Assembly (NCBI GenBank): GCA_002723155.1
Contig: PBNO01000011.1
Coordinates: 1 to 64,000, forward strand
Source of the DNA: Ponticaulis sp.
Lineage (GTDB): Bacteria; Pseudomonadota; Alphaproteobacteria; Caulobacterales; Hyphomonadaceae
DNA length: 64,000 nt
Reading direction: 5' to 3'
The first letter of the stretch is position 1, and the number at the start of each line of letters is the position of its first letter. The translations under genes and the position numbers were made by a program. The notes beneath the pieces were generated by a model. It was not told the DNA's origin, made no database searches, and was given only the letters and a program-made list of their open reading frames with translations. Below, one piece after another: positions 1 to 64,000 of this stretch.

Positions 1-44
1 CGCAGCTTCGCAATAATCTCTTCAGGCGTAGATCTCTTGCCCAT
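1..44 (-). CDS. IS3-family transposase OrfA, N-terminal fragment (runs off the window)
   Basis: Reading leftward from an ATG at 44, the 14 visible codons give M-G-K-R-S-T-P-E-E-I-I-A-K-L. This is the typical start of the small helix-turn-helix OrfA of IS3-family elements (IS407-type group), which binds the element ends and is joined to OrfB by frameshifting. Only the N-terminus is in the window, so whether the element is intact cannot be judged. The rest of the IS should lie to the left of position 1. Confidence 0.75.
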   Translation of the reverse strand, partial: MGKRSTPEEIIAKL

Positions 45-110
45 GTCTCAGCTCCATATCTGAAGCCGGAACTAACTCAAATAATGGACCACTTTTCAGG
101 GAGCAGACCA
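1..110 (-). mobile_element. Left end of an IS3-family insertion sequence with its terminal inverted repeat
   Basis: Upstream of the OrfA start, the complement of 86-110 reads TGGTCTGCTCCCTGAAAAGT followed by GGTCC. It begins with TG and has the look of an IS3-group terminal repeat, about 40-65 bp before orfA as expected. I therefore place the boundary of the element at about 110. The opposite end and the target duplication are outside the window, so the boundary is inferred from one end only. Confidence 0.6.
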
Positions 111-189
111 CCTGCCCGCGCCCCATTCAAGAAAATCCCACCATTTTCCCTTGCGCGACAGAGCTATGCTCTGTGGCGGCAAACGTGCA

Positions 190-825
190 TCAGGTTTTCG
201 GCCGGAACATCTCGAAACGGTTGTCTGGCGTGATCTCGTAATAACTAGCAGGGCCACCGGCACGTAGCACGGTGCGCATGCGGGCAGGGTCATAAATCCC
301 GTTCTCAAGAACGCCCTCGGCAATGTGTACGCCGACGACTTCACCGAACACGACCCAGCTTGGCACCTCCTTGCCCTCATGGTTGGTGAGCTGGACAATC
401 CGGGTGAGCTTGCATTCGAATGAGACGGGGCTTGCGGCAACGCGCGGCGCTTTGATCACGCGGGACGCGCCCTGTTCCAGCTTGGCGCGGTCAAACTCGC
501 TCTCATCGGGGCTGATTGGCGCGCAGCTTTCATTCATGGCCTCGGCAAGCTCGCGGGTGACGAGGTTCCATGTGAATTCGCCGGTCTCTTCGATGTTGTT
601 GAAGCTGTCCTTCTTACTTCCGACGCTCGCAAAACCGATAATGGGCGGGGTGTAGTTGAAGGCGTTGAAGAAGCTGTACGGCGCGAGGTTTGGTACGCCG
701 CTGGCGCTGACCGAGCCGATCCAGCCGATAGGGCGCGGGCCGACAATCGCGTTGAACGGGTCATGCGGCAGACCGTGACCGTTTTTAGGTTCGTAGAAAT
801 GCGGACCAGTGTGTGTCGCGGTCAT
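190..825 (-). CDS. Flavin reductase-like domain protein (FMN-binding split barrel)
   Basis: The 211-residue protein carries the flavin reductase-like fold. The segment GPRPIGWIGSVS (residues 29-40) followed by N-L-A-P-Y-S-F-F (about 46-53) is the characteristic FMN-binding stretch of this family. I chose the ATG at 825 because it follows AAGGAAGG and begins the conserved region; the open frame extends to 933 but that N-terminus is not family-like. Members bind FMN and either reduce free flavin or act as flavoenzymes on small molecules; the substrate cannot be told. It is a monocistronic gene next to the IS end. It is the only flavin-reductase-like gene in the window, relevant because two flavin-dependent halogenases lie about 49 kb away, but nothing links them. 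Confidence 0.85.
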   Translation of the reverse strand: MTATHTGPHFYEPKNGHGLPHDPFNAIVGPRPIGWIGSVSASGVPNLAPYSFFNAFNYTPPIIGFASVGSKKDSFNNIEETGEFTWNLVTRELAEAMNESCAPISPDESEFDRAKLEQGASRVIKAPRVAASPVSFECKLTRIVQLTNHEGKEVPSWVVFGEVVGVHIAEGVLENGIYDPARMRTVLRAGGPASYYEITPDNRFEMFRPKT

Positions 826-910
826 AAGCGGACCTTCCTTCGTGGAGGTGAGTTCAGTGCTGAGGGGAATATAGGGTGGGCTTTTGCGCCTGCTATAAAC
901 AGTGGCTCGT

Positions 911-1987
911 TTAGTTGGTTGCAGCGCCTGCAATCTCCAGCGTCATGCCGAGTAAAGTTCGGTATCCCGGGCCCGTGTTGCTGAGCAGAATGACAGTAAG
1001 ATCATGCTCCGGGAAATAGGACACTATGCTCGTGTAACCAGCCATGTCGCCGTTATAGGTCCGGACTGGTGTTGGTGGCGCACCTTCAGCCAGCGGTGCT
1101 TCGCCGATATTCCACGCCATGGGTGTGTCCGGATCGAACAGGAGCGCCATGCTGTCTTCTGATATCAGCTCGCCGCTCTGCAGGGCATGAGACCAGGCCA
1201 GAAGGTCGCCCGCATTGGCATAAAGCGATGCTCCGCCACTGAACATCCAGGTGTTGCTCAGGGTGATCTGAATAAGATCATCGCCGTCCTGCAAATAGTT
1301 GAGCGCGTGATTGGCCGGTGCCGGACTGTCGTAAATCTGCCCGGTTGCCTCCATGCCAAGCGGCGTCAGTATCATCTCGCTGAGGGCGGTTTCGTAGGAT
1401 GTTCCGCTTGCTTCATCGATGATGAGCCCGAGGAGATAATACCCGATATTGGAATAGTAGTACTCCGTGCCTGGTGTTGATCTGAGCGGCAGTTCCAGAG
1501 CGGCTTCAAGAAAGCTTTCCGGCGTCTGGGCGGACTTCCATTCCGGCTCAAACCAGCCTGGAATGTCGGTCGTGTGGCCGAGGCCTGACCGGTTCTGGAG
1601 GAGTTGACGGATGGTGATCTGAGGTGTCCAGTCATGAGAGATGAAGGGAAGGTGATCGCTGACAGTGTCGTCCAGAGACAGCTGTCCAGCTTCGGCGAGC
1701 TGAAGGGTGAGCGTAGCCGTTATGCTTTTCGAGAGCGACGCAATGGCGAAGCTGGTGTCTGCCGTGATGGGTGTATGCGCGTCGAGGTCGGTGTAGCCAA
1801 AGACTTGCGTATCAAGCGTGTTGTCCGCTTCTGCGACCAGAACGACGCCATTAAAGCCGGTTTCGTCAGCCAGTTCAGCGATCGCATTGCGGAGGCTGCC
1901 AGAGGCCTGACCATTTGCGGGAAGACATGATGTTGCGACAATGGTGACCGCTGCTACGAGATAAAGCTTTAAGGTAGAAAGGCTCAT
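911..1987 (-). CDS. Exported serine hydrolase, beta-lactamase/class C-like (S12 family)
   Basis: With the ATG at 1987 the protein has 358 residues and an N-terminal export signal of about 26 residues ending near C-L-P-A-N-G; a Cys at 21 (A-T-S-C) could make it a lipoprotein. The catalytic SxxK tetrad is S84-L-S-K87 and the second motif is Y178-S-N180, which place it among penicillin-binding-protein-like serine hydrolases. Known members are D-aminopeptidases, esterases and class C beta-lactamases. I reject the longer frame to 2485 because it runs across the divergent regulator at 2207 and has no signal sequence. Substrate unknown; resistance should not be assumed from the fold alone. Confidence 0.85.
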   Translation of the reverse strand: MSLSTLKLYLVAAVTIVATSCLPANGQASGSLRNAIAELADETGFNGVVLVAEADNTLDTQVFGYTDLDAHTPITADTSFAIASLSKSITATLTLQLAEAGQLSLDDTVSDHLPFISHDWTPQITIRQLLQNRSGLGHTTDIPGWFEPEWKSAQTPESFLEAALELPLRSTPGTEYYYSNIGYYLLGLIIDEASGTSYETALSEMILTPLGMEATGQIYDSPAPANHALNYLQDGDDLIQITLSNTWMFSGGASLYANAGDLLAWSHALQSGELISEDSMALLFDPDTPMAWNIGEAPLAEGAPPTPVRTYNGDMAGYTSIVSYFPEHDLTVILLSNTGPGYRTLLGMTLEIAGAATN

Positions 1988-2206
1988 GGAGGTGGATATC
2001 TCTGGTGGGGAAATCTGAGTTGCGGTTCTGTTCAAAATTGCAAGCCCCGTCCACCCCAAACACTGTGTTGTGAAGGCCGTATTTTGCGGCTGGCGGACCC
2101 ATGGCGGGGGCGTGGCGGCATGGTGGCGGGGTGTTGGCGTGGCGTAATTGCGGGGGTTTGGGCTTTTTGAGGAAACTCTGTTATCGAATTTTCTCAGGAG
2201 CAAAAC

Positions 2207-2659
2207 ATGACTTACAAAGCTGATACCGCAAAGATCAAACGCTGGCGCGAGGAGCGTCACTGGTCTCAGGAACATCTGGCCGATCTGGCTGGTGTGGGCC
2301 TTCGCACTTTGCAGCGTATCGAGAATGGTCAGCAGGCATCTGCTGACTCTCTTAAAGCTCTGGCGAGCGCGTTTCAGGTTGATGTCACGGCGCTGTACGT
2401 TGATCCGGAAGCCGAAGCGGCCTCCATCATCAAGGCGAAGAACGCCAAAACCAGCGACGCCATTCGCATGTCTTTCTTCATTCACCTGGCGAGCTGGGTT
2501 CTGGGCATGGCGGTCTTCGCCGCGATAAGCATTGGCTCAGGCTGGTGGGTGATGAAATGGCCGACGCTCTGGTGGACGGTTGGTCTTATCTCACACGCGG
2601 CAACGGTCGCGATTGTCGAGACGGCGATCTATTACCAGAACAAACAGCACGCTGTCTGA
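2207..2659 (+). CDS. XRE-type HTH regulator with a C-terminal two-helix membrane domain
   Basis: Residues about 9-62 form a Cro/CI-type helix-turn-helix (WSQEHLADLAGVGLRTLQRIE region). A short linker is followed by two hydrophobic helices at about 85-105 and 117-137, resembling the 2TM domain found behind such HTHs. The protein (150 aa) is therefore probably a membrane-tethered DNA-binding protein. The start follows the ribosome site CAGGAG. It is divergent from the serine hydrolase at 911-1987, with 219 bp of shared upstream DNA, so it may control that gene or itself. Targets are inference only. Confidence 0.85.
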   Translation: MTYKADTAKIKRWREERHWSQEHLADLAGVGLRTLQRIENGQQASADSLKALASAFQVDVTALYVDPEAEAASIIKAKNAKTSDAIRMSFFIHLASWVLGMAVFAAISIGSGWWVMKWPTLWWTVGLISHAATVAIVETAIYYQNKQHAV

Positions 2660-2707
2660 GCGGCGTTTGCAATTGATCCGGCGGGCAACCCGGCATAGCG
2701 TCCCGCC

Positions 2708-3514
2708 ATGTCTCAACGAATTGCACTTCTTGGCTGTGGGCGGATGGGGTCCGCTATGGCCGCCGGTTGGCTGAAGGCCGCCGATAAACCGGAAATCTCT
2801 GTCTATGCGCCGCGCCCGACGCCGCTCGTCTCCAAGTGGGTGGAGCAGGGTGAGGTGATGCTGAACCCTGAACGCAAACCGGCTGATATTCTGGTCGTCG
2901 CCGTAAAGCCTCAGGTGTTCGGTAATATTCTGGATGAGGCCCGTCCGCTTTGTGACGAGGGTACACTGGTGATCTCGGTTATGGCGGCATGGTCTGTCGA
3001 CCGGCTGGCTGACGCTCTGGGTACGCGGCGCATTGTGCGGGCCCTGCCGAGCACGCCGGGCGCTGTCGGGCAGGGCGTTACGCTGCTGTCCTGTGATGCC
3101 AGCGTGAGCGATGGCGAGCTGGAACAGGTTCGCGCGCTTCTCTCTCCGCTCGGATGGGTGGAAGGGCCGATGGCTGAAGAAACGCTACAGGTCGCGATGA
3201 CGATTTCAGGTTCCGGCCCTGCCTATGTGTTCCACCTCGTTGAGGCGCTTGCGGCGGCAGGAGTCGCAAACGGTTTAGAGCCAGAACTTGCCATGCGACT
3301 GGCACGGCGCGGCGTTATCGGCTCGGGTGCGTTGCTCGCCGGTTCTGATGAAGATGCCGGTGCATTACGTGAAGGCGTTACGTCTCCGAAGGGCGTGACT
3401 GCTGCAGCGCTGGAAGTCTTCATGGATGATCACAAAGGCTTTATCCCGCTCGCGACCAAAGCGATTGCCGCGGCTGTGGCGCGCGATCAGGCCCTGGCGC
3501 GCGGCGAAGACTAG
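2708..3514 (+). CDS. proC: Pyrroline-5-carboxylate reductase (last step of proline synthesis)
   Basis: This 268-residue enzyme reduces 1-pyrroline-5-carboxylate to L-proline with NAD(P)H. The N-terminal Rossmann motif LLGCGRMGSAMAAGW (residues 6-20) binds the nucleotide. The C-terminal dimerisation domain has the family stretches SGSGPAYVF and GVTSPKGVT. Length matches the usual 260-280 residues. It stands 48 bp behind the membrane HTH gene and 109 bp before the PPIase gene, so it may be transcribed with either, although no functional link is evident. Confidence 0.95.
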   Translation: MSQRIALLGCGRMGSAMAAGWLKAADKPEISVYAPRPTPLVSKWVEQGEVMLNPERKPADILVVAVKPQVFGNILDEARPLCDEGTLVISVMAAWSVDRLADALGTRRIVRALPSTPGAVGQGVTLLSCDASVSDGELEQVRALLSPLGWVEGPMAEETLQVAMTISGSGPAYVFHLVEALAAAGVANGLEPELAMRLARRGVIGSGALLAGSDEDAGALREGVTSPKGVTAAALEVFMDDHKGFIPLATKAIAAAVARDQALARGED

Positions 3515-3623
3515 CCGGTCACTGCGGAATTCCTGCGCGGCCATGTTGCGAAGCCCCTTTGGGCTATGTCATGTCTCGCCCAACAGTCACGAACTAAAGG
3601 TGCTTCGCATCAGAGGATTATTT

Positions 3624-4481
3624 ATGCGTTTTACGTCACTTCTTTTTGGAACAGCCGCGCTGGCGCTTTCAGCATTTCCCGCCGCCGCGCAGGATGCTGC
3701 GAGCTATGATGCTGATACGGTCGTTGCCACGGTGAACGGAACGGAGATCACAATCGGCCATATGATCGCCTATCGCGATGCGCTGCCGGCCGAGTATGCA
3801 CGCCTGCCAGACGCGCAATTGTATTCTGGTATTCTGAACCAGCTTGTTGATCAGCAGCTTCTGGCAGATGAAGCCGCTCGCCTGGGCAAAGATGAGGGCC
3901 AGCGCGTACGCCTGACGATTGAGAACGACCGACGCGGCACGCTGGCGGGCATTGTCATTTCCGACATGCTGGATGAAGCGGTCACTGAAGATGCGGTTCA
4001 GGCAGCTTATGCTCAGGTCGTGGCGAGCTTCGACGGACAGACAGAATACAACGCGTCCCATATCCTCGTGGAAACACGTGAAGAGGCTGAATCGCTGGTT
4101 GAGCAGCTGAATGCCGGTGCTGATTTCGCGGAACTGGCGCAGGAGTTTTCCACCGGCCCGACCGGCCCTAACGGCGGCAATCTTGGCTGGTTCGCAGCAG
4201 GTGTCATGGTTCAGCCATTCTCTGAGGCGGTTGAGGGCATGACGCCGGAGACTGTTTCCGGTCCGGTCCAGACTCAATTCGGCTGGCACGTGATCCGCCT
4301 GAATGAGACGCGTGAAACGACACCGCCTTCATTGGCTGAGATGCGCGACGGCATTATTGCGGAACTCCGAAATAATGCACTGCAAGCACATCTGGACGCA
4401 CTGAATGATGCGGCTGATATCGTCATTGCCGGAGACGCTGTTCCAGAGACAGCGCTCTCCACCGTCCAGCTGGACGACTAG
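3624..4481 (+). CDS. Periplasmic peptidyl-prolyl isomerase, parvulin/SurA type
   Basis: A clear signal peptide (about 22 residues ending F-P-A-A-A-Q) is followed by a SurA/PrsA-like N-terminal chaperone region and one parvulin rotamase domain at about residues 135-230. It has the family marks A-S-H-I-L-V, G-G-N-L-G-W-F and F-G-W-H-V-I. It should help fold outer-membrane or secreted proteins. I use the ATG at 3624 (285 aa); the open frame back to 3426 overlaps proC and lacks a signal sequence. Its stop TAG shares a CTAG with the stop of the convergent gene at 4478. Confidence 0.9.
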   Translation: MRFTSLLFGTAALALSAFPAAAQDAASYDADTVVATVNGTEITIGHMIAYRDALPAEYARLPDAQLYSGILNQLVDQQLLADEAARLGKDEGQRVRLTIENDRRGTLAGIVISDMLDEAVTEDAVQAAYAQVVASFDGQTEYNASHILVETREEAESLVEQLNAGADFAELAQEFSTGPTGPNGGNLGWFAAGVMVQPFSEAVEGMTPETVSGPVQTQFGWHVIRLNETRETTPPSLAEMRDGIIAELRNNALQAHLDALNDAADIVIAGDAVPETALSTVQLDD

Positions 4482-5488
4482 TCTATCGGTTGCGGGGCAG
4501 GCGGTTGCCACTCACCTGAGGTGATCGCTTCGCCCGGCTGATAGGCGCGGAGGACGTAATTCCACCCTTCGGGTGTCTGAATGCAGTTCAGAGTGTCTGC
4601 CTCACATCCACCAAGCTGGATGCGATAGCTTCCATCCTCGCTTTGTGTCGCGTTCACATTGTTGAGCGCGTTCACGCCAAACTCGTTCGGCACCATAAAG
4701 CCGCGTGTATTATACATGGTGACGGACCAGAACGCGTTTGCTGGTACGTCGCTGAGGATCAGCTCGTGAGGTTTATCTTCATCACCAGGCAACGGGCGTC
4801 CGGTGAAGTAAGCGGCTTCTGCCTCGGGCAGCAGGCCCCAGCCGACCGCAGTGACGATCAGGTGGGAGACGGGATCAATTTCTTCGGCCGTGCCCATGCG
4901 TATGCCGAAATTGCCACGCGCCAGCGCGCCAAGACGTGAGAGCGCCATGCGCGTCGCATCAAAGCTCGCCTGATCATACTCGGGAACGACAAATTCGCCC
5001 TGTGCAGGCTGACTGATCTCGATCAGGTCCTGCAGGCCGTTGGCGATGGAAATATCGTTCTGATCGAAAGAGTCGGCGAATACGCGGATGATAACGGCGG
5101 CATAGCGCGTGCCGATATCGTCGGCTGTGAAGGTGTTGGTGCCACCATGATAGACATCAATTGTGGTGTGGTCCTGCGTCAGCACTTGGGCTGAGATATA
5201 ACGCCCGTCTGGCGCATCTGGCAGGGTGATGGTGACAGGGCCGGCTTCCATGTCGAACACGCCGGATGAATAAAGCGTATCGAGGTTCATACGGATGACC
5301 GTCTGGTTTGCCAGGTCGGTAGGTTCGCGTCCGAGATGAACGCTGCCGAGCTCACCGCGCGCGATCACCACGCCCATATACCGGTCCGTTTCGGCGCGGA
5401 CGAAATTATGCGGGCCAACATGGACCGGATCAGCGATTGCGGTGGTCGAAAGCATAAGACCGCCAAGCGCGGCGACGGCGTATTTCAT
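4478..5488 (-). CDS. Exported DUF1254/DUF1214 domain protein
   Basis: The ATG at 5488 follows the strong site GGGAGAG and begins a signal peptide (M-K-Y-A-V-A-A-L ... A-I-A-D), giving 336 residues. The N-terminal half has the DUF1254 pattern (N-L-D-T-L-Y-S-S-G-V-F-D) and the C-terminal half the DUF1214 pattern (A-F-W-S-V-T-M-Y-N, then G-F-M-V-P-N). Paired domains of this kind are common in periplasmic proteins of unknown activity. The in-frame extension to 5647 runs up to the divergent glycosyltransferase start and is not credible. The gene is convergent with the PPIase gene, sharing CTAG as both stops. Confidence 0.8.
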   Translation of the reverse strand: MKYAVAALGGLMLSTTAIADPVHVGPHNFVRAETDRYMGVVIARGELGSVHLGREPTDLANQTVIRMNLDTLYSSGVFDMEAGPVTITLPDAPDGRYISAQVLTQDHTTIDVYHGGTNTFTADDIGTRYAAVIIRVFADSFDQNDISIANGLQDLIEISQPAQGEFVVPEYDQASFDATRMALSRLGALARGNFGIRMGTAEEIDPVSHLIVTAVGWGLLPEAEAAYFTGRPLPGDEDKPHELILSDVPANAFWSVTMYNTRGFMVPNEFGVNALNNVNATQSEDGSYRIQLGGCEADTLNCIQTPEGWNYVLRAYQPGEAITSGEWQPPAPQPID

Positions 5489-5646
5489 GATATCTCTCCC
5501 TCGGTCTGCCTCACGTCTTGATGCGCGGAGGTCAGTGTTTCCTGTGTATCGTGGACCAGTGCGAGGCGCGTGGCCAGATTTAATGTTACCCCGTGCAGCA
5601 TATGTTAGACTGAAATGGTTCGCAGTAGGGGAAGTGCGCAACCACA

Positions 5647-6927
5647 ATGAAAACTCTCATCCTCACTTATGGCACGCGAGGCGATGTTCAGCCCTTTGTG
5701 GGGCTGGGGCGCGGCCTGCAAGCGCGCGGCGATGAGGTGCATATTGCCACCTCCACACGCTTTGAGGCGTTCGTCACAGAGAATGGTCTCGGCTTCTGTC
5801 CCGTCTCCGATGATTTGCTTGGTATTCTCGACACGCGCGACGGGAAAGACATGCTGGAGAATACGGCGAACTTCTTCGACATGGCGCGCCAGTATTTCCG
5901 CATGGCAAAACGTGTCGGGCCGATGCTGGAGGAACAGTTAGAACAGGGCTGGCAGGCGGGGCAGCAGGTCCAGCCTGATCTGGTGATCTTCCATCCAAAA
6001 GGTGCCGCCGGACCCGCTATCGCTGAGGCGTTCAGTGCGCCAGCCATTCTGGCCCTGCCGTTTCCGATGCTGGTCGCGACCGGTGAGGCGCCGCATCTTG
6101 GCTTTCCGAAACTGCCCTTTGGCGCGACCTATAACCGGTTCACGCACAATGTCGTCCAAACGGCTTCCGCGCTTGGCATAAAGGGCGCGATGAAGAAGCT
6201 ACGCGCGGCAAAAGGGCTGCCAAAAGCGCAGCGTTATGATGCACTTCACATGGCGGATGGTACGCGCTTGCCGAGCATGACCTGCGTGAGCCCGTCTGTC
6301 GTTCACCGCCCACGCGATTGGGATGAGCGCGACATCATCACCGGCTATTGGTTTCTGGACCATCAGGCCGACTGGCAGCCGGATGAGGCGCTCACCGAGT
6401 TTCTACAGGCGGGACCGCCGCCGGTGTATATCGGCTTCGGGTCAATATCCGGCAAGCGTCCTGAAAAGCTGGCGGAGATGGCGATCAATGCACTGGCAGC
6501 ATCCGGCCAGCGCGGTATTCTGGCGACGGGCTGGGGCGGGCTGAAGCCGTCTGATCTGCCGGATACGGTTTTCCAGATTGATAGCGCGCCGCATGACTGG
6601 CTGTTTCCACGCATGGCATGCGTCGTCCATCATGGCGGCGTAGGCACAACCGCGGCAGGGCTGAAAGCGGGTGTTCCGTCTATGATCGTGCCGTTTGTCG
6701 GCGACCAGCCTTACTGGGCCGACAAAGTGTTCGAGATTGGCGCGGGGCCGAAAGGCATTCCGCAGAAGAAACTGACCGCAGAAAACCTCGCCGCTGCGAT
6801 ATCCGAAGCCGTGACAAGCGATGCGATCCGAAACCGTGCCGCGGAAGTTGGCGCGCAAATCAGAGCCGAGAATGGCGTCGCTGCGGCGATCGCTCACATT
6901 GATCGGGCGATGGGTCGCAGGGGCTAA
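5647..6927 (+). CDS. UDP-glycosyltransferase, sterol/lipid glucosyltransferase-like (GT-B fold, family GT1/GT28)
   Basis: The N-terminal GT28-type domain starts LTYGTRGDVQPFVGLG (residues 5-20), the acceptor-side signature of sterol 3-beta-glucosyltransferases and related lipid glycosyltransferases. The C-terminal donor-binding domain has H-H-G-G-V-G-T-T-A-A-G-L near residue 324 followed by P-F-V-G-D-Q-P-Y-W-A, which contacts the UDP-sugar. Length (426 aa) fits the bacterial family. It probably glycosylates a hydrophobic acceptor such as a hopanoid, sterol or carotenoid; the acceptor is unknown. Monocistronic, 60 bp before the U32 gene. Confidence 0.85.
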   Translation: MKTLILTYGTRGDVQPFVGLGRGLQARGDEVHIATSTRFEAFVTENGLGFCPVSDDLLGILDTRDGKDMLENTANFFDMARQYFRMAKRVGPMLEEQLEQGWQAGQQVQPDLVIFHPKGAAGPAIAEAFSAPAILALPFPMLVATGEAPHLGFPKLPFGATYNRFTHNVVQTASALGIKGAMKKLRAAKGLPKAQRYDALHMADGTRLPSMTCVSPSVVHRPRDWDERDIITGYWFLDHQADWQPDEALTEFLQAGPPPVYIGFGSISGKRPEKLAEMAINALAASGQRGILATGWGGLKPSDLPDTVFQIDSAPHDWLFPRMACVVHHGGVGTTAAGLKAGVPSMIVPFVGDQPYWADKVFEIGAGPKGIPQKKLTAENLAAAISEAVTSDAIRNRAAEVGAQIRAENGVAAAIAHIDRAMGRRG

Positions 6928-6987
6928 TAAGCCTTATCTTATTTGTGGATATTGATTTTCTGTAGAAGACCTGAGAAGAGCGCGCCC

Positions 6988-8652
6988 ATGATGAAACGCT
7001 CTGAACTCCTCATGCCTGCGGGCAATCTCGATAAGCTGAAAGTCGCCGTCCTTTACGGGGCGGATGCCATCTATATGGGTACGCCGGATATGTCTCTCCG
7101 GACTAAGGCCGAGTTCACGCTGGAACAGGTGGTTGAGGGAATTGCGTTTGCCCACGCCCATGGCAAGCGGGTCTATCTGACGCTGAACCTGTTCTCTCAC
7201 AATAAGGATGTGCCAAAGCTCGCCGAGTATGCCGAGACTATCCGTGAGATTTCGCCGGACGGACTGATTATTGCAGACCCCGGCGTGTTCCAGTTCATGA
7301 AAGAGGCTGTGCCGCATATTCCGCTGCACATCTCTACGCAGTCGAATGTCTGTTCCTGGCTGACGGTGAAGTTCTGGGAGCAACAGGGCGCAGAGTTATG
7401 TGTGATGGCGCGGGAAGTCTCGTTTCCGGAGCTGACGGAAATTCGTGATAAGTGTCCAGATATCAAGCTGGAAGCCTTCATCCATGGCGCGATGTGCATG
7501 ACGTATTCGGGCCGGTATCTTCTGTCGAACTTCATGGCAGAGCGCGGAGCCAATCAGGGCAATTGCGCCAATTCCTGCCGTTGGCACTATAAGGTCCATG
7601 TGCGCCTGAAAGACGGGAAAACCCATGAGCTTGCGATTACCGACGAGAACAAGGATCTGTTTGAATTCCTGCTCGAAGAAGACCAGCGCCCCGGTGAGCT
7701 GATGCCTATCGAGGAAGATGAACGCGGCTCTTACATTCTGAACTCGAAAGACATGTGTATGATGCCGGTGCTGGATGATTATCTGCGCATAGGCGTCGAT
7801 AGCCTGAAGGTCGAAGGGCGCAATAAGAGCCTTTATTATGTGGCGCTGGTTGCGCGCACCTATCGGGCAGCGATTGATGCCTGGTACGCGGACCCGGAAA
7901 GCTGGGACCCGAAACCTTATATGGACGAGCTGCGCAATGTCGCTAACCGCGGCTACACAATGGCGTTCCACCATGGCCGCCTGAGTAATTATTCGCACAA
8001 TTACGAAGACACGCAGGCCATTGGCGAGTGGGAGTTTGCGGGCATTATCACCGAGGTACGCGAGGACGCGTTCATCCTGCAGGTGAAGAACCGCATTATC
8101 GCAGGCGATGTACTGGAATTCCTGCCGCCGGATGCAACGGCGGAAACTGTGTTGTTGCGCATCTATGAGTTCGAAGATGCCGATAAGGGTACGATCACAG
8201 AGAAAGTCTCTGGCGGGCCGCAAACGCGCGTGCGCATCCCGTTCAGCCTGTTCGATCAGGAAGCGTTGGAAAGCCTGAAAGACCGCATTCAGCCGATGAC
8301 GATTGTGCGCAAGGAAACACCACTCCTCCAGAAACAATGGGACCGTATCCGCCTCGATAAAACGGGTATGCGCATTGAGATGGAAGGCCGCGTTGATGCC
8401 GAAGCGGTGGACCGGCTTTATGCCCGCCAGCGCGCGAAACTGATTGAATCACGCGAGGCAGGCCAGAAGGACGTGAAGTTCAAGACAGCCCGTCTTGGGA
8501 TTGAAGGTTGCTGCGGGCGGGGCTGCAATGGCTGTATGATCTTCTGGAATGATCCGGAATTTGAAAAAGCACGCGACTTGATGGCCAAGAAGAAACAGGG
8601 TGAGATGCTCGAACGCGACGCCCGTAAAATGGATATGGAAGAGGACGCCTGA
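6988..8652 (+). CDS. trhP: U32 family protein, TrhP (YegQ)-like tRNA hydroxylation factor
   Basis: The sequence follows the YegQ/TrhP branch of the former peptidase U32 family: E-L-L-M-P-A-G-N at the start, N-Q-G-N-C-A-N-S-C-R-W near residue 190, and P-I-E-E-D-E-R-G-S-Y-I-L-N-S-K-D near 245. TrhP is needed for 5-hydroxyuridine formation at the tRNA wobble position using prephenate; that role is from the family, not shown here. At 554 residues it is longer than E. coli TrhP (about 450). A C-terminal extension contains CCGRGCNGC (about 508-516), a cluster able to hold a metal or Fe-S centre. The start could be the ATG at 6988 or 6991; a GAGAAGAG site lies upstream. Confidence 0.8.
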   Translation: MMKRSELLMPAGNLDKLKVAVLYGADAIYMGTPDMSLRTKAEFTLEQVVEGIAFAHAHGKRVYLTLNLFSHNKDVPKLAEYAETIREISPDGLIIADPGVFQFMKEAVPHIPLHISTQSNVCSWLTVKFWEQQGAELCVMAREVSFPELTEIRDKCPDIKLEAFIHGAMCMTYSGRYLLSNFMAERGANQGNCANSCRWHYKVHVRLKDGKTHELAITDENKDLFEFLLEEDQRPGELMPIEEDERGSYILNSKDMCMMPVLDDYLRIGVDSLKVEGRNKSLYYVALVARTYRAAIDAWYADPESWDPKPYMDELRNVANRGYTMAFHHGRLSNYSHNYEDTQAIGEWEFAGIITEVREDAFILQVKNRIIAGDVLEFLPPDATAETVLLRIYEFEDADKGTITEKVSGGPQTRVRIPFSLFDQEALESLKDRIQPMTIVRKETPLLQKQWDRIRLDKTGMRIEMEGRVDAEAVDRLYARQRAKLIESREAGQKDVKFKTARLGIEGCCGRGCNGCMIFWNDPEFEKARDLMAKKKQGEMLERDARKMDMEEDA

Positions 8653-9050
8653 TTAGTCAGCCTGCTGGATACTCCGGAAAACCGCTCTGGCAGAAGCTCG
8701 GGATAAAGCCCGGCATGCGTGTGCTGCCGGTCAATCCGCCAGACCATTATGGCGATCTGATTGACGGCGCAGAAGGAATGGAAGAGGTCGTTTCCGGTCC
8801 CGCGGAGATGGTGCATCTCTTCTGTGAGACGCGCGCTGATCTTGATGCGGGCTTCGGTCTCGCACTGTCACAGGTCGCGCCGGGCGGTATGTTCTGGGTG
8901 AGCTGGCCGAAAAAGTCGTCCAAACGGTTCATTGATCTGACCGAAGACCAGTTGCGCGAGGTTATTCTGCCGACAGGCTGGGTGGATGTGAAAGTCTGTG
9001 CTGTGGACGCCGACTGGTCCGGCCTTAAATTCCTCAAACGCAAATCATAG
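8652..9050 (+). CDS. DUF3052 family protein with an apparent non-canonical start codon
   Basis: From the ATG at 8715 the frame gives 111 residues, but the DUF3052 family normally begins about 20 residues earlier with A-G-Y-S-G-x-P-L-x-x-K-L-G-I-K. Exactly that sequence (P-A-G-Y-S-G-K-P-L-W-Q-K-L-G-I-K-P-G) is encoded in frame from 8661 on. No ATG, GTG or TTG exists between the in-frame stop at 8625 and 8715. The best start is ATT at 8652 (or CTG at 8649), 6 bp behind the strong site GGAAGAGGA (8637-8645) and overlapping the stop of the U32 gene. I annotate ATT. Function of the family is unknown; it is probably translationally coupled to the U32 gene. Confidence 0.7.
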   Translation: MSQPAGYSGKPLWQKLGIKPGMRVLPVNPPDHYGDLIDGAEGMEEVVSGPAEMVHLFCETRADLDAGFGLALSQVAPGGMFWVSWPKKSSKRFIDLTEDQLREVILPTGWVDVKVCAVDADWSGLKFLKRKS

Positions 9051-9057
9051 GGCGGAC

Positions 9058-9468
9058 ATGACTTACAGGTTTGATGCGCAAAACCCACCGGTAGATGATG
9101 GGGAGATTACTGCTCTGGAAGAGCTTCTCGATGCGCCCTTGCCGGAAAACTATAAAGCGCTTTTGAAGTATTCTCATGGCGGCGAGTGGCTGATACCGGT
9201 CGCGCCTTATGACTTCGTGATGTTTGAGGTTGATACGGTGATCGGTAATCTAACCGCGACCGACTTTGTAGAAGCTTTTCCGGGCCTGCTGCCTATCGGC
9301 GGTGATGGCATGTCAGACTATATCGCGCTTGATTTTACTGGCGGCGGCGCGGCGAAAGTGGTTGGCGTAGATGCGGTTGAATCTGCGCCGGAAGATGCCG
9401 TCTATCCAATTGCCGAAACTCTGGAAGCGTTTCTGGGAATGGTCGGTCAGGCGCCGGAAGAAGACTAG
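9058..9468 (+). CDS. SMI1/KNR4 (SUKH) family protein
   Basis: This 136-residue acidic protein has the SUKH pattern: an N-terminal helix region with L-P-E-N-Y-K-A-L-L-K-Y-S-H-G-G (about 32-46), then G-D-G-M-S-D-Y-I-A-L-D (about 82-92). SUKH proteins often act as immunity partners of polymorphic toxins, but many are solitary and of unknown role. No toxin gene is visible nearby. I use the ATG at 9058, 7 bp after the DUF3052 stop; the frame continues to 8998 but that overlaps DUF3052. Probably cotranscribed with U32, DUF3052 and DUF1244. Confidence 0.75.
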   Translation: MTYRFDAQNPPVDDGEITALEELLDAPLPENYKALLKYSHGGEWLIPVAPYDFVMFEVDTVIGNLTATDFVEAFPGLLPIGGDGMSDYIALDFTGGGAAKVVGVDAVESAPEDAVYPIAETLEAFLGMVGQAPEED

Positions 9469-9517
9469 ACAGGGCAAGTCTCAGCGCCATATCTGAAAGC
9501 CGGATAAAGGATACGCC

Positions 9518-9817
9518 ATGACTGACCAGATCACGCAGGACAAAATTGAAGCGGCAGCCTTTCGCAGGCTTCTGAAGCATCTCGCCGACAATCCGGATGT
9601 GCAGAATATTGATCTGATGATCACAGCAGATTTCTGCCGGAACTGTCTGGCTGACTGGTATCGCGAAGCTGCGGCTGAAAACGGTGTCGAAATGTCTAAG
9701 GATGAGGCCCGCGACTATACTCATGGCATGCCGTATGCTGAGTGGAAGGCATCTCAACCGGATGCGACGCCAGAGCAAATGGCGGCGTTCAAAGCCCGTA
9801 AAGACGCGAAAGCCTAG
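9518..9817 (+). CDS. DUF1244 domain protein
   Basis: A 99-residue soluble protein with the conserved DUF1244 core: F-R-R-L-L-K-H-L, then D-F-C-R-N-C-L-A-D-W-Y near residues 39-49 and G-M-P-Y-A-E-W-K near 71-78. The two cysteines three residues apart and the following His could bind a metal, but this is inference. The family is widespread in proteobacteria without known function. Its TAG stop shares a CTAG with the convergent AEC transporter gene. Confidence 0.85.
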   Translation: MTDQITQDKIEAAAFRRLLKHLADNPDVQNIDLMITADFCRNCLADWYREAAAENGVEMSKDEARDYTHGMPYAEWKASQPDATPEQMAAFKARKDAKA

Positions 9818-10764
9818 CCACCTATAAACAAGCGCAGATAAAGCGTCAGCGTCACGACCGAAACCACAGTCGAGATCAGTACGACCTGTCCTGGAATGCG
9901 GGCGTTTCGCTCATAGAATTCGGCCAGCATGAACGGGCCTGTGCCTGTTGGCATCGCCGCGATGAAAACGGCCGAGTGGAGCAGAAACGGTGGCAGGTTC
10001 AGGATCGGTCCGGCGACGACCCATGTGATAAACGGCTGCGCAAACAGTTTCAGGCCTGTCAGCCATGTAATGTCGATAATGCGAACTGGCGCGGCATCTT
10101 CCTTCGCGCCAGCATCAGCGAAGAACAGACCGATAGCGACGAGCGCACATGGTGAGGCGGCCGCGCCGAGCAGGTCTATGAAAGACTGAGCCGGGGCTGG
10201 AACGCTAATCCCGGCGAGCAGGAAAACGGTGCCCAGCGCAGGCGCGATAAAAAGCGGGTTGGTGAATAGCTTCACAGTCGTGACGCGAGCGATCTTCAAC
10301 GCGCTGCCTTCTGTCTGAAGCGCGCTCTCGATAATGATCAGACCAATGCAGAAGATCACCGTAATCGTGATCACAGAGGCGATCACAGCGGGCATCAGGC
10401 CGGGTTGTCCATAGACGGCCAGCATCAGCGGAAAGCCCATATAGGCCGTGTTTGAGTAGCTGGAACTGAGGCCATCGACAGCGGCGTCAGCAAGCTTCAC
10501 CTTCTGCCAGACACGAATGAATAGTGTGACGAAGAACACCACGAAACATCCGGTGGAGTAGGCGAGGATGAAACCCGGCTGCCAGATCTCTTCAAGGCTA
10601 GCGCCGGCGATGACATCAAACATAAGCACCGGCAAAGCCAGATAGACAACGAAGCGGTTGATCTCGCGCAGCGCGGTCGGGCCAAGTGCGCCAAACCGGC
10701 GAGCGGCCCAGCCAGCCAGAATGAGCCCGAAGACGGGCAGAACGGTGAAGAGCGTCGAAAGCAT
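9814..10764 (-). CDS. AEC family (auxin efflux carrier-like) membrane transporter
   Basis: The 316-residue protein is almost entirely hydrophobic, with about ten predicted membrane helices. It has the two-halved arrangement of the AEC/BART family, starting with M-L-S-T-L-F-T-V-L-P-V-F-G-L-I-L-A-G-W. Bacterial relatives export or import carboxylates such as malate or malonate; the substrate here is unknown. It lies just downstream of epmB-epmA (6 bp gap), so it is likely transcribed with them, without evident functional reason. It ends on a CTAG shared with DUF1244. Confidence 0.85.
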   Translation of the reverse strand: MLSTLFTVLPVFGLILAGWAARRFGALGPTALREINRFVVYLALPVLMFDVIAGASLEEIWQPGFILAYSTGCFVVFFVTLFIRVWQKVKLADAAVDGLSSSYSNTAYMGFPLMLAVYGQPGLMPAVIASVITITVIFCIGLIIIESALQTEGSALKIARVTTVKLFTNPLFIAPALGTVFLLAGISVPAPAQSFIDLLGAAASPCALVAIGLFFADAGAKEDAAPVRIIDITWLTGLKLFAQPFITWVVAGPILNLPPFLLHSAVFIAAMPTGTGPFMLAEFYERNARIPGQVVLISTVVSVVTLTLYLRLFIGG

Positions 10765-10770
10765 GTGCGG

Positions 10771-11811
10771 TCAGGTCTTATAGGGATGAAGCTGGCCGTC
10801 ACGCCCTCGTAGAGCAGGGCCGTCAGAGGTTTCACGCAGGTCAGAGCGTGCCGCGTTTGCTTTGGAGACGCCGCCAGGAATATCGATGACATATCGCGGC
10901 ACAGACAATCCGCTGACACGATCACGTACCGCGTCATATAGTGCCTGACCTTCTTCCACGCTCACGCGAAAATGCGATGTACCCGGCGCAAGGTCGGGAT
11001 GGTGCAGATAGTATGGTCGGATACGGTTTTCTGTCAGTGTTTCGAACAGGTCGGCCAGCGCCTCCACCGAATTGTTGACGCCGTTGAGCAGAACGGTTTG
11101 TGACACAAGGGCGATGCCCGCATCTGCCATCAGGCGGGCTGCGGCTTTGGTTTCGTCTGAGAGTTCTTGCAGATGATTGATATGGATCGACACATAGGCC
11201 GCGACGCCATCAGCTTTTAATCCGCCGATAAATTCTGGTGTGATGCGAGCCGGGTCAGCGACCGGCATACGCGTGTGCCAGCGAATGATTTTGACGTGCG
11301 GAATATCTGCAATCGCGTCAGTCAGGGCACGCGCGCGCTTGGTCGACAGCATGAACGGATCGCCGCCGGTGAGTATGACTTCCTTCACCGCCGGCTGGCT
11401 TCGAATATAGCCGAGCGCGGCTTCGAGTTCCGCACGCGACAGCGTGTCCCCAAGATCTGGTCCGACCATTTCGCGGCGAAAGCAGAAGCGGCAGTATACA
11501 GGGCAGACCGCGACGGGCTTGAGGAGAACACGGTTCGGGTAGCGGTGGACGATACCGGCAACCGGTGAATGGCTTTCATCCCCAATCGGGTCGTTCAGCT
11601 CCTCAGGCAGGCGCACGAGTTCGGCAGGTGAGGGGACGAACATGCGCGCGATCGGGTCAGATGGATCCGCGCGTTTAATGCGGTTTGCCAGAAACGGCGT
11701 CACCGCGATGGCGAAACGGTCCGCAACAGGTTTCAGCGCGTCTGCTTCCTCGTCAGAGACCAGTCCGGCACTGGCCAGCGCGACAGGTGAGGAGAGCGGG
11801 CGTGCGCTCAT
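10771..11811 (-). CDS. epmB: EF-P beta-lysylation protein EpmB (radical-SAM lysine 2,3-aminomutase family)
   Basis: This 346-residue enzyme has the radical-SAM motif C103-x3-C107-x2-C110 in AVCPVYCRFCFRR. It has the KamA-family PLP region near the C-terminus (Y-V-I-D-I-P-G-G-V-S-K). EpmB converts (S)-alpha-lysine to (R)-beta-lysine for attachment to elongation factor P. Here it overlaps epmA by 4 bp, and efp lies just beyond, which strongly supports EpmB over a catabolic lysine 2,3-aminomutase. Length agrees with EpmB (about 340) and is shorter than clostridial KamA. Confidence 0.92.
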   Translation of the reverse strand: MSARPLSSPVALASAGLVSDEEADALKPVADRFAIAVTPFLANRIKRADPSDPIARMFVPSPAELVRLPEELNDPIGDESHSPVAGIVHRYPNRVLLKPVAVCPVYCRFCFRREMVGPDLGDTLSRAELEAALGYIRSQPAVKEVILTGGDPFMLSTKRARALTDAIADIPHVKIIRWHTRMPVADPARITPEFIGGLKADGVAAYVSIHINHLQELSDETKAAARLMADAGIALVSQTVLLNGVNNSVEALADLFETLTENRIRPYYLHHPDLAPGTSHFRVSVEEGQALYDAVRDRVSGLSVPRYVIDIPGGVSKANAARSDLRETSDGPALRGRDGQLHPYKT

Positions 11812-12833
11812 GCCTCGAAAGGTGTCCAGATCATATGATGCACGCTCGGAGCTTTTGCTGCGAGCATGGCGATCCGTTCAAAGCCGAGCGCAACACCGCT
11901 GGCATCTGGCATGGTTTCAAGCGCTTTCAGGAAGTCTTCGTCGAGCGGGTAACGCTCGCCATAGAGCTTTTCTTTCAGCGCCATGTCGTCTTCAAAACGT
12001 GCGCGTTGCTCTTCCGGATCGGTTAGCTCGTGAAAGCCGTTCGCGAGTTCGATACCGCAGGCATAGAGTTCGAACCGGTCGGCAAAACGCGGATCGTCCT
12101 CGCAGGCGCGTGCAAGTGCTGCTTCACAGATCGGGTAGCGATAGAGCACGGTGAGCTGGCCGTTTCCAAGTTTCGGTTCGATTTTGGACACCAGAACAGC
12201 CGAGAAAATATCCGACCAGCTTGCATCTTTTGAAATGCCAATGCCGGCTTCAATCGCGAAATCTGCGAACAGATCACGGTCATCAAGCACGAGTTCCAGA
12301 TCGATATGAGCGAAGACGAGGAATGCATCTGACAAAGACAGAAGCTCGACTGGAATGAACGGGTCACATACCCGGCCTTTCCATTCAAACACCTTTGTCC
12401 GCATGGTCTTGGCCGCGGTCCGGCAAAGCTCGACTGTATCTTTGATGACGTTCTCGAGCGACGCGCCTGCGCGGTACCACTCGATCATGGTGAATTCTGG
12501 TGAATGGAGCGGGCTGACCTCGCCATTGCGATAAACACGGGCAAAATCAACGATCTGCGTTTCGCCCGCACTCAGAAGCTTTTTGCAGGAAAACTCTGGA
12601 GAAGTGTGCAGGTAAAGCGGCTTCTGGGCGCCTGTATCGTCGCGATAATCTGTTTTGAAGGCCTGGAGATGGGTTTCGTTTCCGGGCGAGGTTTGCAGCG
12701 CAGAACACTCGACCTGAGTGAAACCTTCATCTTCAAACCAGTCTTCCAATGCGCGTTTGACCGTTCGGCGCGCAGTGAGGAAAGGGCGGCGGTCTGCATG
12801 ACGATCCGGATGCCAGAATGGATCACCTGTCAT
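11808..12833 (-). CDS. epmA: EF-P lysine ligase EpmA (GenX/PoxA, truncated lysyl-tRNA synthetase paralog)
   Basis: The 341 residues make a class II aminoacyl-tRNA synthetase catalytic core without the N-terminal anticodon-binding domain. Motif 2 region: T-S-P-E-F-S-C-K-K-L-L and F-A-R-V-Y-R-N-G-E ... H-S-P-E-F-T-M-I-E-W-Y. Motif 3: G-V-A-L-G-F-E-R near the end. EpmA activates beta-lysine and attaches it to a lysine of EF-P. It shares a 4-bp overlap with epmB and is divergent from efp, 147 bp apart. Confidence 0.93.
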   Translation of the reverse strand: MTGDPFWHPDRHADRRPFLTARRTVKRALEDWFEDEGFTQVECSALQTSPGNETHLQAFKTDYRDDTGAQKPLYLHTSPEFSCKKLLSAGETQIVDFARVYRNGEVSPLHSPEFTMIEWYRAGASLENVIKDTVELCRTAAKTMRTKVFEWKGRVCDPFIPVELLSLSDAFLVFAHIDLELVLDDRDLFADFAIEAGIGISKDASWSDIFSAVLVSKIEPKLGNGQLTVLYRYPICEAALARACEDDPRFADRFELYACGIELANGFHELTDPEEQRARFEDDMALKEKLYGERYPLDEDFLKALETMPDASGVALGFERIAMLAAKAPSVHHMIWTPFEA

Positions 12834-12875
12834 TTGCGCGTGCTCCGCTTCAAAACGAATTACTCAACTGGGAGC

Positions 12876-12904
12876 TTGGCGAAAGCGCCTTAAGACGGTA
12901 TGGC
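12876..12904 (+). promoter_or_regulatory. Candidate efp promoter
   Basis: TTGGCG (12876-12881) and TATGGC (12899-12904) are 17 bp apart and about 75 bp before the efp start. The -10 match is partial, so this is a weak call. The opposite strand of the same 147-bp gap must also hold the epmA promoter. Confidence 0.3.
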
Positions 12905-12980
12905 GGTGGCCAGACCTGCTGCTCCGTTACCGGAGCGCTCTACACCACCAGCCCCTTAGCGGGCAACACGGGAAAACCTC

Positions 12981-13553
12981 ATGGCCGTTGAAGTCGCAGC
13001 GAATATTCGCAAGGGAAACATTATTGAACACACGGATGGGCAACTTTACGTCGTTCTGAAAGCAGAATCGTTCCGTCCGGGTAAAGGTACACCGACCACC
13101 ACTATCGAGATGCGCCGCATTTCTGATGGCATTAAGTCTGTGATCACGACGAAGACTCAGGAAAAGCTGGAAAAAGCATTCGTTGAGGAAGTCGATCACA
13201 CATATCTCTACATGGATGGCGACAACTACGTCTTCATGCACCCTGAGACATTCGAGCAGGTATACGTATCTGGCACGATGCTTGGCGACAGCGCCCCATT
13301 CCTGCAGGAAAACATGACCTGCATCCTGCAGATGTTCAATGGCGAGCCTGTGTCCATCACATTGCCTAAGAGCGTTGTTGTTGAGATCACAGAAACCGAG
13401 CCGGTTGTTAAAGGTCAGACAGCGTCGTCTTCTTACAAGCCTGCAATGACTGACATTGGCGTTCGTGTCATGGTGCCTCCGCACATTGATGCTGGCACGC
13501 GTATCGTCGTCGCAACAGAAGATTCCACTTATATGGAACGTGCGAAAGACTAA
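12981..13553 (+). CDS. efp: Translation elongation factor P
   Basis: The 190-residue protein has the three-domain EF-P layout: KOW-like N-domain with [12 protein letters not shown] (residues 27-38), central OB domain, and C-terminal OB domain with the signature around residues 150-170. EF-P rescues ribosomes stalled on polyproline. The lysine at the loop tip, K35, is the expected site of beta-lysylation, matching the divergent epmA-epmB genes. A strong terminator follows. The window encodes a client in the sense of a 14-proline run in the vWA protein at 21171-24167. Confidence 0.97.
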
Positions 13554-13578
13554 GGTCTCACGCCTTCTGATACAAATG

Positions 13579-13606
13579 AGCGGACGAGCAATCGTCCGCT
13601 TTTTTT
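13579..13606 (+). terminator. Rho-independent terminator of efp
   Basis: A perfect 9-bp stem (AGCGGACGA with TCGTCCGCT) closes on a GCAA tetraloop and is followed directly by seven T. It starts 26 bp after the efp stop. Confidence 0.92.
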
Positions 13607-13732
13607 GTGCCCTTCTTCCGTTAGGGAAAGCGTCAAATTTTCAATCTCAGTGATCTGCGACGTTAATTTTTCAATGGTAAATTTTTCCCCGTGCACGGAC
13701 CGGATTGAATGGGCGTGCAGAGGGATGGGCGG

Positions 13733-14380
13733 ATGGCACTCGTACTGCATTACATCTATGGCTCTACAGCCTCCATACCGCACGCGGTTATGGAAGAGGC
13801 CGGGCTCGCCTACAGCCTGAAGGCGCTGCCATCAGGTGTCGATGACGTGCATTTCGACCATTACCCCGAAGCGAAGTTCAAGCTGTCAGGTCGTATCCCA
13901 GCGCTGGAAGACGGTTCCAGTGTCATCTTCGAGACTGGCGCTATCATCATGCACCTGTTGGCAAAGCCTGAAGCGGCGCATCTGATGCCGGCCTACGGAT
14001 CGAAGGAATATTCCCGCTTCATGCAATGGCTGTTCTACCTGACGACATCGCCCAAGGCGACTTTGATGGAATTCATGTGGCCAGAGCGGTGGGGACGATT
14101 TGCAGATGATCAGGACTGGGTTCGTGAGCGTGCCGCGGACCGCATGGTCACTCAATGCGATTATCTGGATTCAAACGTGTCAGACGGCACATTCCTGTCC
14201 GTCGGTTTTACCGCGCTCGATATCTATCTGACCGAGCTTGCCCGCTGGAGCGCTGTCACTGGTATGCCGATGTGGCGGTGGAAAAATCTCGGTACGATTG
14301 TCGAGGCAACCCGCAACCGGCCTGCCTATAAGCGCATGCTCGCCATGCAGAGGATTAGCTGGCCAAAGCAGGCGGCCTAG
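13733..14380 (+). CDS. Glutathione S-transferase family protein
   Basis: The N-terminal thioredoxin-like half (residues 1-78) starts L-V-L-H-Y-I-Y-G-S-T-A-S-I-P and contains the cis-proline region S-G-R-I-P-A-L-E-D-G and the E-T-G-A-I glutathione-binding turn. The helical C-terminal half follows (about 85-205). Total 215 residues, normal for the family. The ATG at 13733 follows AGAGGGATGG; an ATG at 13709 is less well placed. Substrate is unknown. Its TAG stop shares a CTAG with the convergent gene. Confidence 0.88.
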   Translation: MALVLHYIYGSTASIPHAVMEEAGLAYSLKALPSGVDDVHFDHYPEAKFKLSGRIPALEDGSSVIFETGAIIMHLLAKPEAAHLMPAYGSKEYSRFMQWLFYLTTSPKATLMEFMWPERWGRFADDQDWVRERAADRMVTQCDYLDSNVSDGTFLSVGFTALDIYLTELARWSAVTGMPMWRWKNLGTIVEATRNRPAYKRMLAMQRISWPKQAA

Positions 14381-15231
14381 CTGCCGTGATAGGTGACGAG
14401 CACATAGCCTCGCTTTGCCATGTCTGCTTTCAGCTTTGACGGGAAACCGGCATCGTCCGGAATGGCGCCGATAGACGTCAGCGTGTCCAGCATGGTGTCT
14501 GTCACATCTCCGTCCCAGGTGAAGGCGAGATAGGCCGAGCCAATACCGAACAGGGTAAGCCCGGCGCGCTCTTCCAGATGACGCGCCAGCTCGTGGTTTT
14601 CGAACGGGTTGAGGTCGCCTTCAGGCCCGTCCGGTCCGAAATAGCCGTTCGGAAAGGCGATGAGTGTTTCATAGGCATGATGAACGGGCGCCAGATTGAA
14701 CACGCTAATGCCGTCGAGTTTTTTGGCGTAGGTCGATACGTCCTTCCAGTACTCGTCCCACAGCGTCAGCTCTGTGTTCGTCCGCAGACGGGCGCTCACT
14801 TCTTCAAATGACATCGTGACGAGCTGGCGGCGGAAATTGGCTTCACGGATGGGGAATTCTTCAGGCGTATTCATCTCGCCGAGATATTCACCCGTCTCAT
14901 CGAAATGGTCGGCGGGTGCCAGTGATCTATCCACATCGCCGGTATCATTCAGGCCGTAGCGCTCGGCTGCATGGTATGAGGTGTAAGAGGCCTGAAAGTC
15001 ATCAAGGCTGGTGACGACTTTCATATCCGCATGGTCGCTTTGAAGTTTGCGATACGTCTTCAAGAGATCGGGAATGCCGAAGGCGCCGGTTGCGACGTAT
15101 CCGTCGGTGAGCTGCTCCTGAGCTGCTGCCATCTTCGTTTCAGAGAAGCGAACGAGCTTTAGCGGACCTTTCGCCATAGGTCGGCGCTGTCGCGTATCGC
15201 TCTTTTTCTTTTTCTTGAAAAACGAAAACAT
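14377..15231 (-). CDS. Conserved-looking protein of unknown function
   Basis: I do not recognise this 284-residue protein. It begins with a very basic stretch (F-F-K-K-K-K-K-S, residues 4-11, then Arg-rich to about 17), and the rest is soluble and acidic with no signal peptide or membrane helix. Several aromatic-rich segments (D-E-Y-W-K-D-V-S-T-Y, V-H-H-A-Y-E-T-L-I-A-F-P-N-G-Y-F-G-P-D-G-P-E-G-D) suggest a folded globular enzyme-like or binding domain. Codon usage resembles its neighbours. It stands alone between GST and GFA genes and ends on a CTAG shared with the GST. Confidence 0.7.
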   Translation of the reverse strand: MFSFFKKKKKSDTRQRRPMAKGPLKLVRFSETKMAAAQEQLTDGYVATGAFGIPDLLKTYRKLQSDHADMKVVTSLDDFQASYTSYHAAERYGLNDTGDVDRSLAPADHFDETGEYLGEMNTPEEFPIREANFRRQLVTMSFEEVSARLRTNTELTLWDEYWKDVSTYAKKLDGISVFNLAPVHHAYETLIAFPNGYFGPDGPEGDLNPFENHELARHLEERAGLTLFGIGSAYLAFTWDGDVTDTMLDTLTSIGAIPDDAGFPSKLKADMAKRGYVLVTYHGS

Positions 15232-15355
15232 GGAGTACTCAGGTCAGTAGAGCACGCTAACCTAAGGGAAAGCGTACTTAGAGCAAGCGGCATTTTCAGC
15301 AGATTAAGAATTTGCGGTAAGAGTGGAGTTGAACCCGGATTACAGGGAGCGATCC

Positions 15356-15736
15356 ATGGCCAAGGGACAGTGCCTGTGCGGCGCATTATCGTTTGAAGTC
15401 GAAGGCGACCCGCTCTGGAGCGCCATATGCCATTGCGAAAGCTGCAGGCGCGCAACGTCTTCGCCCTTTACCGCATTTGTAGGCTTCTCGCGCGATAGTG
15501 TTCGCTGGACTGGTGATACGCCGGCCAGCTATGCGCATTCTGAAAAGGCAGAACGTCTCTTCTGTAAGAAATGCGGGTCGCAGATTGCCTACATGTCGAA
15601 CTCACGGACGGATCAGATCGACCTCTATACGGCGAGCTTTGAAGATCCGAATGCGTTCGCGCCGACGAAAACCGCTTTCCGTGAGGAGGCGCTGTCTTTC
15701 ATTCATGCAATTCCGAACCTGCCAGACTGGAACTGA
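15356..15736 (+). CDS. GFA/CENP-V family zinc protein
   Basis: The 126-residue protein has the GFA zinc-ligand pattern: C-L-C-G-A-L near residues 5-10, C-H-C-E-S-C-R-R (about 27-34) and F-C-K-K-C-G-S (about 70-76). Members were named for glutathione-dependent formaldehyde-activating enzyme, but most have no proven activity. I use the ATG at 15356 behind AGGGAG; the upstream ATG at 15323 adds a non-conserved leader. It is divergent from the unknown gene at 14377-15231. Confidence 0.88.
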   Translation: MAKGQCLCGALSFEVEGDPLWSAICHCESCRRATSSPFTAFVGFSRDSVRWTGDTPASYAHSEKAERLFCKKCGSQIAYMSNSRTDQIDLYTASFEDPNAFAPTKTAFREEALSFIHAIPNLPDWN

Positions 15737-15834
15737 TCTTCATTGCGTCTCTCCGGAGACGGTTTGAAAAAGAATTGCAGCCGATTGCACGGGGACTGTT
15801 GTCTTTTGCCTCGCGCTGAGCGAATGGCGACACA

Positions 15835-17013
15835 ATGAGCCTCTCTGTTCGCATATTTGTCTGCGGTATTCTTCTCTTCGCATCGCTCGCCGGTTTTATG
15901 GCGACCGATCTCGTGCTGCCTGCTGTTCCGGAACTTCCGGAGATTCTGAATGGTACCGCGACGGAGACGCAGTACATTCTGGCCGCTTTCATTGGCGGGC
16001 ATGCGCTCGGCCTGTTGCTGTTCGGCGCGATTACCTGGCGGTTTCGCAGACCGCATATTCTGATCGTTGCGACGGTCGGGTTTGGCCTGTCCTCCTTTAT
16101 GGCGACGCAGGTGACAGCAATCTGGCCGCTGGTCATTCTGCGCGTGTTTCAGGGTGTTTTCGCAGCCGGGTCTACGGTGATTGCGCCGGGCATTATGCGC
16201 CAGCTGTTTTCCGAAAAAGGCGCCACCCGCGCGCTGGGTATCTTCTCCAGCCTTGAGGCGCTCGCGCCGGCGATGGGGCCGATCATCGGCTACTGGCTTC
16301 TGGACATTGGTGGCTGGACTCTGAGCTTTTATATTCTGACGGTGATTGGCGCTGCCGTTGCGGCGGTTGTGTTCTTTGTCGGGAAATGGATTCCGCGCTC
16401 AAAAAGCGAGGGCAATCGTGGCAGCTATCTCTCGCTTCTGAAGTCGAAGGTCTATCTGCGATATTCACTGTCACAGGCGTTGTGCGTTGGCGGTCTGATT
16501 GTGCTGGTTTTCAGCGCGCCAGCCATTTTTGTGCGGGCATGGGGTGGAAGCATGACGCATTTCATCATCATGCAATGCGCGGGCGTTGTCTGCTTCATTA
16601 TCGCCAGCAACTCGACGAGCTATTTTGTCGACCGGTTCGGCGCTGAGAAAGTCATCTGGCTCGGTACATTTATCTCGATGATCGCTGCGCTTCTGATCTT
16701 GCTTTATGCGTTGAGTGGCGGGCAGGAGCCTTTGGTCGTCGCGGCTTTGTTCGCGCCGTTGAACCTTGCGCTTGGCATAAGGGGCCCGCCCGGCTTTCTG
16801 CGTGCAATTATTGCGGGTGGCGGACAGGATGATCGCGCGTCGTCTCTATTGGTGCTGGCGCTCTTTGCGGCGGTTGCCGGTGGAACAGCTATTCTGGCGC
16901 CTTTCGTGGAGCACGGCATGGTGGAGACGGCGCTCGCAGTCTTCCTTATGGAGCTAGGCGCTGTTGGCCTTCTGGTCTGGCTCCCGGGCCTTCCGGACAA
17001 GCTCGCTTCGTGA
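15835..17013 (+). CDS. MFS transporter, Bcr/CflA-like drug:H+ antiporter group
   Basis: The 392-residue protein has twelve predicted membrane helices. The first helix region F-M-A-T-D-L-V-L-P-A-V-P (about 21-32) is typical of the Bcr/CflA (DHA1) group, with the loop motif V-I-A-P-G-I-M-R-Q-L-F further on. These are proton-driven exporters of drugs or metabolites; substrate unknown. It is a single gene 98 bp behind the GFA protein. Confidence 0.85.
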   Translation: MSLSVRIFVCGILLFASLAGFMATDLVLPAVPELPEILNGTATETQYILAAFIGGHALGLLLFGAITWRFRRPHILIVATVGFGLSSFMATQVTAIWPLVILRVFQGVFAAGSTVIAPGIMRQLFSEKGATRALGIFSSLEALAPAMGPIIGYWLLDIGGWTLSFYILTVIGAAVAAVVFFVGKWIPRSKSEGNRGSYLSLLKSKVYLRYSLSQALCVGGLIVLVFSAPAIFVRAWGGSMTHFIIMQCAGVVCFIIASNSTSYFVDRFGAEKVIWLGTFISMIAALLILLYALSGGQEPLVVAALFAPLNLALGIRGPPGFLRAIIAGGGQDDRASSLLVLALFAAVAGGTAILAPFVEHGMVETALAVFLMELGAVGLLVWLPGLPDKLAS

Positions 17014-17067
17014 TTTGGCCGCTCTCTGGTTTCATGTCAGAATGTTCGCATAAAACGGGAGTTTGAT

Positions 17068-17256
17068 ATGAAGACGATTTCGGCAACGCTTCTGGCGCTC
17101 ATGATGGCAGCCTGCACAACAAATGCAGACGGCTCGCTCGGCTTCATTTCTCAGTCTGACCGCAATCAGGAAGCCGGTGAAGAAGAGCGTGAAGTGCACG
17201 AAACCGAGCACCATCTGATGGATCGGTTCGAATATCACGACGAAGACCCCGTTTAG
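17068..17256 (+). CDS. Small lipoprotein of unknown function
   Basis: A 62-residue product with a hydrophobic leader ending L-M-M-A-A-C (Cys 16), a plausible lipobox. A short, highly acidic tail rich in Glu, Asp and His follows. The start follows ACGGGAG. Proteins this small with an acidic tail are common in envelopes of alphaproteobacteria, with no known role. It sits between MFS and ABC-F genes. Confidence 0.65.
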   Translation: MKTISATLLALMMAACTTNADGSLGFISQSDRNQEAGEEEREVHETEHHLMDRFEYHDEDPV

Positions 17257-17304
17257 CCCGTCCTGAGTGATTGACTTTAATGCGCGGCGTGGCACACCCC
17301 GCCC

Positions 17305-19223
<1,919 letters not shown>

Positions 19224-19227
<4 letters not shown>

Positions 19228-20009
19228 TCGCCGGGATGCGGCGCTGAATTCAGATTGCCCGTCAAGTCGCGTTCGGCTGACGAGCGGTAGCTGAACATGG
19301 GCTGTGCGTGCTGGTGATCGCTCGTGCGCTGACTGAATGTACTATATGTCGTTGTTCTGTCTGCATATTGGCTATCACTGAATAGATCCAATGCGCTCGC
19401 GAATGGGTTATCGTTGATCGTAGGTCCTATCAGATCGTCACTTCTTGCAACTTGAAGCCCTTCAGGGAGCGCTGAGTTCGTTGGGGACCCACAGCGCGGA
19501 TCACTCTCTCTTTCGCGTCCAAGTCGTAGACAAGAAAGCGCGCGCAAGGCGTTTGTTTCCTCTGTTGCGGTGGTTTCGGGGACTCCGAACCACACGTCAT
19601 TATCCTCAATGATCCAGCCTTGTGGAATTTCGGGGCGTCCAACAGAATCTGGCGGCTTAGACAATGCCGTATCGCGGTCTATCGGCGAATTGCCTGATGC
19701 TATCTCATTCGGCGCAACCAATCGGCTGGGCGGTGAAATGTCTACGTCCTGAGAACCGATTGGGGCTGGTGTCGGTAAATCTGTCTGTTCCGAAGTTTGA
19801 TCAGGTTCATCAGTCGACAATGGTACGGGAGCTGCCGGAGGCGAAGGTTCGATTTTAAACAGAGACAAATCTATGGGTGTCACCAACTCGACTGTTCGAG
19901 CGGAAGGCTTGTAAGAAAATATCACCATTCCCAGCGCTGCATGCAGCAGGACAGCTGCTGAAACGTGCCACGTTTGCGTTACTTTCCGTTTGATTTCAGC
20001 CGCCCACAT
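19224..20009 (-). CDS. Proline-rich periplasmic protein with a TonB-like N-terminal anchor
   Basis: The 261-residue protein starts with a short cytoplasmic segment, one membrane helix at about 16-32 (V-S-A-A-V-L-L-H-A-A-L-G-M-V-I-F), and then a Pro/Ser/Glu-rich stretch (E-P-S-P-P-A-A-P-V-P-L, about 54-64). This resembles the N-terminal third of TonB or TolA. The remainder is low complexity and has no TonB C-terminal domain. It may span the periplasm as an anchor or adaptor; this is inference from architecture. It is 1.2 kb from the vWA/ExbD genes. Confidence 0.65.
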
Positions 20010-20124
20010 TCATGCAAACTACCTTTCGTTGAGAGAGGATGCCCGTGAATAATTTGTCATCGTTGGACACGGCCTCCCTGAAACGGGTGATGTAAGGTTG
20101 TATGAATTGCGTTATTCTCGCTGA

Positions 20125-20709
20125 ATGGCACGTTATGAATACGCACCCGCAGCGCTATCTGGAAAGCAAACCGTTCACTGGGATAAGGATGGTTTGCGTA
20201 TAGATAAAGACGGCAGCAGTAAAATCCTGAGATGGGTTGATCTCAGCTCCGCCCGGTATTGGACGTCGCGCGTGAAGACCGTCGACTTTTACGGCTTTGA
20301 CCTGAAGGACAGCGTTGGTGACAGCTACGCGCTGAATATCACAGTGCCTATCGGTATGGGCGCAGATAACTCTATCCGGACAGGCTATTACGGCATGCTT
20401 CGCGATATTTGCGGCGTACTTAAAGCCGCGCGCCCTGATGTGAAAGTCGATTACGGTCAGCCGAAAACCTATGCGTGGATTTATTTTGTGATCGGCGTGA
20501 TCGCTTTTCTGTTCGCAGCAGTGATGGGGTTTCTGCTTCTGACCGAAGTGCCTGACCGCATGGGCGCAGCCGCACCGCCAGTCGTCATACTGCTATTGTT
20601 TGGCGCATATCTCGCCTGGTCATTCAGGCCGGGGAGGCCTTCAGTGCAATTCAGTCTGGATGAAATGGCGGCGATCAGCGAACGCTATGCCAATCCGGAT
20701 CAGAGATAG
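20125..20709 (+). CDS. Membrane protein of unknown function (soluble N-domain plus two helices)
   Basis: This 194-residue protein has an N-terminal beta-rich soluble part (1-110) of a kind often seen before membrane helices in PH-like proteins. Two hydrophobic helices follow, at about 118-140 and 150-168, and a short tail. I do not recognise a family. It is convergent with the GNAT gene, overlapping by 10 bp. Confidence 0.65.
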   Translation: MARYEYAPAALSGKQTVHWDKDGLRIDKDGSSKILRWVDLSSARYWTSRVKTVDFYGFDLKDSVGDSYALNITVPIGMGADNSIRTGYYGMLRDICGVLKAARPDVKVDYGQPKTYAWIYFVIGVIAFLFAAVMGFLLLTEVPDRMGAAAPPVVILLLFGAYLAWSFRPGRPSVQFSLDEMAAISERYANPDQR

Positions 20710-21164
20710 AGCTTGAAGCCTTCATGTGAGCGGGCAAAGCCGTATCGCTCGTAAAAGCGGTGCGCGTCGGGTCTCTGTTTGTTGCTGGTCAGCTGGATGA
20801 GATTGCAGCCGCGCTCTTTAGCGATTGAGACGGCCAGATCGACCATCTGCTTGCCAATGCTATGGCCGCGGCAATCCGGATTGACGTGCACGCTTTCCAT
20901 TTCCATGCGCCAGCTGCCGCCATTGACCAGCGTCGGGATGAAGATGAGCTGCATGGTGGAGACGACGCCGCGTTCGGCCAGTTCGCCGACGAACAGCATC
21001 TGGTTATCATCGCGTTCGATGGCATCAAATGCGGCGCGATAAGCCGCTTCGGGTGAATTCTCAACGCGGACTTCATCGCCTGGTGCGCCCTTGACGATCA
21101 GGTCCAGAATAGCCGGCACATCTTCAAAACGTGCCGGCCGGAATGTGGGTTTCAGTACGGTCAT
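20700..21164 (-). CDS. GNAT family N-acetyltransferase
   Basis: A 154-residue single-domain acetyltransferase. The acetyl-CoA binding motif A region is V-H-V-N-P-D-C-R-G-H-S-I-G-K-Q-M (about 92-107), with R/Q-x-x-G-x-G/A variant C-R-G-H-S-I-G. The late segment L-T-S-N-K-Q-R-P-D-A-H-R-F-Y-E-R-Y-G-F (about 125-143) is typical of small-molecule GNATs. Substrate unknown. It starts 6 bp after the end of the vWA gene on the same strand and may be in that transcript. Confidence 0.9.
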   Translation of the reverse strand: MTVLKPTFRPARFEDVPAILDLIVKGAPGDEVRVENSPEAAYRAAFDAIERDDNQMLFVGELAERGVVSTMQLIFIPTLVNGGSWRMEMESVHVNPDCRGHSIGKQMVDLAVSIAKERGCNLIQLTSNKQRPDAHRFYERYGFARSHEGFKLYL

Positions 21165-21170
21165 TGAGGT

Positions 21171-24167
21171 CTAGTCGTCGCCTTCCACGGTGATGGTCGC
21201 GACGAGATATTCCGACTGGTCGACATCGTCAAACTCAAGCTCGACGCGCTGGACGCGCTCGTCAGGCGTGCCGTAGTTCTGCCAGAGCTCGGCATTGATC
21301 GCGACGGCGCCGTTCGGGTTCACAATGTCGGAAGAGAAATAGTCCATCTCCACCGTGTAGACGCCGGGAATGGCATTGCGCAGCATAAACTCTTCCGGCC
21401 CGTAGCCGTCCGTCATGTCATTGGAAATCCGCCCGCCAATGGCAGACAGATTGTTTCCGTAATAGACACGCTCGCCGCGCGGGTCGGTCACCCAGAGGTC
21501 CATGTCGACCTCATCGACATTCCAGCCCACGACGATGCGCAGATCGACCGGCATGTCGCCCTCAAGCGCTTCGCTTGGCAACTCGCCGCGTCCGCCAGCT
21601 GCCTGCAAGCGGTCGAGTACACGGTTCGCTTCGAGCACGGAGATGCCTTCAATCCCGTCATAATACCAGCTCCACGGCGAGGAGATGACGTGGTTCAGAT
21701 GCTCCAGCGCTTCGCTCAGGCGTGCGCGGCGTGTGGCTTCGCTGAGGCCGGGCAGATTAGCGCTCGCATCCAGCGCTAGCGCCAGATCACGCCACGGCTG
21801 CGGACGAGATGGATCAATCTCGGTGACGCGGCGGAACAGGTCGACCGCGCGGTCGATATCGCCATAGCGCATCAGGCGTTGGCCGACGGCCGTCAGCGTG
21901 TCGTGATTGGATGTTGAAAGCTCAAGAGCTGTCAGCGCGGTTTCAGTTGCACGGCGAATGTCGCCGCACTGTTCGAACAGGTCCGCGAATTCGAGGAAAT
22001 AGCTTGGCAGTGAACCGTATTCGGCGCGTTCGCGCAGATAGACCTCGTAAAGCTCATCAGCGCACATGCCTTCTGCTGCTTCCAGATAAGGCCGGTTCGG
22101 AGTCCAGCGCTCGATCTCTATGACTGACGCTGCACCTGATCCGTTTCGGCTCTGATTGAGTTGGGTTGGCTCTGCCAGCGGGTTCGGCGGAGGTGCTGGT
22201 GCGGCCGATCCTGTCACCACGATGTCTTCTGACTCCTGAAGTGTTTCGTCGAACACAGGAGACGGAAGGGAGCCGTCCGGACGCGGAGGCGGCGGAGGAG
22301 GAGGGGGTGGCGGCGGCGGTGGTGGAACCATGTCGTCCAGATAAAGGACTTCACGCTCGTATTCAGCACGGTTGCCGCTGTCGTCTTCCGGATCGAACTT
22401 TGCTTCATACCAGGAGACCTGACGCTCCCAGTAATCGACAACATTGTCGATGCGGTCGGCTTGTTCCCGTTCCATGCGATCAATATGCGCATCCAGAAGC
22501 GCGGTATATCGCTCCTGCTCATCCTTGCTGAAGCTGTCTTCCGGCAGGTTGATGTCGTTGTTCACATAATCTTCGATCGTCTCCAGAACGAGGAGCGAAG
22601 TCTCATCTGTAACGACTGAGAATTCCTGGCTTGCGTCCACGATGTCGGCGCGGCTGGCGCCGGTAGCACGAAGCGTCGTTATCAGCTCGCGTGCCCAGAA
22701 CGAGCCTGCGCCGCTGTTTTCCGGGGCGTTAGCAGGTGAGATGGATTGTGAAATGACCCGGCCACCGATTTCGGCGACGACATTGGTGGCGTTTCTGCGG
22801 ATAGGTGCAAACAGGCGGAACCGGTCGCCATCATCAATCCACTCGGCTTCGTCCATGACATCCCGGCCATCGACGAGAAAACGCCGGGGCGACATGACGG
22901 ATTGAGAGAGGCGGGCTTCGGCACGTTGAGGGCCGATTTCGGCAAGATCGAGATAATGGCCGCCGCCGCGCTCGGCGAGCAGGCTCAGTGCGCCATCATC
23001 TGCTTCGGGCGAAGCGCTGACGACGTGAAGCTGACATGGAAGTTGCACATCCGGCATATCTCCGAAAGTGATCCGCCCGTCAGTTACAAGGAAGCAGACG
23101 TCTACGCGCGGGCGCTCTGCCTCGGCCGCGAAAATGGCCTGCAGATCGGTTGCGCCATCAAAGTCGATCTCCGAAACGAAGTGACGTAGCTCTTCCGGTT
23201 CAGGGCGCATATCGACGCGTCCGCTATCACGCAGGCCGCGTGCAAATGGCACCAGTTCCAGCGAGAAGGGGCGAAGTTCGAAGAACAGATAGGAGAAGAA
23301 ATCCAGCGCCTGTTCAGAGCTGGCCTCGTTCGACAGGGACGTATCCCAGAGCACGCGAACAGAAGCAGGGCTGAACGGTGTGCTGGCGGTTTCTGATGGC
23401 AGATCAATCGCAACAAAATGCTGGCCGTTGGAGTGACGGCTGACGCTGACCGATTCCACGCTTGCCGGCGTGACGAGCAGGTCTCCGTTCAGGGGCAGGT
23501 TCTCGGTTGCCATCAGAGCGCGGTCATTGCGTGCATCCCATTCCGCTTCCAGTTCGCCAGGCATGCTGACATCGGCAAGAGTGATGTCGCCATCGACTGT
23601 GATCGTCGCGTTGACGGTATCTTCGCCTGCTTCCAATGGCAGGCGGTATGGCTGGTCGTCACTGACGGGTGTGACGAAGGTCACCGAGATCTGGCGGGTC
23701 TGCCTCGGCATGATCGGGAAAACACGCGTCTCAAAGGCATTCGTACGGCTGACTTCGGCAAGGCCCGGGTCTACGCGCTGTCGAATGCGCTCATTGAAGA
23801 CCCGTTCAGCCTGGAGTTTTTCGACAATTACGCCGTCGCGTATTGCGCCGTTAATGTCGAGGCCATAACCGGTGAGGATGGCGCCCGCTGGCATGTCGAG
23901 CGTAAAATTGCCTTCGAGGGTTTCCTCACTCGGGTTCATGAACTCGGCAAGAACGGTTGTTTCGGCAAAGCCGCCATTGAGGCTGACATTGACGTTAAGA
24001 GTCTGGAGATCGAGCAGGCTGGCTTCCGTGCGCCCCTCGCTGGTGAAGTAGCTGGTAGAGGACAAGACAGGGTTTGGCTCTGCGCCCGCTGACAGTGCGA
24101 TCAGGCTCGCGCTAAGTGTCAGGCCTGCAAGGCCGGTGGTTCTGATTGGTTTGATAGCTGGCAACAT
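21171..24167 (-). CDS. Exported VIT/vWA domain protein with polyproline run, TPR-like region and DUF2135 C-terminus
   Basis: The 998-residue protein has a signal peptide (cleavage near A-L-S-A-G-A-E, 29-30) and a VIT domain at about 55-190. A vWA domain from about 270 carries a MIDAS-like W-D-T-S-L-S-N. A 14-proline run is encoded at 22284-22325, then E-D-I-V-V-T-G-S, which looks like the start of TonB-dependent receptors. A TPR-like segment spans about 720-810, and a DUF2135 domain (V-V-G-W-N-V-D-E-V-D-M-D-L-W-V-T-D-P) follows near 875. VIT/vWA proteins are extracellular or periplasmic metal-dependent adhesion modules; the role here is unknown. The ExbD gene is divergent. Confidence 0.85.
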   Translation of the reverse strand: MLPAIKPIRTTGLAGLTLSASLIALSAGAEPNPVLSSTSYFTSEGRTEASLLDLQTLNVNVSLNGGFAETTVLAEFMNPSEETLEGNFTLDMPAGAILTGYGLDINGAIRDGVIVEKLQAERVFNERIRQRVDPGLAEVSRTNAFETRVFPIMPRQTRQISVTFVTPVSDDQPYRLPLEAGEDTVNATITVDGDITLADVSMPGELEAEWDARNDRALMATENLPLNGDLLVTPASVESVSVSRHSNGQHFVAIDLPSETASTPFSPASVRVLWDTSLSNEASSEQALDFFSYLFFELRPFSLELVPFARGLRDSGRVDMRPEPEELRHFVSEIDFDGATDLQAIFAAEAERPRVDVCFLVTDGRITFGDMPDVQLPCQLHVVSASPEADDGALSLLAERGGGHYLDLAEIGPQRAEARLSQSVMSPRRFLVDGRDVMDEAEWIDDGDRFRLFAPIRRNATNVVAEIGGRVISQSISPANAPENSGAGSFWARELITTLRATGASRADIVDASQEFSVVTDETSLLVLETIEDYVNNDINLPEDSFSKDEQERYTALLDAHIDRMEREQADRIDNVVDYWERQVSWYEAKFDPEDDSGNRAEYEREVLYLDDMVPPPPPPPPPPPPPPRPDGSLPSPVFDETLQESEDIVVTGSAAPAPPPNPLAEPTQLNQSRNGSGAASVIEIERWTPNRPYLEAAEGMCADELYEVYLRERAEYGSLPSYFLEFADLFEQCGDIRRATETALTALELSTSNHDTLTAVGQRLMRYGDIDRAVDLFRRVTEIDPSRPQPWRDLALALDASANLPGLSEATRRARLSEALEHLNHVISSPWSWYYDGIEGISVLEANRVLDRLQAAGGRGELPSEALEGDMPVDLRIVVGWNVDEVDMDLWVTDPRGERVYYGNNLSAIGGRISNDMTDGYGPEEFMLRNAIPGVYTVEMDYFSSDIVNPNGAVAINAELWQNYGTPDERVQRVELEFDDVDQSEYLVATITVEGDD
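22284..22325 (-). repeat. Polyproline-coding run (14 consecutive Pro codons)
   Basis: Codon-by-codon reading of the complement gives fourteen proline codons of mixed type (CCA, CCG, CCT, CCC, CCC-like variants), bounded by Val and Arg. Such a run would stall ribosomes without EF-P. It probably forms a stiff PPII spacer between the vWA part and the C-terminal modules. Confidence 0.9.
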
Positions 24168-24305
24168 GCGTCGTCCCCGTGACCTTATGCTTTTGTATGT
24201 CTGAGCTTTTGCCGCCGATCATGTCGGCTATGAGGCAAGAGCAAGACCAATACAGGAGCCTGCACAGTTTGCGGGTTATGTCTATTCGCTCTGGAATAAG
24301 GATTA

Positions 24306-24334
24306 TTGCCCGATTAGATAATTTGTTATATGAT
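24306..24334 (+). promoter_or_regulatory. Candidate promoter of the exbD-like gene
   Basis: TTGCCC (24306-24311) and TATGAT (24329-24334) are 17 bp apart, in an AT-rich segment ending 29 bp before the start codon. A strong GGAGGAGG site follows at 24348-24357. Confidence 0.5.
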
Positions 24335-24363
24335 TACATTATATTCATGGAGGAGGGCATTTC

Positions 24364-24765
24364 ATGAAACGCAAATCTATCAAAGCAGCTGAGGCCGATC
24401 TGACGCCGATGCTCGATATCGTCTTTATTCTCCTGATATTCTTCATCGTTACGGCGACCTTCATTCAGGAGAAGGCCATCGATATGACGCCGCCACCGCC
24501 TTCAAATTCGACCGAGATATCAGGCGAGGCGTTGATTGTGAGAATTGACGAGAATGATCTTATCCGTGTCGGCGGACGGCTGACCGATGTTGAGGGCATC
24601 CGCGCCCGCGTTGAACGGGCCATAGCCGAAAATCCCGATATCAGCGTCATTGTCCAGGCGCATCCGCAGGCGCGAAACCAGCTGGTTATTCACTCAGTGG
24701 ATCAGTCGCGCAGTGCGGGCGTGCAGAATGTCGGGTTTGCCGTAGACGGTGACGGCTTACTTTGA
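24364..24765 (+). CDS. exbD: ExbD/TolR family protein, orphan
   Basis: The 133-residue protein has one N-terminal membrane helix with the proton-path aspartate D18 in D-L-T-P-M-L-D-I-V-F-I-L-L. A short Pro-rich linker (P-P-P-P-S-N-S) and a small periplasmic domain follow. ExbD works with ExbB and TonB to energise outer-membrane receptors; TolR is the Tol-Pal counterpart. No exbB/tolQ is next to it, so it must borrow a partner from elsewhere. It is divergent from the vWA gene and overlaps the convergent Lrp gene by 9 bp. Confidence 0.88.
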   Translation: MKRKSIKAAEADLTPMLDIVFILLIFFIVTATFIQEKAIDMTPPPPSNSTEISGEALIVRIDENDLIRVGGRLTDVEGIRARVERAIAENPDISVIVQAHPQARNQLVIHSVDQSRSAGVQNVGFAVDGDGLL

Positions 24766-25260
24766 GCCGGAAGCCGGCGCGTCTTCAACGAGCGACAGCG
24801 GAACAGCTGTTGTTCGTTTGGAGACACGTACGATGATGCGGGACTGAACATCTGACACCAGGCCGAGTGACAGAAGCTTGTCGCGCAGGAAATCGTCATA
24901 AGCGTGCATGTCGAGCGTCAGAACGCGGATAATGTAGTCCACAGCGCCTGTTACGGTCATGCATTCTACAACTTCTGGCCAGCCTTCGATGGCTTTCTCA
25001 AATTGTTCGAGGTTTTCGCGGTTCGGGAGCTGGAGTTTAACCGACGCGACAACTTCGAAGTTGAGGCCGAGAGCATTGCGGTCGAGAACCGTCACGCGGC
25101 GTTGAATGACGCCTTGTTCTTCCATCCGCTTGATGCGGCGCCAGCATGGCGAAGAAGAGAGGCCAACCTTTTCCGCGATGTCCGCGACGGACAGGCTCGC
25201 ATCATTCTGAACCAGTTCAAGAATGTTCTTATCGATTTGATCCAGTTCAACGGACAACAT
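24757..25260 (-). CDS. Lrp/AsnC family transcriptional regulator
   Basis: With the ATG at 25260 (site CGAGGGA) the protein has 167 residues: a winged HTH at about 5-60 (L-S-V-A-D-I-A-E-K-V-G-L-S-S-S-P-C-W-R-R-I-K-R) and a RAM/AsnC ligand-binding domain at about 70-150. The ATG at 25302 is upstream and less conserved. Such proteins are amino-acid-responsive octamers. Target genes are not evident; a repeat cluster with a palindrome at 25399-25439 upstream is a possible autoregulatory site. Confidence 0.92.
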   Translation of the reverse strand: MLSVELDQIDKNILELVQNDASLSVADIAEKVGLSSSPCWRRIKRMEEQGVIQRRVTVLDRNALGLNFEVVASVKLQLPNRENLEQFEKAIEGWPEVVECMTVTGAVDYIIRVLTLDMHAYDDFLRDKLLSLGLVSDVQSRIIVRVSKRTTAVPLSLVEDAPASGSK

Positions 25261-25607
25261 TTTTCCCTCGCCGCTCAAAAACGTCCCTCGCATTGCACTC
25301 AATGGTTCTTTTGATGTGCTTTATGCAAGTCTTTTTCTAAAAAGCGGTATAAACAGAAAGAAACTGCCTTTGGCAAGTGCTGATTTGCTCTGAATTGTGC
25401 AGAATTGGATGATCTGTATGCAGAATGGCAGAATTCTGTCCATATGGGGCAGGATTTGCTCATTTTATACGAAATGTTGCATAAACGTCACCTTGTGAGA
25501 GCGCCGTTTTCGCTTTTCTGACCGGGTGCGATTACGCAAATTCTCACCGCAATCTCAGCCTTCGTAATTGTGGCCCTGAAATTGGCGAGAAAACTTGCAT
25601 TCTATGC
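25261..25607. other. AT-rich intergenic region upstream of the Lrp gene with GCAGAAT repeats
   Basis: I find no gene here. The stretch is distinctly AT-rich. It holds three direct copies of GCAGAAT at 25399, 25420 and 25428, the last forming the near-palindrome GCAGAATTCTGT (25428-25439). This resembles AsnC/Lrp-type operators. Beyond that I see nothing definable. Confidence 0.4.
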
Positions 25608-25636
25608 TTGTCGGATGGGAATTGCCCGCGTATATA
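25608..25636 (+). promoter_or_regulatory. Promoter of the CAT tRNA
   Basis: TTGTCG (25608-25613) and TATATA (25631-25636) are separated by 17 bp. Transcription would begin about 15 bp before the tRNA, the usual arrangement for an alphaproteobacterial tRNA promoter. Confidence 0.65.
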
Positions 25637-25657
25637 GCGGCGCTCATTCATCGGTTT

Positions 25658-25734
25658 GGTTCGGTAGCTCAGCTGGTTAGAGCGCGCGACTCATAATCGC
25701 GAGGTCGGGAGTTCAAGTCTCCCCCGAACCACCA
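25658..25734 (+). tRNA. tRNA with CAT anticodon (tRNA-Ile2 with lysidine, or elongator tRNA-Met)
   Basis: The 77-nt gene folds as a full cloverleaf. The acceptor stem is GGTTCGG/CCGAACC, the anticodon stem CGCGA/TCGCG with loop CTCATAA (anticodon 25692-25694), the T-arm GGGAG-TTCAAGT-CTCCC, and CCA is encoded. A CAT anticodon fits elongator Met or the AUA-decoding Ile tRNA modified by TilS. The segment GCGACTCATAATCGC is the same as in E. coli tRNA-Ile2, while alphaproteobacterial elongator Met tRNAs usually have a different anticodon stem, so I lean to Ile2. Confidence 0.95.
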
Positions 25735-25870
25735 TCCCCTCTTGAAAACTGACAATGATTGCTGCCATCACATTGGTATTGAAGGCATTTCGGGTCTGGC
25801 CTGACTACGGAAATTTCGTAAGAGTGCTCGAGTAATCTGAAACTGGAAGATCCCCGAAGGGGCCGAAAGT

Positions 25871-26854
25871 ATGTCGCAAACCGTTCTGGTGGCTGGTGGA
25901 GCCGGATATATCGGATCTCATGCCTGTCTGGCTCTGAAACAGGCTGGCTATACCCCCGTAGTGTTCGACAACTTTTCCAATGGTCACAAAGCGTTTGTGC
26001 AATGGGGGCCTTGCGTAGAAGGCGACATCCGTAGCCGCGTAGATCTCGATGCGGCTTTCGATACCTACAATCCCATTGGTGTGATGCATTTCGCGGGTCT
26101 GATCGAAGTCGGTGAATCGATGAAGGACCCGCTGTCGTTTCATGAGAATAATGTATCGGGAGCGATCAATCTGATCGCGGCGGCGAAGGATACCGGCGTT
26201 CAGGCCTTTGTGTTTTCGTCTACTTGCGCGACCTATGGCGAGCCGCATGAAGTGCCAATGGATGAAACTCATATTCAGGAGCCTCTCAATCCTTATGGGC
26301 GGTCCAAGCTTATCATTGAGCAGGTGCTGAACGACCTGCGTGAGCTGTCCGGTTTTCCTTCTGTAGCGCTTCGGTTTTTTAACGCGGCCGGTGCTGACCC
26401 TGAGGCGCGTATTGGTGAATGGCACGAGCCGGAGACCCATATCATTCCGCTTGCGTTTGATACTGCGCTTGGTTTGAGGAACGGATTTCAGATAAACGGT
26501 ACGGACTATGAGACCCGCGACGGGACATGTGTGCGCGACTATATACATGTCTGCGATATCGCGGCCGCGCATGTGAAGGCGCTGAACTATTTGCTTGGCG
26601 GCGCGAAGGGCGGGGCGTTCAACCTCGGCACTGGCGAGGGGACCACTATTAAAGAGTTGCTGGACGCAATTCATAAAGTGACAGGGCGACCGTTTTCCGT
26701 GACAGAAGGGCCGCGCCGCAGCGGCGATAGCGCAATGCTGGTCGCAGACAATGCTAATGCATTTGAAGTACTTGGCTGGAGGCCGGAGTACAGCCTTGAG
26801 AGCATCGTGGCTGATGCGTGGCGATGGCATAAAAAGCTGCGCCAGAGCGGCTGA
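25871..26854 (+). CDS. galE: UDP-glucose 4-epimerase
   Basis: The 327-residue short-chain dehydrogenase/epimerase has the NAD motif G-G-A-G-Y-I-G-S-H (9-17), the catalytic S-S-T-C-A-T-Y-G region (116-123) and Y142-x3-K146. It interconverts UDP-glucose and UDP-galactose for surface polysaccharide. Length is normal. It starts 136 bp after the tRNA. With gmd and fcl following it forms a small nucleotide-sugar cluster, but there are no glycosyltransferases next to it. Confidence 0.93.
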   Translation: MSQTVLVAGGAGYIGSHACLALKQAGYTPVVFDNFSNGHKAFVQWGPCVEGDIRSRVDLDAAFDTYNPIGVMHFAGLIEVGESMKDPLSFHENNVSGAINLIAAAKDTGVQAFVFSSTCATYGEPHEVPMDETHIQEPLNPYGRSKLIIEQVLNDLRELSGFPSVALRFFNAAGADPEARIGEWHEPETHIIPLAFDTALGLRNGFQINGTDYETRDGTCVRDYIHVCDIAAAHVKALNYLLGGAKGGAFNLGTGEGTTIKELLDAIHKVTGRPFSVTEGPRRSGDSAMLVADNANAFEVLGWRPEYSLESIVADAWRWHKKLRQSG

Positions 26855-26884
26855 ATTATCTTTTGTCAGCATGATCGGGCATAT

Positions 26885-26912
26885 CCGGCTTTGAAAGTTA
26901 ATTGAAAGCCGG
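26885..26912 (+). terminator. Hairpin after galE, possible terminator
   Basis: Perfect 8-bp inverted repeat CCGGCTTT/AAAGCCGG with a 12-nt loop, 30 bp after the galE stop. A T-rich stretch (ATTTTTG) lies 7 bp further on, so termination would be imperfect. Confidence 0.4.
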
Positions 26913-27102
26913 TGCGAAATTTTTGTGCGCCTCCGGAATATACCCAAACTCAAGAGAAATTTTTGGCTTTGTCAGCTTGTTTCTTGCCCGAATTTGTGCA
27001 GGTTTGCCCTTGTCGAAAGGGGTGGACTTTCCCGCCTGTAGTTTGCGTTTAGCACTCTGAGTATTCGGGACATTTCGGCGCTGAGTATCGATTGGGGATT
27101 AC

Positions 27103-28221
27103 ATGAAAAAAGCATTGATTACCGGGATTACTGGCCAGGACGGCTCGTATCTGGCTGAGTTCCTGTTGGAAAAAGGATATGAGGTACACGGTATCAAGCG
27201 TCGTTCGTCGCTGTTTAACACCGCTCGTATTGATCACCTCTACGAAGATCCTCACGCGCCAGCACCACAAATGAAGCTGCATTACGGCGACCTCGCCGAT
27301 GCGCTGAACCTGACACGCCTTATCCGTGATATCGAGCCTGACGAGATTTATAACCTTGGCGCTCAGTCACACGTCGCTGTCAGCTTTGAAGCACCTGAAT
27401 ATACAGCGGACGTTGATGCGATCGGTACGCTGCGTATTCTCGAGGCGCTGCGTTTCCTCGGCATGGAAAAGACATGCCGCTTCTATCAGGCGTCCACCTC
27501 CGAGCTTTATGGTCTCGTGCAGGAGATTCCGCAGAAAGAAACGACACCTTTCTACCCGCGCTCGCCATATGCGGTTGCTAAGCAGTACGCCTACTGGATC
27601 GCGGTGAACTACCGTGAATCCTACGGCATGTATGCATGTAACGGCATTCTCTTTAACCACGAGTCTCCGCGCCGTGGTGAGACCTTCGTGACGCGTAAGA
27701 TCACACGTGGTCTGGCAAACGTTGCGCTCGGCCTCGAGCCTTGCCTGCACATGGGTAACATCGATGCGCTGCGCGACTGGGGCCATGCGAAAGACTATGT
27801 CCGCATGCAGTGGATGATGCTTCAGCAGGATGCACCGGAAGACTTCGTTATCGCGACGGGTGTCCAGTATTCCGTTCGTGAGTTTATCACATGGACAGCC
27901 AACGAGCTGGGCATTTCAGTCGAATTCACAGGCGAAGGCGTCGACGAGATCGCGACGGTAACTGCCATTGATGGCGATAAGGCACCGGCTGTGAAGGTTG
28001 GTGACGTGATCATGCGCATTGATCCACGCTATTTCCGTCCTGCTGAAGTCGAGACGCTGCTTGGTGATCCGACAAAAGCGAAAGAGAAACTTGGCTGGGT
28101 TCCGGAAATCACAGCGCAGGAAATGTGCGCTGAAATGGTCGCCGAAGACTATAAAGCGTCTCAGCGTACTATCCTGCTGAAAAAGCACGGCCTGGAACTG
28201 CCGGTCAGCCTGGAAAACTGA
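27103..28221 (+). CDS. gmd: GDP-mannose 4,6-dehydratase
   Basis: The 372-residue enzyme starts with the NADP motif [12 protein letters not shown] (8-19). It has the catalytic region Q-A-S-T-S-E-L-Y-G and the S-P-Y-A-V-A-K proton-donor pair. It converts GDP-mannose to GDP-4-keto-6-deoxymannose, the precursor of GDP-L-fucose and related sugars. The next gene, 2 bp on, is the partner fcl. About 70 residues before the C-terminus lies a stretch [14 protein letters not shown], typical of GMD. Confidence 0.97.
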
Positions 28222-28223
28222 TC

Positions 28224-29177
28224 ATGAGTTTTGACCTTAAGGGTAAGAAAATCTTCGTGTCCGGCCATCGCGGGATGGTCGGCTCCGCGACCGTGCGTCG
28301 TCTGGAGCAAGAAGAAGGCGTAGAAATTCTGACCGCATCACGTGCGGACATGGACCTCACCCGTCAGGATGAAGTCGAAAAGTGGATGGCGGCGAACAAG
28401 CCGGACGTTGTGTTTGTTACGGCGGCGAAAGTCGGCGGTATTCTCGCGAACGACACCTATCCGGCGCAGTTCATCTACGAAAACCTGATGATCGAGGCGA
28501 ACCTCATTCATTCGGCCTACAAGAATGACGTCGAGAAACTCGTCTATCTCGGATCATCGTGCATCTATCCGAAAATGGCGCCTCAGCCGATTCCGGAAGA
28601 TGCTCTGCTGACAGGTCCGCTCGAGCCGACGAACGAGTGGTACGCGATTGCGAAAATTGCTGGCATCAAGCTGTGTCAGGCGTATCGCAAAGAGTATGGC
28701 TGCGATTACATCTCCGGCATGCCGACAAACCTGTTTGGACCGAATGACAATTTCGATCTGAAGAACAGCCACGTTCTGCCAGCGATCATTCGTAAAGTGT
28801 ACGACGCCAAGCAAAGCGGCCAGAAGAGCATTGAAATCTGGGGCACAGGTAGTGCCAAGCGTGAATTTCTTCACGTGGATGACTGCGCGGATGCGATGAT
28901 CTTCCTTCTGAAGAACTTTTCTGGTCCGGATCACATCAATATTGGTTCGGGTGAAGATCTCTCCATTCTCGAGCTGACCAAGCTGATCATGGATGTGGTT
29001 GGTTATGACGGTGAGATTGTTCACGATCTTTCCAAGCCTGACGGCACGCCGCGTAAACTGATGCAGGTCGATCGCCTGAAAGGCCTTGGCTGGGAGCCGA
29101 AATACTCTCTGCGTGCCGGTGTCGAAAACGCTTATCAATGGTTCCTCGATAACCGCGAAAGCATTCGCGGCCTCTAG
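28224..29177 (+). CDS. fcl: GDP-L-fucose synthase (GMER)
   Basis: The 317-residue epimerase/reductase completes GDP-L-fucose synthesis from the gmd product. Visible motifs are the NADP motif G-H-R-G-M-V-G-S-A (13-21), the catalytic S-S-C-I-Y-P region, and W-Y-A-I-A-K with the Tyr-x3-Lys pair. It is coupled to gmd with a 2-bp gap and followed by a bidirectional terminator, so gmd-fcl is a two-gene unit. The product supplies fucose for lipopolysaccharide or capsule made elsewhere. Confidence 0.96.
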   Translation: MSFDLKGKKIFVSGHRGMVGSATVRRLEQEEGVEILTASRADMDLTRQDEVEKWMAANKPDVVFVTAAKVGGILANDTYPAQFIYENLMIEANLIHSAYKNDVEKLVYLGSSCIYPKMAPQPIPEDALLTGPLEPTNEWYAIAKIAGIKLCQAYRKEYGCDYISGMPTNLFGPNDNFDLKNSHVLPAIIRKVYDAKQSGQKSIEIWGTGSAKREFLHVDDCADAMIFLLKNFSGPDHINIGSGEDLSILELTKLIMDVVGYDGEIVHDLSKPDGTPRKLMQVDRLKGLGWEPKYSLRAGVENAYQWFLDNRESIRGL

Positions 29178-29199
29178 GCGCACCCTGAAACAAGAACAG

Positions 29200-29228
29200 A
29201 AAAACCCGGCTCATTGGCCGGGTTTTTT
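29200..29228. terminator. Bidirectional Rho-independent terminator between fcl and the convergent small membrane gene
   Basis: Stem CCCGGC/GCCGGG with a 6-nt loop TCATTG, flanked by five A on the left (T on the minus strand) and six T on the right. It therefore works for both fcl and the gene ending at 29227. Confidence 0.9.
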
Positions 29229-29466
29229 ATTGGCTGGAAATCCAGATAACTGCGCCTACGGCCCAAACCAGACAGGCAATGAACGCCGTGCCCCAGTATT
29301 TGCGCTGCATGAGATACGAATAACGGCCTTCAAAAAGCGGCTTGATGCGCGTGCGACGCCAATGGCCGGTAAGTAGGGCTCGCAGTATGAAATACAGCGG
29401 GATGAGCAGCGCGAGCGGCAGAAAAGCGATGAAATACTCGCTATCCGGTCCCAGCCCGCGCCGCAT
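29227..29466 (-). CDS. Small two-helix membrane protein of unknown function
   Basis: A 79-residue product with hydrophobic helices at about 12-31 and 59-76, and a basic loop between them (R-R-T-R-I-K near 37-42). I do not recognise a family. It follows nnr by 13 bp on the same strand and is probably cotranscribed. It ends in the bidirectional terminator. Confidence 0.65.
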   Translation of the reverse strand: MRRGLGPDSEYFIAFLPLALLIPLYFILRALLTGHWRRTRIKPLFEGRYSYLMQRKYWGTAFIACLVWAVGAVIWISSQ

Positions 29467-29479
29467 TGATCAGCCTACG

Positions 29480-31000
29480 CTATTCGTCGTCAGGCATGGA
29501 CCAGTCATGGCTGTCTTCTTCCAGAACTTCGGCAAGGCCTGATTCCAGATCGTCAGCGATGAGGTAAGGTCCGCATCGGTTGCCCGCTTCGCCATGAAGC
29601 CAGACGCCCGCGCACGCCGCTTCGAAGGCAGGCATACCCTGCGCCATCAGGCCGGTGATAATGCCGGTCAGTACATCGCCGGAGCCCGCAGTTGCGAGCC
29701 ATGGCGGCGCATTCGAATTGATTGCAGCGCGTCCGCCCGGTTCAGCGATGATCGTGTCCGATCCCTTCAGCACGACAACGCCGCCTGAGAGTGCGGCAGC
29801 TTCACGGGCCGCATCCAGACGGTTGCCATCTTGTGGGATCGCACCGAACAGACGCTTGAATTCGCCGACATGAGGCGTGAGCACACATGTGCGATCACGG
29901 TGCTTCAGCCAGTCGAACAGAGCCGGTGGATCATCTGCGAACAGAGTGAACACATCGGCATCAAGCGTGAGAGCTGGCGGACAGGAGAGGGCGATATCGA
30001 CCAGCTTGCGTGCCTCGGCATCTGTGCCAAGCGCCGGACCAATCGCAGCGGCAGAGACGCGAACGTCAGACAATAGCTCTTTTAGCTCCTGCGGCGTGGA
30101 TGCAGGTTTCAGCATGACGGATGTCACATGAGCGGCATGGACCATCAGCGCGTTCGGTGAGCCGACCAGAGATACCAGACCGGCCCCAACGCGAAGCGCG
30201 TTTACGGCTGACAAGCGCGACGCGCCAGTTGAAAGCGGGCCACCTGATACCACCATGGCGTGGCCGCGTGTGTATTTGTTGACGTTCTCGCAATAGCCCG
30301 GCCAGTGCGCCTGCCAGAGGCCCGGTGCGTTTTCGTAGGACGTCACACCAAGCTTCTCCAGTGTCTCGTCGCTAATGCCGATATCGGCGACACTGATATT
30401 TCCGCAATGGGCTTTGCCCGGATTGAGAAGATGTCCCGGTTTTTTGCGGAAAAAGGTGACGGTGTCGTCGGCATGTACGCTGTCACGGCCGACACGGCCG
30501 GTCGCACCACAAACGCCGCTCGGAAGATCAACCGAAAGAATGGGCGCACCGGAATTATTCATCGCAATAATGTAAGCAGCGGCCGTGCCTTCGGCTGGCC
30601 TGTCCAGTCCCGCGCCGAATACGGCATCAATCAGTAGGTCGGCTTCGCGCAAGTCTGCCGGATGAAGTGCGATGGTCTCGCCGCGCCATTGCCGGAAAGC
30701 GAGGGCTGCATCGCCTTTTAGATCATCCGGAGAGCCCAGCGTGGAGAGGCGTACCGTACGGCCCGCCTGACGCAGAAGTTCGGCGACGACAAATCCGTCG
30801 CCGCCATTGTTTCCCGGGCCGCAAAGCACGTGGATTGTTTCGGCATCCGGATAGGCGGTGAGAACGCGGTCGAAAACGGCGCGACCGGCGCGTTCCATCA
30901 GTTCGATGCCGGGTGTGCCGGCCTCAATGGTCATCTGGTCTGCATGCCCCATCTGGGCAGGCGACAACAGGGCGTTCAGCAGGGGCGAATGTCGGTTCAT
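29480..31000 (-). CDS. nnr: Bifunctional NAD(P)H-hydrate epimerase/dehydratase
   Basis: The 506-residue protein repairs hydrated NADH/NADPH. The N-terminal YjeF_N epimerase domain (about 10-215) has G-P-G-N-N-G-G-D-G-F-V-V-A. The C-terminal ribokinase-like dehydratase (about 230-490) has A-T-A-G-S-G-D-V-L-T-G-I-I near 445. Both domains look complete, and length matches bacterial fusions. It heads a two-gene unit with the small membrane protein. Confidence 0.94.
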   Translation of the reverse strand: MNRHSPLLNALLSPAQMGHADQMTIEAGTPGIELMERAGRAVFDRVLTAYPDAETIHVLCGPGNNGGDGFVVAELLRQAGRTVRLSTLGSPDDLKGDAALAFRQWRGETIALHPADLREADLLIDAVFGAGLDRPAEGTAAAYIIAMNNSGAPILSVDLPSGVCGATGRVGRDSVHADDTVTFFRKKPGHLLNPGKAHCGNISVADIGISDETLEKLGVTSYENAPGLWQAHWPGYCENVNKYTRGHAMVVSGGPLSTGASRLSAVNALRVGAGLVSLVGSPNALMVHAAHVTSVMLKPASTPQELKELLSDVRVSAAAIGPALGTDAEARKLVDIALSCPPALTLDADVFTLFADDPPALFDWLKHRDRTCVLTPHVGEFKRLFGAIPQDGNRLDAAREAAALSGGVVVLKGSDTIIAEPGGRAAINSNAPPWLATAGSGDVLTGIITGLMAQGMPAFEAACAGVWLHGEAGNRCGPYLIADDLESGLAEVLEEDSHDWSMPDDE

Positions 31001-31075
31001 AATGTCAGCGTATCCTCCACAGTGCAGCTTGCAAGGCTGCGGAAGGGGCGCCGCGCTTATTCCTGTGAATTCCGG

Positions 31076-31660
31076 CTAAAGCTCGTGTAGCCAGAAGGTC
31101 AGCTTTTTCTCTGTTTGCGCCTGGTCGCCCCGGTCCTTCCATTTGAACGCACACACAAGGTCATTCCGTCGTTCATATCCACGACTTTGCCAGAATGCAT
31201 CCAGTGGTCGATAATCGTCTGGTTTTAGTGGATGCGTATCCGGTCTCTGAACCGCGCAGAAGGCTGTTTTGTCTGCGCCCCATGCCCATGCAGCGGCCTC
31301 GCGGATATCAAAGAAAGCATGCCCGACACCGTGCCCGCGATACTCCGGAAGCAGAACAGACTCGCCGAAATAGAAGATTTTGCTCGTATCGATGCCCGCC
31401 TTGTCGAACGGGGCGCGGAAATCGGCGTGGGTGTCTTTGAAGGGCTCTGCCGTAGTCGCGCCGACGACTTCTCCCTCATGCTCGGCAAGGCCGACGCAGG
31501 CGAATTCCGATTGGGCGAAATGCTTCAGATAAACCTCTTCTTCCTCCATTGTGCCGTCATAGAGGTAGGGCCACTCATGGAAGACAGTCAGGCGAAGGCG
31601 CGCAATGTGCGGGATCGCCGGAATGATCTCGTCCGGCCCCTTTAGAGTTCTGATTTCCAT
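31076..31660 (-). CDS. GNAT family acetyltransferase
   Basis: A 194-residue protein with the GNAT fold; the CoA-binding region is E-S-V-L-L-P-E-Y-R-G-H-G-V-G-H-A-F-F (about 96-113). The rest is acidic and soluble. It resembles uncharacterised GNATs of alphaproteobacteria with long N-terminal arms. Substrate unknown; monocistronic, 126 bp from the divergent TonB-C gene. Confidence 0.85.
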   Translation of the reverse strand: MEIRTLKGPDEIIPAIPHIARLRLTVFHEWPYLYDGTMEEEEVYLKHFAQSEFACVGLAEHEGEVVGATTAEPFKDTHADFRAPFDKAGIDTSKIFYFGESVLLPEYRGHGVGHAFFDIREAAAWAWGADKTAFCAVQRPDTHPLKPDDYRPLDAFWQSRGYERRNDLVCAFKWKDRGDQAQTEKKLTFWLHEL

Positions 31661-31786
31661 AAGGTCTCCTCAGGTCTGCCTGCCAAGAAATCAAACTGTG
31701 TTTAGAGACACAAGACCTGATTTCCGCCCTTGTTTTGACCGTGTGAACATGCTCAAATTTCTATCAGAGGTGACGGGAGGCGGAAT

Positions 31787-32968
31787 TTGAAACGTTTGCG
31801 TAGAGTAGTGATTGGCCTGATGGGCCTTGGTTTGGCGCAAACGGCGCAGGCACAGATTTCAGCCGATTCCCTGACGGCCTTTAATCAGGCTGTTGAAACC
31901 GGTGATGCCGCTGCAATTGAGACGGCCTCAACCAATCTGATGAATGATGCCATCGCCAATCCGGACGATCCTGATGCGCTGATTGCGGCGTATGAGGCGG
32001 CGCTGAAGCTTTGCGATATTGACTGCGAAGCTGCGTTGCCGGGCGCCGAATTTGCGCTTGGCTTTCCGGCAACCGGTCAGCACCCGATCATGGCTGAGCG
32101 TGAACTGCTGGCGGCATTTGCAAGCTTCACTGCGGAGTCGACACGGGATACGCGCCGGGAGCTTCTGGCTGCTCTCAATAATATGGAGGACCCGACTCTT
32201 TTGAGCGCGCGGGCCTTTATGCCGTTGTACGCAGATCTTGCGTCCCGCGATAATCTTGGCGATGCCGCAGCAGTTGCAGGCTTAGCAGTTCGCGAGCTGC
32301 GCCCTGTCCGGTCCAGCGTATTACAGTATTACCTGCATGCCGCCGAAACCCATGCGACGACGTCGTTCCTTGAGGTGAAAACCGAGGAGAGCCATGAGGC
32401 GCTGGTACGTTGGAATGCAGAGCTTCGCGAACTTCGAACTTCCATTGGATTGAACCAGGCGCCTGAATGGCTTCGTCTTGCCTACTGGCGCAGCGAGGCA
32501 TGGATAGGTGCTGCAAACGCCTTTTATGCAAGTGTCTCAGATGACGGAGAAACTACGGGCAGAAATGGTAGAGAGCGCGTTTCTTTCTTGAGTGAAGAGG
32601 AAGTGAATTCGATATATGGAGAGTATTCGCTCTCTACAGAGTTCGATCCCTTTATGACAGTCGCAGATGGTGAGACTACCAATCCGGTATGCGTGCTAAG
32701 ATCAAACCTGCGACCTCGCCCCAGATTTCCGTCCGGGGCGCTCCGAAGTGGTACGATTGGCTATGTGTTGCTTCATTTTGATTTGGATGAAGATGGCGAC
32801 GTGATTAGTCCACGCGTGGTGGCATCTGTACCATCTGATGTTTTCGACGAAATGGTCGAAGATACTGTGTCCAGATGGCGGTTCGAAGTTGATGACGAAT
32901 TGAGCGAGCCGGACTGCTATTTTCAGCGTACTAATATTGTGTACCCAATTTCCTTCGAGTTCCAATAG
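31787..32968 (+). CDS. Exported TonB-C-terminal-domain protein, first tandem paralog
   Basis: The start is TTG at 31787 behind GGGAGGCGG. The 393-residue product has a signal peptide (L-G-L-A-Q-T-A-Q-A, about 16-24), a helical middle and a C-terminal TonB-like domain (F-P-S-G-A-L-R-S-G-T-I-G-Y-V-L-L-H-F-D-L-D-E-D-G-D-V, then S-R-W-R-F-E). TonB C-domains bind TonB boxes of receptors, but this protein has no visible membrane anchor, so it would be free in the periplasm. It is closely related to the next gene; the first ~110 residues are nearly the same and the C-terminal halves diverge. Confidence 0.8.
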   Translation: MKRLRRVVIGLMGLGLAQTAQAQISADSLTAFNQAVETGDAAAIETASTNLMNDAIANPDDPDALIAAYEAALKLCDIDCEAALPGAEFALGFPATGQHPIMAERELLAAFASFTAESTRDTRRELLAALNNMEDPTLLSARAFMPLYADLASRDNLGDAAAVAGLAVRELRPVRSSVLQYYLHAAETHATTSFLEVKTEESHEALVRWNAELRELRTSIGLNQAPEWLRLAYWRSEAWIGAANAFYASVSDDGETTGRNGRERVSFLSEEEVNSIYGEYSLSTEFDPFMTVADGETTNPVCVLRSNLRPRPRFPSGALRSGTIGYVLLHFDLDEDGDVISPRVVASVPSDVFDEMVEDTVSRWRFEVDDELSEPDCYFQRTNIVYPISFEFQ

Positions 32969-33018
32969 CCTTGCGTCAGATCGGCCTTCCCAACACTTCG
33001 ATTCAAAGGACAAGACCA

Positions 33019-34206
33019 GTGAACATATTCAATGGTGCTCTCGCGGGCCTGATCGGGCTTGGCTGTGCTCAGGCCGCAAGCGCTCAGATTTCGTCCAACA
33101 CGCTGACTGCCTTTAATCAGGCCGTTGAAACCGGTGATGCCGCTGCGATAAAGACGGCCTCAACAAACCTGATGAATGAGGCCATCGCCAATCCGGATGA
33201 TCCTGATGCGCTGATTGCGGCCTATGAAGCGGCGCTGAAACTTTGCGATATTGATTGTGCAGCGGCCTTACCGGGCGCTGAGTTTGCACTTGGCTTTCCG
33301 GCAACCGGTCAGCACCCGATCATGGTTGAGCGTGAACTGCTGGCGGCATTTGCGGATTTTTCCAGACGGTCCACAGGGTCGACGCGCGCACGGCTTGAAA
33401 CCGCGTTGACAAATATGCAGGACCCAACCCTTTTGAGCGCTCGCGCCTTCCTGCCGCTATACACCGACCTTGCAGGTCGAAATCATTTCCAGCCCTCAGC
33501 TCGTGTTGCACGTATCGCAGTCGAGCATTTAGAGCCGGTTCGTTCCAGTGTTCTGCAGTACTACCTGCATGCCTTGGAGGCGTATGGAACGACACTGTTT
33601 TTGGAAGAAAAGACGGTAGCCAGCCATGAAGCCCTCGTTCGCTGGAATGCCGAGCTACGCCGCCTGCGGTCGGAAGTCACTCTGAGTGACGCGCCGGATT
33701 GGCTTGAGGCAACTTACTGGCGCAGCGAAGCCTGGGTTCTGGCAGCAGATACTTACTACCGGTCTGCGGATGACGAGTCACCTGTGGAAACCAGAATTCG
33801 CGCAGATGAGGCTGAGCATTTGAGCGAAGAGCAGGTGGACGCAATTTATGCAGAATACGATATCCCTGATGATTACGACACGTTCGCGAATGATGGTGAT
33901 GCGACTGATGTTCTACCGCGTTGTGACATCGAAACTAATTTTCTTCCGCGTCTCGAATTTCCTCGTAGAGCAGCAAATCTGGGGGTGATCGGAACGGTTT
34001 TTCTGGAAATTGACATCGATGCTGAGGGGGCAGTGGTAGATGCTCGACTGTTGGCTTCTGTTCCGCCAAATCTCTTTGACCAACAAGTTGTAGAAACAAT
34101 TTCTCAGTGGCAATTTACCGTCGCTGAAGATGAAGATCCTACGAGTTGCCGGTTGGAACAGTCAAATCTGGTTTACCCGATTTCATTCGGCTTCGGTCGT
34201 CCTTAG
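33019..34206 (+). CDS. Exported TonB-C-terminal-domain protein, second tandem paralog
   Basis: I choose GTG at 33019 behind AAAGGA, giving 395 residues close to its neighbour's 393; the frame open from 32971 adds a leader without a signal. The signal peptide is followed by S-N-T-L-T-A-F-N-Q-A-V-E-T-G-D-A-A-A-I, shared with the first copy. The C-terminus is again TonB-like (F-P-R-R-A-A-N-L-G-V-I-G-T-V-F-L-E-I-D-I-D-A-E-G-A-V), but only moderately similar to copy 1. The sequence just downstream of each stop is also shared (TGCGTCAGATCGGCCT), pointing to a tandem duplication. Confidence 0.8.
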   Translation: MNIFNGALAGLIGLGCAQAASAQISSNTLTAFNQAVETGDAAAIKTASTNLMNEAIANPDDPDALIAAYEAALKLCDIDCAAALPGAEFALGFPATGQHPIMVERELLAAFADFSRRSTGSTRARLETALTNMQDPTLLSARAFLPLYTDLAGRNHFQPSARVARIAVEHLEPVRSSVLQYYLHALEAYGTTLFLEEKTVASHEALVRWNAELRRLRSEVTLSDAPDWLEATYWRSEAWVLAADTYYRSADDESPVETRIRADEAEHLSEEQVDAIYAEYDIPDDYDTFANDGDATDVLPRCDIETNFLPRLEFPRRAANLGVIGTVFLEIDIDAEGAVVDARLLASVPPNLFDQQVVETISQWQFTVAEDEDPTSCRLEQSNLVYPISFGFGRP

Positions 34207-34210
34207 CCCT

Positions 34211-34247
34211 GCGTCAGATCGGCCTCTCGCATGAGAGAGGCTGACGC
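34211..34247 (+). terminator. Hairpin downstream of the second TonB-C paralog
   Basis: GCGTCA pairs with TGACGC and GCCTCTC with GAGAGGC, with a 5-nt bulge on the left arm. No T-run follows, so it may be a weak terminator or an mRNA 3'-end stabiliser. The left arm occurs a second time at 32972-32987, after copy 1. Confidence 0.5.
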
Positions 34248-34278
34248 GGCATGATGTAAGTTGAAACGGAGCTTATCC

Positions 34279-34518
34279 ATGCCGCTACTCAAGCACTCGG
34301 CGCTCGCGCTTATCGTATCTTTTGGCCTGTCAGTCTTTTTCTGGCTGGCGCTTGGCGTATTCAATCTTCAGGGCTTCTGGGCCGTATCGATTGGCTGCGC
34401 CTTTCTGGGCGTAGTGTTTGGACTGGTCTTCTTCCGCCGCATCTGGGTAACCGGCGCGGCGACAGCGATGATCCGGGTTTTAGTGTTTCTGGTCGTCTCG
34501 ACCGGAACAGGGATGTAA
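34279..34518 (+). CDS. Small membrane protein of unknown function
   Basis: I use the ATG at 34279 (site ACGGAG seven bp before) rather than the TTG at 34261. The 79-residue protein is nearly all hydrophobic, with three likely helices at about 6-24, 30-46 and 56-75, and a short F-R-R-I-W loop. I do not recognise it. It is convergent with eda, 8 bp apart. Confidence 0.6.
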   Translation: MPLLKHSALALIVSFGLSVFFWLALGVFNLQGFWAVSIGCAFLGVVFGLVFFRRIWVTGAATAMIRVLVFLVVSTGTGM

Positions 34519-34526
34519 CCGGTCGT

Positions 34527-35165
34527 CTAAGCCAGCGCGTCGCGTGAGGCCTGCGTCAGCGCGGTAATCTCATCCCACTTGCCAGCCTCGATCAGATCGT
34601 TCGGAACGATCCATGATCCACCAACAGCGATGACGTTTGGCAGAGAGAGATAGTCGCGCGCATTCTTTGGGCTGACCCCGCCTGTCGGCATGAACCGGAT
34701 ATCCGGCAGAGGCGCGGCGATGGATTTCAGAAACGGCGCACCGCCAGCGGCTTCAGCCGGGAAGAATTTTTGCACGGCAAAGCCCTCATCGCGCAGCTTT
34801 AGTGCTTCTGACACCGTCGCAGCGCCCGGAAAGACCGCGCCGTCATAGGCTTTGAGTGCCGTGCGTAACTCTTCTGTCGTGCCCGGTGTGACGAGGAATT
34901 CGGCGTCAGCTTTTGCCGCCGCATCTACATCAGACGGGCGTGTGATCGTGCCCGCGCCGACAAACGCATCAAGTTTTGCATCCGCCATCTGCTTGATCGC
35001 TTCAAGCGCGCAGTCTGTGCGTAGCGTGACTTCCAGAACATCGGCGCCGCCTGCAATGAGTGCGTTTGCCAGAGGCAGCGCCTGATTAAGGCTTTTGATC
35101 GTGATAACCGGAATAATCCGGCAGGTGCGCATGCGCTCGATTGTGGCGGGGCTGATGGTCGTCAT
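34527..35165 (-). CDS. eda: 2-keto-3-deoxy-6-phosphogluconate aldolase
   Basis: The last step of the Entner-Doudoroff route: KDPG is split into pyruvate and glyceraldehyde-3-phosphate. From ATG 35165 (site AGGA) it has 212 residues, as usual. The family marks are G-G-A-D-V-L-E-V-T-L-R-T near 40-51, and the Schiff-base Lys in V-Q-K-F-F-P-A-E-A-A-G-G (about 129-140), then M-P-T-G-G-V-S. An N-terminal extension to 35222 overlaps glk and is not used. It is the last gene of the operon that begins with the GH3 enzyme. Confidence 0.95.
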   Translation of the reverse strand: MTTISPATIERMRTCRIIPVITIKSLNQALPLANALIAGGADVLEVTLRTDCALEAIKQMADAKLDAFVGAGTITRPSDVDAAAKADAEFLVTPGTTEELRTALKAYDGAVFPGAATVSEALKLRDEGFAVQKFFPAEAAGGAPFLKSIAAPLPDIRFMPTGGVSPKNARDYLSLPNVIAVGGSWIVPNDLIEAGKWDEITALTQASRDALA

Positions 35166-35175
35166 GGGTAAAGTC

Positions 35176-36135
35176 CTATTCCAGAGCGAGCGCTGCAGCC
35201 CCGATAAGCGGAGCCTCATCATGCATCAGCACGCTGACAGGTGTGTGTGCAAGGAAGGGCGACATGGGGCCGCGTTCAAGGAAGCGATCACTGGCTTCTG
35301 TAGTGCGCAGCCATTTCACCATGCGTTCAGCGACACCGCCGGTCAGCACAACGCCGGCATGTGCGCCTGTAATCAGAGCGGCGTCTCCCACTGCGCCCAT
35401 CAGGGCGTTTGCGCGGAACTTGCAGACTTCCACGCAGACTTTGTCGCCCGCATCGGCGCGGTCCAGAATGTTCTGCGGTGAAAGGTCTTCCGGTGTGACG
35501 CCTTCCAGCTCGCAAATGGCTTCATAAACAGGCATGAGCCAGCGACCGGAGACGATCATTTCCACGGAGACGTAATTATAAGTGCGCGCGATCACGTCGC
35601 GGATGGCGGCTTCGCGCATGTTGCGCGGCGCAAAGGCAGAGTGTCCGCCTTCACCCGTCATGACGCGCCATCCGCCGGTGACAGACTGGATAAGCGTGGA
35701 AACGCCGTGTCCTGTGCCGGGGCCGGTCACGAGGATCGGACCTTCCGGGCTGAAATGGCTCTCAATGACGGTTTCAAAACTGTCATTCGGGATTTCCGGA
35801 ATGGCGCGAGCCATCGCGGCAAAGTCGTTCACGATTGTCGCGCTGTCGATAAGGAAACGCGACTGGATGACGGAAGGGACGACCCGCGGCCATGTACGGT
35901 TGGTCAGCTTGATCGAGCCATCGTCAGCGATTGGGCCTGCCAGAGCAAATAGCGCAGACTTGGGCTTCACATCACTTGAGCTGAGATAGTCTTCGATGGC
36001 GTCTTCAAAGCTCGGAATAGTCGGATCATCGTACACTTTGATATTGTGTAGCTGGACATGCCCTAAAGAGGATGATGCCAGTGCCAGGCGGATTTTCGTG
36101 CCGCCAACATCGCCGACCAGAACAGGCTTGCTCAT
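35176..36135 (-). CDS. glk: Glucokinase (Glk family)
   Basis: The 319-residue kinase phosphorylates free glucose to glucose-6-phosphate. It has the phosphate-1 motif G-D-V-G-G-T-K-I-R (8-16) and the glucose/ATP region V-T-G-P-G-T-G-H-G-V-S near 140. It belongs to the E. coli Glk type rather than the ROK type. Sharing one base with edd and 10 bp from eda, it sits in the ED operon. It provides the entry step for glucose from the neighbouring glucan enzymes and SSS symporter. Confidence 0.93.
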   Translation of the reverse strand: MSKPVLVGDVGGTKIRLALASSSLGHVQLHNIKVYDDPTIPSFEDAIEDYLSSSDVKPKSALFALAGPIADDGSIKLTNRTWPRVVPSVIQSRFLIDSATIVNDFAAMARAIPEIPNDSFETVIESHFSPEGPILVTGPGTGHGVSTLIQSVTGGWRVMTGEGGHSAFAPRNMREAAIRDVIARTYNYVSVEMIVSGRWLMPVYEAICELEGVTPEDLSPQNILDRADAGDKVCVEVCKFRANALMGAVGDAALITGAHAGVVLTGGVAERMVKWLRTTEASDRFLERGPMSPFLAHTPVSVLMHDEAPLIGAAALALE

Positions 36136-37964
36136 TAGTTCATCCCCGCAAATCGGAAGAAGCTCGCGCCAGATGCCGCATCACCGGCTTCGGCGCGCAT
36201 GGTCGCAAACAGCTCGCGGCCAAGGCCAGTATCGGTCTGGTTTGGCACATGCGCGGCAGGGGCGCGTGCGTTGAACTCTTCGACATCGCCGAGGAAGTTC
36301 AGCTCGCCCGTTTCGCAGTTAAGGCGCAGCGGATCACCATCACGCAGGCGTGCAATCGGGCCGCCGCGCACGCCTTCAGGGGAGAGGTGGATGGCGTTCG
36401 GGATTTTGCCCGACGCACCAGACATGCGGCCATCCGTGACGAGAGCGACATGGTGACCGTCATCCTGAAGTGAGCCGAGAATAGGCGTCAGAGAGTGCAG
36501 CTCCGGCATGCCATTCGCGCCCGGACCCTGAAAGCGCACCACGACGATGACATCCTTGTTCAGCTCGCCAGCCTGATAGGCTTTCTTCACATCGCCTTGC
36601 GTATCGAAGACGCGGGCAGGGGCTTCAACAAGGCGGTATTCCGGCTTCACGGCAGAGATTTTGGTGACGCTTTCGCCGAGATTGCCTTCGAGCAGTTTCA
36701 GCCCGCCTTCTTTATCGAAGGGCTGGTCGACAGGGCGGAGGATTTCAAGATCGCCGCTTGTCTCCGGCGGTTCGCGCCATTCGATTTCCCCATCAGCGCC
36801 GATGAATGGCTCCATCGCCTGATCGGCGAGCGTGCCATTGATGGTGCGTGCATCGGCGTGGACAAGCCCGCCTTTGATCAGCTCGCGAATGAGGAAGCCC
36901 ATGCCGCCAGCTGCGTGGAAATGGTTCACGTCCGCAGCGGAGTTTGGATAGATGCGGCAGAGAAGCGGTGTCACAGCTGAAATCTCTGCCATGTCCTGCG
37001 GCGTCAGCACAATGCCGGCAGAGGCTGCAAAGCTTGCAAGGTGGAGGACGAGGTTGGTGGAGCCACCCGTCGCCATAAGGCCTACAACGGCATTCACGAT
37101 GGAGCGTTCGTCGATCATCTCACCGGCTGGTGTGTAATCGCCCGCAATGCTGATCGCGGCGGCTTTCTTTGTCGCTTCTCTGGTGAGGGCTGTACGCAGT
37201 TCTTCACCCGGCTGCACAAAGGCTGCGCCCGGCAGGTGCAGGCCTACCATCTCCATCACCATCTGGTTGGAGTTGGCTGTTCCATAAAAGGTGCAAGTGC
37301 CCGGCGCGTGATAGCTTGCGGCTTCAGCTTCGAGCAGCTTGTCGCGGCCGACATTGCCGCGTGCAAATTCCTGACGAATGCGCGCCTTTTCTGGGTTTGG
37401 AAGGCCTGATGGCATCGGGCCTGCCGGAACGAACACAGCAGGCAGCCAACCAAAGCGCATCGCCGCCACAACAAGACCCGGAACGATCTTGTCACAGACG
37501 CCGAGATACATGGTGGAATCGAAGGTGTCATGGCTCAGCGCAATCGCCGCGGCCATGGCGATCACGTCCCGCGAGAAGAGCGAGAGCTCCATACCATCCT
37601 GACCTTGCGTGACGCCGTCACACATCGCCGGAACGCCGCCTGCGACCTGCGCCGTGGCATTCGCTGCGCGCGCCGCGTCACGAATGATCTGAGGATAGGT
37701 TTCGTAGGGCTGGTGAGCGGACAGCATGTCGTTATAGGCGGTCACAATGCCGATATTGGGCCAGCTTGCGCCGAGGAGCTGAACCTTATCCATCACGGCG
37801 CAGCCGGCGCTGGCGTGGGCCTGATTGCCTTCAGTCAGCTTCTTGCGGGCAAAGCCGTCAGGACGGTTCGCGCGGATGAGTTCCAAGTATTGCGCGCGGC
37901 TTTCCGCCGAACGCTCGATAATGCGCCGTGTGATGCGCTCGATTTCAGGATGAAGTGTCGTCAT
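36135..37964 (-). CDS. edd: Phosphogluconate dehydratase
   Basis: This 609-residue member of the IlvD/Edd Fe-S dehydratases converts 6-phosphogluconate to KDPG. It has I-V-T-A-Y-N-D-M-L-S-A-H-Q-P-Y early, the cysteines in V-P-A-M-C-D-G-V-T-Q-G and L-G-V-C-D-K-I-V-P-G that hold the cluster, and A-T-G-G-S-T-N in the middle. Length and layout match Edd rather than IlvD. It overlaps pgl by 4 bp and glk by 1 bp. Confidence 0.96.
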   Translation of the reverse strand: MTTLHPEIERITRRIIERSAESRAQYLELIRANRPDGFARKKLTEGNQAHASAGCAVMDKVQLLGASWPNIGIVTAYNDMLSAHQPYETYPQIIRDAARAANATAQVAGGVPAMCDGVTQGQDGMELSLFSRDVIAMAAAIALSHDTFDSTMYLGVCDKIVPGLVVAAMRFGWLPAVFVPAGPMPSGLPNPEKARIRQEFARGNVGRDKLLEAEAASYHAPGTCTFYGTANSNQMVMEMVGLHLPGAAFVQPGEELRTALTREATKKAAAISIAGDYTPAGEMIDERSIVNAVVGLMATGGSTNLVLHLASFAASAGIVLTPQDMAEISAVTPLLCRIYPNSAADVNHFHAAGGMGFLIRELIKGGLVHADARTINGTLADQAMEPFIGADGEIEWREPPETSGDLEILRPVDQPFDKEGGLKLLEGNLGESVTKISAVKPEYRLVEAPARVFDTQGDVKKAYQAGELNKDVIVVVRFQGPGANGMPELHSLTPILGSLQDDGHHVALVTDGRMSGASGKIPNAIHLSPEGVRGGPIARLRDGDPLRLNCETGELNFLGDVEEFNARAPAAHVPNQTDTGLGRELFATMRAEAGDAASGASFFRFAGMN

Positions 37965-38650
37965 GGGGCCCAGATCACCTCCATATCGTCTTTGCGGGCT
38001 GCGAGAGCGCGATGAATGGGCAGGTTTGCCTCTATGTCCTCAAGGACAGCGCGCTTTTCCTCGCCAGTGATGAGCAGAATGACGGTTTTAGCCGCCTTCA
38101 CCACATTAAGAGTTACGGTCATCCGGTCGGTATGGTTCCCCGCAACCGGACAGTCTGTTGCATCGATGGCAACAGCAAAAAGAGACGGATCATCTGACAG
38201 AGCGCGCTCGAGCCCGATACTGTCTGGAAACCAGCTGGCCGTATGACCATCAGGCCCCATGCCTAGCAGAACCACATCAGGCGCCGCGAACACACTGTAA
38301 GCCGTGTTTACGTCAGCTTCGCCAGCTTGCGGTGTGTCGTGCGCGGTTTTCATTGCAATGAAGCTTGAAGGGCCCGCGCCTTTTTCGAGAAAGCTCTCTC
38401 TCAGAAGGCGTGTGTTGGAGGCGTCGCTGTCCCCATCGACCCAGCGTTCATCGACCAGACCGACAGTTACGTCATGCCAAGGCAAATCATTCACTGCGAG
38501 GCGTTTATAGGCTGGTGCAGGCGTTGAGCCGCCCGACAGGAGCAGGGTTGCTGTGCCGTGCTCATGAAGCGCCGTCTTCAGGCCGTCGAGCATTTTGGCA
38601 GCGGCCGCTTCGCAAGCATCTGCTTTGCTTTTGAAGGCAGTGAAAGTCAT
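37961..38650 (-). CDS. pgl: 6-phosphogluconolactonase
   Basis: The 229-residue protein belongs to the DevB/SOL family, which hydrolyses 6-phosphogluconolactone. Marks are L-L-L-S-G-G-S-T-P-A-P-A-Y-K-R-L-A (36-52), V-G-L-V-D-E-R-W-V, and V-V-L-L-G-M-G-P-D-G-H-T-A-S-W-F-P. It overlaps zwf and edd by 4 bp each, so translation is probably coupled. Confidence 0.94.
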   Translation of the reverse strand: MTFTAFKSKADACEAAAAKMLDGLKTALHEHGTATLLLSGGSTPAPAYKRLAVNDLPWHDVTVGLVDERWVDGDSDASNTRLLRESFLEKGAGPSSFIAMKTAHDTPQAGEADVNTAYSVFAAPDVVLLGMGPDGHTASWFPDSIGLERALSDDPSLFAVAIDATDCPVAGNHTDRMTVTLNVVKAAKTVILLITGEEKRAVLEDIEANLPIHRALAARKDDMEVIWAP

Positions 38651-40122
38651 GATTTTGGCGTCGTTCTAACATGCCATGCGCGGTCATCACGATCCATCAT
38701 CATAGCAGAAGCAATCGGGCCATCAGAGCCTGCAGCATAGGTTTGTGGTGCTTCGTCAGACTGTTTCCAGCCATCGATAATGCCGTCCACCCAGGTCCAT
38801 GCAGCTTCGACTTCGTCGCGGCGCATGAAGAGCGAGAGATTGCCACGCGCGACTTCCATCAAAAGGCGCTCATAAGCGTCCGGATAGCGGAGCGTAAAGT
38901 TCTCGGCATAGGCGAGGTTCAGCGGCAGAGACTTGATACGCAGTCCGCCAGGGCCCGGCTCTTTAATGTGCATGGAGAGGCGTACGCCCTCATCCGGCTG
39001 CAGCGTAATAACCAGCTGGTTCGGACCCGAGAGGTTGGTGTCAAAGATATTGTGTGCAACCGGTTTAAACTGGACGACCACCTCTGACACGCGGCGCGAC
39101 ATACGCTTGCCCGTGCGCAGATAGATCGGGACGCCAGCCCAGCGCCAGTTATCAATCTCAGCCTTGATGGCGACGAAGGTTTCTGTTTCGGAGCTATCAT
39201 CACCCAGTTCCTCCAGATAGCCCTTGGCGGGCTGCCCGTTAATCAGCCCCTCAACGTATTGGGCGCGAACTGTGTTGCGTTTCACCGTGTCTCCGGTGAT
39301 CGGCTTCAATGCGCGCAGAACTTTGATTTTCTCGGTGCGGATATCATCGGCATGGATGGAGTTTGGCGGCTCCATTGCGATGAGACACAGCAGCTGCAGA
39401 AGGTGGTTTTGAACCATGTCCCGCAGTGCGCCGGAGCCATCATAATAGCCTGCACGACCTTCAAGACCGAGGTCCTCAGAGACTGTGATCTGGATGTGAT
39501 CGATATGGTTGCGCGACCAGAGCGCTTCGAAAAGCGTGTTGGAGAAGCGCAGCACCATAAGGTTCTGCACAGCTTCTTTGCCGAGATAATGGTCGATGCG
39601 GTAAATCTGTTCCTCGTCAAACACTTCGCCGACGCCGTCATTGATTGCGCAGGCAGAGGCGAGGTCTTTGCCGATCGGCTTTTCCAGAACGATACGGCAG
39701 GCATCGCACACCATGTCCGCAGTTTTCAGCGCATGACAGATCTTCACATAAAGTGACGGCGAGGTGGCGAGGTAATAGATAACGGTACGGTCGAAATTGA
39801 CCTTGCTGCTCAGCTCTTTCCAGTCCTTTTCAGGGCCGGCAATGTCGAGCGGAGAATAGTCCAGCATTTTGGCGAAGGTCGCCCAATGCTCTTCAGACCA
39901 TGTGTCTTTTGCAGTGGCTGATTTACAGCTTGTCTTTGCCATCTCGATGAATTCGTCGCGCGTCATTTCAGAGCGCGCCGTGCCTACAATCTTGGAGTTC
40001 AGCGGGATCTGGTCATCAAGAAAACGGTGAAACAGGGCTGGCAGAAGCTTGCGTCGGGAGAGGTCACCCGTGCCCCCGAAGATCACGAGGTTAAACGGGT
40101 CAACAGGGATGAATTCTGCCAT
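38647..40122 (-). CDS. zwf: Glucose-6-phosphate 1-dehydrogenase
   Basis: The 491-residue enzyme oxidises glucose-6-phosphate and produces NADPH, the entry of both the ED and pentose phosphate routes. The nucleotide motif is G-G-T-G-D-L-S-R-R-K-L-L (15-26), and the substrate site is R-I-D-H-Y-L-G-K-E near 175. It overlaps pgl by 4 bp. A 105-bp gap with a stable hairpin separates it from the SSS symporter gene upstream. Confidence 0.97.
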   Translation of the reverse strand: MAEFIPVDPFNLVIFGGTGDLSRRKLLPALFHRFLDDQIPLNSKIVGTARSEMTRDEFIEMAKTSCKSATAKDTWSEEHWATFAKMLDYSPLDIAGPEKDWKELSSKVNFDRTVIYYLATSPSLYVKICHALKTADMVCDACRIVLEKPIGKDLASACAINDGVGEVFDEEQIYRIDHYLGKEAVQNLMVLRFSNTLFEALWSRNHIDHIQITVSEDLGLEGRAGYYDGSGALRDMVQNHLLQLLCLIAMEPPNSIHADDIRTEKIKVLRALKPITGDTVKRNTVRAQYVEGLINGQPAKGYLEELGDDSSETETFVAIKAEIDNWRWAGVPIYLRTGKRMSRRVSEVVVQFKPVAHNIFDTNLSGPNQLVITLQPDEGVRLSMHIKEPGPGGLRIKSLPLNLAYAENFTLRYPDAYERLLMEVARGNLSLFMRRDEVEAAWTWVDGIIDGWKQSDEAPQTYAAGSDGPIASAMMMDRDDRAWHVRTTPKS

Positions 40123-40183
40123 TTGAGTATCCTTAAATCCTGAAGCGCCAGTTCAGGGGTATCATGGAGAAAGGTATGTTGCA

Positions 40184-40209
40184 CCGCCCGGAATTGCATA
40201 GCCGGGCGG
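40184..40209 (-). terminator. GC-rich hairpin between the symporter and zwf genes
   Basis: Perfect 8-bp stem CCGCCCGG/CCGGGCGG with a 10-nt loop lies 18 bp beyond the symporter stop and 61 bp before zwf, without a T-run in the direction of transcription. It may partially attenuate or protect the upstream mRNA, so that the upstream and zwf segments are made in different amounts. Confidence 0.45.
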
Positions 40210-40227
40210 CGCTAACGAATACGTGTG

Positions 40228-41817
40228 CTACCAGAATGCGACGTAGATGGCGCAGAGGATGAGTACGATCAGCACGCTGGCGATATTGAAGCCAGTATGA
40301 GTTCGGAAGGAAATCCCGCCCACGTCAACCGGTTGGTCCTCATTTGGCTTCGGTGTGAGGAGGGATGCCAAAACTCCGACCACGATGCAGATCAGGAAGA
40401 CAATCCAGATACGCAGAACGAATGGCAGATCCGGCAGAAGGATTTTCGCTGCAACGCTCAGAACCGCAGAAGAGATGAGCAGTGCGAATGCGCCATATTT
40501 GTTCGCACGCTTCCAGAAGAAGCCAAGCAGGAAGACGGCAACAATACCTGGCGCGATGAAGCCGGTATATTCCTGGATAGCCTGGAAGGCACTCTCAAGG
40601 CCGCCGAGGAATGGACGCGCCAGAACCAGAGCGATCAGCATCGCAACGAAAGCTGTGATACGGCCGACCATCACATAGTGACGTTCTGAAGCGTCTTTCA
40701 CGATGTAGTCGCGGTAAATGTCCATGGTGAAGATCGTGGAGATGGAGTTCATCATGGATGCGAGCGAAGACACGATTGCCGCGATCAGGGCTGCGAACAC
40801 GATACCGCGCAGACCTGCTGGTACGAGCGTCATCAGAGTGCCGTATGTGCTGTCTGGTGTCTGTGTCAGCTGGTCCAGCGGAAGCTGGCCGTTCTGAGCG
40901 AGCCAGAGCGCAGCAATGCCCGGAATAACAACGATCACAGGAATAAGAAGTTTGAGGAAGGCTGCGAATGCGAGACCTTTCTGCGCTTCTTTCTCGCTCT
41001 CAGCGCCAAGTGCGCGCTGGATGATGTACTGGTTGAAGCCCCAGTAAGAGAAGTGAAGAACCCAGAGGCCGCCGAGGAGCGTCCAGATGCCCGGAAGATC
41101 ACCATAGGACGCATGGTCTTCGGACAGGATCATGTTGAAGTGACCTGGCAGTTCGCCAAGTAGCGTGTTGAAGCCTGCAACAGGGCCTGCATCACCGCCC
41201 ACCATATCAAGTGAGATATAGAGGATCGCAAAGCCGCCAAGGATCAGGATCACAACCTGAATAATGTCGGTCAGCGCAACGGCTTTCAGGCCGCCATAGA
41301 TAGAATAGAGCACTGCAAAAACTGCGAGGCCAGCCATAGCCGGAATGATCGGTACGCCCGTTACGGCTGTGATTGCGAGGCCGCCGAGCCAGAGAATGGC
41401 TGTGAGGTTCACGAAGGTGTAGAGCGTGATCCAGAACACCGCCATGATCGTTTTGATCTCTGCCCCGAACCGTGTCTCGAGGAATTGCGGCATGGTGAAG
41501 ATTTTCCGCTTGAGGAAAATCGGCAGGAAGAACTTTGCGACAACAAGCAGGACAATTGCTGCCTGCCACTCATAGGCCGCAATGGCGAGGCCTACGACGA
41601 AGCCCTGACCGGACTGGCCGATAATCTGCTCTGCCGAAATGTTCGCAGCAATGAGAGATGCACCAATCGCCCACCATGGCAGGGCCTTACCCGCCAGGAA
41701 GTAGTCTTCAGTGTCTTTGGTGTGGCCTGCCGGTTCACGTGACACCAGCAGGGCAATTCCGAGTAGCGCAATGGCATAAGCCACCACGATAATAATATCG
41801 ATAGTCTCTAGGGCCAT
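40228..41817 (-). CDS. SSS family sodium:sugar symporter (SGLT-like), first copy
   Basis: A 529-residue membrane protein with about 14 helices of the solute:sodium symporter family. It has the SGLT-type start (D-Y-F-L-A-G-K-A-L-P-W-W-A-I-G-A-S-L-I-A-A-N-I-S-A-E-Q, in parts) with the Na+-site helix. The long loop and F-N-Q-Y-I-I-Q-R-A-L-G stretch are typical of sugar-transporting members. By context it takes up glucose or short glucan products into the cytoplasm for glk. It lies 27 bp behind the GH3 gene and 105 bp before zwf. Confidence 0.9.
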   Translation of the reverse strand: MALETIDIIIVVAYAIALLGIALLVSREPAGHTKDTEDYFLAGKALPWWAIGASLIAANISAEQIIGQSGQGFVVGLAIAAYEWQAAIVLLVVAKFFLPIFLKRKIFTMPQFLETRFGAEIKTIMAVFWITLYTFVNLTAILWLGGLAITAVTGVPIIPAMAGLAVFAVLYSIYGGLKAVALTDIIQVVILILGGFAILYISLDMVGGDAGPVAGFNTLLGELPGHFNMILSEDHASYGDLPGIWTLLGGLWVLHFSYWGFNQYIIQRALGAESEKEAQKGLAFAAFLKLLIPVIVVIPGIAALWLAQNGQLPLDQLTQTPDSTYGTLMTLVPAGLRGIVFAALIAAIVSSLASMMNSISTIFTMDIYRDYIVKDASERHYVMVGRITAFVAMLIALVLARPFLGGLESAFQAIQEYTGFIAPGIVAVFLLGFFWKRANKYGAFALLISSAVLSVAAKILLPDLPFVLRIWIVFLICIVVGVLASLLTPKPNEDQPVDVGGISFRTHTGFNIASVLIVLILCAIYVAFW

Positions 41818-41844
41818 GGATTCCTCCCCCGTGAGTTTGCTGCG

Positions 41845-44334
41845 TTACTGGCAGCTTATTGTTGTATTTTCAGTTGCTTCGATGCTGACTGAATGCACCG
41901 TGATTTCCATTGCCGTATCGCCTGTGAGGCTAAACGCGCGTGTGACGTTCTCAGGCGTGAGGCCTTCTTCAACGAAACAGGACACTGCGATGCTGGAGGT
42001 TGTCCATTCGCCCTGAGGCAGTTCGCGGAGCTGTTCGCTGACATCAACCGTCGCGCCGCAGCCTTCGCCGCACGCCATGCCGATTTCGACGTTATCGCCG
42101 TCATCAAGGCCAAGCTGCCAGTCTACAGTGATTGCGAGGTCATTGAGATCGCCGAAGCTTGTGAGGTCAATCGGGCGGTGAGCGCGAAGGCCGAAGCTGG
42201 CTGCACCATTGCCGGACCATGTGAGTTCGCGTGCATCTTCCTGAGCGCGATAATCAACGCCGCGGATAGAGATGCCGCCGCCAATGCTGTCGAGCGCGTT
42301 CGCCATGATTGGCAGGTTCGCGTTGGATGAGTCGCCAAGATAAGCGAGGAAAGCAGGGGCTGTGCGACCACGGTCAACGATAGAGCCGCCAAAGGCGCGT
42401 GCATTCTGATCGACGCCAGATTCTTCGGAAAGCTCAGTGAATTCGGCGCTGTCTGCGTATGTCAGGCCATAGCCGAACGGGTAGAGCACACCTTCGTCTT
42501 CCGGTGAATTAATCGGGTTGCCCATACCGTCAGACGGCCATGAGAAAGAGAGGCGGCCATTGAAGTCATGACGAGCTTCGCCGTTTTCGTCAGCGACGAG
42601 AACGTCAGCAACGCCGCCACCTTCAGAGCCCGGAAGCCAGCCGACGACAAAAGCATCAGAGGCGTTCAGGTGCGGGTTCACCCAAAGCGGGCGGCCTGTC
42701 AGGAAGACAGAAACAACCGGTACGCCATCGGCTTTCAGCTCACGAATGAGCTGGAGGTTCTCGCCGTCATCAAATTCGAAGACGAGATCCGTACGGTCGC
42801 CGAGATATTCTGCGTATGGCTGCTCGCCAAAAACGACGATGGCGACGTCAGGGCGGCTGTCATAGCTGCCATCTTCAGACAGAAATGCGTCACCGCCAAT
42901 GTCTGCCATGGCAGTTGAAACGCCGGAAAAAATTGTCTCGCCTGTCAGGAATTCTTCATTGGAATTGCCTGTGCCCTGCCAGTTGAGCGTCCAGCCGCCT
43001 GTCTGCTGCTGCATGGAGTCAGCGCCGCTACCTGCGACCATGACATTCAGGCCCGGAGCCAGAGGCAGAAGGCTGTCGTCATTACGCAGGAGAACAAGAG
43101 ACTCACGTACAGCCTGACGCGCGACCGCGCGGTGCGCGTCATTGCCAAGGATTGAGACATCGCTTGTTGCGCGATCTGACGGGCGGCCCGCATCCAGAAG
43201 ACCGGAGCGGATCTTGGCTTCGAGAATGCGCAGAACCGCTTCATCAAGGCGCTCAAGATCAAGCTCGCCAGCTTCAGCCGCAGCGAGCAGGGAGTCGTAA
43301 ACGCCGCGCCAGCTGTCTGGCGCCATATACATGTCTACGCCAGCGTCGAGAGACGCAACACAATCGGTTGCTGTGCAGCCTGGCACTTCGGCATGACCGT
43401 TCCAGTCACCTACGACGAAACCTTCAAAGCCGTACTGGTCGCGCAGAACATCCTGAAGCAGGTGCTCTGATCCGTGCATTTTCTCGCCGTTTACGGAAGA
43501 GAAGGACGCCATGACAGACTGGATGCCCAGTTCAATCGCCGGTCCATAGCCTGCTGCGTGAATATCGAGAATGTCCTGCAGGTCGCCAACCGTGTCGCCC
43601 TTGTCGATACCGTATTGCGTGCCGCCATCTGCCACGAAGTGCTTGGCGGTCGCCATAACGTTTTCGCCGATCAGAAAGTCAGGATCGCCCGGCAGGCCCT
43701 GAAGTCCCTCAATAATCGCAGCCGCATATTCAGCGACGAGTTCAGGGTTCTCAGAGTAAGACTCATATGCGCGCCCCCAGCGGTCGTCGCGGGCAACGGC
43801 GAGAGTTGGAGCGAATGTCCAGTCGAGACCGGTTGCGCGGATTTCGAGTGCTGTGACGTCGCCGATCTGGCGCATCAGGTCTGGATTGTGTGTCGCGCCG
43901 AGCGCAGAGTTGTGCGGGAAGATAGTCGCTGTCTGCACATTGTTATGGCCGTGGACGGCGTCCGTGCCCCAGATCGCCGGAATTCCGACGCCGCCATCTG
44001 ATGTGTCAGTAGACGCATCCCAGAAGGCGTCTGCCAGTTCGATCCACTCTTCAGGTTCTGCGACTTTGCCGCCGCCCGGCGCAGAGTTGCCGCCATTCAG
44101 AACGGAGCCGAGATTGTAGGTGCGCAGGTCTTCCGGGGTAACGGCGGAGATGTCCGCCTGAATGACCTGACCGATTTTCTCTTCCAGCGTCATCTGGTTC
44201 AGAAGCGCCAATGCGCGATCCGCTACGCTGTCTGCGATTTGAGTTGCTGGCGCGTCACTCGTGCCTTGCTCTGGCATGCAGCTGGTCAGCGCAGCGCCAA
44301 GCATAAGGGTGGTGACAAGTTTCATCACGCGCAT
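41845..44334 (-). CDS. GH3 family exo-beta-glucosidase/glucanase lipoprotein
   Basis: The 829-residue protein has a lipobox (A-L-T-S-C, Cys 19), so it should be anchored in the envelope. GH3 N-terminal and C-terminal domains cover about 45-620; the nucleophile is D310 in V-V-G-D-W-N-G-H. A further C-terminal beta-rich module (about 660-829) resembles that of marine exo-1,3/1,4-beta-glucanases of about 840 residues. Start could be 44334 or ATG 44325. It heads the leftward arm of the locus and would release glucose from beta-glucan oligosaccharides for the SSS symporter. The exact linkage is inference. Confidence 0.9.
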   Translation of the reverse strand: MRVMKLVTTLMLGAALTSCMPEQGTSDAPATQIADSVADRALALLNQMTLEEKIGQVIQADISAVTPEDLRTYNLGSVLNGGNSAPGGGKVAEPEEWIELADAFWDASTDTSDGGVGIPAIWGTDAVHGHNNVQTATIFPHNSALGATHNPDLMRQIGDVTALEIRATGLDWTFAPTLAVARDDRWGRAYESYSENPELVAEYAAAIIEGLQGLPGDPDFLIGENVMATAKHFVADGGTQYGIDKGDTVGDLQDILDIHAAGYGPAIELGIQSVMASFSSVNGEKMHGSEHLLQDVLRDQYGFEGFVVGDWNGHAEVPGCTATDCVASLDAGVDMYMAPDSWRGVYDSLLAAAEAGELDLERLDEAVLRILEAKIRSGLLDAGRPSDRATSDVSILGNDAHRAVARQAVRESLVLLRNDDSLLPLAPGLNVMVAGSGADSMQQQTGGWTLNWQGTGNSNEEFLTGETIFSGVSTAMADIGGDAFLSEDGSYDSRPDVAIVVFGEQPYAEYLGDRTDLVFEFDDGENLQLIRELKADGVPVVSVFLTGRPLWVNPHLNASDAFVVGWLPGSEGGGVADVLVADENGEARHDFNGRLSFSWPSDGMGNPINSPEDEGVLYPFGYGLTYADSAEFTELSEESGVDQNARAFGGSIVDRGRTAPAFLAYLGDSSNANLPIMANALDSIGGGISIRGVDYRAQEDARELTWSGNGAASFGLRAHRPIDLTSFGDLNDLAITVDWQLGLDDGDNVEIGMACGEGCGATVDVSEQLRELPQGEWTTSSIAVSCFVEEGLTPENVTRAFSLTGDTAMEITVHSVSIEATENTTISCQ

Positions 44335-44384
44335 TTTTCCGTCCCGTATTTTGAATTTAGTCCCTTGTCAGGACAATTTCGCTG

Positions 44385-44414
44385 ACCTTATTGTCCGATA
44401 ATGGACAAAGTCAA
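44385..44414 (-). promoter_or_regulatory. Candidate promoter of the GH3-SSS-zwf arm, with operator in the spacer
   Basis: On the minus strand TTGACT (44409-44414) and TAAGGT (44385-44390) are 18 bp apart, and the operator palindrome (44391-44408) fills the spacer exactly. The -10 match is partial. Occupation by a repressor here would block polymerase. Confidence 0.4.
44391..44408. promoter_or_regulatory. LacI-type operator candidate 1 (TTGTCC-N6-GGACAA)
   Basis: A perfect 18-bp inverted repeat with 6-bp arms lies in the 151-bp gap between the GH3 and LacI genes. A second match is found 1.2 kb away before the TonB-dependent receptor. The inverted pair GGACAAA/TTTGTCC further spans 44403-44427. 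The two occurrences flanking a lacI gene make a LacI-family operator the best reading. Confidence 0.6.
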
Positions 44415-44485
44415 TCTCATTTTGTCCTTGACCTGACATTATGAATTATCGGAATCGGTATAGCGTTTCCCAAACGAGAGAGTTC

Positions 44486-45499
44486 ATGGCCACAATAGCT
44501 GAAGTTGCGCAGCGCGCCGGCGTATCTACCAAGACCGTATCGCGCGTGATGAATAACTATGAGCACATCAGTTCCAAGACGCGTGATAAGGTTGAACGCG
44601 CTATTGAGGAGCTGAGCTTTCAGCCCGGCTTTGCGACAACAGCAAGCCGCATTGGTGAGTCTCTTAGTATCGGTATGCTGTATGGCGACCCGTCTTCGGG
44701 TTATCAGGCGCGCCTCAATCACGCTGTGCTGAAGGCCTGTTCGGACGCGCGTCGCTACCTTGCAGTCGAACTTTTTGACGAGAAAAGCACCGACTGGCGC
44801 CATCAGCTGGAATCCTTTCTGGACCGTACTGGTGTACGCAATCTTATCCTCGTTCCGCCTATGTGTGATTCGGCTGATCTGCATGAATTGCTGCGTGAGC
44901 GCGGCGTTCGTCACGTCCTGATTTCACCATCGCGCCCGGTATCCGGAGACATCTCTATCGTCATGGATGAGTTCCGTGCATCTCGTGAAATTACTAATCA
45001 TATCATTGAGTTAGGGCATAAGCGTATCGGTCATATCAGTGGGCATCCGGACCACGTGGCAACCATTCTGCGTCGCCAGGGTTTTGAGGAAGCTATGGCG
45101 AAAGCAGGTCTCGCTACAGACGAGTTCATGGTTGTGAAATCCGGTCGGTTCCGGTTCCGTGCGGCTCTCCAATGCGCTGAAGACATGTTGTCTTCGCCGA
45201 ACCCGCCAACGGCAATCTTCGCAGCGAATGACGAAATGGCATCGGCTGTCGTCATGGCTGCGAATCGCCTCGGCCTGCGCGTGCCTGAGGATCTGTCCGT
45301 CGCGGGCTTTGATGATGCCCCTATTGCCAGCGTTATGTGGCCCGATCTCACGACCATCGCTCAGCCTTTCGAGAAGATTGGTGAGGCTGCCGTGAGCGCC
45401 TTCATGAAGAATCGCCCAAGCGACGAACAAGTCTCTGAAACAATTGTTCTGCCGCACCAGCTGATTGTTCGTGCGTCTACCGGTCCGGTCAAAAGCTAG
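44486..45499 (+). CDS. LacI family transcriptional regulator of the glucan locus
   Basis: Starting at the ATG 44486 (site CGAGAG), the 337-residue protein has the LacI helix-turn-helix at residues 2-24 (A-T-I-A-E-V-A-Q-R-A-G-V-S-T-K-T-V-S-R-V-M-N) and a periplasmic-binding-protein-like ligand domain. The final stretch I-F-A-A-N-D-E-M-A-S and V-A-G-F-D-D-A-P-I-A belongs to the effector-binding core. The frame back to 44441 adds a non-conserved leader. It lies between the two divergent arms and their operators, and probably derepresses them on sensing a sugar. The inducer is unknown. Confidence 0.93.
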   Translation: MATIAEVAQRAGVSTKTVSRVMNNYEHISSKTRDKVERAIEELSFQPGFATTASRIGESLSIGMLYGDPSSGYQARLNHAVLKACSDARRYLAVELFDEKSTDWRHQLESFLDRTGVRNLILVPPMCDSADLHELLRERGVRHVLISPSRPVSGDISIVMDEFRASREITNHIIELGHKRIGHISGHPDHVATILRRQGFEEAMAKAGLATDEFMVVKSGRFRFRAALQCAEDMLSSPNPPTAIFAANDEMASAVVMAANRLGLRVPEDLSVAGFDDAPIASVMWPDLTTIAQPFEKIGEAAVSAFMKNRPSDEQVSETIVLPHQLIVRASTGPVKS

Positions 45500-45560
45500 G
45501 CAGGGCCAGCACTAATTGTCTTTTTTAGTGAGTCCGGTTTCTTAGGTCGAGACAATCAAA

Positions 45561-45578
45561 TTGTCCCTTATTGGACTT
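45561..45578. promoter_or_regulatory. LacI-type operator candidate 2 (TTGTCC-N6-GGACTT)
   Basis: An 18-bp site with the same left arm and spacing as candidate 1 and four of six matching bases in the right arm. It is about 100 bp before the TonB-dependent receptor start. TTGACA at 45584-45589 just behind it could be a -35 box, though I see no good -10. Confidence 0.55.
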
Positions 45579-45677
45579 TTGGCTTGACATAAGTGGACAA
45601 TTATTTTTCCCTACGATCCAGAAATAAAATCTACTGCCGGGGGACAACCGGCGGATCTGTATGAACTGGGAGGTTCT

Positions 45678-48665
45678 ATGTATCGCGAAAATAAAAATCC
45701 GCTCGCGCGTTTGCTCGCGGGTGTGTCTGTCATTGCCGTGGCAGGTTTCGGGGCATCCGCTTATGCGCAAGACGTAGAGCAGATTCCAGAAGAACAGCAG
45801 GACGAAGCGCGCGTCGAAGACGAAGTCGTAGTACTTGGTATTCGTAGCTCCCTTCGCGACGCTCTGGGGCTCAAGCGTGACGGACAAGGTGTTGTCGACG
45901 CGATCACAGCTGAAGATATCGGTCAGTTCCCTGACACGAACCTTGCTGAATCTCTTCAGCGTATTTCCGGCGTTTCTATTGACCGTTCTCTCGGCGAAGG
46001 TTCTTCTGTAACCGTTCGCGGTTTCGGCGCTGACTTTAACCTCGTAACGTTCAATGGCCGTCAAATGCCAACGTCTACGCTGGGTGACGGCGCGAGCCCG
46101 CCATCAAGCCGTTCTTTCGACTTTGGCAACCTCGCGTCTGAAGCGATCTCTGCTGTTGAAGTTTACAAGACAAGCCGCGCGATCATCCCGACAGGCGGTA
46201 TCGGTGCGACCATCAATATCCGCACAACGCGTCCGCTCGAAGCTCCGGGCCTCAACGCGACGATCGGTCTGAAGGGCGTTTACGACGAGAGCCAGCTTGA
46301 GGACACTGATCTGACACCGGAAATCTCCGGTCTCTACTCCAACACCTTCTTTGATGATCGTCTTGGTGTGTCTCTCTCTGCGAGCTACCAGCACCGCCGC
46401 GGCGGCGTAGCACAGTCTAACGTTGGCTGGCGTGACGGTTACCTCGGGTCTCCGGCGTTCCAGAATGAGTGGGGCGCTCTGCCGGTTCCTGGCTCATGGA
46501 ACTTCAATGGCGGTGTTGTGAACCGTCCGGGCGACAACGACGTTTATGCAGTTCCGCAGAACGCTGACTACGAGCTCGCAGATTTCGATCGTAAGCGTGT
46601 GAACGGTCAGCTGACACTTCAGTATGACTTCACAGACAACATTCGTGCGACAGTAGATTACACCTACTCTCAGAACGAAGTTGAAGTGAACCGCAGCACA
46701 GCGGGTATCTGGTTTGATCACGCGCAGACAAACAGCGCTTGGACAGACGGCCCGGTTGCTGGCCCGCTCTATTACACAGAGTTCTTCGGCGCGACTGACC
46801 TGTCTTACTCAGGTGCGCTGATCGCAAACCGTTCAGAGAATAACTCTATTGGCTTCAACCTCGCATGGGACGTTAATGATCGCCTCAGCCTCGAGTTTGA
46901 TGCGCACAACTCAACTGCGGAATCGCTGCCAACAAACCGTTTCGGTTCAAGCGTTTCTCTTGGCACAACTGTTTATGGTGTGTCCGAGCAGACGATTAAC
47001 TTCGAGAACGACCTTCCGGTCATTTCGATTGTGAATGGCAATGGTCTGCCTGATCCGGAAGATGTCACAAACCGCGTCGGTTCTGGTAGCTCTTTCCGCA
47101 ACGCGACAATGCGTGACGAGATCACTCAGATCCGTGCAATGGGTTCTTATGAATTCGATCACCGCTTCATCGATAGCGTCGACTTCGGTGTCTCTTCTAT
47201 CGAAAACCGCGTGAACTCTGCTTACGGCTTCATCCAGACCGACTCATGGGGCGGCCTTGGTACGCCAGCAGATTATCCGGATGATCTGTTCGAGTGGGTA
47301 TCTCTCCCGGACAAGTTCGAAGGCATCTCCGGTGCGAACGATCCGAACATGCTTCAAGGTATGTACCGCTTCAACTTCGAACAGCTCGCTGACCTGATGG
47401 AATCCCAGTTCGGCATCTGCTCAAGCCCTTGGACGGGTACGGCTATGCCGGGCACATGTCTTGCGGAACAAACTGTTGTTCGTGAGATCACCGAGGACAC
47501 GATCAGCGCGTACTTCCAGGCAAACAACACATTTGACCTGATGGGTCGTGATGCAAACCTGACAGTGGGGCTGCGTTATGAAGAGACTGAAGTTACGTCC
47601 AGCGCGCTCCAGCAACAGCCGAATGGCACAATCTGGGCAGCACCGAACGAGTTCTATTACACGTTCGACGCGACCCCGAGCTTCACAGTTGCCGAAGGCA
47701 GCTATGATCACCTGCTGCCATCCATCGACTTTGACTTCCAGCCAATGGAGTATGTGAAAGTTCGTGCATCATACAGCCAGACGATCACACGTCCGACGTA
47801 TGACAACATGCAGGCTGGCATTGATTACGTGATCCCGTTCCGTGCTGCAGAGGCTCTCGGTTCTCAGGGTAACCCGGGTCTTGATCCATACCTGTCTGAA
47901 AACATCGACTTCTCTGCGGAGTGGTACTATGCGGACGACAGCTATGTGTCTCTCGGTTACTTCAACAAGAACGTAGAGAACTTCATCGGTACTGGTCGCT
48001 TCGACCAGACACTGAGCAATCTGACGAACCCGTCAAATGGTCCTCGCGCTGATGATGCTCGTGCGGCACTCGGTTCTGGCGCCACGCTCGAAGAAATTCG
48101 CAACTACATTATTGCGAACTATCCGGGCACGCTCGACGCTCAGGGCAACCCGATCGGTCAGCCAGGCGATGCGCCTATCGTTCTGCAGACGACTATTCCG
48201 GTTGCAGACAGCCAGACAGCTGAATTCAGCGGCCTCGAGTTTGCGGTACAGCACCTGTTCGGTGACACAGGCTTCGGTGTGGTCTTCAACTACACACTGA
48301 CAGACTCTGACTTCACCTATGACAACACCCAGCCTTACACTGTGACCCAGTTTGCAGTTCCAGGTCTGAGTGACAGTGCGAACCTGATCGGTTTCTACGA
48401 GAACGAACGCTTCCAGGTCCGTGCTGCGTATAACTGGCGTGACGAGTTCCTCGCTGGTGGTGGACCTAACCCGTTCTATGTTGAAGAGTATGGTCAGCTG
48501 GATCTTAGCGCGAGCTATGACTTCGAAAACGGGGTCTCCGTCTTCATGGAAGGCATTAACGTGACGGGCGAGAACCGCCGAGGACATCGTCGTCACGAAA
48601 ACAATGTTTTCTTCATGAGCCAGGGTGATGCGCGCTGGGCGATCGGTGCTCGCAAAACCTTCTAA
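45678..48665 (+). CDS. TonB-dependent outer-membrane receptor for a carbohydrate (CarboxyTBDR type)
   Basis: The 995-residue protein has a signal peptide (A-S-A-Y-A-Q, about 26-31), a TonB-box-like V-V-V-L-G-I-R region and a plug domain (about 60-190: Q-F-P-D-T-N-L-A-E-S-L-Q-R-I-S-G-V-S-I). A 22-strand-sized barrel follows, ending in F (A-R-W-A-I-G-A-R-K-T-F). This group takes up oligosaccharides in Caulobacterales, Sphingomonadales and Alteromonadales. Next to GH16 and GH3 enzymes it is likely to import beta-glucan oligosaccharides; TonB/ExbBD are not in the locus. About 100 bp before it lies the LacI operator. Confidence 0.92.
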   Translation: MYRENKNPLARLLAGVSVIAVAGFGASAYAQDVEQIPEEQQDEARVEDEVVVLGIRSSLRDALGLKRDGQGVVDAITAEDIGQFPDTNLAESLQRISGVSIDRSLGEGSSVTVRGFGADFNLVTFNGRQMPTSTLGDGASPPSSRSFDFGNLASEAISAVEVYKTSRAIIPTGGIGATINIRTTRPLEAPGLNATIGLKGVYDESQLEDTDLTPEISGLYSNTFFDDRLGVSLSASYQHRRGGVAQSNVGWRDGYLGSPAFQNEWGALPVPGSWNFNGGVVNRPGDNDVYAVPQNADYELADFDRKRVNGQLTLQYDFTDNIRATVDYTYSQNEVEVNRSTAGIWFDHAQTNSAWTDGPVAGPLYYTEFFGATDLSYSGALIANRSENNSIGFNLAWDVNDRLSLEFDAHNSTAESLPTNRFGSSVSLGTTVYGVSEQTINFENDLPVISIVNGNGLPDPEDVTNRVGSGSSFRNATMRDEITQIRAMGSYEFDHRFIDSVDFGVSSIENRVNSAYGFIQTDSWGGLGTPADYPDDLFEWVSLPDKFEGISGANDPNMLQGMYRFNFEQLADLMESQFGICSSPWTGTAMPGTCLAEQTVVREITEDTISAYFQANNTFDLMGRDANLTVGLRYEETEVTSSALQQQPNGTIWAAPNEFYYTFDATPSFTVAEGSYDHLLPSIDFDFQPMEYVKVRASYSQTITRPTYDNMQAGIDYVIPFRAAEALGSQGNPGLDPYLSENIDFSAEWYYADDSYVSLGYFNKNVENFIGTGRFDQTLSNLTNPSNGPRADDARAALGSGATLEEIRNYIIANYPGTLDAQGNPIGQPGDAPIVLQTTIPVADSQTAEFSGLEFAVQHLFGDTGFGVVFNYTLTDSDFTYDNTQPYTVTQFAVPGLSDSANLIGFYENERFQVRAAYNWRDEFLAGGGPNPFYVEEYGQLDLSASYDFENGVSVFMEGINVTGENRRGHRRHENNVFFMSQGDARWAIGARKTF

Positions 48666-48680
48666 AAGGTGACGAAACGG

Positions 48681-48719
48681 ACAACCGGGCTATCTCCCTC
48701 TTATGCTTAGCTCGGTTGT
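48681..48719 (+). terminator. Hairpin between receptor and GH16 genes
   Basis: ACAACCG and GCTA pair with CGGTTGT and TAGC around one mismatch, 15 bp after the receptor stop, with a loop of 15 nt and no T-run. It may limit read-through from the highly expressed receptor into GH16 or stabilise its mRNA. Confidence 0.5.
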
Positions 48720-48742
48720 TCGATTGAAGAGGGTTCCAAGCC

Positions 48743-49753
48743 ATGCGTCTCGCTGCATCTCTCGCTTTTCTCGTTCTCGCGTCCTGCCAGACGCCATCTG
48801 GTGTGACGACGGGTTCGGGGCTCCCTCTTCCTCCCGAGCCGTCTGACGGATCGGACTTCATCCTCCCTGCTTCTGGATGGAATCTGGTTTGGTCAGACGA
48901 GTTTGAAGGCGCATTCCTCGACCGCTCCAAGTGGGAGGTCGAGGAATCGTGCTGGGGAGGCGGTAATGACGAACGTCAGTGCTATGTGGACTGGCCTGAG
49001 ACCGTGCAACTCGCCAACGGTCAGCTGCGCCTCATCGGTTACCGGCAGACAGTGTCCGGACCGCAATACCCCCATGAATGGGAAGGTGGACGCGGTGAAA
49101 CTGTTCAACAATCCTATGTATCGGGCAAAGTCCGCACGCGCGGCCTCGCTGACTGGACTTATGGCCGGTTCGCAGCGCGCATGAGACTGCCACCAGGGCA
49201 GGGCACATGGCCTGCCTTCTGGATGCTTCCCGCTGATAATACTTATGGACCGTGGGCTGCTTCCGGTGAAATCGACATCATGGAAGCCGTTAATCTGGGC
49301 GAAGTCTGCGACGAGTGTCCGTTCGACGAAGGCGAAAACCGTAGCTCCGGTGCACTGCACTTTGGTGGTGAGTGGCCAGACAATACGCATGATGTGAATT
49401 TTGCGCCGCTGCCTGGTGGTCCGGGTGCAGCAGACCGCTTTCACGTCTTCGCTGTGGAATGGGGCGCTGGCCAGATCAACTGGTATGTCGATGACAATCA
49501 GATTTTCTCCATGTCCGCCGAGGACTGGTACTCTGGTAATGCTGATCCGGACGCGTTTCCGAATGCACCGTTTGACCAGCCATTCTATCTCATGCTGAAC
49601 CTCGCCGTTGGCGGTGGTCTTTCAGAAGACAATAACCGTCGAGGGTTTGATCCGGATAGTTTTCCGGCGGAATTGCTTGTCGACTGGGTTCGAGTCTATC
49701 AATGTGAGGAAGACCCTGAAACAGGGCGCGCCTGCATGCGGGGCGACGAATAA
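48743..49753 (+). CDS. GH16 family endo-beta-1,3-glucanase (laminarinase-like) lipoprotein
   Basis: The 336-residue protein has a lipobox L-V-L-A-S-C (Cys 15). The GH16 domain covers about 45-330, with the catalytic E176-I-D178-I-M-E181 (ExDxxE form, typical of laminarinases rather than kappa-carrageenases). The region W-N-L-V-W-S-D-E-F-E-G near the start is normal for bacterial GH16. It should cut beta-1,3-glucan to oligosaccharides for the neighbouring receptor and GH3. Exact substrate (laminarin versus mixed-linkage glucan) is inference. Confidence 0.93.
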   Translation: MRLAASLAFLVLASCQTPSGVTTGSGLPLPPEPSDGSDFILPASGWNLVWSDEFEGAFLDRSKWEVEESCWGGGNDERQCYVDWPETVQLANGQLRLIGYRQTVSGPQYPHEWEGGRGETVQQSYVSGKVRTRGLADWTYGRFAARMRLPPGQGTWPAFWMLPADNTYGPWAASGEIDIMEAVNLGEVCDECPFDEGENRSSGALHFGGEWPDNTHDVNFAPLPGGPGAADRFHVFAVEWGAGQINWYVDDNQIFSMSAEDWYSGNADPDAFPNAPFDQPFYLMLNLAVGGGLSEDNNRRGFDPDSFPAELLVDWVRVYQCEEDPETGRACMRGDE

Positions 49754-49792
49754 TAAGAGCTCGCAAAGGGCTCAAATCTATCGGGTAGGAAA

Positions 49793-51316
49793 ATGGAAGA
49801 GGCGGTAAAGCATATCGTCATTGTGGGTGGTGGTACGGCAGGCTGGATTACAGCCGGAACGATTGCTGCCCGCCATCCGGACCGTTCCGAAAACGGTGTC
49901 CAGATTACGCTTATCGAATCCCCGGACGTGCCCACAATCGGCGTGGGTGAAGGCACATGGCCGACTATTCGTCGGACGCTGTCGCGCATGGGGATTACAG
50001 AAGCCGAGTTTCTGAAAACCTGTGATGCCTCGTTCAAACAGGGGTCGCGGTTTGATCGCTGGGTGACCGGCGATGCATCCGACAGCTATCATCATCCGTT
50101 CGATCTTCCGGTATCGCAAAACGGCACTGATGTGCTGCACGCATGGAAAACGTTCGCGCCTGAAAAAAGCTTTGCTGAAGCCGTCTGCGCGCAAGGCTCT
50201 GCGCCGCTGAACAATCTTTGCCCGCGCCAGAAGGGCATGCCGGATTATTTGGGCGCAATGAATTATGCCTATCACCTTGATGCGGTGAAGCTGGCTCACC
50301 TATTGAAAAGCCATGTTCTGGGTAAGCTGGGCGTTCGCTATGTTCAGGACCATGTGACCGAGATTGTTGGCGCGCCGGATGAAGATGTATCTGCTGTGCG
50401 TTGCCGCGATGCAGGTTTGATTGAAGGCGATCTGTTCGTTGACTGCACCGGGCAGGCCTCGCTCATGCTGGGGCAGCACTATGGCGTCGGTCTGCATGAT
50501 CAGAGCCATATCCTGTTCAATGATAGCGCCGTTGTCGCGCAACTGCCTGTGGCGCCGGATAGCCCGATTGTTTCGCAGACCGTATCGACTGCGCATGAGG
50601 CGGGCTGGATCTGGGATATCGGCCTCACGACGCGCCGCGGTATTGGCTGCGTGTATGCGTCCCGTTACATGGATGCGGACAAAGCAGAAGCAACGCTTCG
50701 AAATTACATGGGCAACTCAGATGTCAAAGTGCGCCATCTGAACTTCACATCCGGCTATCGAGACGAGTTCTGGCATCGCAACTGCGTGGCTGTTGGCCTG
50801 TCTGCAGGCTTTATCGAGCCGCTCGAAGCGTCAGCCATTGTGATGGTAGAGCTGTCTGCTGAAATGATTGCAGAAAACCTGCCGGTATCGCGTGCCGTCA
50901 TGTTGCTTGAGGCGGATCGGTTCAACAAGCTCTTCACCTATCGCTGGGAGCGCATCGTCGACTTCCTGAAGCTGCACTATGTGCTCAGTAAGCGCACCGA
51001 GCCATACTGGCAGGAAAACCGTGATCGGGAGACTATTCCGGAGCGGCTGCGCAATCTTCTGGAAATCTGGAAGCACCGCCCGCCAGGCCCGCATGACTTC
51101 GAGCATGCGAGCGAGGTCTTCCCGGCGCCAAGCTATCTCTTCATCATGTACGGAATGGGAATGGAGCACCAGATGCACCCGACGCTTCAGCCGCGTGTGC
51201 AGGACCAGCTCCAGAAAGAGATGCAGAATGTCATCCGCAAGCAGCGGAGCTTTGCATCCGGTCTGCCGACCAACCGTGCCTATCTTTCCGCTTATTCCGC
51301 CGAGCCGGCGCTGTAA
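49793..51316 (+). CDS. Flavin-dependent tryptophan-halogenase-family protein 1 (WxWxIP motif altered)
   Basis: The 507-residue protein has the FAD motif G-G-G-T-A-G-W (12-18), the lysine K82 equivalent to the catalytic Lys of halogenases in A-S-F-K-Q-G-S, and the E-P-L-E stretch that holds the catalytic Glu. The WxWxIP signature reads W272-I-W274-D-I276-G, so the Pro is missing. Members chlorinate or brominate tryptophan or indoles with FADH2 and a partner reductase; TBDR-linked ones have no established substrate. It is the first of five genes with 3-11 bp gaps or overlaps (49793-56104), with GH16 39 bp upstream. Confidence 0.9.
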   Translation: MEEAVKHIVIVGGGTAGWITAGTIAARHPDRSENGVQITLIESPDVPTIGVGEGTWPTIRRTLSRMGITEAEFLKTCDASFKQGSRFDRWVTGDASDSYHHPFDLPVSQNGTDVLHAWKTFAPEKSFAEAVCAQGSAPLNNLCPRQKGMPDYLGAMNYAYHLDAVKLAHLLKSHVLGKLGVRYVQDHVTEIVGAPDEDVSAVRCRDAGLIEGDLFVDCTGQASLMLGQHYGVGLHDQSHILFNDSAVVAQLPVAPDSPIVSQTVSTAHEAGWIWDIGLTTRRGIGCVYASRYMDADKAEATLRNYMGNSDVKVRHLNFTSGYRDEFWHRNCVAVGLSAGFIEPLEASAIVMVELSAEMIAENLPVSRAVMLLEADRFNKLFTYRWERIVDFLKLHYVLSKRTEPYWQENRDRETIPERLRNLLEIWKHRPPGPHDFEHASEVFPAPSYLFIMYGMGMEHQMHPTLQPRVQDQLQKEMQNVIRKQRSFASGLPTNRAYLSAYSAEPAL

Positions 51317-51319
51317 TTT

Positions 51320-52051
51320 TTGAGGTCATTCATGACGAACCATGTTGCTGTAAACCCGATCGACCATAAAGCGCTGCGCGTATCGCACGAGCGTAACGGG
51401 CTGACGGGTGACGGCGTTATGTGCTGCATCACGTTTCCGGACGAGTTCCGGAATGTGCAGGGCGAATATCCGATCCTGTTCCGCATGAATGAGAGCCGTA
51501 CAGACTTCCACTGCATGGCGCTGTTCGGCCTGGAAAACGGCGAAAACCAATTCCTCACAGACAACAAATGGGATGCCCGCTACATCCCGCTGGCCATGGA
51601 TATTCAGCCCTTCCTGATCGGGCGTCCGCAGGGCGAGGGCGAAGACCCGAAAGTTGTGATCGATCTCGACAATGACCGGGTCAATGAAGGCGAAGGTGAG
51701 CGTATCTTCGATGATGCAGGCCACCCGACAGAGTATCTGGAGACAATCTCCAAAAAACTGGCTTATCTCGACACAGGTTTTCAGGCATCTGCAGGCTATA
51801 TTGCCGTGCTGAAAAAGTATGATCTGCTCGAGCCGCTGACGATTGATGTCACCATGCCGGACGGGTCTAAGAACAGCCTTGTTGGCTTCCATGCAATCAA
51901 TGAGGAAAAACTGGCGGGACTGTCCGGCGAGGCGCTCGGAGACCTGCAGGCGCAGGGCTATCTGCAGCCGACCTATATGGCGCTCGCATCTCTGTCACAG
52001 CTCGGCGAACTGATCCGTCGGAAAGCAACAATCGACAGCTATGAGCTCTGA
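51320..52051 (+). CDS. SapC family protein
   Basis: The 243-residue cytoplasmic-looking protein belongs to the SapC family (H-x-x-L-R-V-S near the start, F-P-D-E-F-R-N-V-Q-G-E-Y-P-I-L-F-R around 36-52). It was named for S-layer protein export in Campylobacter, but in marine bacteria such genes sit with TonB receptors and halogenases, and no S-layer is implied. It starts 3 bp after halogenase 1 and overlaps the cupin gene by 11 bp. No signal peptide or membrane helix is seen; role unknown. Confidence 0.88.
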   Translation: MRSFMTNHVAVNPIDHKALRVSHERNGLTGDGVMCCITFPDEFRNVQGEYPILFRMNESRTDFHCMALFGLENGENQFLTDNKWDARYIPLAMDIQPFLIGRPQGEGEDPKVVIDLDNDRVNEGEGERIFDDAGHPTEYLETISKKLAYLDTGFQASAGYIAVLKKYDLLEPLTIDVTMPDGSKNSLVGFHAINEEKLAGLSGEALGDLQAQGYLQPTYMALASLSQLGELIRRKATIDSYEL

Positions 52052-53069
52052 GGTTTTATCTCTTGACGATGTTGCGCCCCTGAAAGAGGTGCTGGCGACG
52101 GGCTTTGAAGAGCTGCGTCCACATATTGCTGAGAACAGACCCTTCGTCGTGCGCGGGTTGGTGAAAGACTGGCCGCTGGTGCAGGCCGGCTCGCAGTCTG
52201 GCAAAGCCGCGCGGGACTATCTGCTTACCAAGGCCCGTGATGTGCCGTTTGTGGTGAATATAGGCTCACCTGAACATGACGGCCGCATGTTCTACCAGCA
52301 CGATATGTCCATGAATACGCAGATGGGCAAAGCGCGTCTGCCTTTGGTGTTTGAACGCATTGACCGCGTGGAAGCCGATGACGCCCAGCAGATTGTCTAT
52401 ATGAGCTCAGTGGATATTCGTCAGTTTTTTGACGGTTTGCACGAAGAAAATCATATCGACTTCGGCGCGATCAAGCCGCTGGAATCCATCTGGATCGGCA
52501 CAAAAACACGTGTCGCGCCGCATAATGATTTTCCGGACAATATTGCCTGCGTAGCTGTCGGGCGTCGCCGGTTCACCCTGTTTCCACCGGAGCAATTCCG
52601 GAATCTCTATATTGGTCCGATCGATAACACACCGGCTGGCCGTGCCATCAGCATGGTCGATCTGCATGATCCGGATTTTGAAACCTATCCGCGCTATAAA
52701 GATGCGCTCGCGGCGGCGCAGACGGCAGTGCTTGAGCCGGGCGATGCGATCTTCATTCCATCCATGTGGTGGCACGAAGTCGACGGGCTTTCGCCGTTCA
52801 ATGCCATGATCAATTACTGGTGGCGTGAGACGCCGCAATATCTTGGCGCGCCGCAGAACGCACTGAACCATGCCATCATGGCGATACGTGATTTGCCAGA
52901 GGACGAGCGTCGTCACTGGGGCGATCTGTTCGATTATTACGTCTTCGAGAACGGCCCCGAAGTGCGCGAACACATTCCGGAACACGGGCGGGGGATTCTT
53001 GACCCTATGACGCCTGAACGTGCTGGAAAGATTAGAAGTTTTCTTCTGAGAATGCTGACAAACGAGTAG
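52041..53069 (+). CDS. JmjC-type cupin protein (Fe(II)/2-oxoglutarate oxygenase-like)
   Basis: The 342-residue protein has the facial-triad metal motif H161-N-D163 in V-A-P-H-N-D-F and the distal His H245 in S-M-W-W-H-E-V. This is the arrangement of JmjC/cupin_8 hydroxylases such as FIH-type enzymes. All three ligands are present, so it may be an active hydroxylase, of protein or small-molecule substrate. It sits between SapC and halogenase 2 with gaps below 12 bp, suggesting a linked reaction. Confidence 0.88.
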   Translation: MSSEVLSLDDVAPLKEVLATGFEELRPHIAENRPFVVRGLVKDWPLVQAGSQSGKAARDYLLTKARDVPFVVNIGSPEHDGRMFYQHDMSMNTQMGKARLPLVFERIDRVEADDAQQIVYMSSVDIRQFFDGLHEENHIDFGAIKPLESIWIGTKTRVAPHNDFPDNIACVAVGRRRFTLFPPEQFRNLYIGPIDNTPAGRAISMVDLHDPDFETYPRYKDALAAAQTAVLEPGDAIFIPSMWWHEVDGLSPFNAMINYWWRETPQYLGAPQNALNHAIMAIRDLPEDERRHWGDLFDYYVFENGPEVREHIPEHGRGILDPMTPERAGKIRSFLLRMLTNE

Positions 53070-53078
53070 GTTCTGACG

Positions 53079-54578
53079 ATGCAGAAAAAAATAAAAAACT
53101 ACGTCATTGCGGGAGGCGGTACAGCAGGATGGATGGCAGCGGCGCTGCTCTCCAAAACGATGGGAAACGAGATTTCCATCACGCTTGTTGAATCCGAAAT
53201 GATCGGCACCGTTGGTGTGGGTGAGGCGACCATTCCGCCGATCCTCCGCTACAACAATATTCTGGGCGTCAACGAAGCCGAGTTCATGCGCGAGACTATG
53301 GCGACGTTCAAACTCGGCATTGAATTCGAGCACTGGAAAGACGTCGGTCACAAATATCTGCACTCGTTCGGCCATGCCGGTAAGGACCACTGGACGGCGG
53401 GCTTCCAGCATTTCTGGCTGGCTGGCAAAAAGCGCGGCATCTCTACGGACTATGGCGATTACTGTCTTGAGGTGCTCGCGGCGAACCAGAACCGCTTCGC
53501 CCAGCTTCCTGATAACGGTATTAATTACGCCTATCATCTGGATGCGAGCCGTTACGCTGCTTTCCTGCGTCGATTTGCTGAGAAGCATGGCGTTGTGCGC
53601 CGGGAAGGTAAGATTGGCGATGTCCGTCTGAACGCCGAAACGGGCAATATTGAAGCGCTGCAGCTTGAAGCCGGGGATGTGATTGAAGGCGATTTCTTCA
53701 TCGACTGTACCGGTTTCCGCTCGCTTCTTATGGGTAGGGCGCTGCATGTTGGCTATGACGACTGGAGCCATTATCTGCCATGCGACAGCGCCGTGGCGGT
53801 GCAGACGAAATCTGTCGGTGCGCCTGTGCCTTACACGCGTTCGATTGCCCATGCCGAAGGCTGGCAATGGCGCATTCCGCTTCAGCACCGCACGGGCAAC
53901 GGTCTCGTCTATTGCGAACGCTATCTTGGCCGTGATGAAGCGGCAGAACGCCTGCTGGCGAATGTCGAAGGCGAGACACTGACCGATCCGCTGCACATTC
54001 GATTCCAGACAGGTGCACGCCGTAAGCAGTGGCATAAAAACTGCGTTGTTGTGGGTCTTGCGGGTGGCTTTATGGAGCCTCTGGAGTCGACCTCCATCCA
54101 CCTTATTCAAAAGTCGATTATGCGTTTGGTTCGTCTGCTTCCGACGACACATCTGGTGGATGCTGACATTCGCGAGTTCAATGATCAGACCTTCGAGGAC
54201 ATGATCACGATCCGCGACTTCCTGATCCTGCACTATCATGTGACCGAGCGCCGTGACAGCGCGTTCTGGCGCTTCTGTGCAGAGATGGACATTCCTGACT
54301 CTCTGCAGCAGAAGATCGACCTGTTCTGCGAGTCCGCGCGTGTGTTCCGGAAAGGCGAGGAACTCTTTGCCGAGAATTCCTGGACGCAGGTGATGATGGG
54401 GCAGGGGCTGGAGCCCAAATCCTATCATCCGATTGCGGACAAAATGACGGATGACGAGCTCACCTATTTCCTGAACCAGATCAAAACGGACGCGTCACGT
54501 GCGGCAGCTCGCCTGCCAAAGCATGAGGAGTATATCCGCCAGTATTGCGCGAGCGCTGACGTCATGGAAATGGCGTGA
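53079..54578 (+). CDS. Flavin-dependent tryptophan-halogenase-family protein 2 (complete motifs)
   Basis: The 499-residue protein has the FAD motif G-G-G-T-A-G-W (12-18), the lysine K77 in A-T-F-K-L-G, and the full WxWxIP signature W262-Q-W264-R-I-P267. It also keeps the M-E-P-L-E-S-T-S-I-H-L-I catalytic Glu region. It is a canonical member of the family and differs from halogenase 1 in the WxWxIP and active-site surroundings. It overlaps the following symporter gene by 4 bp (GTGA). The halogenated substrate is unknown; no flavin reductase is encoded in the cluster. Confidence 0.92.
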   Translation: MQKKIKNYVIAGGGTAGWMAAALLSKTMGNEISITLVESEMIGTVGVGEATIPPILRYNNILGVNEAEFMRETMATFKLGIEFEHWKDVGHKYLHSFGHAGKDHWTAGFQHFWLAGKKRGISTDYGDYCLEVLAANQNRFAQLPDNGINYAYHLDASRYAAFLRRFAEKHGVVRREGKIGDVRLNAETGNIEALQLEAGDVIEGDFFIDCTGFRSLLMGRALHVGYDDWSHYLPCDSAVAVQTKSVGAPVPYTRSIAHAEGWQWRIPLQHRTGNGLVYCERYLGRDEAAERLLANVEGETLTDPLHIRFQTGARRKQWHKNCVVVGLAGGFMEPLESTSIHLIQKSIMRLVRLLPTTHLVDADIREFNDQTFEDMITIRDFLILHYHVTERRDSAFWRFCAEMDIPDSLQQKIDLFCESARVFRKGEELFAENSWTQVMMGQGLEPKSYHPIADKMTDDELTYFLNQIKTDASRAAARLPKHEEYIRQYCASADVMEMA

Positions 54579-56104
54579 GCCAGACCGACCTTTTCGTTCT
54601 CTCTGGCGTAATCGGTCTGCTGCTTACGGTGGGGCTGGTCGGGCGGAAGAAGTTTGCAACCACGCAAGCCTATTTTCTGGCAGGGCGTGAGCTTCGCTGG
54701 TGGCAGATCGGGATTTCCCTGTTTGCCACCAACTTTTCCGCAGCGGCGATTATTGGCCTCACAGGCGCTGCCTATCTCACTGGCATTGCGATTTATAACT
54801 ATGAGTGGGTCGGCATTATCGCCATGGTCGTATTCGCCATGGTGCTGGCGGGCGCGCTCAGGCGCAGTCAGGTCTATACGATCTCCCAGTATCTGGAGGA
54901 GCGCTTCGGCCAGACAGTGAAGATCGCCTATTCGGCCTTCGTGATCTTTCTGATCATTTTCATTGATATGGCGAGCGCGCTTTATGCGGGCGGCATGCTG
55001 CTGCGGGAGGTGTTCCCTTTCGCTTCGGTCAATCTGATCATCTTTGTGATTATGCTTCTGGTGGGGGCGTATTCGGTACTTGGCGGCCTCTCGGCGATTG
55101 CCCGTACGGATGTGATTCAAACCGTGGTGATTGCCGTCGGCGCGTTTCTGGTCGCGGGCTATACCTTTCACGCGGTTGGAGGCTGGAGCGCCTTCGTTGC
55201 TTCAGCGCCGGAAGAAAGCCTGTCGCTCATCCGGCCACTCGACGATATCGCAGTGCCTTGGACGGGGCTGATCACCGGCGTTCCAATTCTTTGTGCGTAT
55301 TTCTGGTTCGCCAATCAGAATATGGTGCAATGGGTTCTCTCCGCGAAATCTGAAGGTGATGCACGCCGTGGCCTTATGATGGCCGGGTTCATGAAAGTCG
55401 TCGTGCTTTTCATCATTGTTTTGCCCGGTGTCGCTGCGGTTAGCCTGTTTCCGGGCCTCAGTCAGGCGGACCGGATCTACCCGACGCTGCTGTTTGAACT
55501 TCTGCCGACGGGTATTCTTGGTCTGGTACTGGCGGGCTTTGTGGCCGCAATCATGGCGAGCGTTGATTCAACGCTTCATGCCGCGTCGACAATCATCACC
55601 ATGGATTTCGTTCACCGCGGGCGTAAGGAGCTTACGCCGAAGCAGCTTGTCTGGACGGGGCGGATCATCACCATGATCATCATCTGTTTCAGTGCGATCT
55701 GGGCGCCGCAGATTGGCCATTTCGGGACGCTGTTTGAGTATGTGCAGGGCGTGCTGTCTTACGCCGTAGCGCCGATTGTCGTCGTGTATCTGGGCGGATG
55801 GTTCTGGCAACGGGCGACCTCATCAGGGGCGCTGGCTGCGCTTGTGTCTGGTGTTGCGACCGCGATTCTGATCGGCATTCTGCAGCAGACCGGCTATTTC
55901 ACGACGCACTATCTGCACGTGCCTCTTCCTGTAGCGACGGTGAGCCTCGTGGCTTTGATCGTTGTGTCGCTCACGTCCAAGCGGCATGTTCCGCCAGAAG
56001 ACAGATTGCTGGTGCGCGACACTGCAAGCCTGACATCGCGCGACGGTGTCATAGCGCTCGCGCTGACATTGCTTGTCGGGCTGCAGGTGATTGCCTTCTG
56101 GTAG
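54575..56104 (+). CDS. SSS family sodium:solute symporter, second copy
   Basis: The 509-residue transporter starts at GTG 54575, which overlaps the halogenase stop. It has about 13 membrane helices and the SSS pattern Y-F-L-A-G-R-E-L-R-W-W-Q-I-G-I-S-L-F-A-T-N-F-S-A-A near 28-50. It is only distantly similar to the symporter at 40228-41817 and may carry another substrate, for example a modified or different sugar, or an aromatic compound. It ends the halogenase operon and is convergent with mmsB, 3 bp apart. Confidence 0.88.
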   Translation: MSQTDLFVLSGVIGLLLTVGLVGRKKFATTQAYFLAGRELRWWQIGISLFATNFSAAAIIGLTGAAYLTGIAIYNYEWVGIIAMVVFAMVLAGALRRSQVYTISQYLEERFGQTVKIAYSAFVIFLIIFIDMASALYAGGMLLREVFPFASVNLIIFVIMLLVGAYSVLGGLSAIARTDVIQTVVIAVGAFLVAGYTFHAVGGWSAFVASAPEESLSLIRPLDDIAVPWTGLITGVPILCAYFWFANQNMVQWVLSAKSEGDARRGLMMAGFMKVVVLFIIVLPGVAAVSLFPGLSQADRIYPTLLFELLPTGILGLVLAGFVAAIMASVDSTLHAASTIITMDFVHRGRKELTPKQLVWTGRIITMIIICFSAIWAPQIGHFGTLFEYVQGVLSYAVAPIVVVYLGGWFWQRATSSGALAALVSGVATAILIGILQQTGYFTTHYLHVPLPVATVSLVALIVVSLTSKRHVPPEDRLLVRDTASLTSRDGVIALALTLLVGLQVIAFW

Positions 56105-56107
56105 AGG

Positions 56108-56998
56108 CTAGATTTCGCCGCGGACGCGTTTCATGACGCCAGAGAAATCGAGACCGTCAAAACCGTCTGCCGAGAGATTGGCGTATGTCGCTTCAGCCAG
56201 TTTGCCGAACACGACATTTGCGCCTGCAGTTTCTGCGGCTCCCAGTGCCAGCTTCAGGTCTTTCAGCATCATCGCTACAGCAAAGCCTGGCTGGTAGTCG
56301 CGATTGGAAGGGGCGGCCGGAACAGGGCCCGGGGCAGGGCAATAGCTTGTCATCGACCAGCACTGGCCTGATGCAGTAGACGCGATGTTGAAGAAGGTCT
56401 GCGCATCAAGACCCAGCTTTTCAGCCAGGTTGAACGCTTCGCATGTGCCGACCATGGAGATACCGAGCAGCATGTTATTTGCAATCTTCGCAACCTGCCC
56501 GTTTCCGGCAGGGCCTGCGTGGAAGACATTCTTGCCCATAATTTCGAGGAATGGCTTTGCAGCCTCGAAGGCGGCATCCGGACCGCCCACCATAAAGGTC
56601 AGCGTGCCAGCATCGGCTGCGGCTGTGCCGCCCGAAACCGGCGCATCTACCATCAGAAAGCCCGCCGCTTTTGCTTTATCTGCCGCTTCACGGGCTTCAT
56701 CGACAGAGATTGTCGAGCAGTCGATGAGTGTCGCCGTCGATGGCGCATGCGCGGTGACACCTTCGGCGCCGAAATAGACCTCAAGCACATGTTTGCCGGC
56801 TGGAAGCATGGTGACGACGATCTCTGCGCCGGAAACAGCTTCGCGGAGGAACGCTGCAGGTTGTGCGCCCTTCGCTTCCGCCTGTTTGACAGCGTCAGGG
56901 TTCAGGTCAAACGCGGTGACTTCATGACCAGCGCCGACAAGATTGGCGCACATGCCAGAGCCCATATTCCCAAGGCCGATAAATGCAATTTTCGTCAT
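56108..56998 (-). CDS. mmsB: 3-hydroxyisobutyrate dehydrogenase
   Basis: The 296-residue NAD-dependent enzyme oxidises 3-hydroxyisobutyrate to methylmalonate semialdehyde, the substrate of MmsA. The nucleotide motif is F-I-G-L-G-N-M-G-S-G-M (5-15), the substrate site D-A-P-V-S-G-G-T-A-A-A near 117-126, and the catalytic Lys lies in G-N-G-Q-V-A-K-I-A-N-N. It is the last gene of the valine operon, sharing a base with the gene before it. Confidence 0.94.
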   Translation of the reverse strand: MTKIAFIGLGNMGSGMCANLVGAGHEVTAFDLNPDAVKQAEAKGAQPAAFLREAVSGAEIVVTMLPAGKHVLEVYFGAEGVTAHAPSTATLIDCSTISVDEAREAADKAKAAGFLMVDAPVSGGTAAADAGTLTFMVGGPDAAFEAAKPFLEIMGKNVFHAGPAGNGQVAKIANNMLLGISMVGTCEAFNLAEKLGLDAQTFFNIASTASGQCWSMTSYCPAPGPVPAAPSNRDYQPGFAVAMMLKDLKLALGAAETAGANVVFGKLAEATYANLSADGFDGLDFSGVMKRVRGEI

Positions 56999-58035
56999 CA
57001 GTTCGTCTCCAGAAATGTGAGCGGGCCGGTCTCGAGCGGTGCAAAGAATGCATCGATTTCACTCTCGCTGATCGCGCTGAGCGGGGCTGGAGACCAGTTC
57101 GGCGCATTGTCACGATCAATCAGAACGGCGCGGACGCCTTCCTGAAAATTGTCGGTCTTTATGAGGCGGCTGGCGATGCGATATTCCATCTCCATCACCT
57201 CTCTGAACGAGGCTTTCCCGCCTTCGTGGACCTGACGAAGAGACAGCTTCATAGAGAGCGGGGATTTCGAGGCGAGTGTGTCTGCTTGCGCTTTCGCCCA
57301 GTCGCCACCTGTTTTCAGCGCCTCGATGATGTCTTCAACACTATCGCCTTTGAACAGGCTATTGAGTTCTTCAGTGTGTGCCTCGAACGAACCGGTGGCG
57401 GTCGTTTCGAGGCCGTTCAGTGCCGACAGTCCGTCAGTGCAGATCGCCCTGGACAGCTCACCAAGCGCGGCGCTGTCGCAATAATGTGTCGCGATGCCTG
57501 CGGCCAGAACGTCTTTGCCTTTAAGGCGCGCGCCCGTGAGGGCTAGCCATGTGCCGAGCTCACCTTCAAGGCGCGGCAGGAAATAACCGCCGCCAACATC
57601 GGGAATAAGCCCGATACCTGTTTCCGGCATAGCAAACACGGTGCGTTCGGTCGCAATACGGTGCGTGCCGTGAACTGAAACGCCAACGCCGCCGCCCATG
57701 GTGATGCCATCCATTAGCGCGACGTATGGCTTTGGATACTCGCTGATCAGCGTGTTGAGCTGGTACTCGACTGCGAAGAATTGGGCGCCTTCCTTACCGT
57801 CGGTTTTGCCGCTTTCAGAGAGCAGAAGCACGTCACCACCTGCGCAAAAGCCTCGTGTTCCGTCGGCATGGTCGATCAGGACCAGTTCGACGGCGTCATT
57901 ATTGCGCAAGTCCTGCAGCGCAGCGATCATGATCTCGCACATCTCTTTGTTCAGAGCGTGGAGCGCACCCGCGCGATTAAGTGTGATCCGTCCGGCGCGG
58001 CCTTCGCGGCGGATGAGAACAGGGGCATCAGTCAT
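56998..58035 (-). CDS. 3-hydroxyisobutyryl-CoA hydrolase (enoyl-CoA hydratase/isomerase family)
   Basis: The 345-residue crotonase-fold protein is the size of 3-hydroxyisobutyryl-CoA hydrolases (about 350), longer than hydratases. Marks are R-I-T-L-N-R-A-G-A-L-H-A-L-N, G-F-C-A-G-G-D-V (oxyanion hole) and M-D-G-I-T-M-G-G-G-V-G-V-S-V-H-G. It releases CoA from 3-hydroxyisobutyryl-CoA so that MmsB can act. Its place between the acyl-CoA dehydrogenase and mmsB fits exactly. Confidence 0.9.
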   Translation of the reverse strand: MTDAPVLIRREGRAGRITLNRAGALHALNKEMCEIMIAALQDLRNNDAVELVLIDHADGTRGFCAGGDVLLLSESGKTDGKEGAQFFAVEYQLNTLISEYPKPYVALMDGITMGGGVGVSVHGTHRIATERTVFAMPETGIGLIPDVGGGYFLPRLEGELGTWLALTGARLKGKDVLAAGIATHYCDSAALGELSRAICTDGLSALNGLETTATGSFEAHTEELNSLFKGDSVEDIIEALKTGGDWAKAQADTLASKSPLSMKLSLRQVHEGGKASFREVMEMEYRIASRLIKTDNFQEGVRAVLIDRDNAPNWSPAPLSAISESEIDAFFAPLETGPLTFLETN

Positions 58036-58039
58036 ATAT

Positions 58040-59176
58040 CTAGTCTTTCAGAAGGTCGCGGGAGACGATGACGCGCATAATCTCGTTCGTGCCTTCGAGG
58101 ATTTGGTGGACGCGCAGATCGCGGACGATGCGCTCAACTTCGTATTCACGCAGATAGCCATAGCCGCCATGGATTTGCAGGGCATCATTGGCAACTTTAA
58201 AGCCTGTGTCTGTTACGAAACGCTTTGCAGACGCGCAGGCTTTGCTGGCATCAGGCGCGCCTGCATCCAGTTTTTGCGCGGCTGTGTAGAGAAGCGCACG
58301 CGCGGCGGAGAGCTCGATATCCATGTCCGCGAGCTTGAACTGCGTGGCCTGAAAATCGGCAATCGCTTTGCCGAACTGTATGCGGTCTTTGGCATAGGCG
58401 AGGGCGCGCTCAAGCGCTTCCTGCGCGCCGCCAAGAGAGGCCGCGGCAATGTTGAGGCGGCCGCCATCGAGCCCCGCCATGGCGTATTTGAAGCCTTCGC
58501 CTTCATTGCCGACGCGGTTGGTCGCTGGAATACGGCAGTTATCGAAACTCACGACGGCTGTCGGCTGGGCATGCCAGCCCATTTTCTCTTCCTTCTTGCC
58601 GAAGGAGAGGCCTTCAGTGCCCTTCTCGACAATGAAGGTTGAGATACCGCGAGCACCATCATCAGAAGTGCGGGCCATAACGACATAGACATCAGAGAAG
58701 CCAGCGCCGGATATGAACATCTTGGAGCCATTCAGCACATAATCATCGCCGTCACGAACGGCGCGTGTGCGCAGGCTCGCTGCATCCGAGCCCGAGCCCG
58801 GTTCTGTAAGGCAGTAGGAGGCGATCAGCTCGCAGCTCGCAAATTTTGGAATGTAGTGCTGGCGCAGCTCTTCAGACGCGAATTTATCAATCATCGCGCC
58901 AGCCATATTGTGGATGGAGAGGAAGGTCGCGTGAGAGATATCGCCTTTGGACAGCTGTTCGAAAATAAGGACGGCGTCGAAGCGCGACAGGCCGGATCCG
59001 CCGAGGTCTTCATTCAGATAAATGCCGCCAAAGCCCAGCTCACCCAGAGCCTCCAGAACGCTTCGGTCCAGCGTGCGTTCTTCTTCCCAGCGCGCCGAGT
59101 TCGGACGCAGCATATCCGCTGTAAACTTGGCAGCGGTTTCTGAAATCAGGCTCTGTTCTTCGGTCAGTATCGTCAT
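58040..59176 (-). CDS. Acyl-CoA dehydrogenase, probably isobutyryl-CoA dehydrogenase
   Basis: The 378-residue flavoprotein has the acyl-CoA dehydrogenase layout. It carries Y-C-L-T-E-P-G-S-G-S-D-A-A near 120-132 and K-M-G-W-H-A-Q-P-T with the substrate-binding region. The C-terminal catalytic stretch is I-L-E-G-T-N-E-I-M-R-V-I-V-S-R. Its operon places it as the isobutyryl-CoA dehydrogenase that makes methacrylyl-CoA from valine-derived isobutyryl-CoA; chain-length specificity is inferred from context. Confidence 0.92.
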   Translation of the reverse strand: MTILTEEQSLISETAAKFTADMLRPNSARWEEERTLDRSVLEALGELGFGGIYLNEDLGGSGLSRFDAVLIFEQLSKGDISHATFLSIHNMAGAMIDKFASEELRQHYIPKFASCELIASYCLTEPGSGSDAASLRTRAVRDGDDYVLNGSKMFISGAGFSDVYVVMARTSDDGARGISTFIVEKGTEGLSFGKKEEKMGWHAQPTAVVSFDNCRIPATNRVGNEGEGFKYAMAGLDGGRLNIAAASLGGAQEALERALAYAKDRIQFGKAIADFQATQFKLADMDIELSAARALLYTAAQKLDAGAPDASKACASAKRFVTDTGFKVANDALQIHGGYGYLREYEVERIVRDLRVHQILEGTNEIMRVIVSRDLLKD

Positions 59177-59184
59177 GGCGTGAA

Positions 59185-59967
59185 TTACTTATCCTTGAAA
59201 TCGGGTGCGCGCTTTTCAGAGAAGGCGGCCATGCCTTCCTTCTGATCTTCCGTGCCGAACAGGCCCTGGAAGAGGCGGCGTTCGAATTTAACGCCCTCGG
59301 TTGTTGGCAGCTCCAGCGCGCGGGAGACCATTTCTTTCGCCGCCATAATGGATGGCAGGGAAAAACCGGCAATTTCATTGGCTGCCGTGAGGGCCGTCTG
59401 CATCAGCTCGTCATGCGGAACGACACGAGAGACCAGTCCAATCCGGTCAGCTTCCTCGCCATCAATCATCCGGCCTGTGAGTACCAGATCCATAGCTTTG
59501 GCTTTGCCCACCGCTTTCGTGAGACGGATTGAGCCGCCCATGCCGGGCGTTACGCCGAGCTTAATTTCCGGCTGGCCGAATTTGGCTTTGTCAGAGGCGA
59601 TAATCAGGTCGCACATCATGGCGAGCTCACACCCTCCACCAAGGGCAAAACCGTTCACCGCTGCGATGACAGGTTTGCGGCAAGCTGCAAACCTGTCCCA
59701 ACCTGCAAAATAGTCTTCAACATACATGTCAGAGAAGCTTTGCGGCTGCATTTCCTTGATGTCAGCACCAGCGGCAAACGCACGGCCAGCGCCGGTTAGC
59801 ACAGACACAGCGATGTCCTTATTGCGATCAATTGCGGCAAAACAGTCCGCGACTTCGGCCATGACCTCAGCGTTGAGTGCATTCAGGCTGTCCGGCCGGT
59901 TCAGCGTGACGATCGCCACGCGGCCCTGCTGTTCTAATGTGATCGTATTGTAGGTCATTTCGGTCAC
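59185..59967 (-). CDS. Enoyl-CoA hydratase (methacrylyl-CoA hydratase in valine breakdown)
   Basis: The 260-residue crotonase has [12 protein letters not shown], the oxyanion-hole [11 protein letters not shown] (68-78) and the catalytic Glu region [12 protein letters not shown] near 110. It closely follows the short-chain enoyl-CoA hydratase pattern. By position it hydrates methacrylyl-CoA to 3-hydroxyisobutyryl-CoA. It abuts mmsA with no gap, and lies 8 bp from the acyl-CoA dehydrogenase. Confidence 0.93.
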
Positions 59968-61464
59968 CTATCGCATCGTCGGAATAATAAAGGACTGGTC
60001 GCCAATGTCGCCTTCCGGCCAGCGCTGTGTCACGGTTTTGACCTTAGTGCAGAAGCGTACACCATCCATGCCGTACTGGTTGTGGTCACCAAAGGCTGAC
60101 CGCTTCCAGCCGGAGAAGCTGTGATAGGCGACCGGCACGGGAATTGGTACATTGATACCGACCATGCCGACATTCACTTTAGACGCAAACTCGCGCGCAG
60201 CCTGACCGTTTCGCGTGAAGAGCGCTACGCCATTGCCATACTGGTGCTTGCTTGGAAGTTCTGCGGCTTCTTCCAGCGTTTCAGCGCGCACGACTTGCAG
60301 AACAGGGCCGAAAATCTCTTCGTCGTAGGTCTTCATGCCCGGCTTCACATTGTCGAACAGGCTCGGCCCGATGAAATAGCCGTTCTCATGTCCCTGTAGC
60401 GTGTGACCGCGTCCGTCCAGCAGTAGGTCTGCGCCTTCATCCACGCCCATCTGGATATAGTTTTCAACCTTTTCCTTGTGTGCCGCGGAGACGACCGGCC
60501 CGTAATGAGCGTCTTTGTCCGTCGATACACCAACTTTCAAGGCGCGTGCTTCGGCAATCATGCGCTCGACAAACTCATCGGCTGTTTTCTTGCCCACAGG
60601 GACAGCCACCGGCAGCGCCATGCAGCGTTCGCCTGCAGAGCCATAGGCCGCGCCGACAATATCTTTGACGACCTGATCCATATCGGCGTCTGGCAGGATG
60701 ATGCCGTGGTTTTTCGCGCCGCCCATCGCCTGAACGCGCTTTCCGTTGGCCGTGCCGCGGGAATAGACGTATTGGGCAATGTCAGACGAGCCGACAAAGC
60801 TGACGGCCTTGATGTCAGCATGGTCCAGGATCGCATCAACGACTTCCTTATCGCCGTTCACGACGTTCAGAACGCCCTCTGGTGCACCCGCTTCAAGGAA
60901 CAGCTCTGCGAGGCGCATCGGCACGGATGGGTCTTTTTCAGACGGCTTCAGAATGAAGGTGTTACCGCAGGCGATAGATACGCCGAACATCCACATCGGG
61001 ATCATGGCCGGGAAGTTGAACGGCGTGATGCCTGCCGTCACGCCTAGAGGCTGGCGCATGGAATAGACATCGATGCCGGGGCCAGCGCCTTCGGTATATT
61101 CGCCTTTCAGAAGGTGAGGGATGCCGCAAGCGAACTCGATCACCTCAAGGCCGCGCTGAACATCGCCAACTGAGTCCGCGATCACCTTGCCGTGCTCTGC
61201 AGAGAGCATATGCGCCAGCTCGTCCATATTGGCTTCAAGAAGGCGTTTGAACTCGAACATGACGCGGGCGCGCTTTTGCGGATTTGTCGCTGCCCATGCC
61301 GGTTGCGCGTTCACTGCCGCCTGCACCGCGCTATCGAGTTCCGAAGGTGTTGCGAGTGACACACGCGCCTGAACCTCACCGGTATTCGGATCATAAACAT
61401 CGGCAAAGCGCTCTGATGTGCCGCTGACCGACTGTCCGTTCACGAAATGATGGAGTTCACGCAT
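59968..61464 (-). CDS. mmsA: Methylmalonate-semialdehyde dehydrogenase (CoA-acylating)
   Basis: The 498-residue aldehyde dehydrogenase converts methylmalonate semialdehyde to propionyl-CoA with CoA and NAD. The catalytic Cys is in S-A-G-E-R-C-M-A-L-P-V-A-V near 285, and P-F-N-F-P-A-M-I-P-M-W-M-F is typical of MmsA. Length is normal. It heads the five-gene operon and faces the divergent LysR regulator 98 bp away. Confidence 0.95.
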   Translation of the reverse strand: MRELHHFVNGQSVSGTSERFADVYDPNTGEVQARVSLATPSELDSAVQAAVNAQPAWAATNPQKRARVMFEFKRLLEANMDELAHMLSAEHGKVIADSVGDVQRGLEVIEFACGIPHLLKGEYTEGAGPGIDVYSMRQPLGVTAGITPFNFPAMIPMWMFGVSIACGNTFILKPSEKDPSVPMRLAELFLEAGAPEGVLNVVNGDKEVVDAILDHADIKAVSFVGSSDIAQYVYSRGTANGKRVQAMGGAKNHGIILPDADMDQVVKDIVGAAYGSAGERCMALPVAVPVGKKTADEFVERMIAEARALKVGVSTDKDAHYGPVVSAAHKEKVENYIQMGVDEGADLLLDGRGHTLQGHENGYFIGPSLFDNVKPGMKTYDEEIFGPVLQVVRAETLEEAAELPSKHQYGNGVALFTRNGQAAREFASKVNVGMVGINVPIPVPVAYHSFSGWKRSAFGDHNQYGMDGVRFCTKVKTVTQRWPEGDIGDQSFIIPTMR

Positions 61465-61528
61465 GGTTCTTTCCCTATGACCTGATCTTTGCGCGCCAGT
61501 CTAAAGCCTGTAAATAATCAAATAAACA

Positions 61529-61540
61529 TGCGCTTTCGCA
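61529..61540. promoter_or_regulatory. Short inverted repeat, candidate LysR site between mmsA and its regulator
   Basis: TGCG-CTTT-CGCA is a perfect palindrome with 4-bp arms, 22 bp before the LysR start and within the 98-bp divergent gap. The sequence is short and could be chance. Confidence 0.3.
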
Positions 61541-61562
61541 ATTTGAATTGGCATTTTTGCAA

Positions 61563-62441
61563 ATGAATATCCATTGGGACGACATCCGCTTCCTGCTTCA
61601 CGTAAGCCGTTTCTCAAAGCTGGCAAAAGCAGCCCAGCATATGGGGCAGGATACCTCAACGGTGAGCCGGCGTCTGAAGCGGCTTGAAAGCGAGTTGGGC
61701 ATGCTCCTCTTCGAGCGGACACGTCAGGGGCATGTACTCACGCGAGACGGGCAGAAAGTCGTCGAGCGGGCTGAAATCATCGAGCAGAATATTCAGGATA
61801 TCGTTGCCCTGTCAGAGCGGGCCGATAATCGCGTATCCGGCCGCGTGCGCATTGGCGTTACCGAGGGGTTGGGCGCTGCCGTCCTCGCGCCAGCCATTGC
61901 GGATTTCTCTCGCGAGTATCCGGCGGTTGAGCTCGACTTGATCGCTATGTCCGGCTTTGCAAACGTCTCCCGCAGAGAGGCTGACCTCGCCATTCTGCTT
62001 GCGCGTCCGACGGCGGGGCGTCTGCGCGTGCGGAAGCTCTCTGACTACACGCTGAAGCTTTACGCCTCGGCGGATTATCTGGCGACGGCGAATACGCCCA
62101 CGACAGAAGCAGACCTGAAAGATCATCCTCTGATCGGCTATGTGGACGAGCTGATTTATTCGCCCCAGCTGCGCTATTACTCAGAAGTCTCCGCAGACCT
62201 GAAGCCGACTCTCTGTAGCCCGAGTATTGTGGCTCAGCTGGAGATGGTGCGATCCGGCGCCGGTATCGCGATCCTGCCATGCTTCATGGCTGAAAAGCAC
62301 GATGATCTGGTCTGTGTTTTACCGGATAGGGTCTCTGTCACGCGTTCATTCTGGCTGGTGACACATGAAGATGTCGCCTCGCTTGCGCGTGTTAAAGCTG
62401 CGTCCGAATTCATCGAGCGCACCGTGAAGCGGCTGGGATAA
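61563..62441 (+). CDS. LysR family transcriptional regulator, divergent from the valine operon
   Basis: From ATG 61563 the 292-residue protein has the N-terminal winged HTH (F-S-K-L-A-K-A-A-Q-H-M-G-Q-D-T-S-T-V-S-R-R-L-K-R-L-E, about 15-40) and a periplasmic-binding-like effector domain from about 90. The TTG at 61548 is in frame but adds an unusual leader. Divergent LysR genes usually regulate the neighbouring operon, so it probably controls mmsA onward in response to a valine intermediate; the effector is unknown. Confidence 0.92.
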   Translation: MNIHWDDIRFLLHVSRFSKLAKAAQHMGQDTSTVSRRLKRLESELGMLLFERTRQGHVLTRDGQKVVERAEIIEQNIQDIVALSERADNRVSGRVRIGVTEGLGAAVLAPAIADFSREYPAVELDLIAMSGFANVSRREADLAILLARPTAGRLRVRKLSDYTLKLYASADYLATANTPTTEADLKDHPLIGYVDELIYSPQLRYYSEVSADLKPTLCSPSIVAQLEMVRSGAGIAILPCFMAEKHDDLVCVLPDRVSVTRSFWLVTHEDVASLARVKAASEFIERTVKRLG

Positions 62442-62663
62442 CTTCAGCTATTCGGTGCTTCTCGTGACCAATCAAGCCCATACATCCGCAGTTCATGACA
62501 GCGGAATAGACTGGCCGTGCTTGGGTAGCCTCCTTCTGGTATTTTCTTCGACTGGGAAGGTGGAGGTTCACGTCCGCCATTATCGCCAACCGAATATTCA
62601 GGAATGCGACAGCGATAGCCAGAACCACTCATCTTAAGTTTCTCCAATCGAATTCCGGCCCCG

Positions 62664-63890
62664 ATGGAGATCCCGATGAGTGCTGCTAGTCCAGCTTCCG
62701 CCGACGCGGCTGAGAAGGTTCAGGGCCGATTGCGACCCGTGACGACGTTTGTCTTTGCGCTCGCCACCGGAACCTATGCCGGCAATCTTTATCTCGCCCA
62801 GCCTCTCATCGAAATGATCGGGCAGGATCTTCAGATGAGTACGGCGATACTCGGCGTTATCGTGATGCTGACGCAGGTCGGTTACGCGCTGGGCATGTTT
62901 TTCGCCGGACCACTGGCGGACATTACCGAAAACAAGCGCCTCATTCTCATATCGGTGACCTGTGTTGTCATCGGCATGCTGGGAATTTCCTTCTCAACGA
63001 CGCCATGGATGTTTCTCGCCGCATCTTTCTTTGTAGGTATTTCGGCAATCGGAACTCAGATCATCGTTCCGCTCGCGGCCAATCTGGCAGATGATGAAAA
63101 GCGTGGCGCGCAGATCGGCACGATTATGGCGGGCCTCCTGACGGGCATTATGCTTGCGCGTCCGGCATCCAGCTTCATGGCCAGTCTCTGGGGCTGGCGC
63201 GCACCGTTTCTGGTGTTCGCCTTCCTTATGACGGGTATCGGTATTCTGCTCACCATTTATACGCCGCGCTACACGCCGAAGACGCGCTACGGCTATTTCA
63301 ACCTGATTAAGTCCATGCTGGTTCTGCCATTGAGATCAGACCCGTTGCGTCGACGCTGCATTTATCAGGGTATCGCGTTCGGCGTGTTCAATATGTTCTG
63401 GACCACGTCTTCGCTTGTGCTGACTGACCAGTTCAATCTTAATTATCAGGAGATCGCTGTGTTTGCGATCGCCGGGGCTGGTGGTGCACTGGCTGCGCCT
63501 TATGCCGGTCGATTTGCTGATCGCGGGCTAACCCGTATCGCGACTGGCTCGGTGCTGATCATTCTTCTGATTTCGCTGGGCCTTACCGTACCGCTCGTCC
63601 AGTTCAAGTATCTGATCGTTTTTGCCCTGACGGCTGTCATTATTGATGCTGCGGTACAGGCCAATCAGGTGCTGGGACAGGCGACAATCTACGCAGAGCT
63701 TCCTGAGGCGAGGGCGCGCGCAAACTCCATGTACATGACCAGTCTTTTCATTGGGGCCGGTGCCGGATCGTTGATCGCGCCTGCCGCATATGACTTTGGC
63801 GGCTGGGCGATGGTGGTCTCCATAGCGGCCGGTCTCGTGGCTCTCACTACGATTTATTGGGCAACTGAATATCTGCCCGCAAAGCGCTGA
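62664..63890 (+). CDS. MFS transporter (DHA1-type, YnfM-like)
   Basis: The 408-residue protein has twelve predicted helices. The first motif is A-T-G-T-Y-A-G-N-L-Y-L-A-Q-P-L-I-E-M-I (36-54), and F-A-G-P-L-A-D-I-T-E-N-K-R-L lies in the first cytoplasmic loop, the classical MFS signature. It is in the drug/metabolite exporter class; substrate unknown. Starts at 62664 or 62676 are both possible. It lies 222 bp behind the LysR gene, with no definable site in that gap. Confidence 0.85.
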   Translation: MEIPMSAASPASADAAEKVQGRLRPVTTFVFALATGTYAGNLYLAQPLIEMIGQDLQMSTAILGVIVMLTQVGYALGMFFAGPLADITENKRLILISVTCVVIGMLGISFSTTPWMFLAASFFVGISAIGTQIIVPLAANLADDEKRGAQIGTIMAGLLTGIMLARPASSFMASLWGWRAPFLVFAFLMTGIGILLTIYTPRYTPKTRYGYFNLIKSMLVLPLRSDPLRRRCIYQGIAFGVFNMFWTTSSLVLTDQFNLNYQEIAVFAIAGAGGALAAPYAGRFADRGLTRIATGSVLIILLISLGLTVPLVQFKYLIVFALTAVIIDAAVQANQVLGQATIYAELPEARARANSMYMTSLFIGAGAGSLIAPAAYDFGGWAMVVSIAAGLVALTTIYWATEYLPAKR

Positions 63891-63906
63891 GAAGGATCAC
63901 AGCCGT

Positions 63907-64000
63907 ATGAAACTGCAATCTCTCTCTCTTCTTTTTTTGACCGGTCTGGCTGTTGCTTGCAGTTACACGCCTGAGCCGGTGTCTGCGCCGTCTGCAACAA
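63907..64000 (+). CDS. Lipoprotein, N-terminal fragment (runs off the window)
   Basis: Behind GAGAAGGA, the 31 visible codons give M-K-L-Q-S-L-S-L-L-F-L-T-G-L-A-V-A-C-S-Y, a lipoprotein signal with Cys 18, then a Pro/Ser-rich start. The rest is outside the window and no family can be named. The gene starts 16 bp after the MFS gene and is probably cotranscribed. Confidence 0.6.
   Translation, partial: MKLQSLSLLFLTGLAVACSYTPEPVSAPSAT

Follow-up and report, generated by a model that had tools for sequence, protein, structure and literature searches.

The recurring gene unit TBDT-(Hal1)-SapC-JmjC-Hal2 links a TonB-dependent receptor (TBDT) for sugars with a SapC protein, a JmjC oxygenase and one or two flavin-dependent halogenases, and the arrangement recurs far beyond chance, in many sugar-using bacteria and often next to genes for beta-glucan enzymes. 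This partnership is consistent with chemical modification of the receptor by the co-encoded set, although it does not prove it. The reading that we favour, with a rough probability of 0.38, is that the set acts in the cytoplasm on the receptor before its export, with SapC presenting the TBDT for hydroxylation and halogenation.

The locus lies in the window (the whole stretch of 64,000 nucleotides that was analysed) and comprises the following features:

40228..41817, minus strand: second sodium:solute symporter gene, after GH3 (profile match)
41845..44334, minus strand: divergent GH3 with an Exop_C domain (glycoside hydrolase family match)
44391..44408, no strand: predicted LacI-type operator, a perfect palindrome (0 mismatches) in the intergenic stretch of the divergent GH3-LacI pair
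44441..45499, plus strand: LacI-family repressor, the likely regulator of the locus (PF00356 and PF13377)
45561..45578, no strand: second predicted operator, an imperfect match to the palindrome, lying ahead of the TBDT gene (pattern match)
45678..48665, plus strand: TBDT of 995 aa with a signal-peptide-like start (TIGR01782, 606 bits against a cut-off of 310; also PF07715 and PF00593, plug and barrel)
48743..49753, plus strand: GH16 glycoside hydrolase, probably a beta-glucanase (PF00722)
49793..51316, plus strand: Hal1, flavin-dependent halogenase of the SapC-adjacent clade (PF04820, E 8e-119, 398 bits; cut-off 21 bits)
51332..52051, plus strand: SapC, no visible signal peptide (PF07277, E 3e-62, 210.5 bits; cut-off 28.9 bits)
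52041..53069, plus strand: FIH-like JmjC/Cupin_8 Fe(II)/2OG oxygenase (PF13621, E 6e-69)
53079..54578, plus strand: Hal2, JmjC-adjacent flavin-dependent halogenase of the Xcc4156 type (PF04820, E 1e-187, 625 bits; same cut-off as Hal1)
54575..56104, plus strand: accessory sodium:solute symporter, probably for sugar uptake into the cytoplasm (PF00474, E 9e-67)

The sequence-only reading had described the last five genes as a compact run directly downstream of a TonB receptor and GH16, and this description held: all five have strong family matches and are tightly packed, and the profile matches place them behind the TBDT and GH16 genes. SapC and JmjC overlap by 11 bp, JmjC and Hal2 are separated by 9 bp, and Hal2 overlaps the symporter gene by 4 bp. 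Between Hal1 and SapC, a SapC start at the TTG at 51320 would leave a gap of 3 bp, whereas the ATG at 51332, which is favoured by the homologues, gives 15 bp.

In order to define the conserved part of this arrangement, 80 named loci were collected via JmjC and their contents were counted per operon run. A TBDT gene was found upstream within the run in 76/80 loci, SapC in 75/80, a halogenase in 73/80 and two halogenases in 59/80, while LacI was present in 46/80, GH16 in 28/80 and a symporter in 4/80. The genes thus do travel together, and the objection that their neighbours might differ elsewhere fails. The symporter, which the sequence-only reading had counted as part of the set, is a local addition and was rejected as a member of the conserved unit, which includes the TBDT instead. 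The full order LacI-TBDT-GH16-Hal-SapC-JmjC-Hal-symporter was also found in two MAGs, one of Hellea (L215), in which the TBDT appears as two ORFs, and one of Hyphomonadaceae (L216). Five named runs (L228, L265, L272, L273 and L286) carry JmjC and a TBDT without a halogenase, and SapC is present in loci L200, L202 and L207. Across 19 module genomes with 101 halogenase genes, at least 77 of these genes have a TIGR01782 TBDT no more than 5 kb away, as judged from 150 listed of the 186 TBDTs. Control searches detected the SapC and halogenase families in Caulobacter vibrioides as well. Our literature search returned no paper joining SapC with a halogenase, or a halogenase with polysaccharide utilisation.

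The receptors themselves share an inheritance with the set. TBDTs from SapC-JmjC loci make up 24 of the 26 leaves of a single clade (support 1.0). The window TBDT (mean pLDDT of its AlphaFold2 model, 85) falls inside this clade and was grouped with the SapC-JmjC loci, even though GH16 pushes JmjC more than 3 kb away. The similarity of the TBDT tree was highest to that of SapC (r 0.88), followed by LacI (0.84), GH16 (0.70) and GH3 (0.37, a low value which perhaps stems from mixed paralogues); tree similarity does not, therefore, discriminate.

Small aromatic compounds are the usual substrates of flavin-dependent halogenases, which counts for a reading in which the set makes or alters an indole-, phenol- or pyrrole-like molecule, the product of which, bearing halogen and hydroxyl groups, would serve for signalling or defence in the presence of glucan from algae or plants. 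We regard this as possible though doubtful. It leaves the common TBDT clade unexplained, and no aromatic-scaffold pathway recurred among the 25 families listed for each neighbour scan of the module loci (34 and 38 more were found besides); the scans covered 71 + 53 = 124 of 162 neighbour ORFs, and AMP-binding proteins made up 1/71 and 3/53 of the proteins scanned. MFS transporters do recur beside module loci lacking GH16 (15/71 and 3/53 proteins scanned) and could be exporters of such a compound, though sugar importers fit too. Both BrvH and Xcc4156 are reported to use free indole, but the authors of the BrvH study doubt that indole is its natural substrate because of the low activity, and the active site of BrvH is open.

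The genomic setting of the module is usually beta-glucan-like, as had been proposed from the window. GH3 or GH16 was found nearby in 15/24 and 56/80 module loci and in 0/71 SapC loci without the module; neither was present in the stretch examined in 9/24 and 24/80 module loci. Judged by its gene families, the window matches the pattern of a beta-glucan utilisation locus, with a TBDT beside GH16 and GH3. The palindrome at 44391..44408 may function as a LacI operator; its perfect form was found in one of 332 loci (L216, approx. 110 bp before the start of LacI homology), and the tighter operator pattern was derived from both window sites, which makes its low expectation circular. These enzymes, together with the LacI genes of the 46 runs, would also suit a reading in which the set acts on the cargo of the receptor, halogenating or hydroxylating aromatic or phenolic groups on plant or algal beta-glucan for detoxification or removal. 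This is unlikely: the enzymes look cytoplasmic, whereas such decorations normally come off earlier, a share of the module loci has neither GH3 nor GH16 in the examined stretch (see the counts above), and we know of no aromatic groups in laminarin.

Halogenases of this family are recognised by the FAD motif GxGxxG, the catalytic Lys and Glu, and the motif WxWxIP. Hal1 and Hal2, as read from the window proteins, contain GxGxxG and the catalytic Lys and Glu; Hal2 has WxWxIP and Hal1 has WxWxIG. In the alignment, the Lys and the second Glu are retained in 72/72 halogenases encoded before SapC (of which L025 duplicates L107) and in 97/97 encoded after JmjC, and the halogenase tree splits according to these two operon positions. 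The last position of the WxWxI- motif is G in 58 and A in 11 of the 72 proteins encoded before SapC. The intact residues speak against a role of these proteins as flavin monooxygenases that do not halogenate, or as sensors of redox state or oxygen, as does the reported bromination by Xcc4156. Such a role is very unlikely, even if QhpG shows that halogenase-like flavoproteins can hydroxylate, and some multi-halogenase clusters have members in which the catalytic Lys is missing (9 of 220 proteins in all).

The kinship with BrvH of Brevundimonas that had been suggested is correct at the level of the family and does not extend to closeness: the nearest solved structure for Hal2 is Xcc4156 (6y1w, 672 bits; BrvH, 6frl, 430 bits), and those for Hal1 are 9ltb and 2pyx. 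Hal2 aligns with 6y1w over nearly its full length with one single-residue gap, and neither of the two substrate loops, as located in the Xcc4156 paper, contains an insertion in Hal2, which points to the open-site Xcc4156 type.

FIH and JMJD5, the best PDB matches of the window JmjC protein, are protein hydroxylases, and these matches suggest that the JmjC protein may likewise hydroxylate a protein. Its HxD...H triad (H161, D163 and H245) is invariant in 22/22 sequences. SapC has a confidently predicted fold, for which a search against the PDB gave no match at E 0.001. Reading of the translations revealed a signal-peptide-like start in the TBDT and no signal peptide in Hal1, SapC, JmjC or Hal2, which would place the set in the cytoplasm.

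SapC also occurs apart from the module. In 71 of the 101 SapC loci surveyed there is no halogenase, so modification is not a requirement for SapC to function. In three genomes of one genus (L039, L040 and L046) SapC comes immediately after a TBDT, and the 20 kb examined contain no halogenase; SecA-like or ShlB/TpsB genes occur in several other SapC loci, the scan of ORFs near non-module SapC covering 85/121. Both observations count for an export role of SapC with the TBDT. However, an FAD-linked oxidase adjoins SapC in 11 of the 71 loci without the module and outnumbers the ShlB (2), OEP (2), TBDT (3) and SecA-like (3) genes, so an export role for SapC is weakly grounded. Such partly export-like loci, and the position of SapC next to Hal1 and JmjC in most runs, would fit modification of a different protein (SapC itself, a co-exported GH16 or another surface protein), the TBDT being merely co-regulated. 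We consider this distinctly unlikely, given the SapC loci without a halogenase and the presence of GH16 in only 28/80 runs.

Modification of the receptor before export, the reading that we prefer, would proceed as follows. The operon would yield the outer-membrane sugar receptor together with the cytoplasmic set. SapC may accompany the TBDT precursor, either as a holdase or as a partner in its export; the FIH-like JmjC protein would hydroxylate this precursor, while Hal1 (with SapC) and Hal2 (with JmjC) would halogenate, most likely brominate, its aromatic side chains, perhaps Trp residues in its extracellular loops. The sequence-only reading had named a surface protein or an aromatic compound as the molecule that is modified, and the evidence that favours the protein is indirect. 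The modified receptor would then reach the outer membrane and take up beta-gluco-oligosaccharides, and GH16, GH3 and the symporters would complete sugar use under LacI control. It is a tentative further proposal that this is a dedicated system for TBDT halogenation and hydroxylation, in which SapC holds the precursor, Hal1, JmjC and Hal2 add Br (or Cl) and OH to loop residues, and the modification tunes glucan capture.

A comparison of receptors with and without a halogenase gave no clean marker residue. Every member of the clade carries W524 and W920 (94/94 each), the five without a Hal2-type enzyme among them, so these residues do not track the halogenase; both were rejected as markers, and such conserved residues may simply bind beta-glucan. 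W265, a candidate Hal2 target, was present in 76/89 receptors with a Hal2-type enzyme, so that 13 carriers lack it, and in 1/5 without (uncorrected p 0.003). The 89 include L204, whose halogenase groups among Hal2 enzymes and away from Hal1 in the tree, with weak local support. The W265 difference emerged when every alignment column was scanned, and the loop that contains it is loosely aligned, with gaps in two of the five Hal2-less members. Four further JmjC loci lacking a halogenase close by added no W265 case, as the 5.5-5.7 kb examined contained neither a TBDT nor SapC. With respect to Hal1, none of the receptor W, Y, H, F, N, D, P and K residues reached the thresholds for tracking.

If the favoured reading is true, it would supply orphan halogenases of the Xcc4156 type, and perhaps those of the BrvH type, with a native role and SapC with a function, it would represent the deliberate halogenation of a transport protein by bacteria, and many proteobacterial TBDT loci would contain an unnoticed modification step. 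The conserved partnership points to a co-encoded substrate candidate, the TBDT, for BrvH and the Xanthomonas brominases, the native substrates of which are stated to be unknown in the Xcc4156 paper.

The closest known system is Xcc4156 of Xanthomonas campestris, which is reported to exclusively brominate model substrates including indole, not to use free Trp, and to have an open active site that might accept peptides. Besides the near end-to-end alignment with Hal2, a close relative of Xcc4156 (1,025 bits) is encoded in a TBDT-SapC-JmjC-Hal run of Xanthomonas arboricola (L280); a difference is that module loci frequently encode Hal1 as an additional, distinct halogenase. The main text of the Xcc4156 paper contains no mention of TonB, SapC, cupin or a gene cluster. 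BrvH, more distant from Hal2, also has an open site, and a second halogenase gene adjoins it in its metagenome cluster; TonB, SapC and cupin are absent from the main text of the BrvH paper.

QhpG, which is involved in quinohemoprotein amine dehydrogenase biogenesis, has a halogenase-like structure and is reported to act on a protein-bound Trp while the protein is still in the cytoplasm, prior to export. QhpG hydroxylates, and Hal1 and Hal2 score 27.1 and 26.5 bits against its family model (NCBIfam equivalog, cut-off 240 bits), so it is a precedent only. FIH and JMJD5 share the HxD...H triad with the window JmjC protein, the match to FIH spanning only approx. 125 residues. Proteobacterial TBDT loci that serve the use of plant or algal carbohydrates likewise combine a TBDT, glycoside hydrolases, LacI and an inner-membrane transporter; unlike them, the window locus carries a putative halogenation-hydroxylation set. 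In Blanvillain 2007 and Rodionov 2010, the terms halogenase, SapC, Pass1 and jumonji are absent from the main text.

After the genes for LacI, a TonB-dependent receptor (TBDT) of the TIGR01782 family and GH16, the window encodes, in order, the halogenase Hal1 (PF04820), SapC (PF07277), a JmjC/Cupin_8 protein (PF13621), the halogenase Hal2 (PF04820) and a sodium:solute symporter. Tight packing of these five genes had been claimed in the sequence-only reading, and gene calls and family profiles in the window bore this out; the start of SapC is probably the ATG at 51332, 15 bp past Hal1. The divergent side of the locus carries GH3 and a second symporter. Two palindromic sites were located:

44391-44408, palindrome between GH3 and LacI
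45561-45578, imperfect copy of the palindrome ahead of the TBDT gene

With up to two mismatches the palindrome gave six matches in the window (2.1 expected), while a tighter pattern was derived from the very sites found. The perfect palindrome was present in one of the 332 fetched loci (L216, approx. 110 bp ahead of the start of LacI homology). The palindromes at both promoter regions of the window locus are predicted as likely LacI operators.

The unit TBDT-(Hal1)-SapC-JmjC-Hal2 (the module) is real, widespread and conserved. SapC was present in 104 of 299 genomes of a phylum-wide sample, and the survey covered 101 SapC loci of more than 10 kb, namely the window and 100 loci that were fetched. 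Thirty held a halogenase, which in two cases (L059 and L072) was situated more than 3 kb from SapC and was devoid of the catalytic Lys. A receptor of the window type occurred near SapC in 28 of the 101 loci, and 27 of these were among the 30 bearing a halogenase. A further 80 loci were gathered by JmjC alignment as the best 80 of at least 585, which biases them towards relatives of the window; they originate from Hyphomonadaceae, Sphingomonadales, Xanthomonas, Pseudoxanthomonas, Massilia, Duganella, Cellvibrionales, SAR92 and others. Their operon runs, some clipped at contig ends, contained an upstream TBDT (76), SapC (75), a halogenase (73), two halogenases (59), LacI (46), GH16 (28) or a symporter (4). 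Two more genome searches yielded 34 small JmjC loci (L295-L328, overlapping the survey in part), and in 32 of them SapC and a halogenase adjoin JmjC. A shorter form, lacking JmjC and Hal2 and retaining the symporter (TBDT-Hal-SapC-symporter), was observed in two loci (L202 and L207).

In a search of the open-access literature we found no paper linking SapC with a halogenase, and none treating tryptophan halogenases together with polysaccharide-utilisation TBDT loci; the gene neighbourhood may well have been noticed already by annotators.

The beta-glucan locus claimed around the operon proved to reflect a putative setting that is general for the module. Within the stretches fetched, GH3 or GH16 was found nearby in 15/24 survey modules and 56/80 loci of the JmjC set (neither being found in 9 and 24, respectively), as against 0/71 SapC loci without the module. 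Among TBDT-halogenase loci without SapC the figure was 5/24.

In 19 module genomes at least 77 of the 101 halogenase genes have a TIGR01782 receptor no more than 5 kb away (150 of 186 receptors covered). In a tree of 116 receptors, all 24 accompanied by SapC and JmjC, including that of the window, share one clade of 26 (support 1.0), whose remaining members have either a halogenase with no SapC or JmjC near (L204) or no halogenase near (L163); most receptors having a halogenase but no SapC fall into other clades. The halogenase tree (220 sequences, one duplicate) is divided into two sides (support 0.999), and the 78-member side comprises all 72 halogenases preceding SapC and 3 of the 99 following JmjC (L100, L200 and L212). 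TBDT distances correlated with those of SapC, JmjC and Hal2 (0.87-0.90). Since LacI (0.84) and GH16 (0.70) correlate too, this mostly reflects operon-wise inheritance.

The window genome has a second SapC gene, located elsewhere. In three genomes of one genus, belonging to the same order as the window (L039, L040 and L046), SapC directly follows a TBDT (44-91 bp apart) with no halogenase or JmjC within 20 kb. Neighbours of the 71 non-module SapC loci were sought over 20 kb with models grown from single examples, which matched ShlB/TpsB (6), OEP (5), SecA-like (11), M50/HlyD-like (29) and general TBDT (11) proteins; directly beside SapC these numbered 2, 2, 3, 3 and 3, and a FAD-linked oxidase 11. 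These counts, which have no control set, hint at export or surface proteins. In seven non-module loci (L061, L078, L079, L082, L086, L131 and L134) SapC is accompanied by a SecA-like ATPase and M50/HlyD-like proteins, in some also by an outer-membrane efflux protein, an arrangement that looks like a dedicated secretion system. PF07277 presumably takes its name from SapC of Campylobacter fetus. A paper on C. fetus describes sapC as a component of the Sap transporter.

SapC had no sequence match in the PDB, and its AlphaFold2 model (mean pLDDT 96) no Foldseek match at E 0.001. The closest relatives of the JmjC protein in a structure-database search were FIH and JMJD5, and H161, D163 and H245 were retained in 22/22 sequences. 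When the sequences were read by eye, a signal peptide was seen on the TBDT and none on Hal1, SapC, JmjC or Hal2.

Hal1 and Hal2 are the two halogenases of the window genome scoring better than E 1e-20 (two further weak matches reach 20-23 bits). The best solved structures were 9ltb and 2pyx for Hal1, and Xcc4156 (6y1w), followed by 9luq and BrvH (6frl), for Hal2; a X. arboricola halogenase from a TBDT-SapC-JmjC-Hal run matched 6y1w with 1,025 bits. According to the respective papers, Xcc4156 exclusively brominated model substrates, left free Trp untouched and has an open site, with peptides suggested as substrates; BrvH also has an open site, and indole was doubted as its natural substrate. 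The active-site Lys and second Glu were retained in 72/72 halogenases before SapC and 97/97 after JmjC. Seven loci (L197, L199, L201, L205, L206, L213 and L214) contain several halogenases in a row, one with the catalytic Lys replaced by R, S, A or V, as if it were a non-catalytic partner of the intact ones. One module relative (genome G314, contig C21) has a Hal2 gene broken by an in-frame stop.

The proteins are of protein-hydroxylase and open-site halogenase types, cytoplasmic-looking and tied to one receptor clade, and the best explanation is therefore that JmjC and the halogenases would alter the TBDT, or another exported protein, before export. A role of the module in receptor modification is plausible and unproven. 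W524 and W920 count against it, since both are invariant in 94/94 receptor-clade members, including five without a Hal2-type enzyme; they could bind ligand. The arrangement of strands in the receptor's structural model, together with usual TBDT topology, would place W524 and the long loop that follows strand 500-521 outside the cell. At W265, which belongs to a loop close to the N-terminal part of the barrel, Trp is present in 76/89 receptors with a Hal2-type enzyme (absent in 13) versus 1/5 without (two of the five being alignment gaps), with an uncorrected p of 0.003 for what was the best of all columns in a first scan (76/88 versus 1/6).

A precedent for such pre-export modification is offered by QhpG, a halogenase-like flavoenzyme which is reported to target a protein Trp in the cytoplasm, ahead of export.
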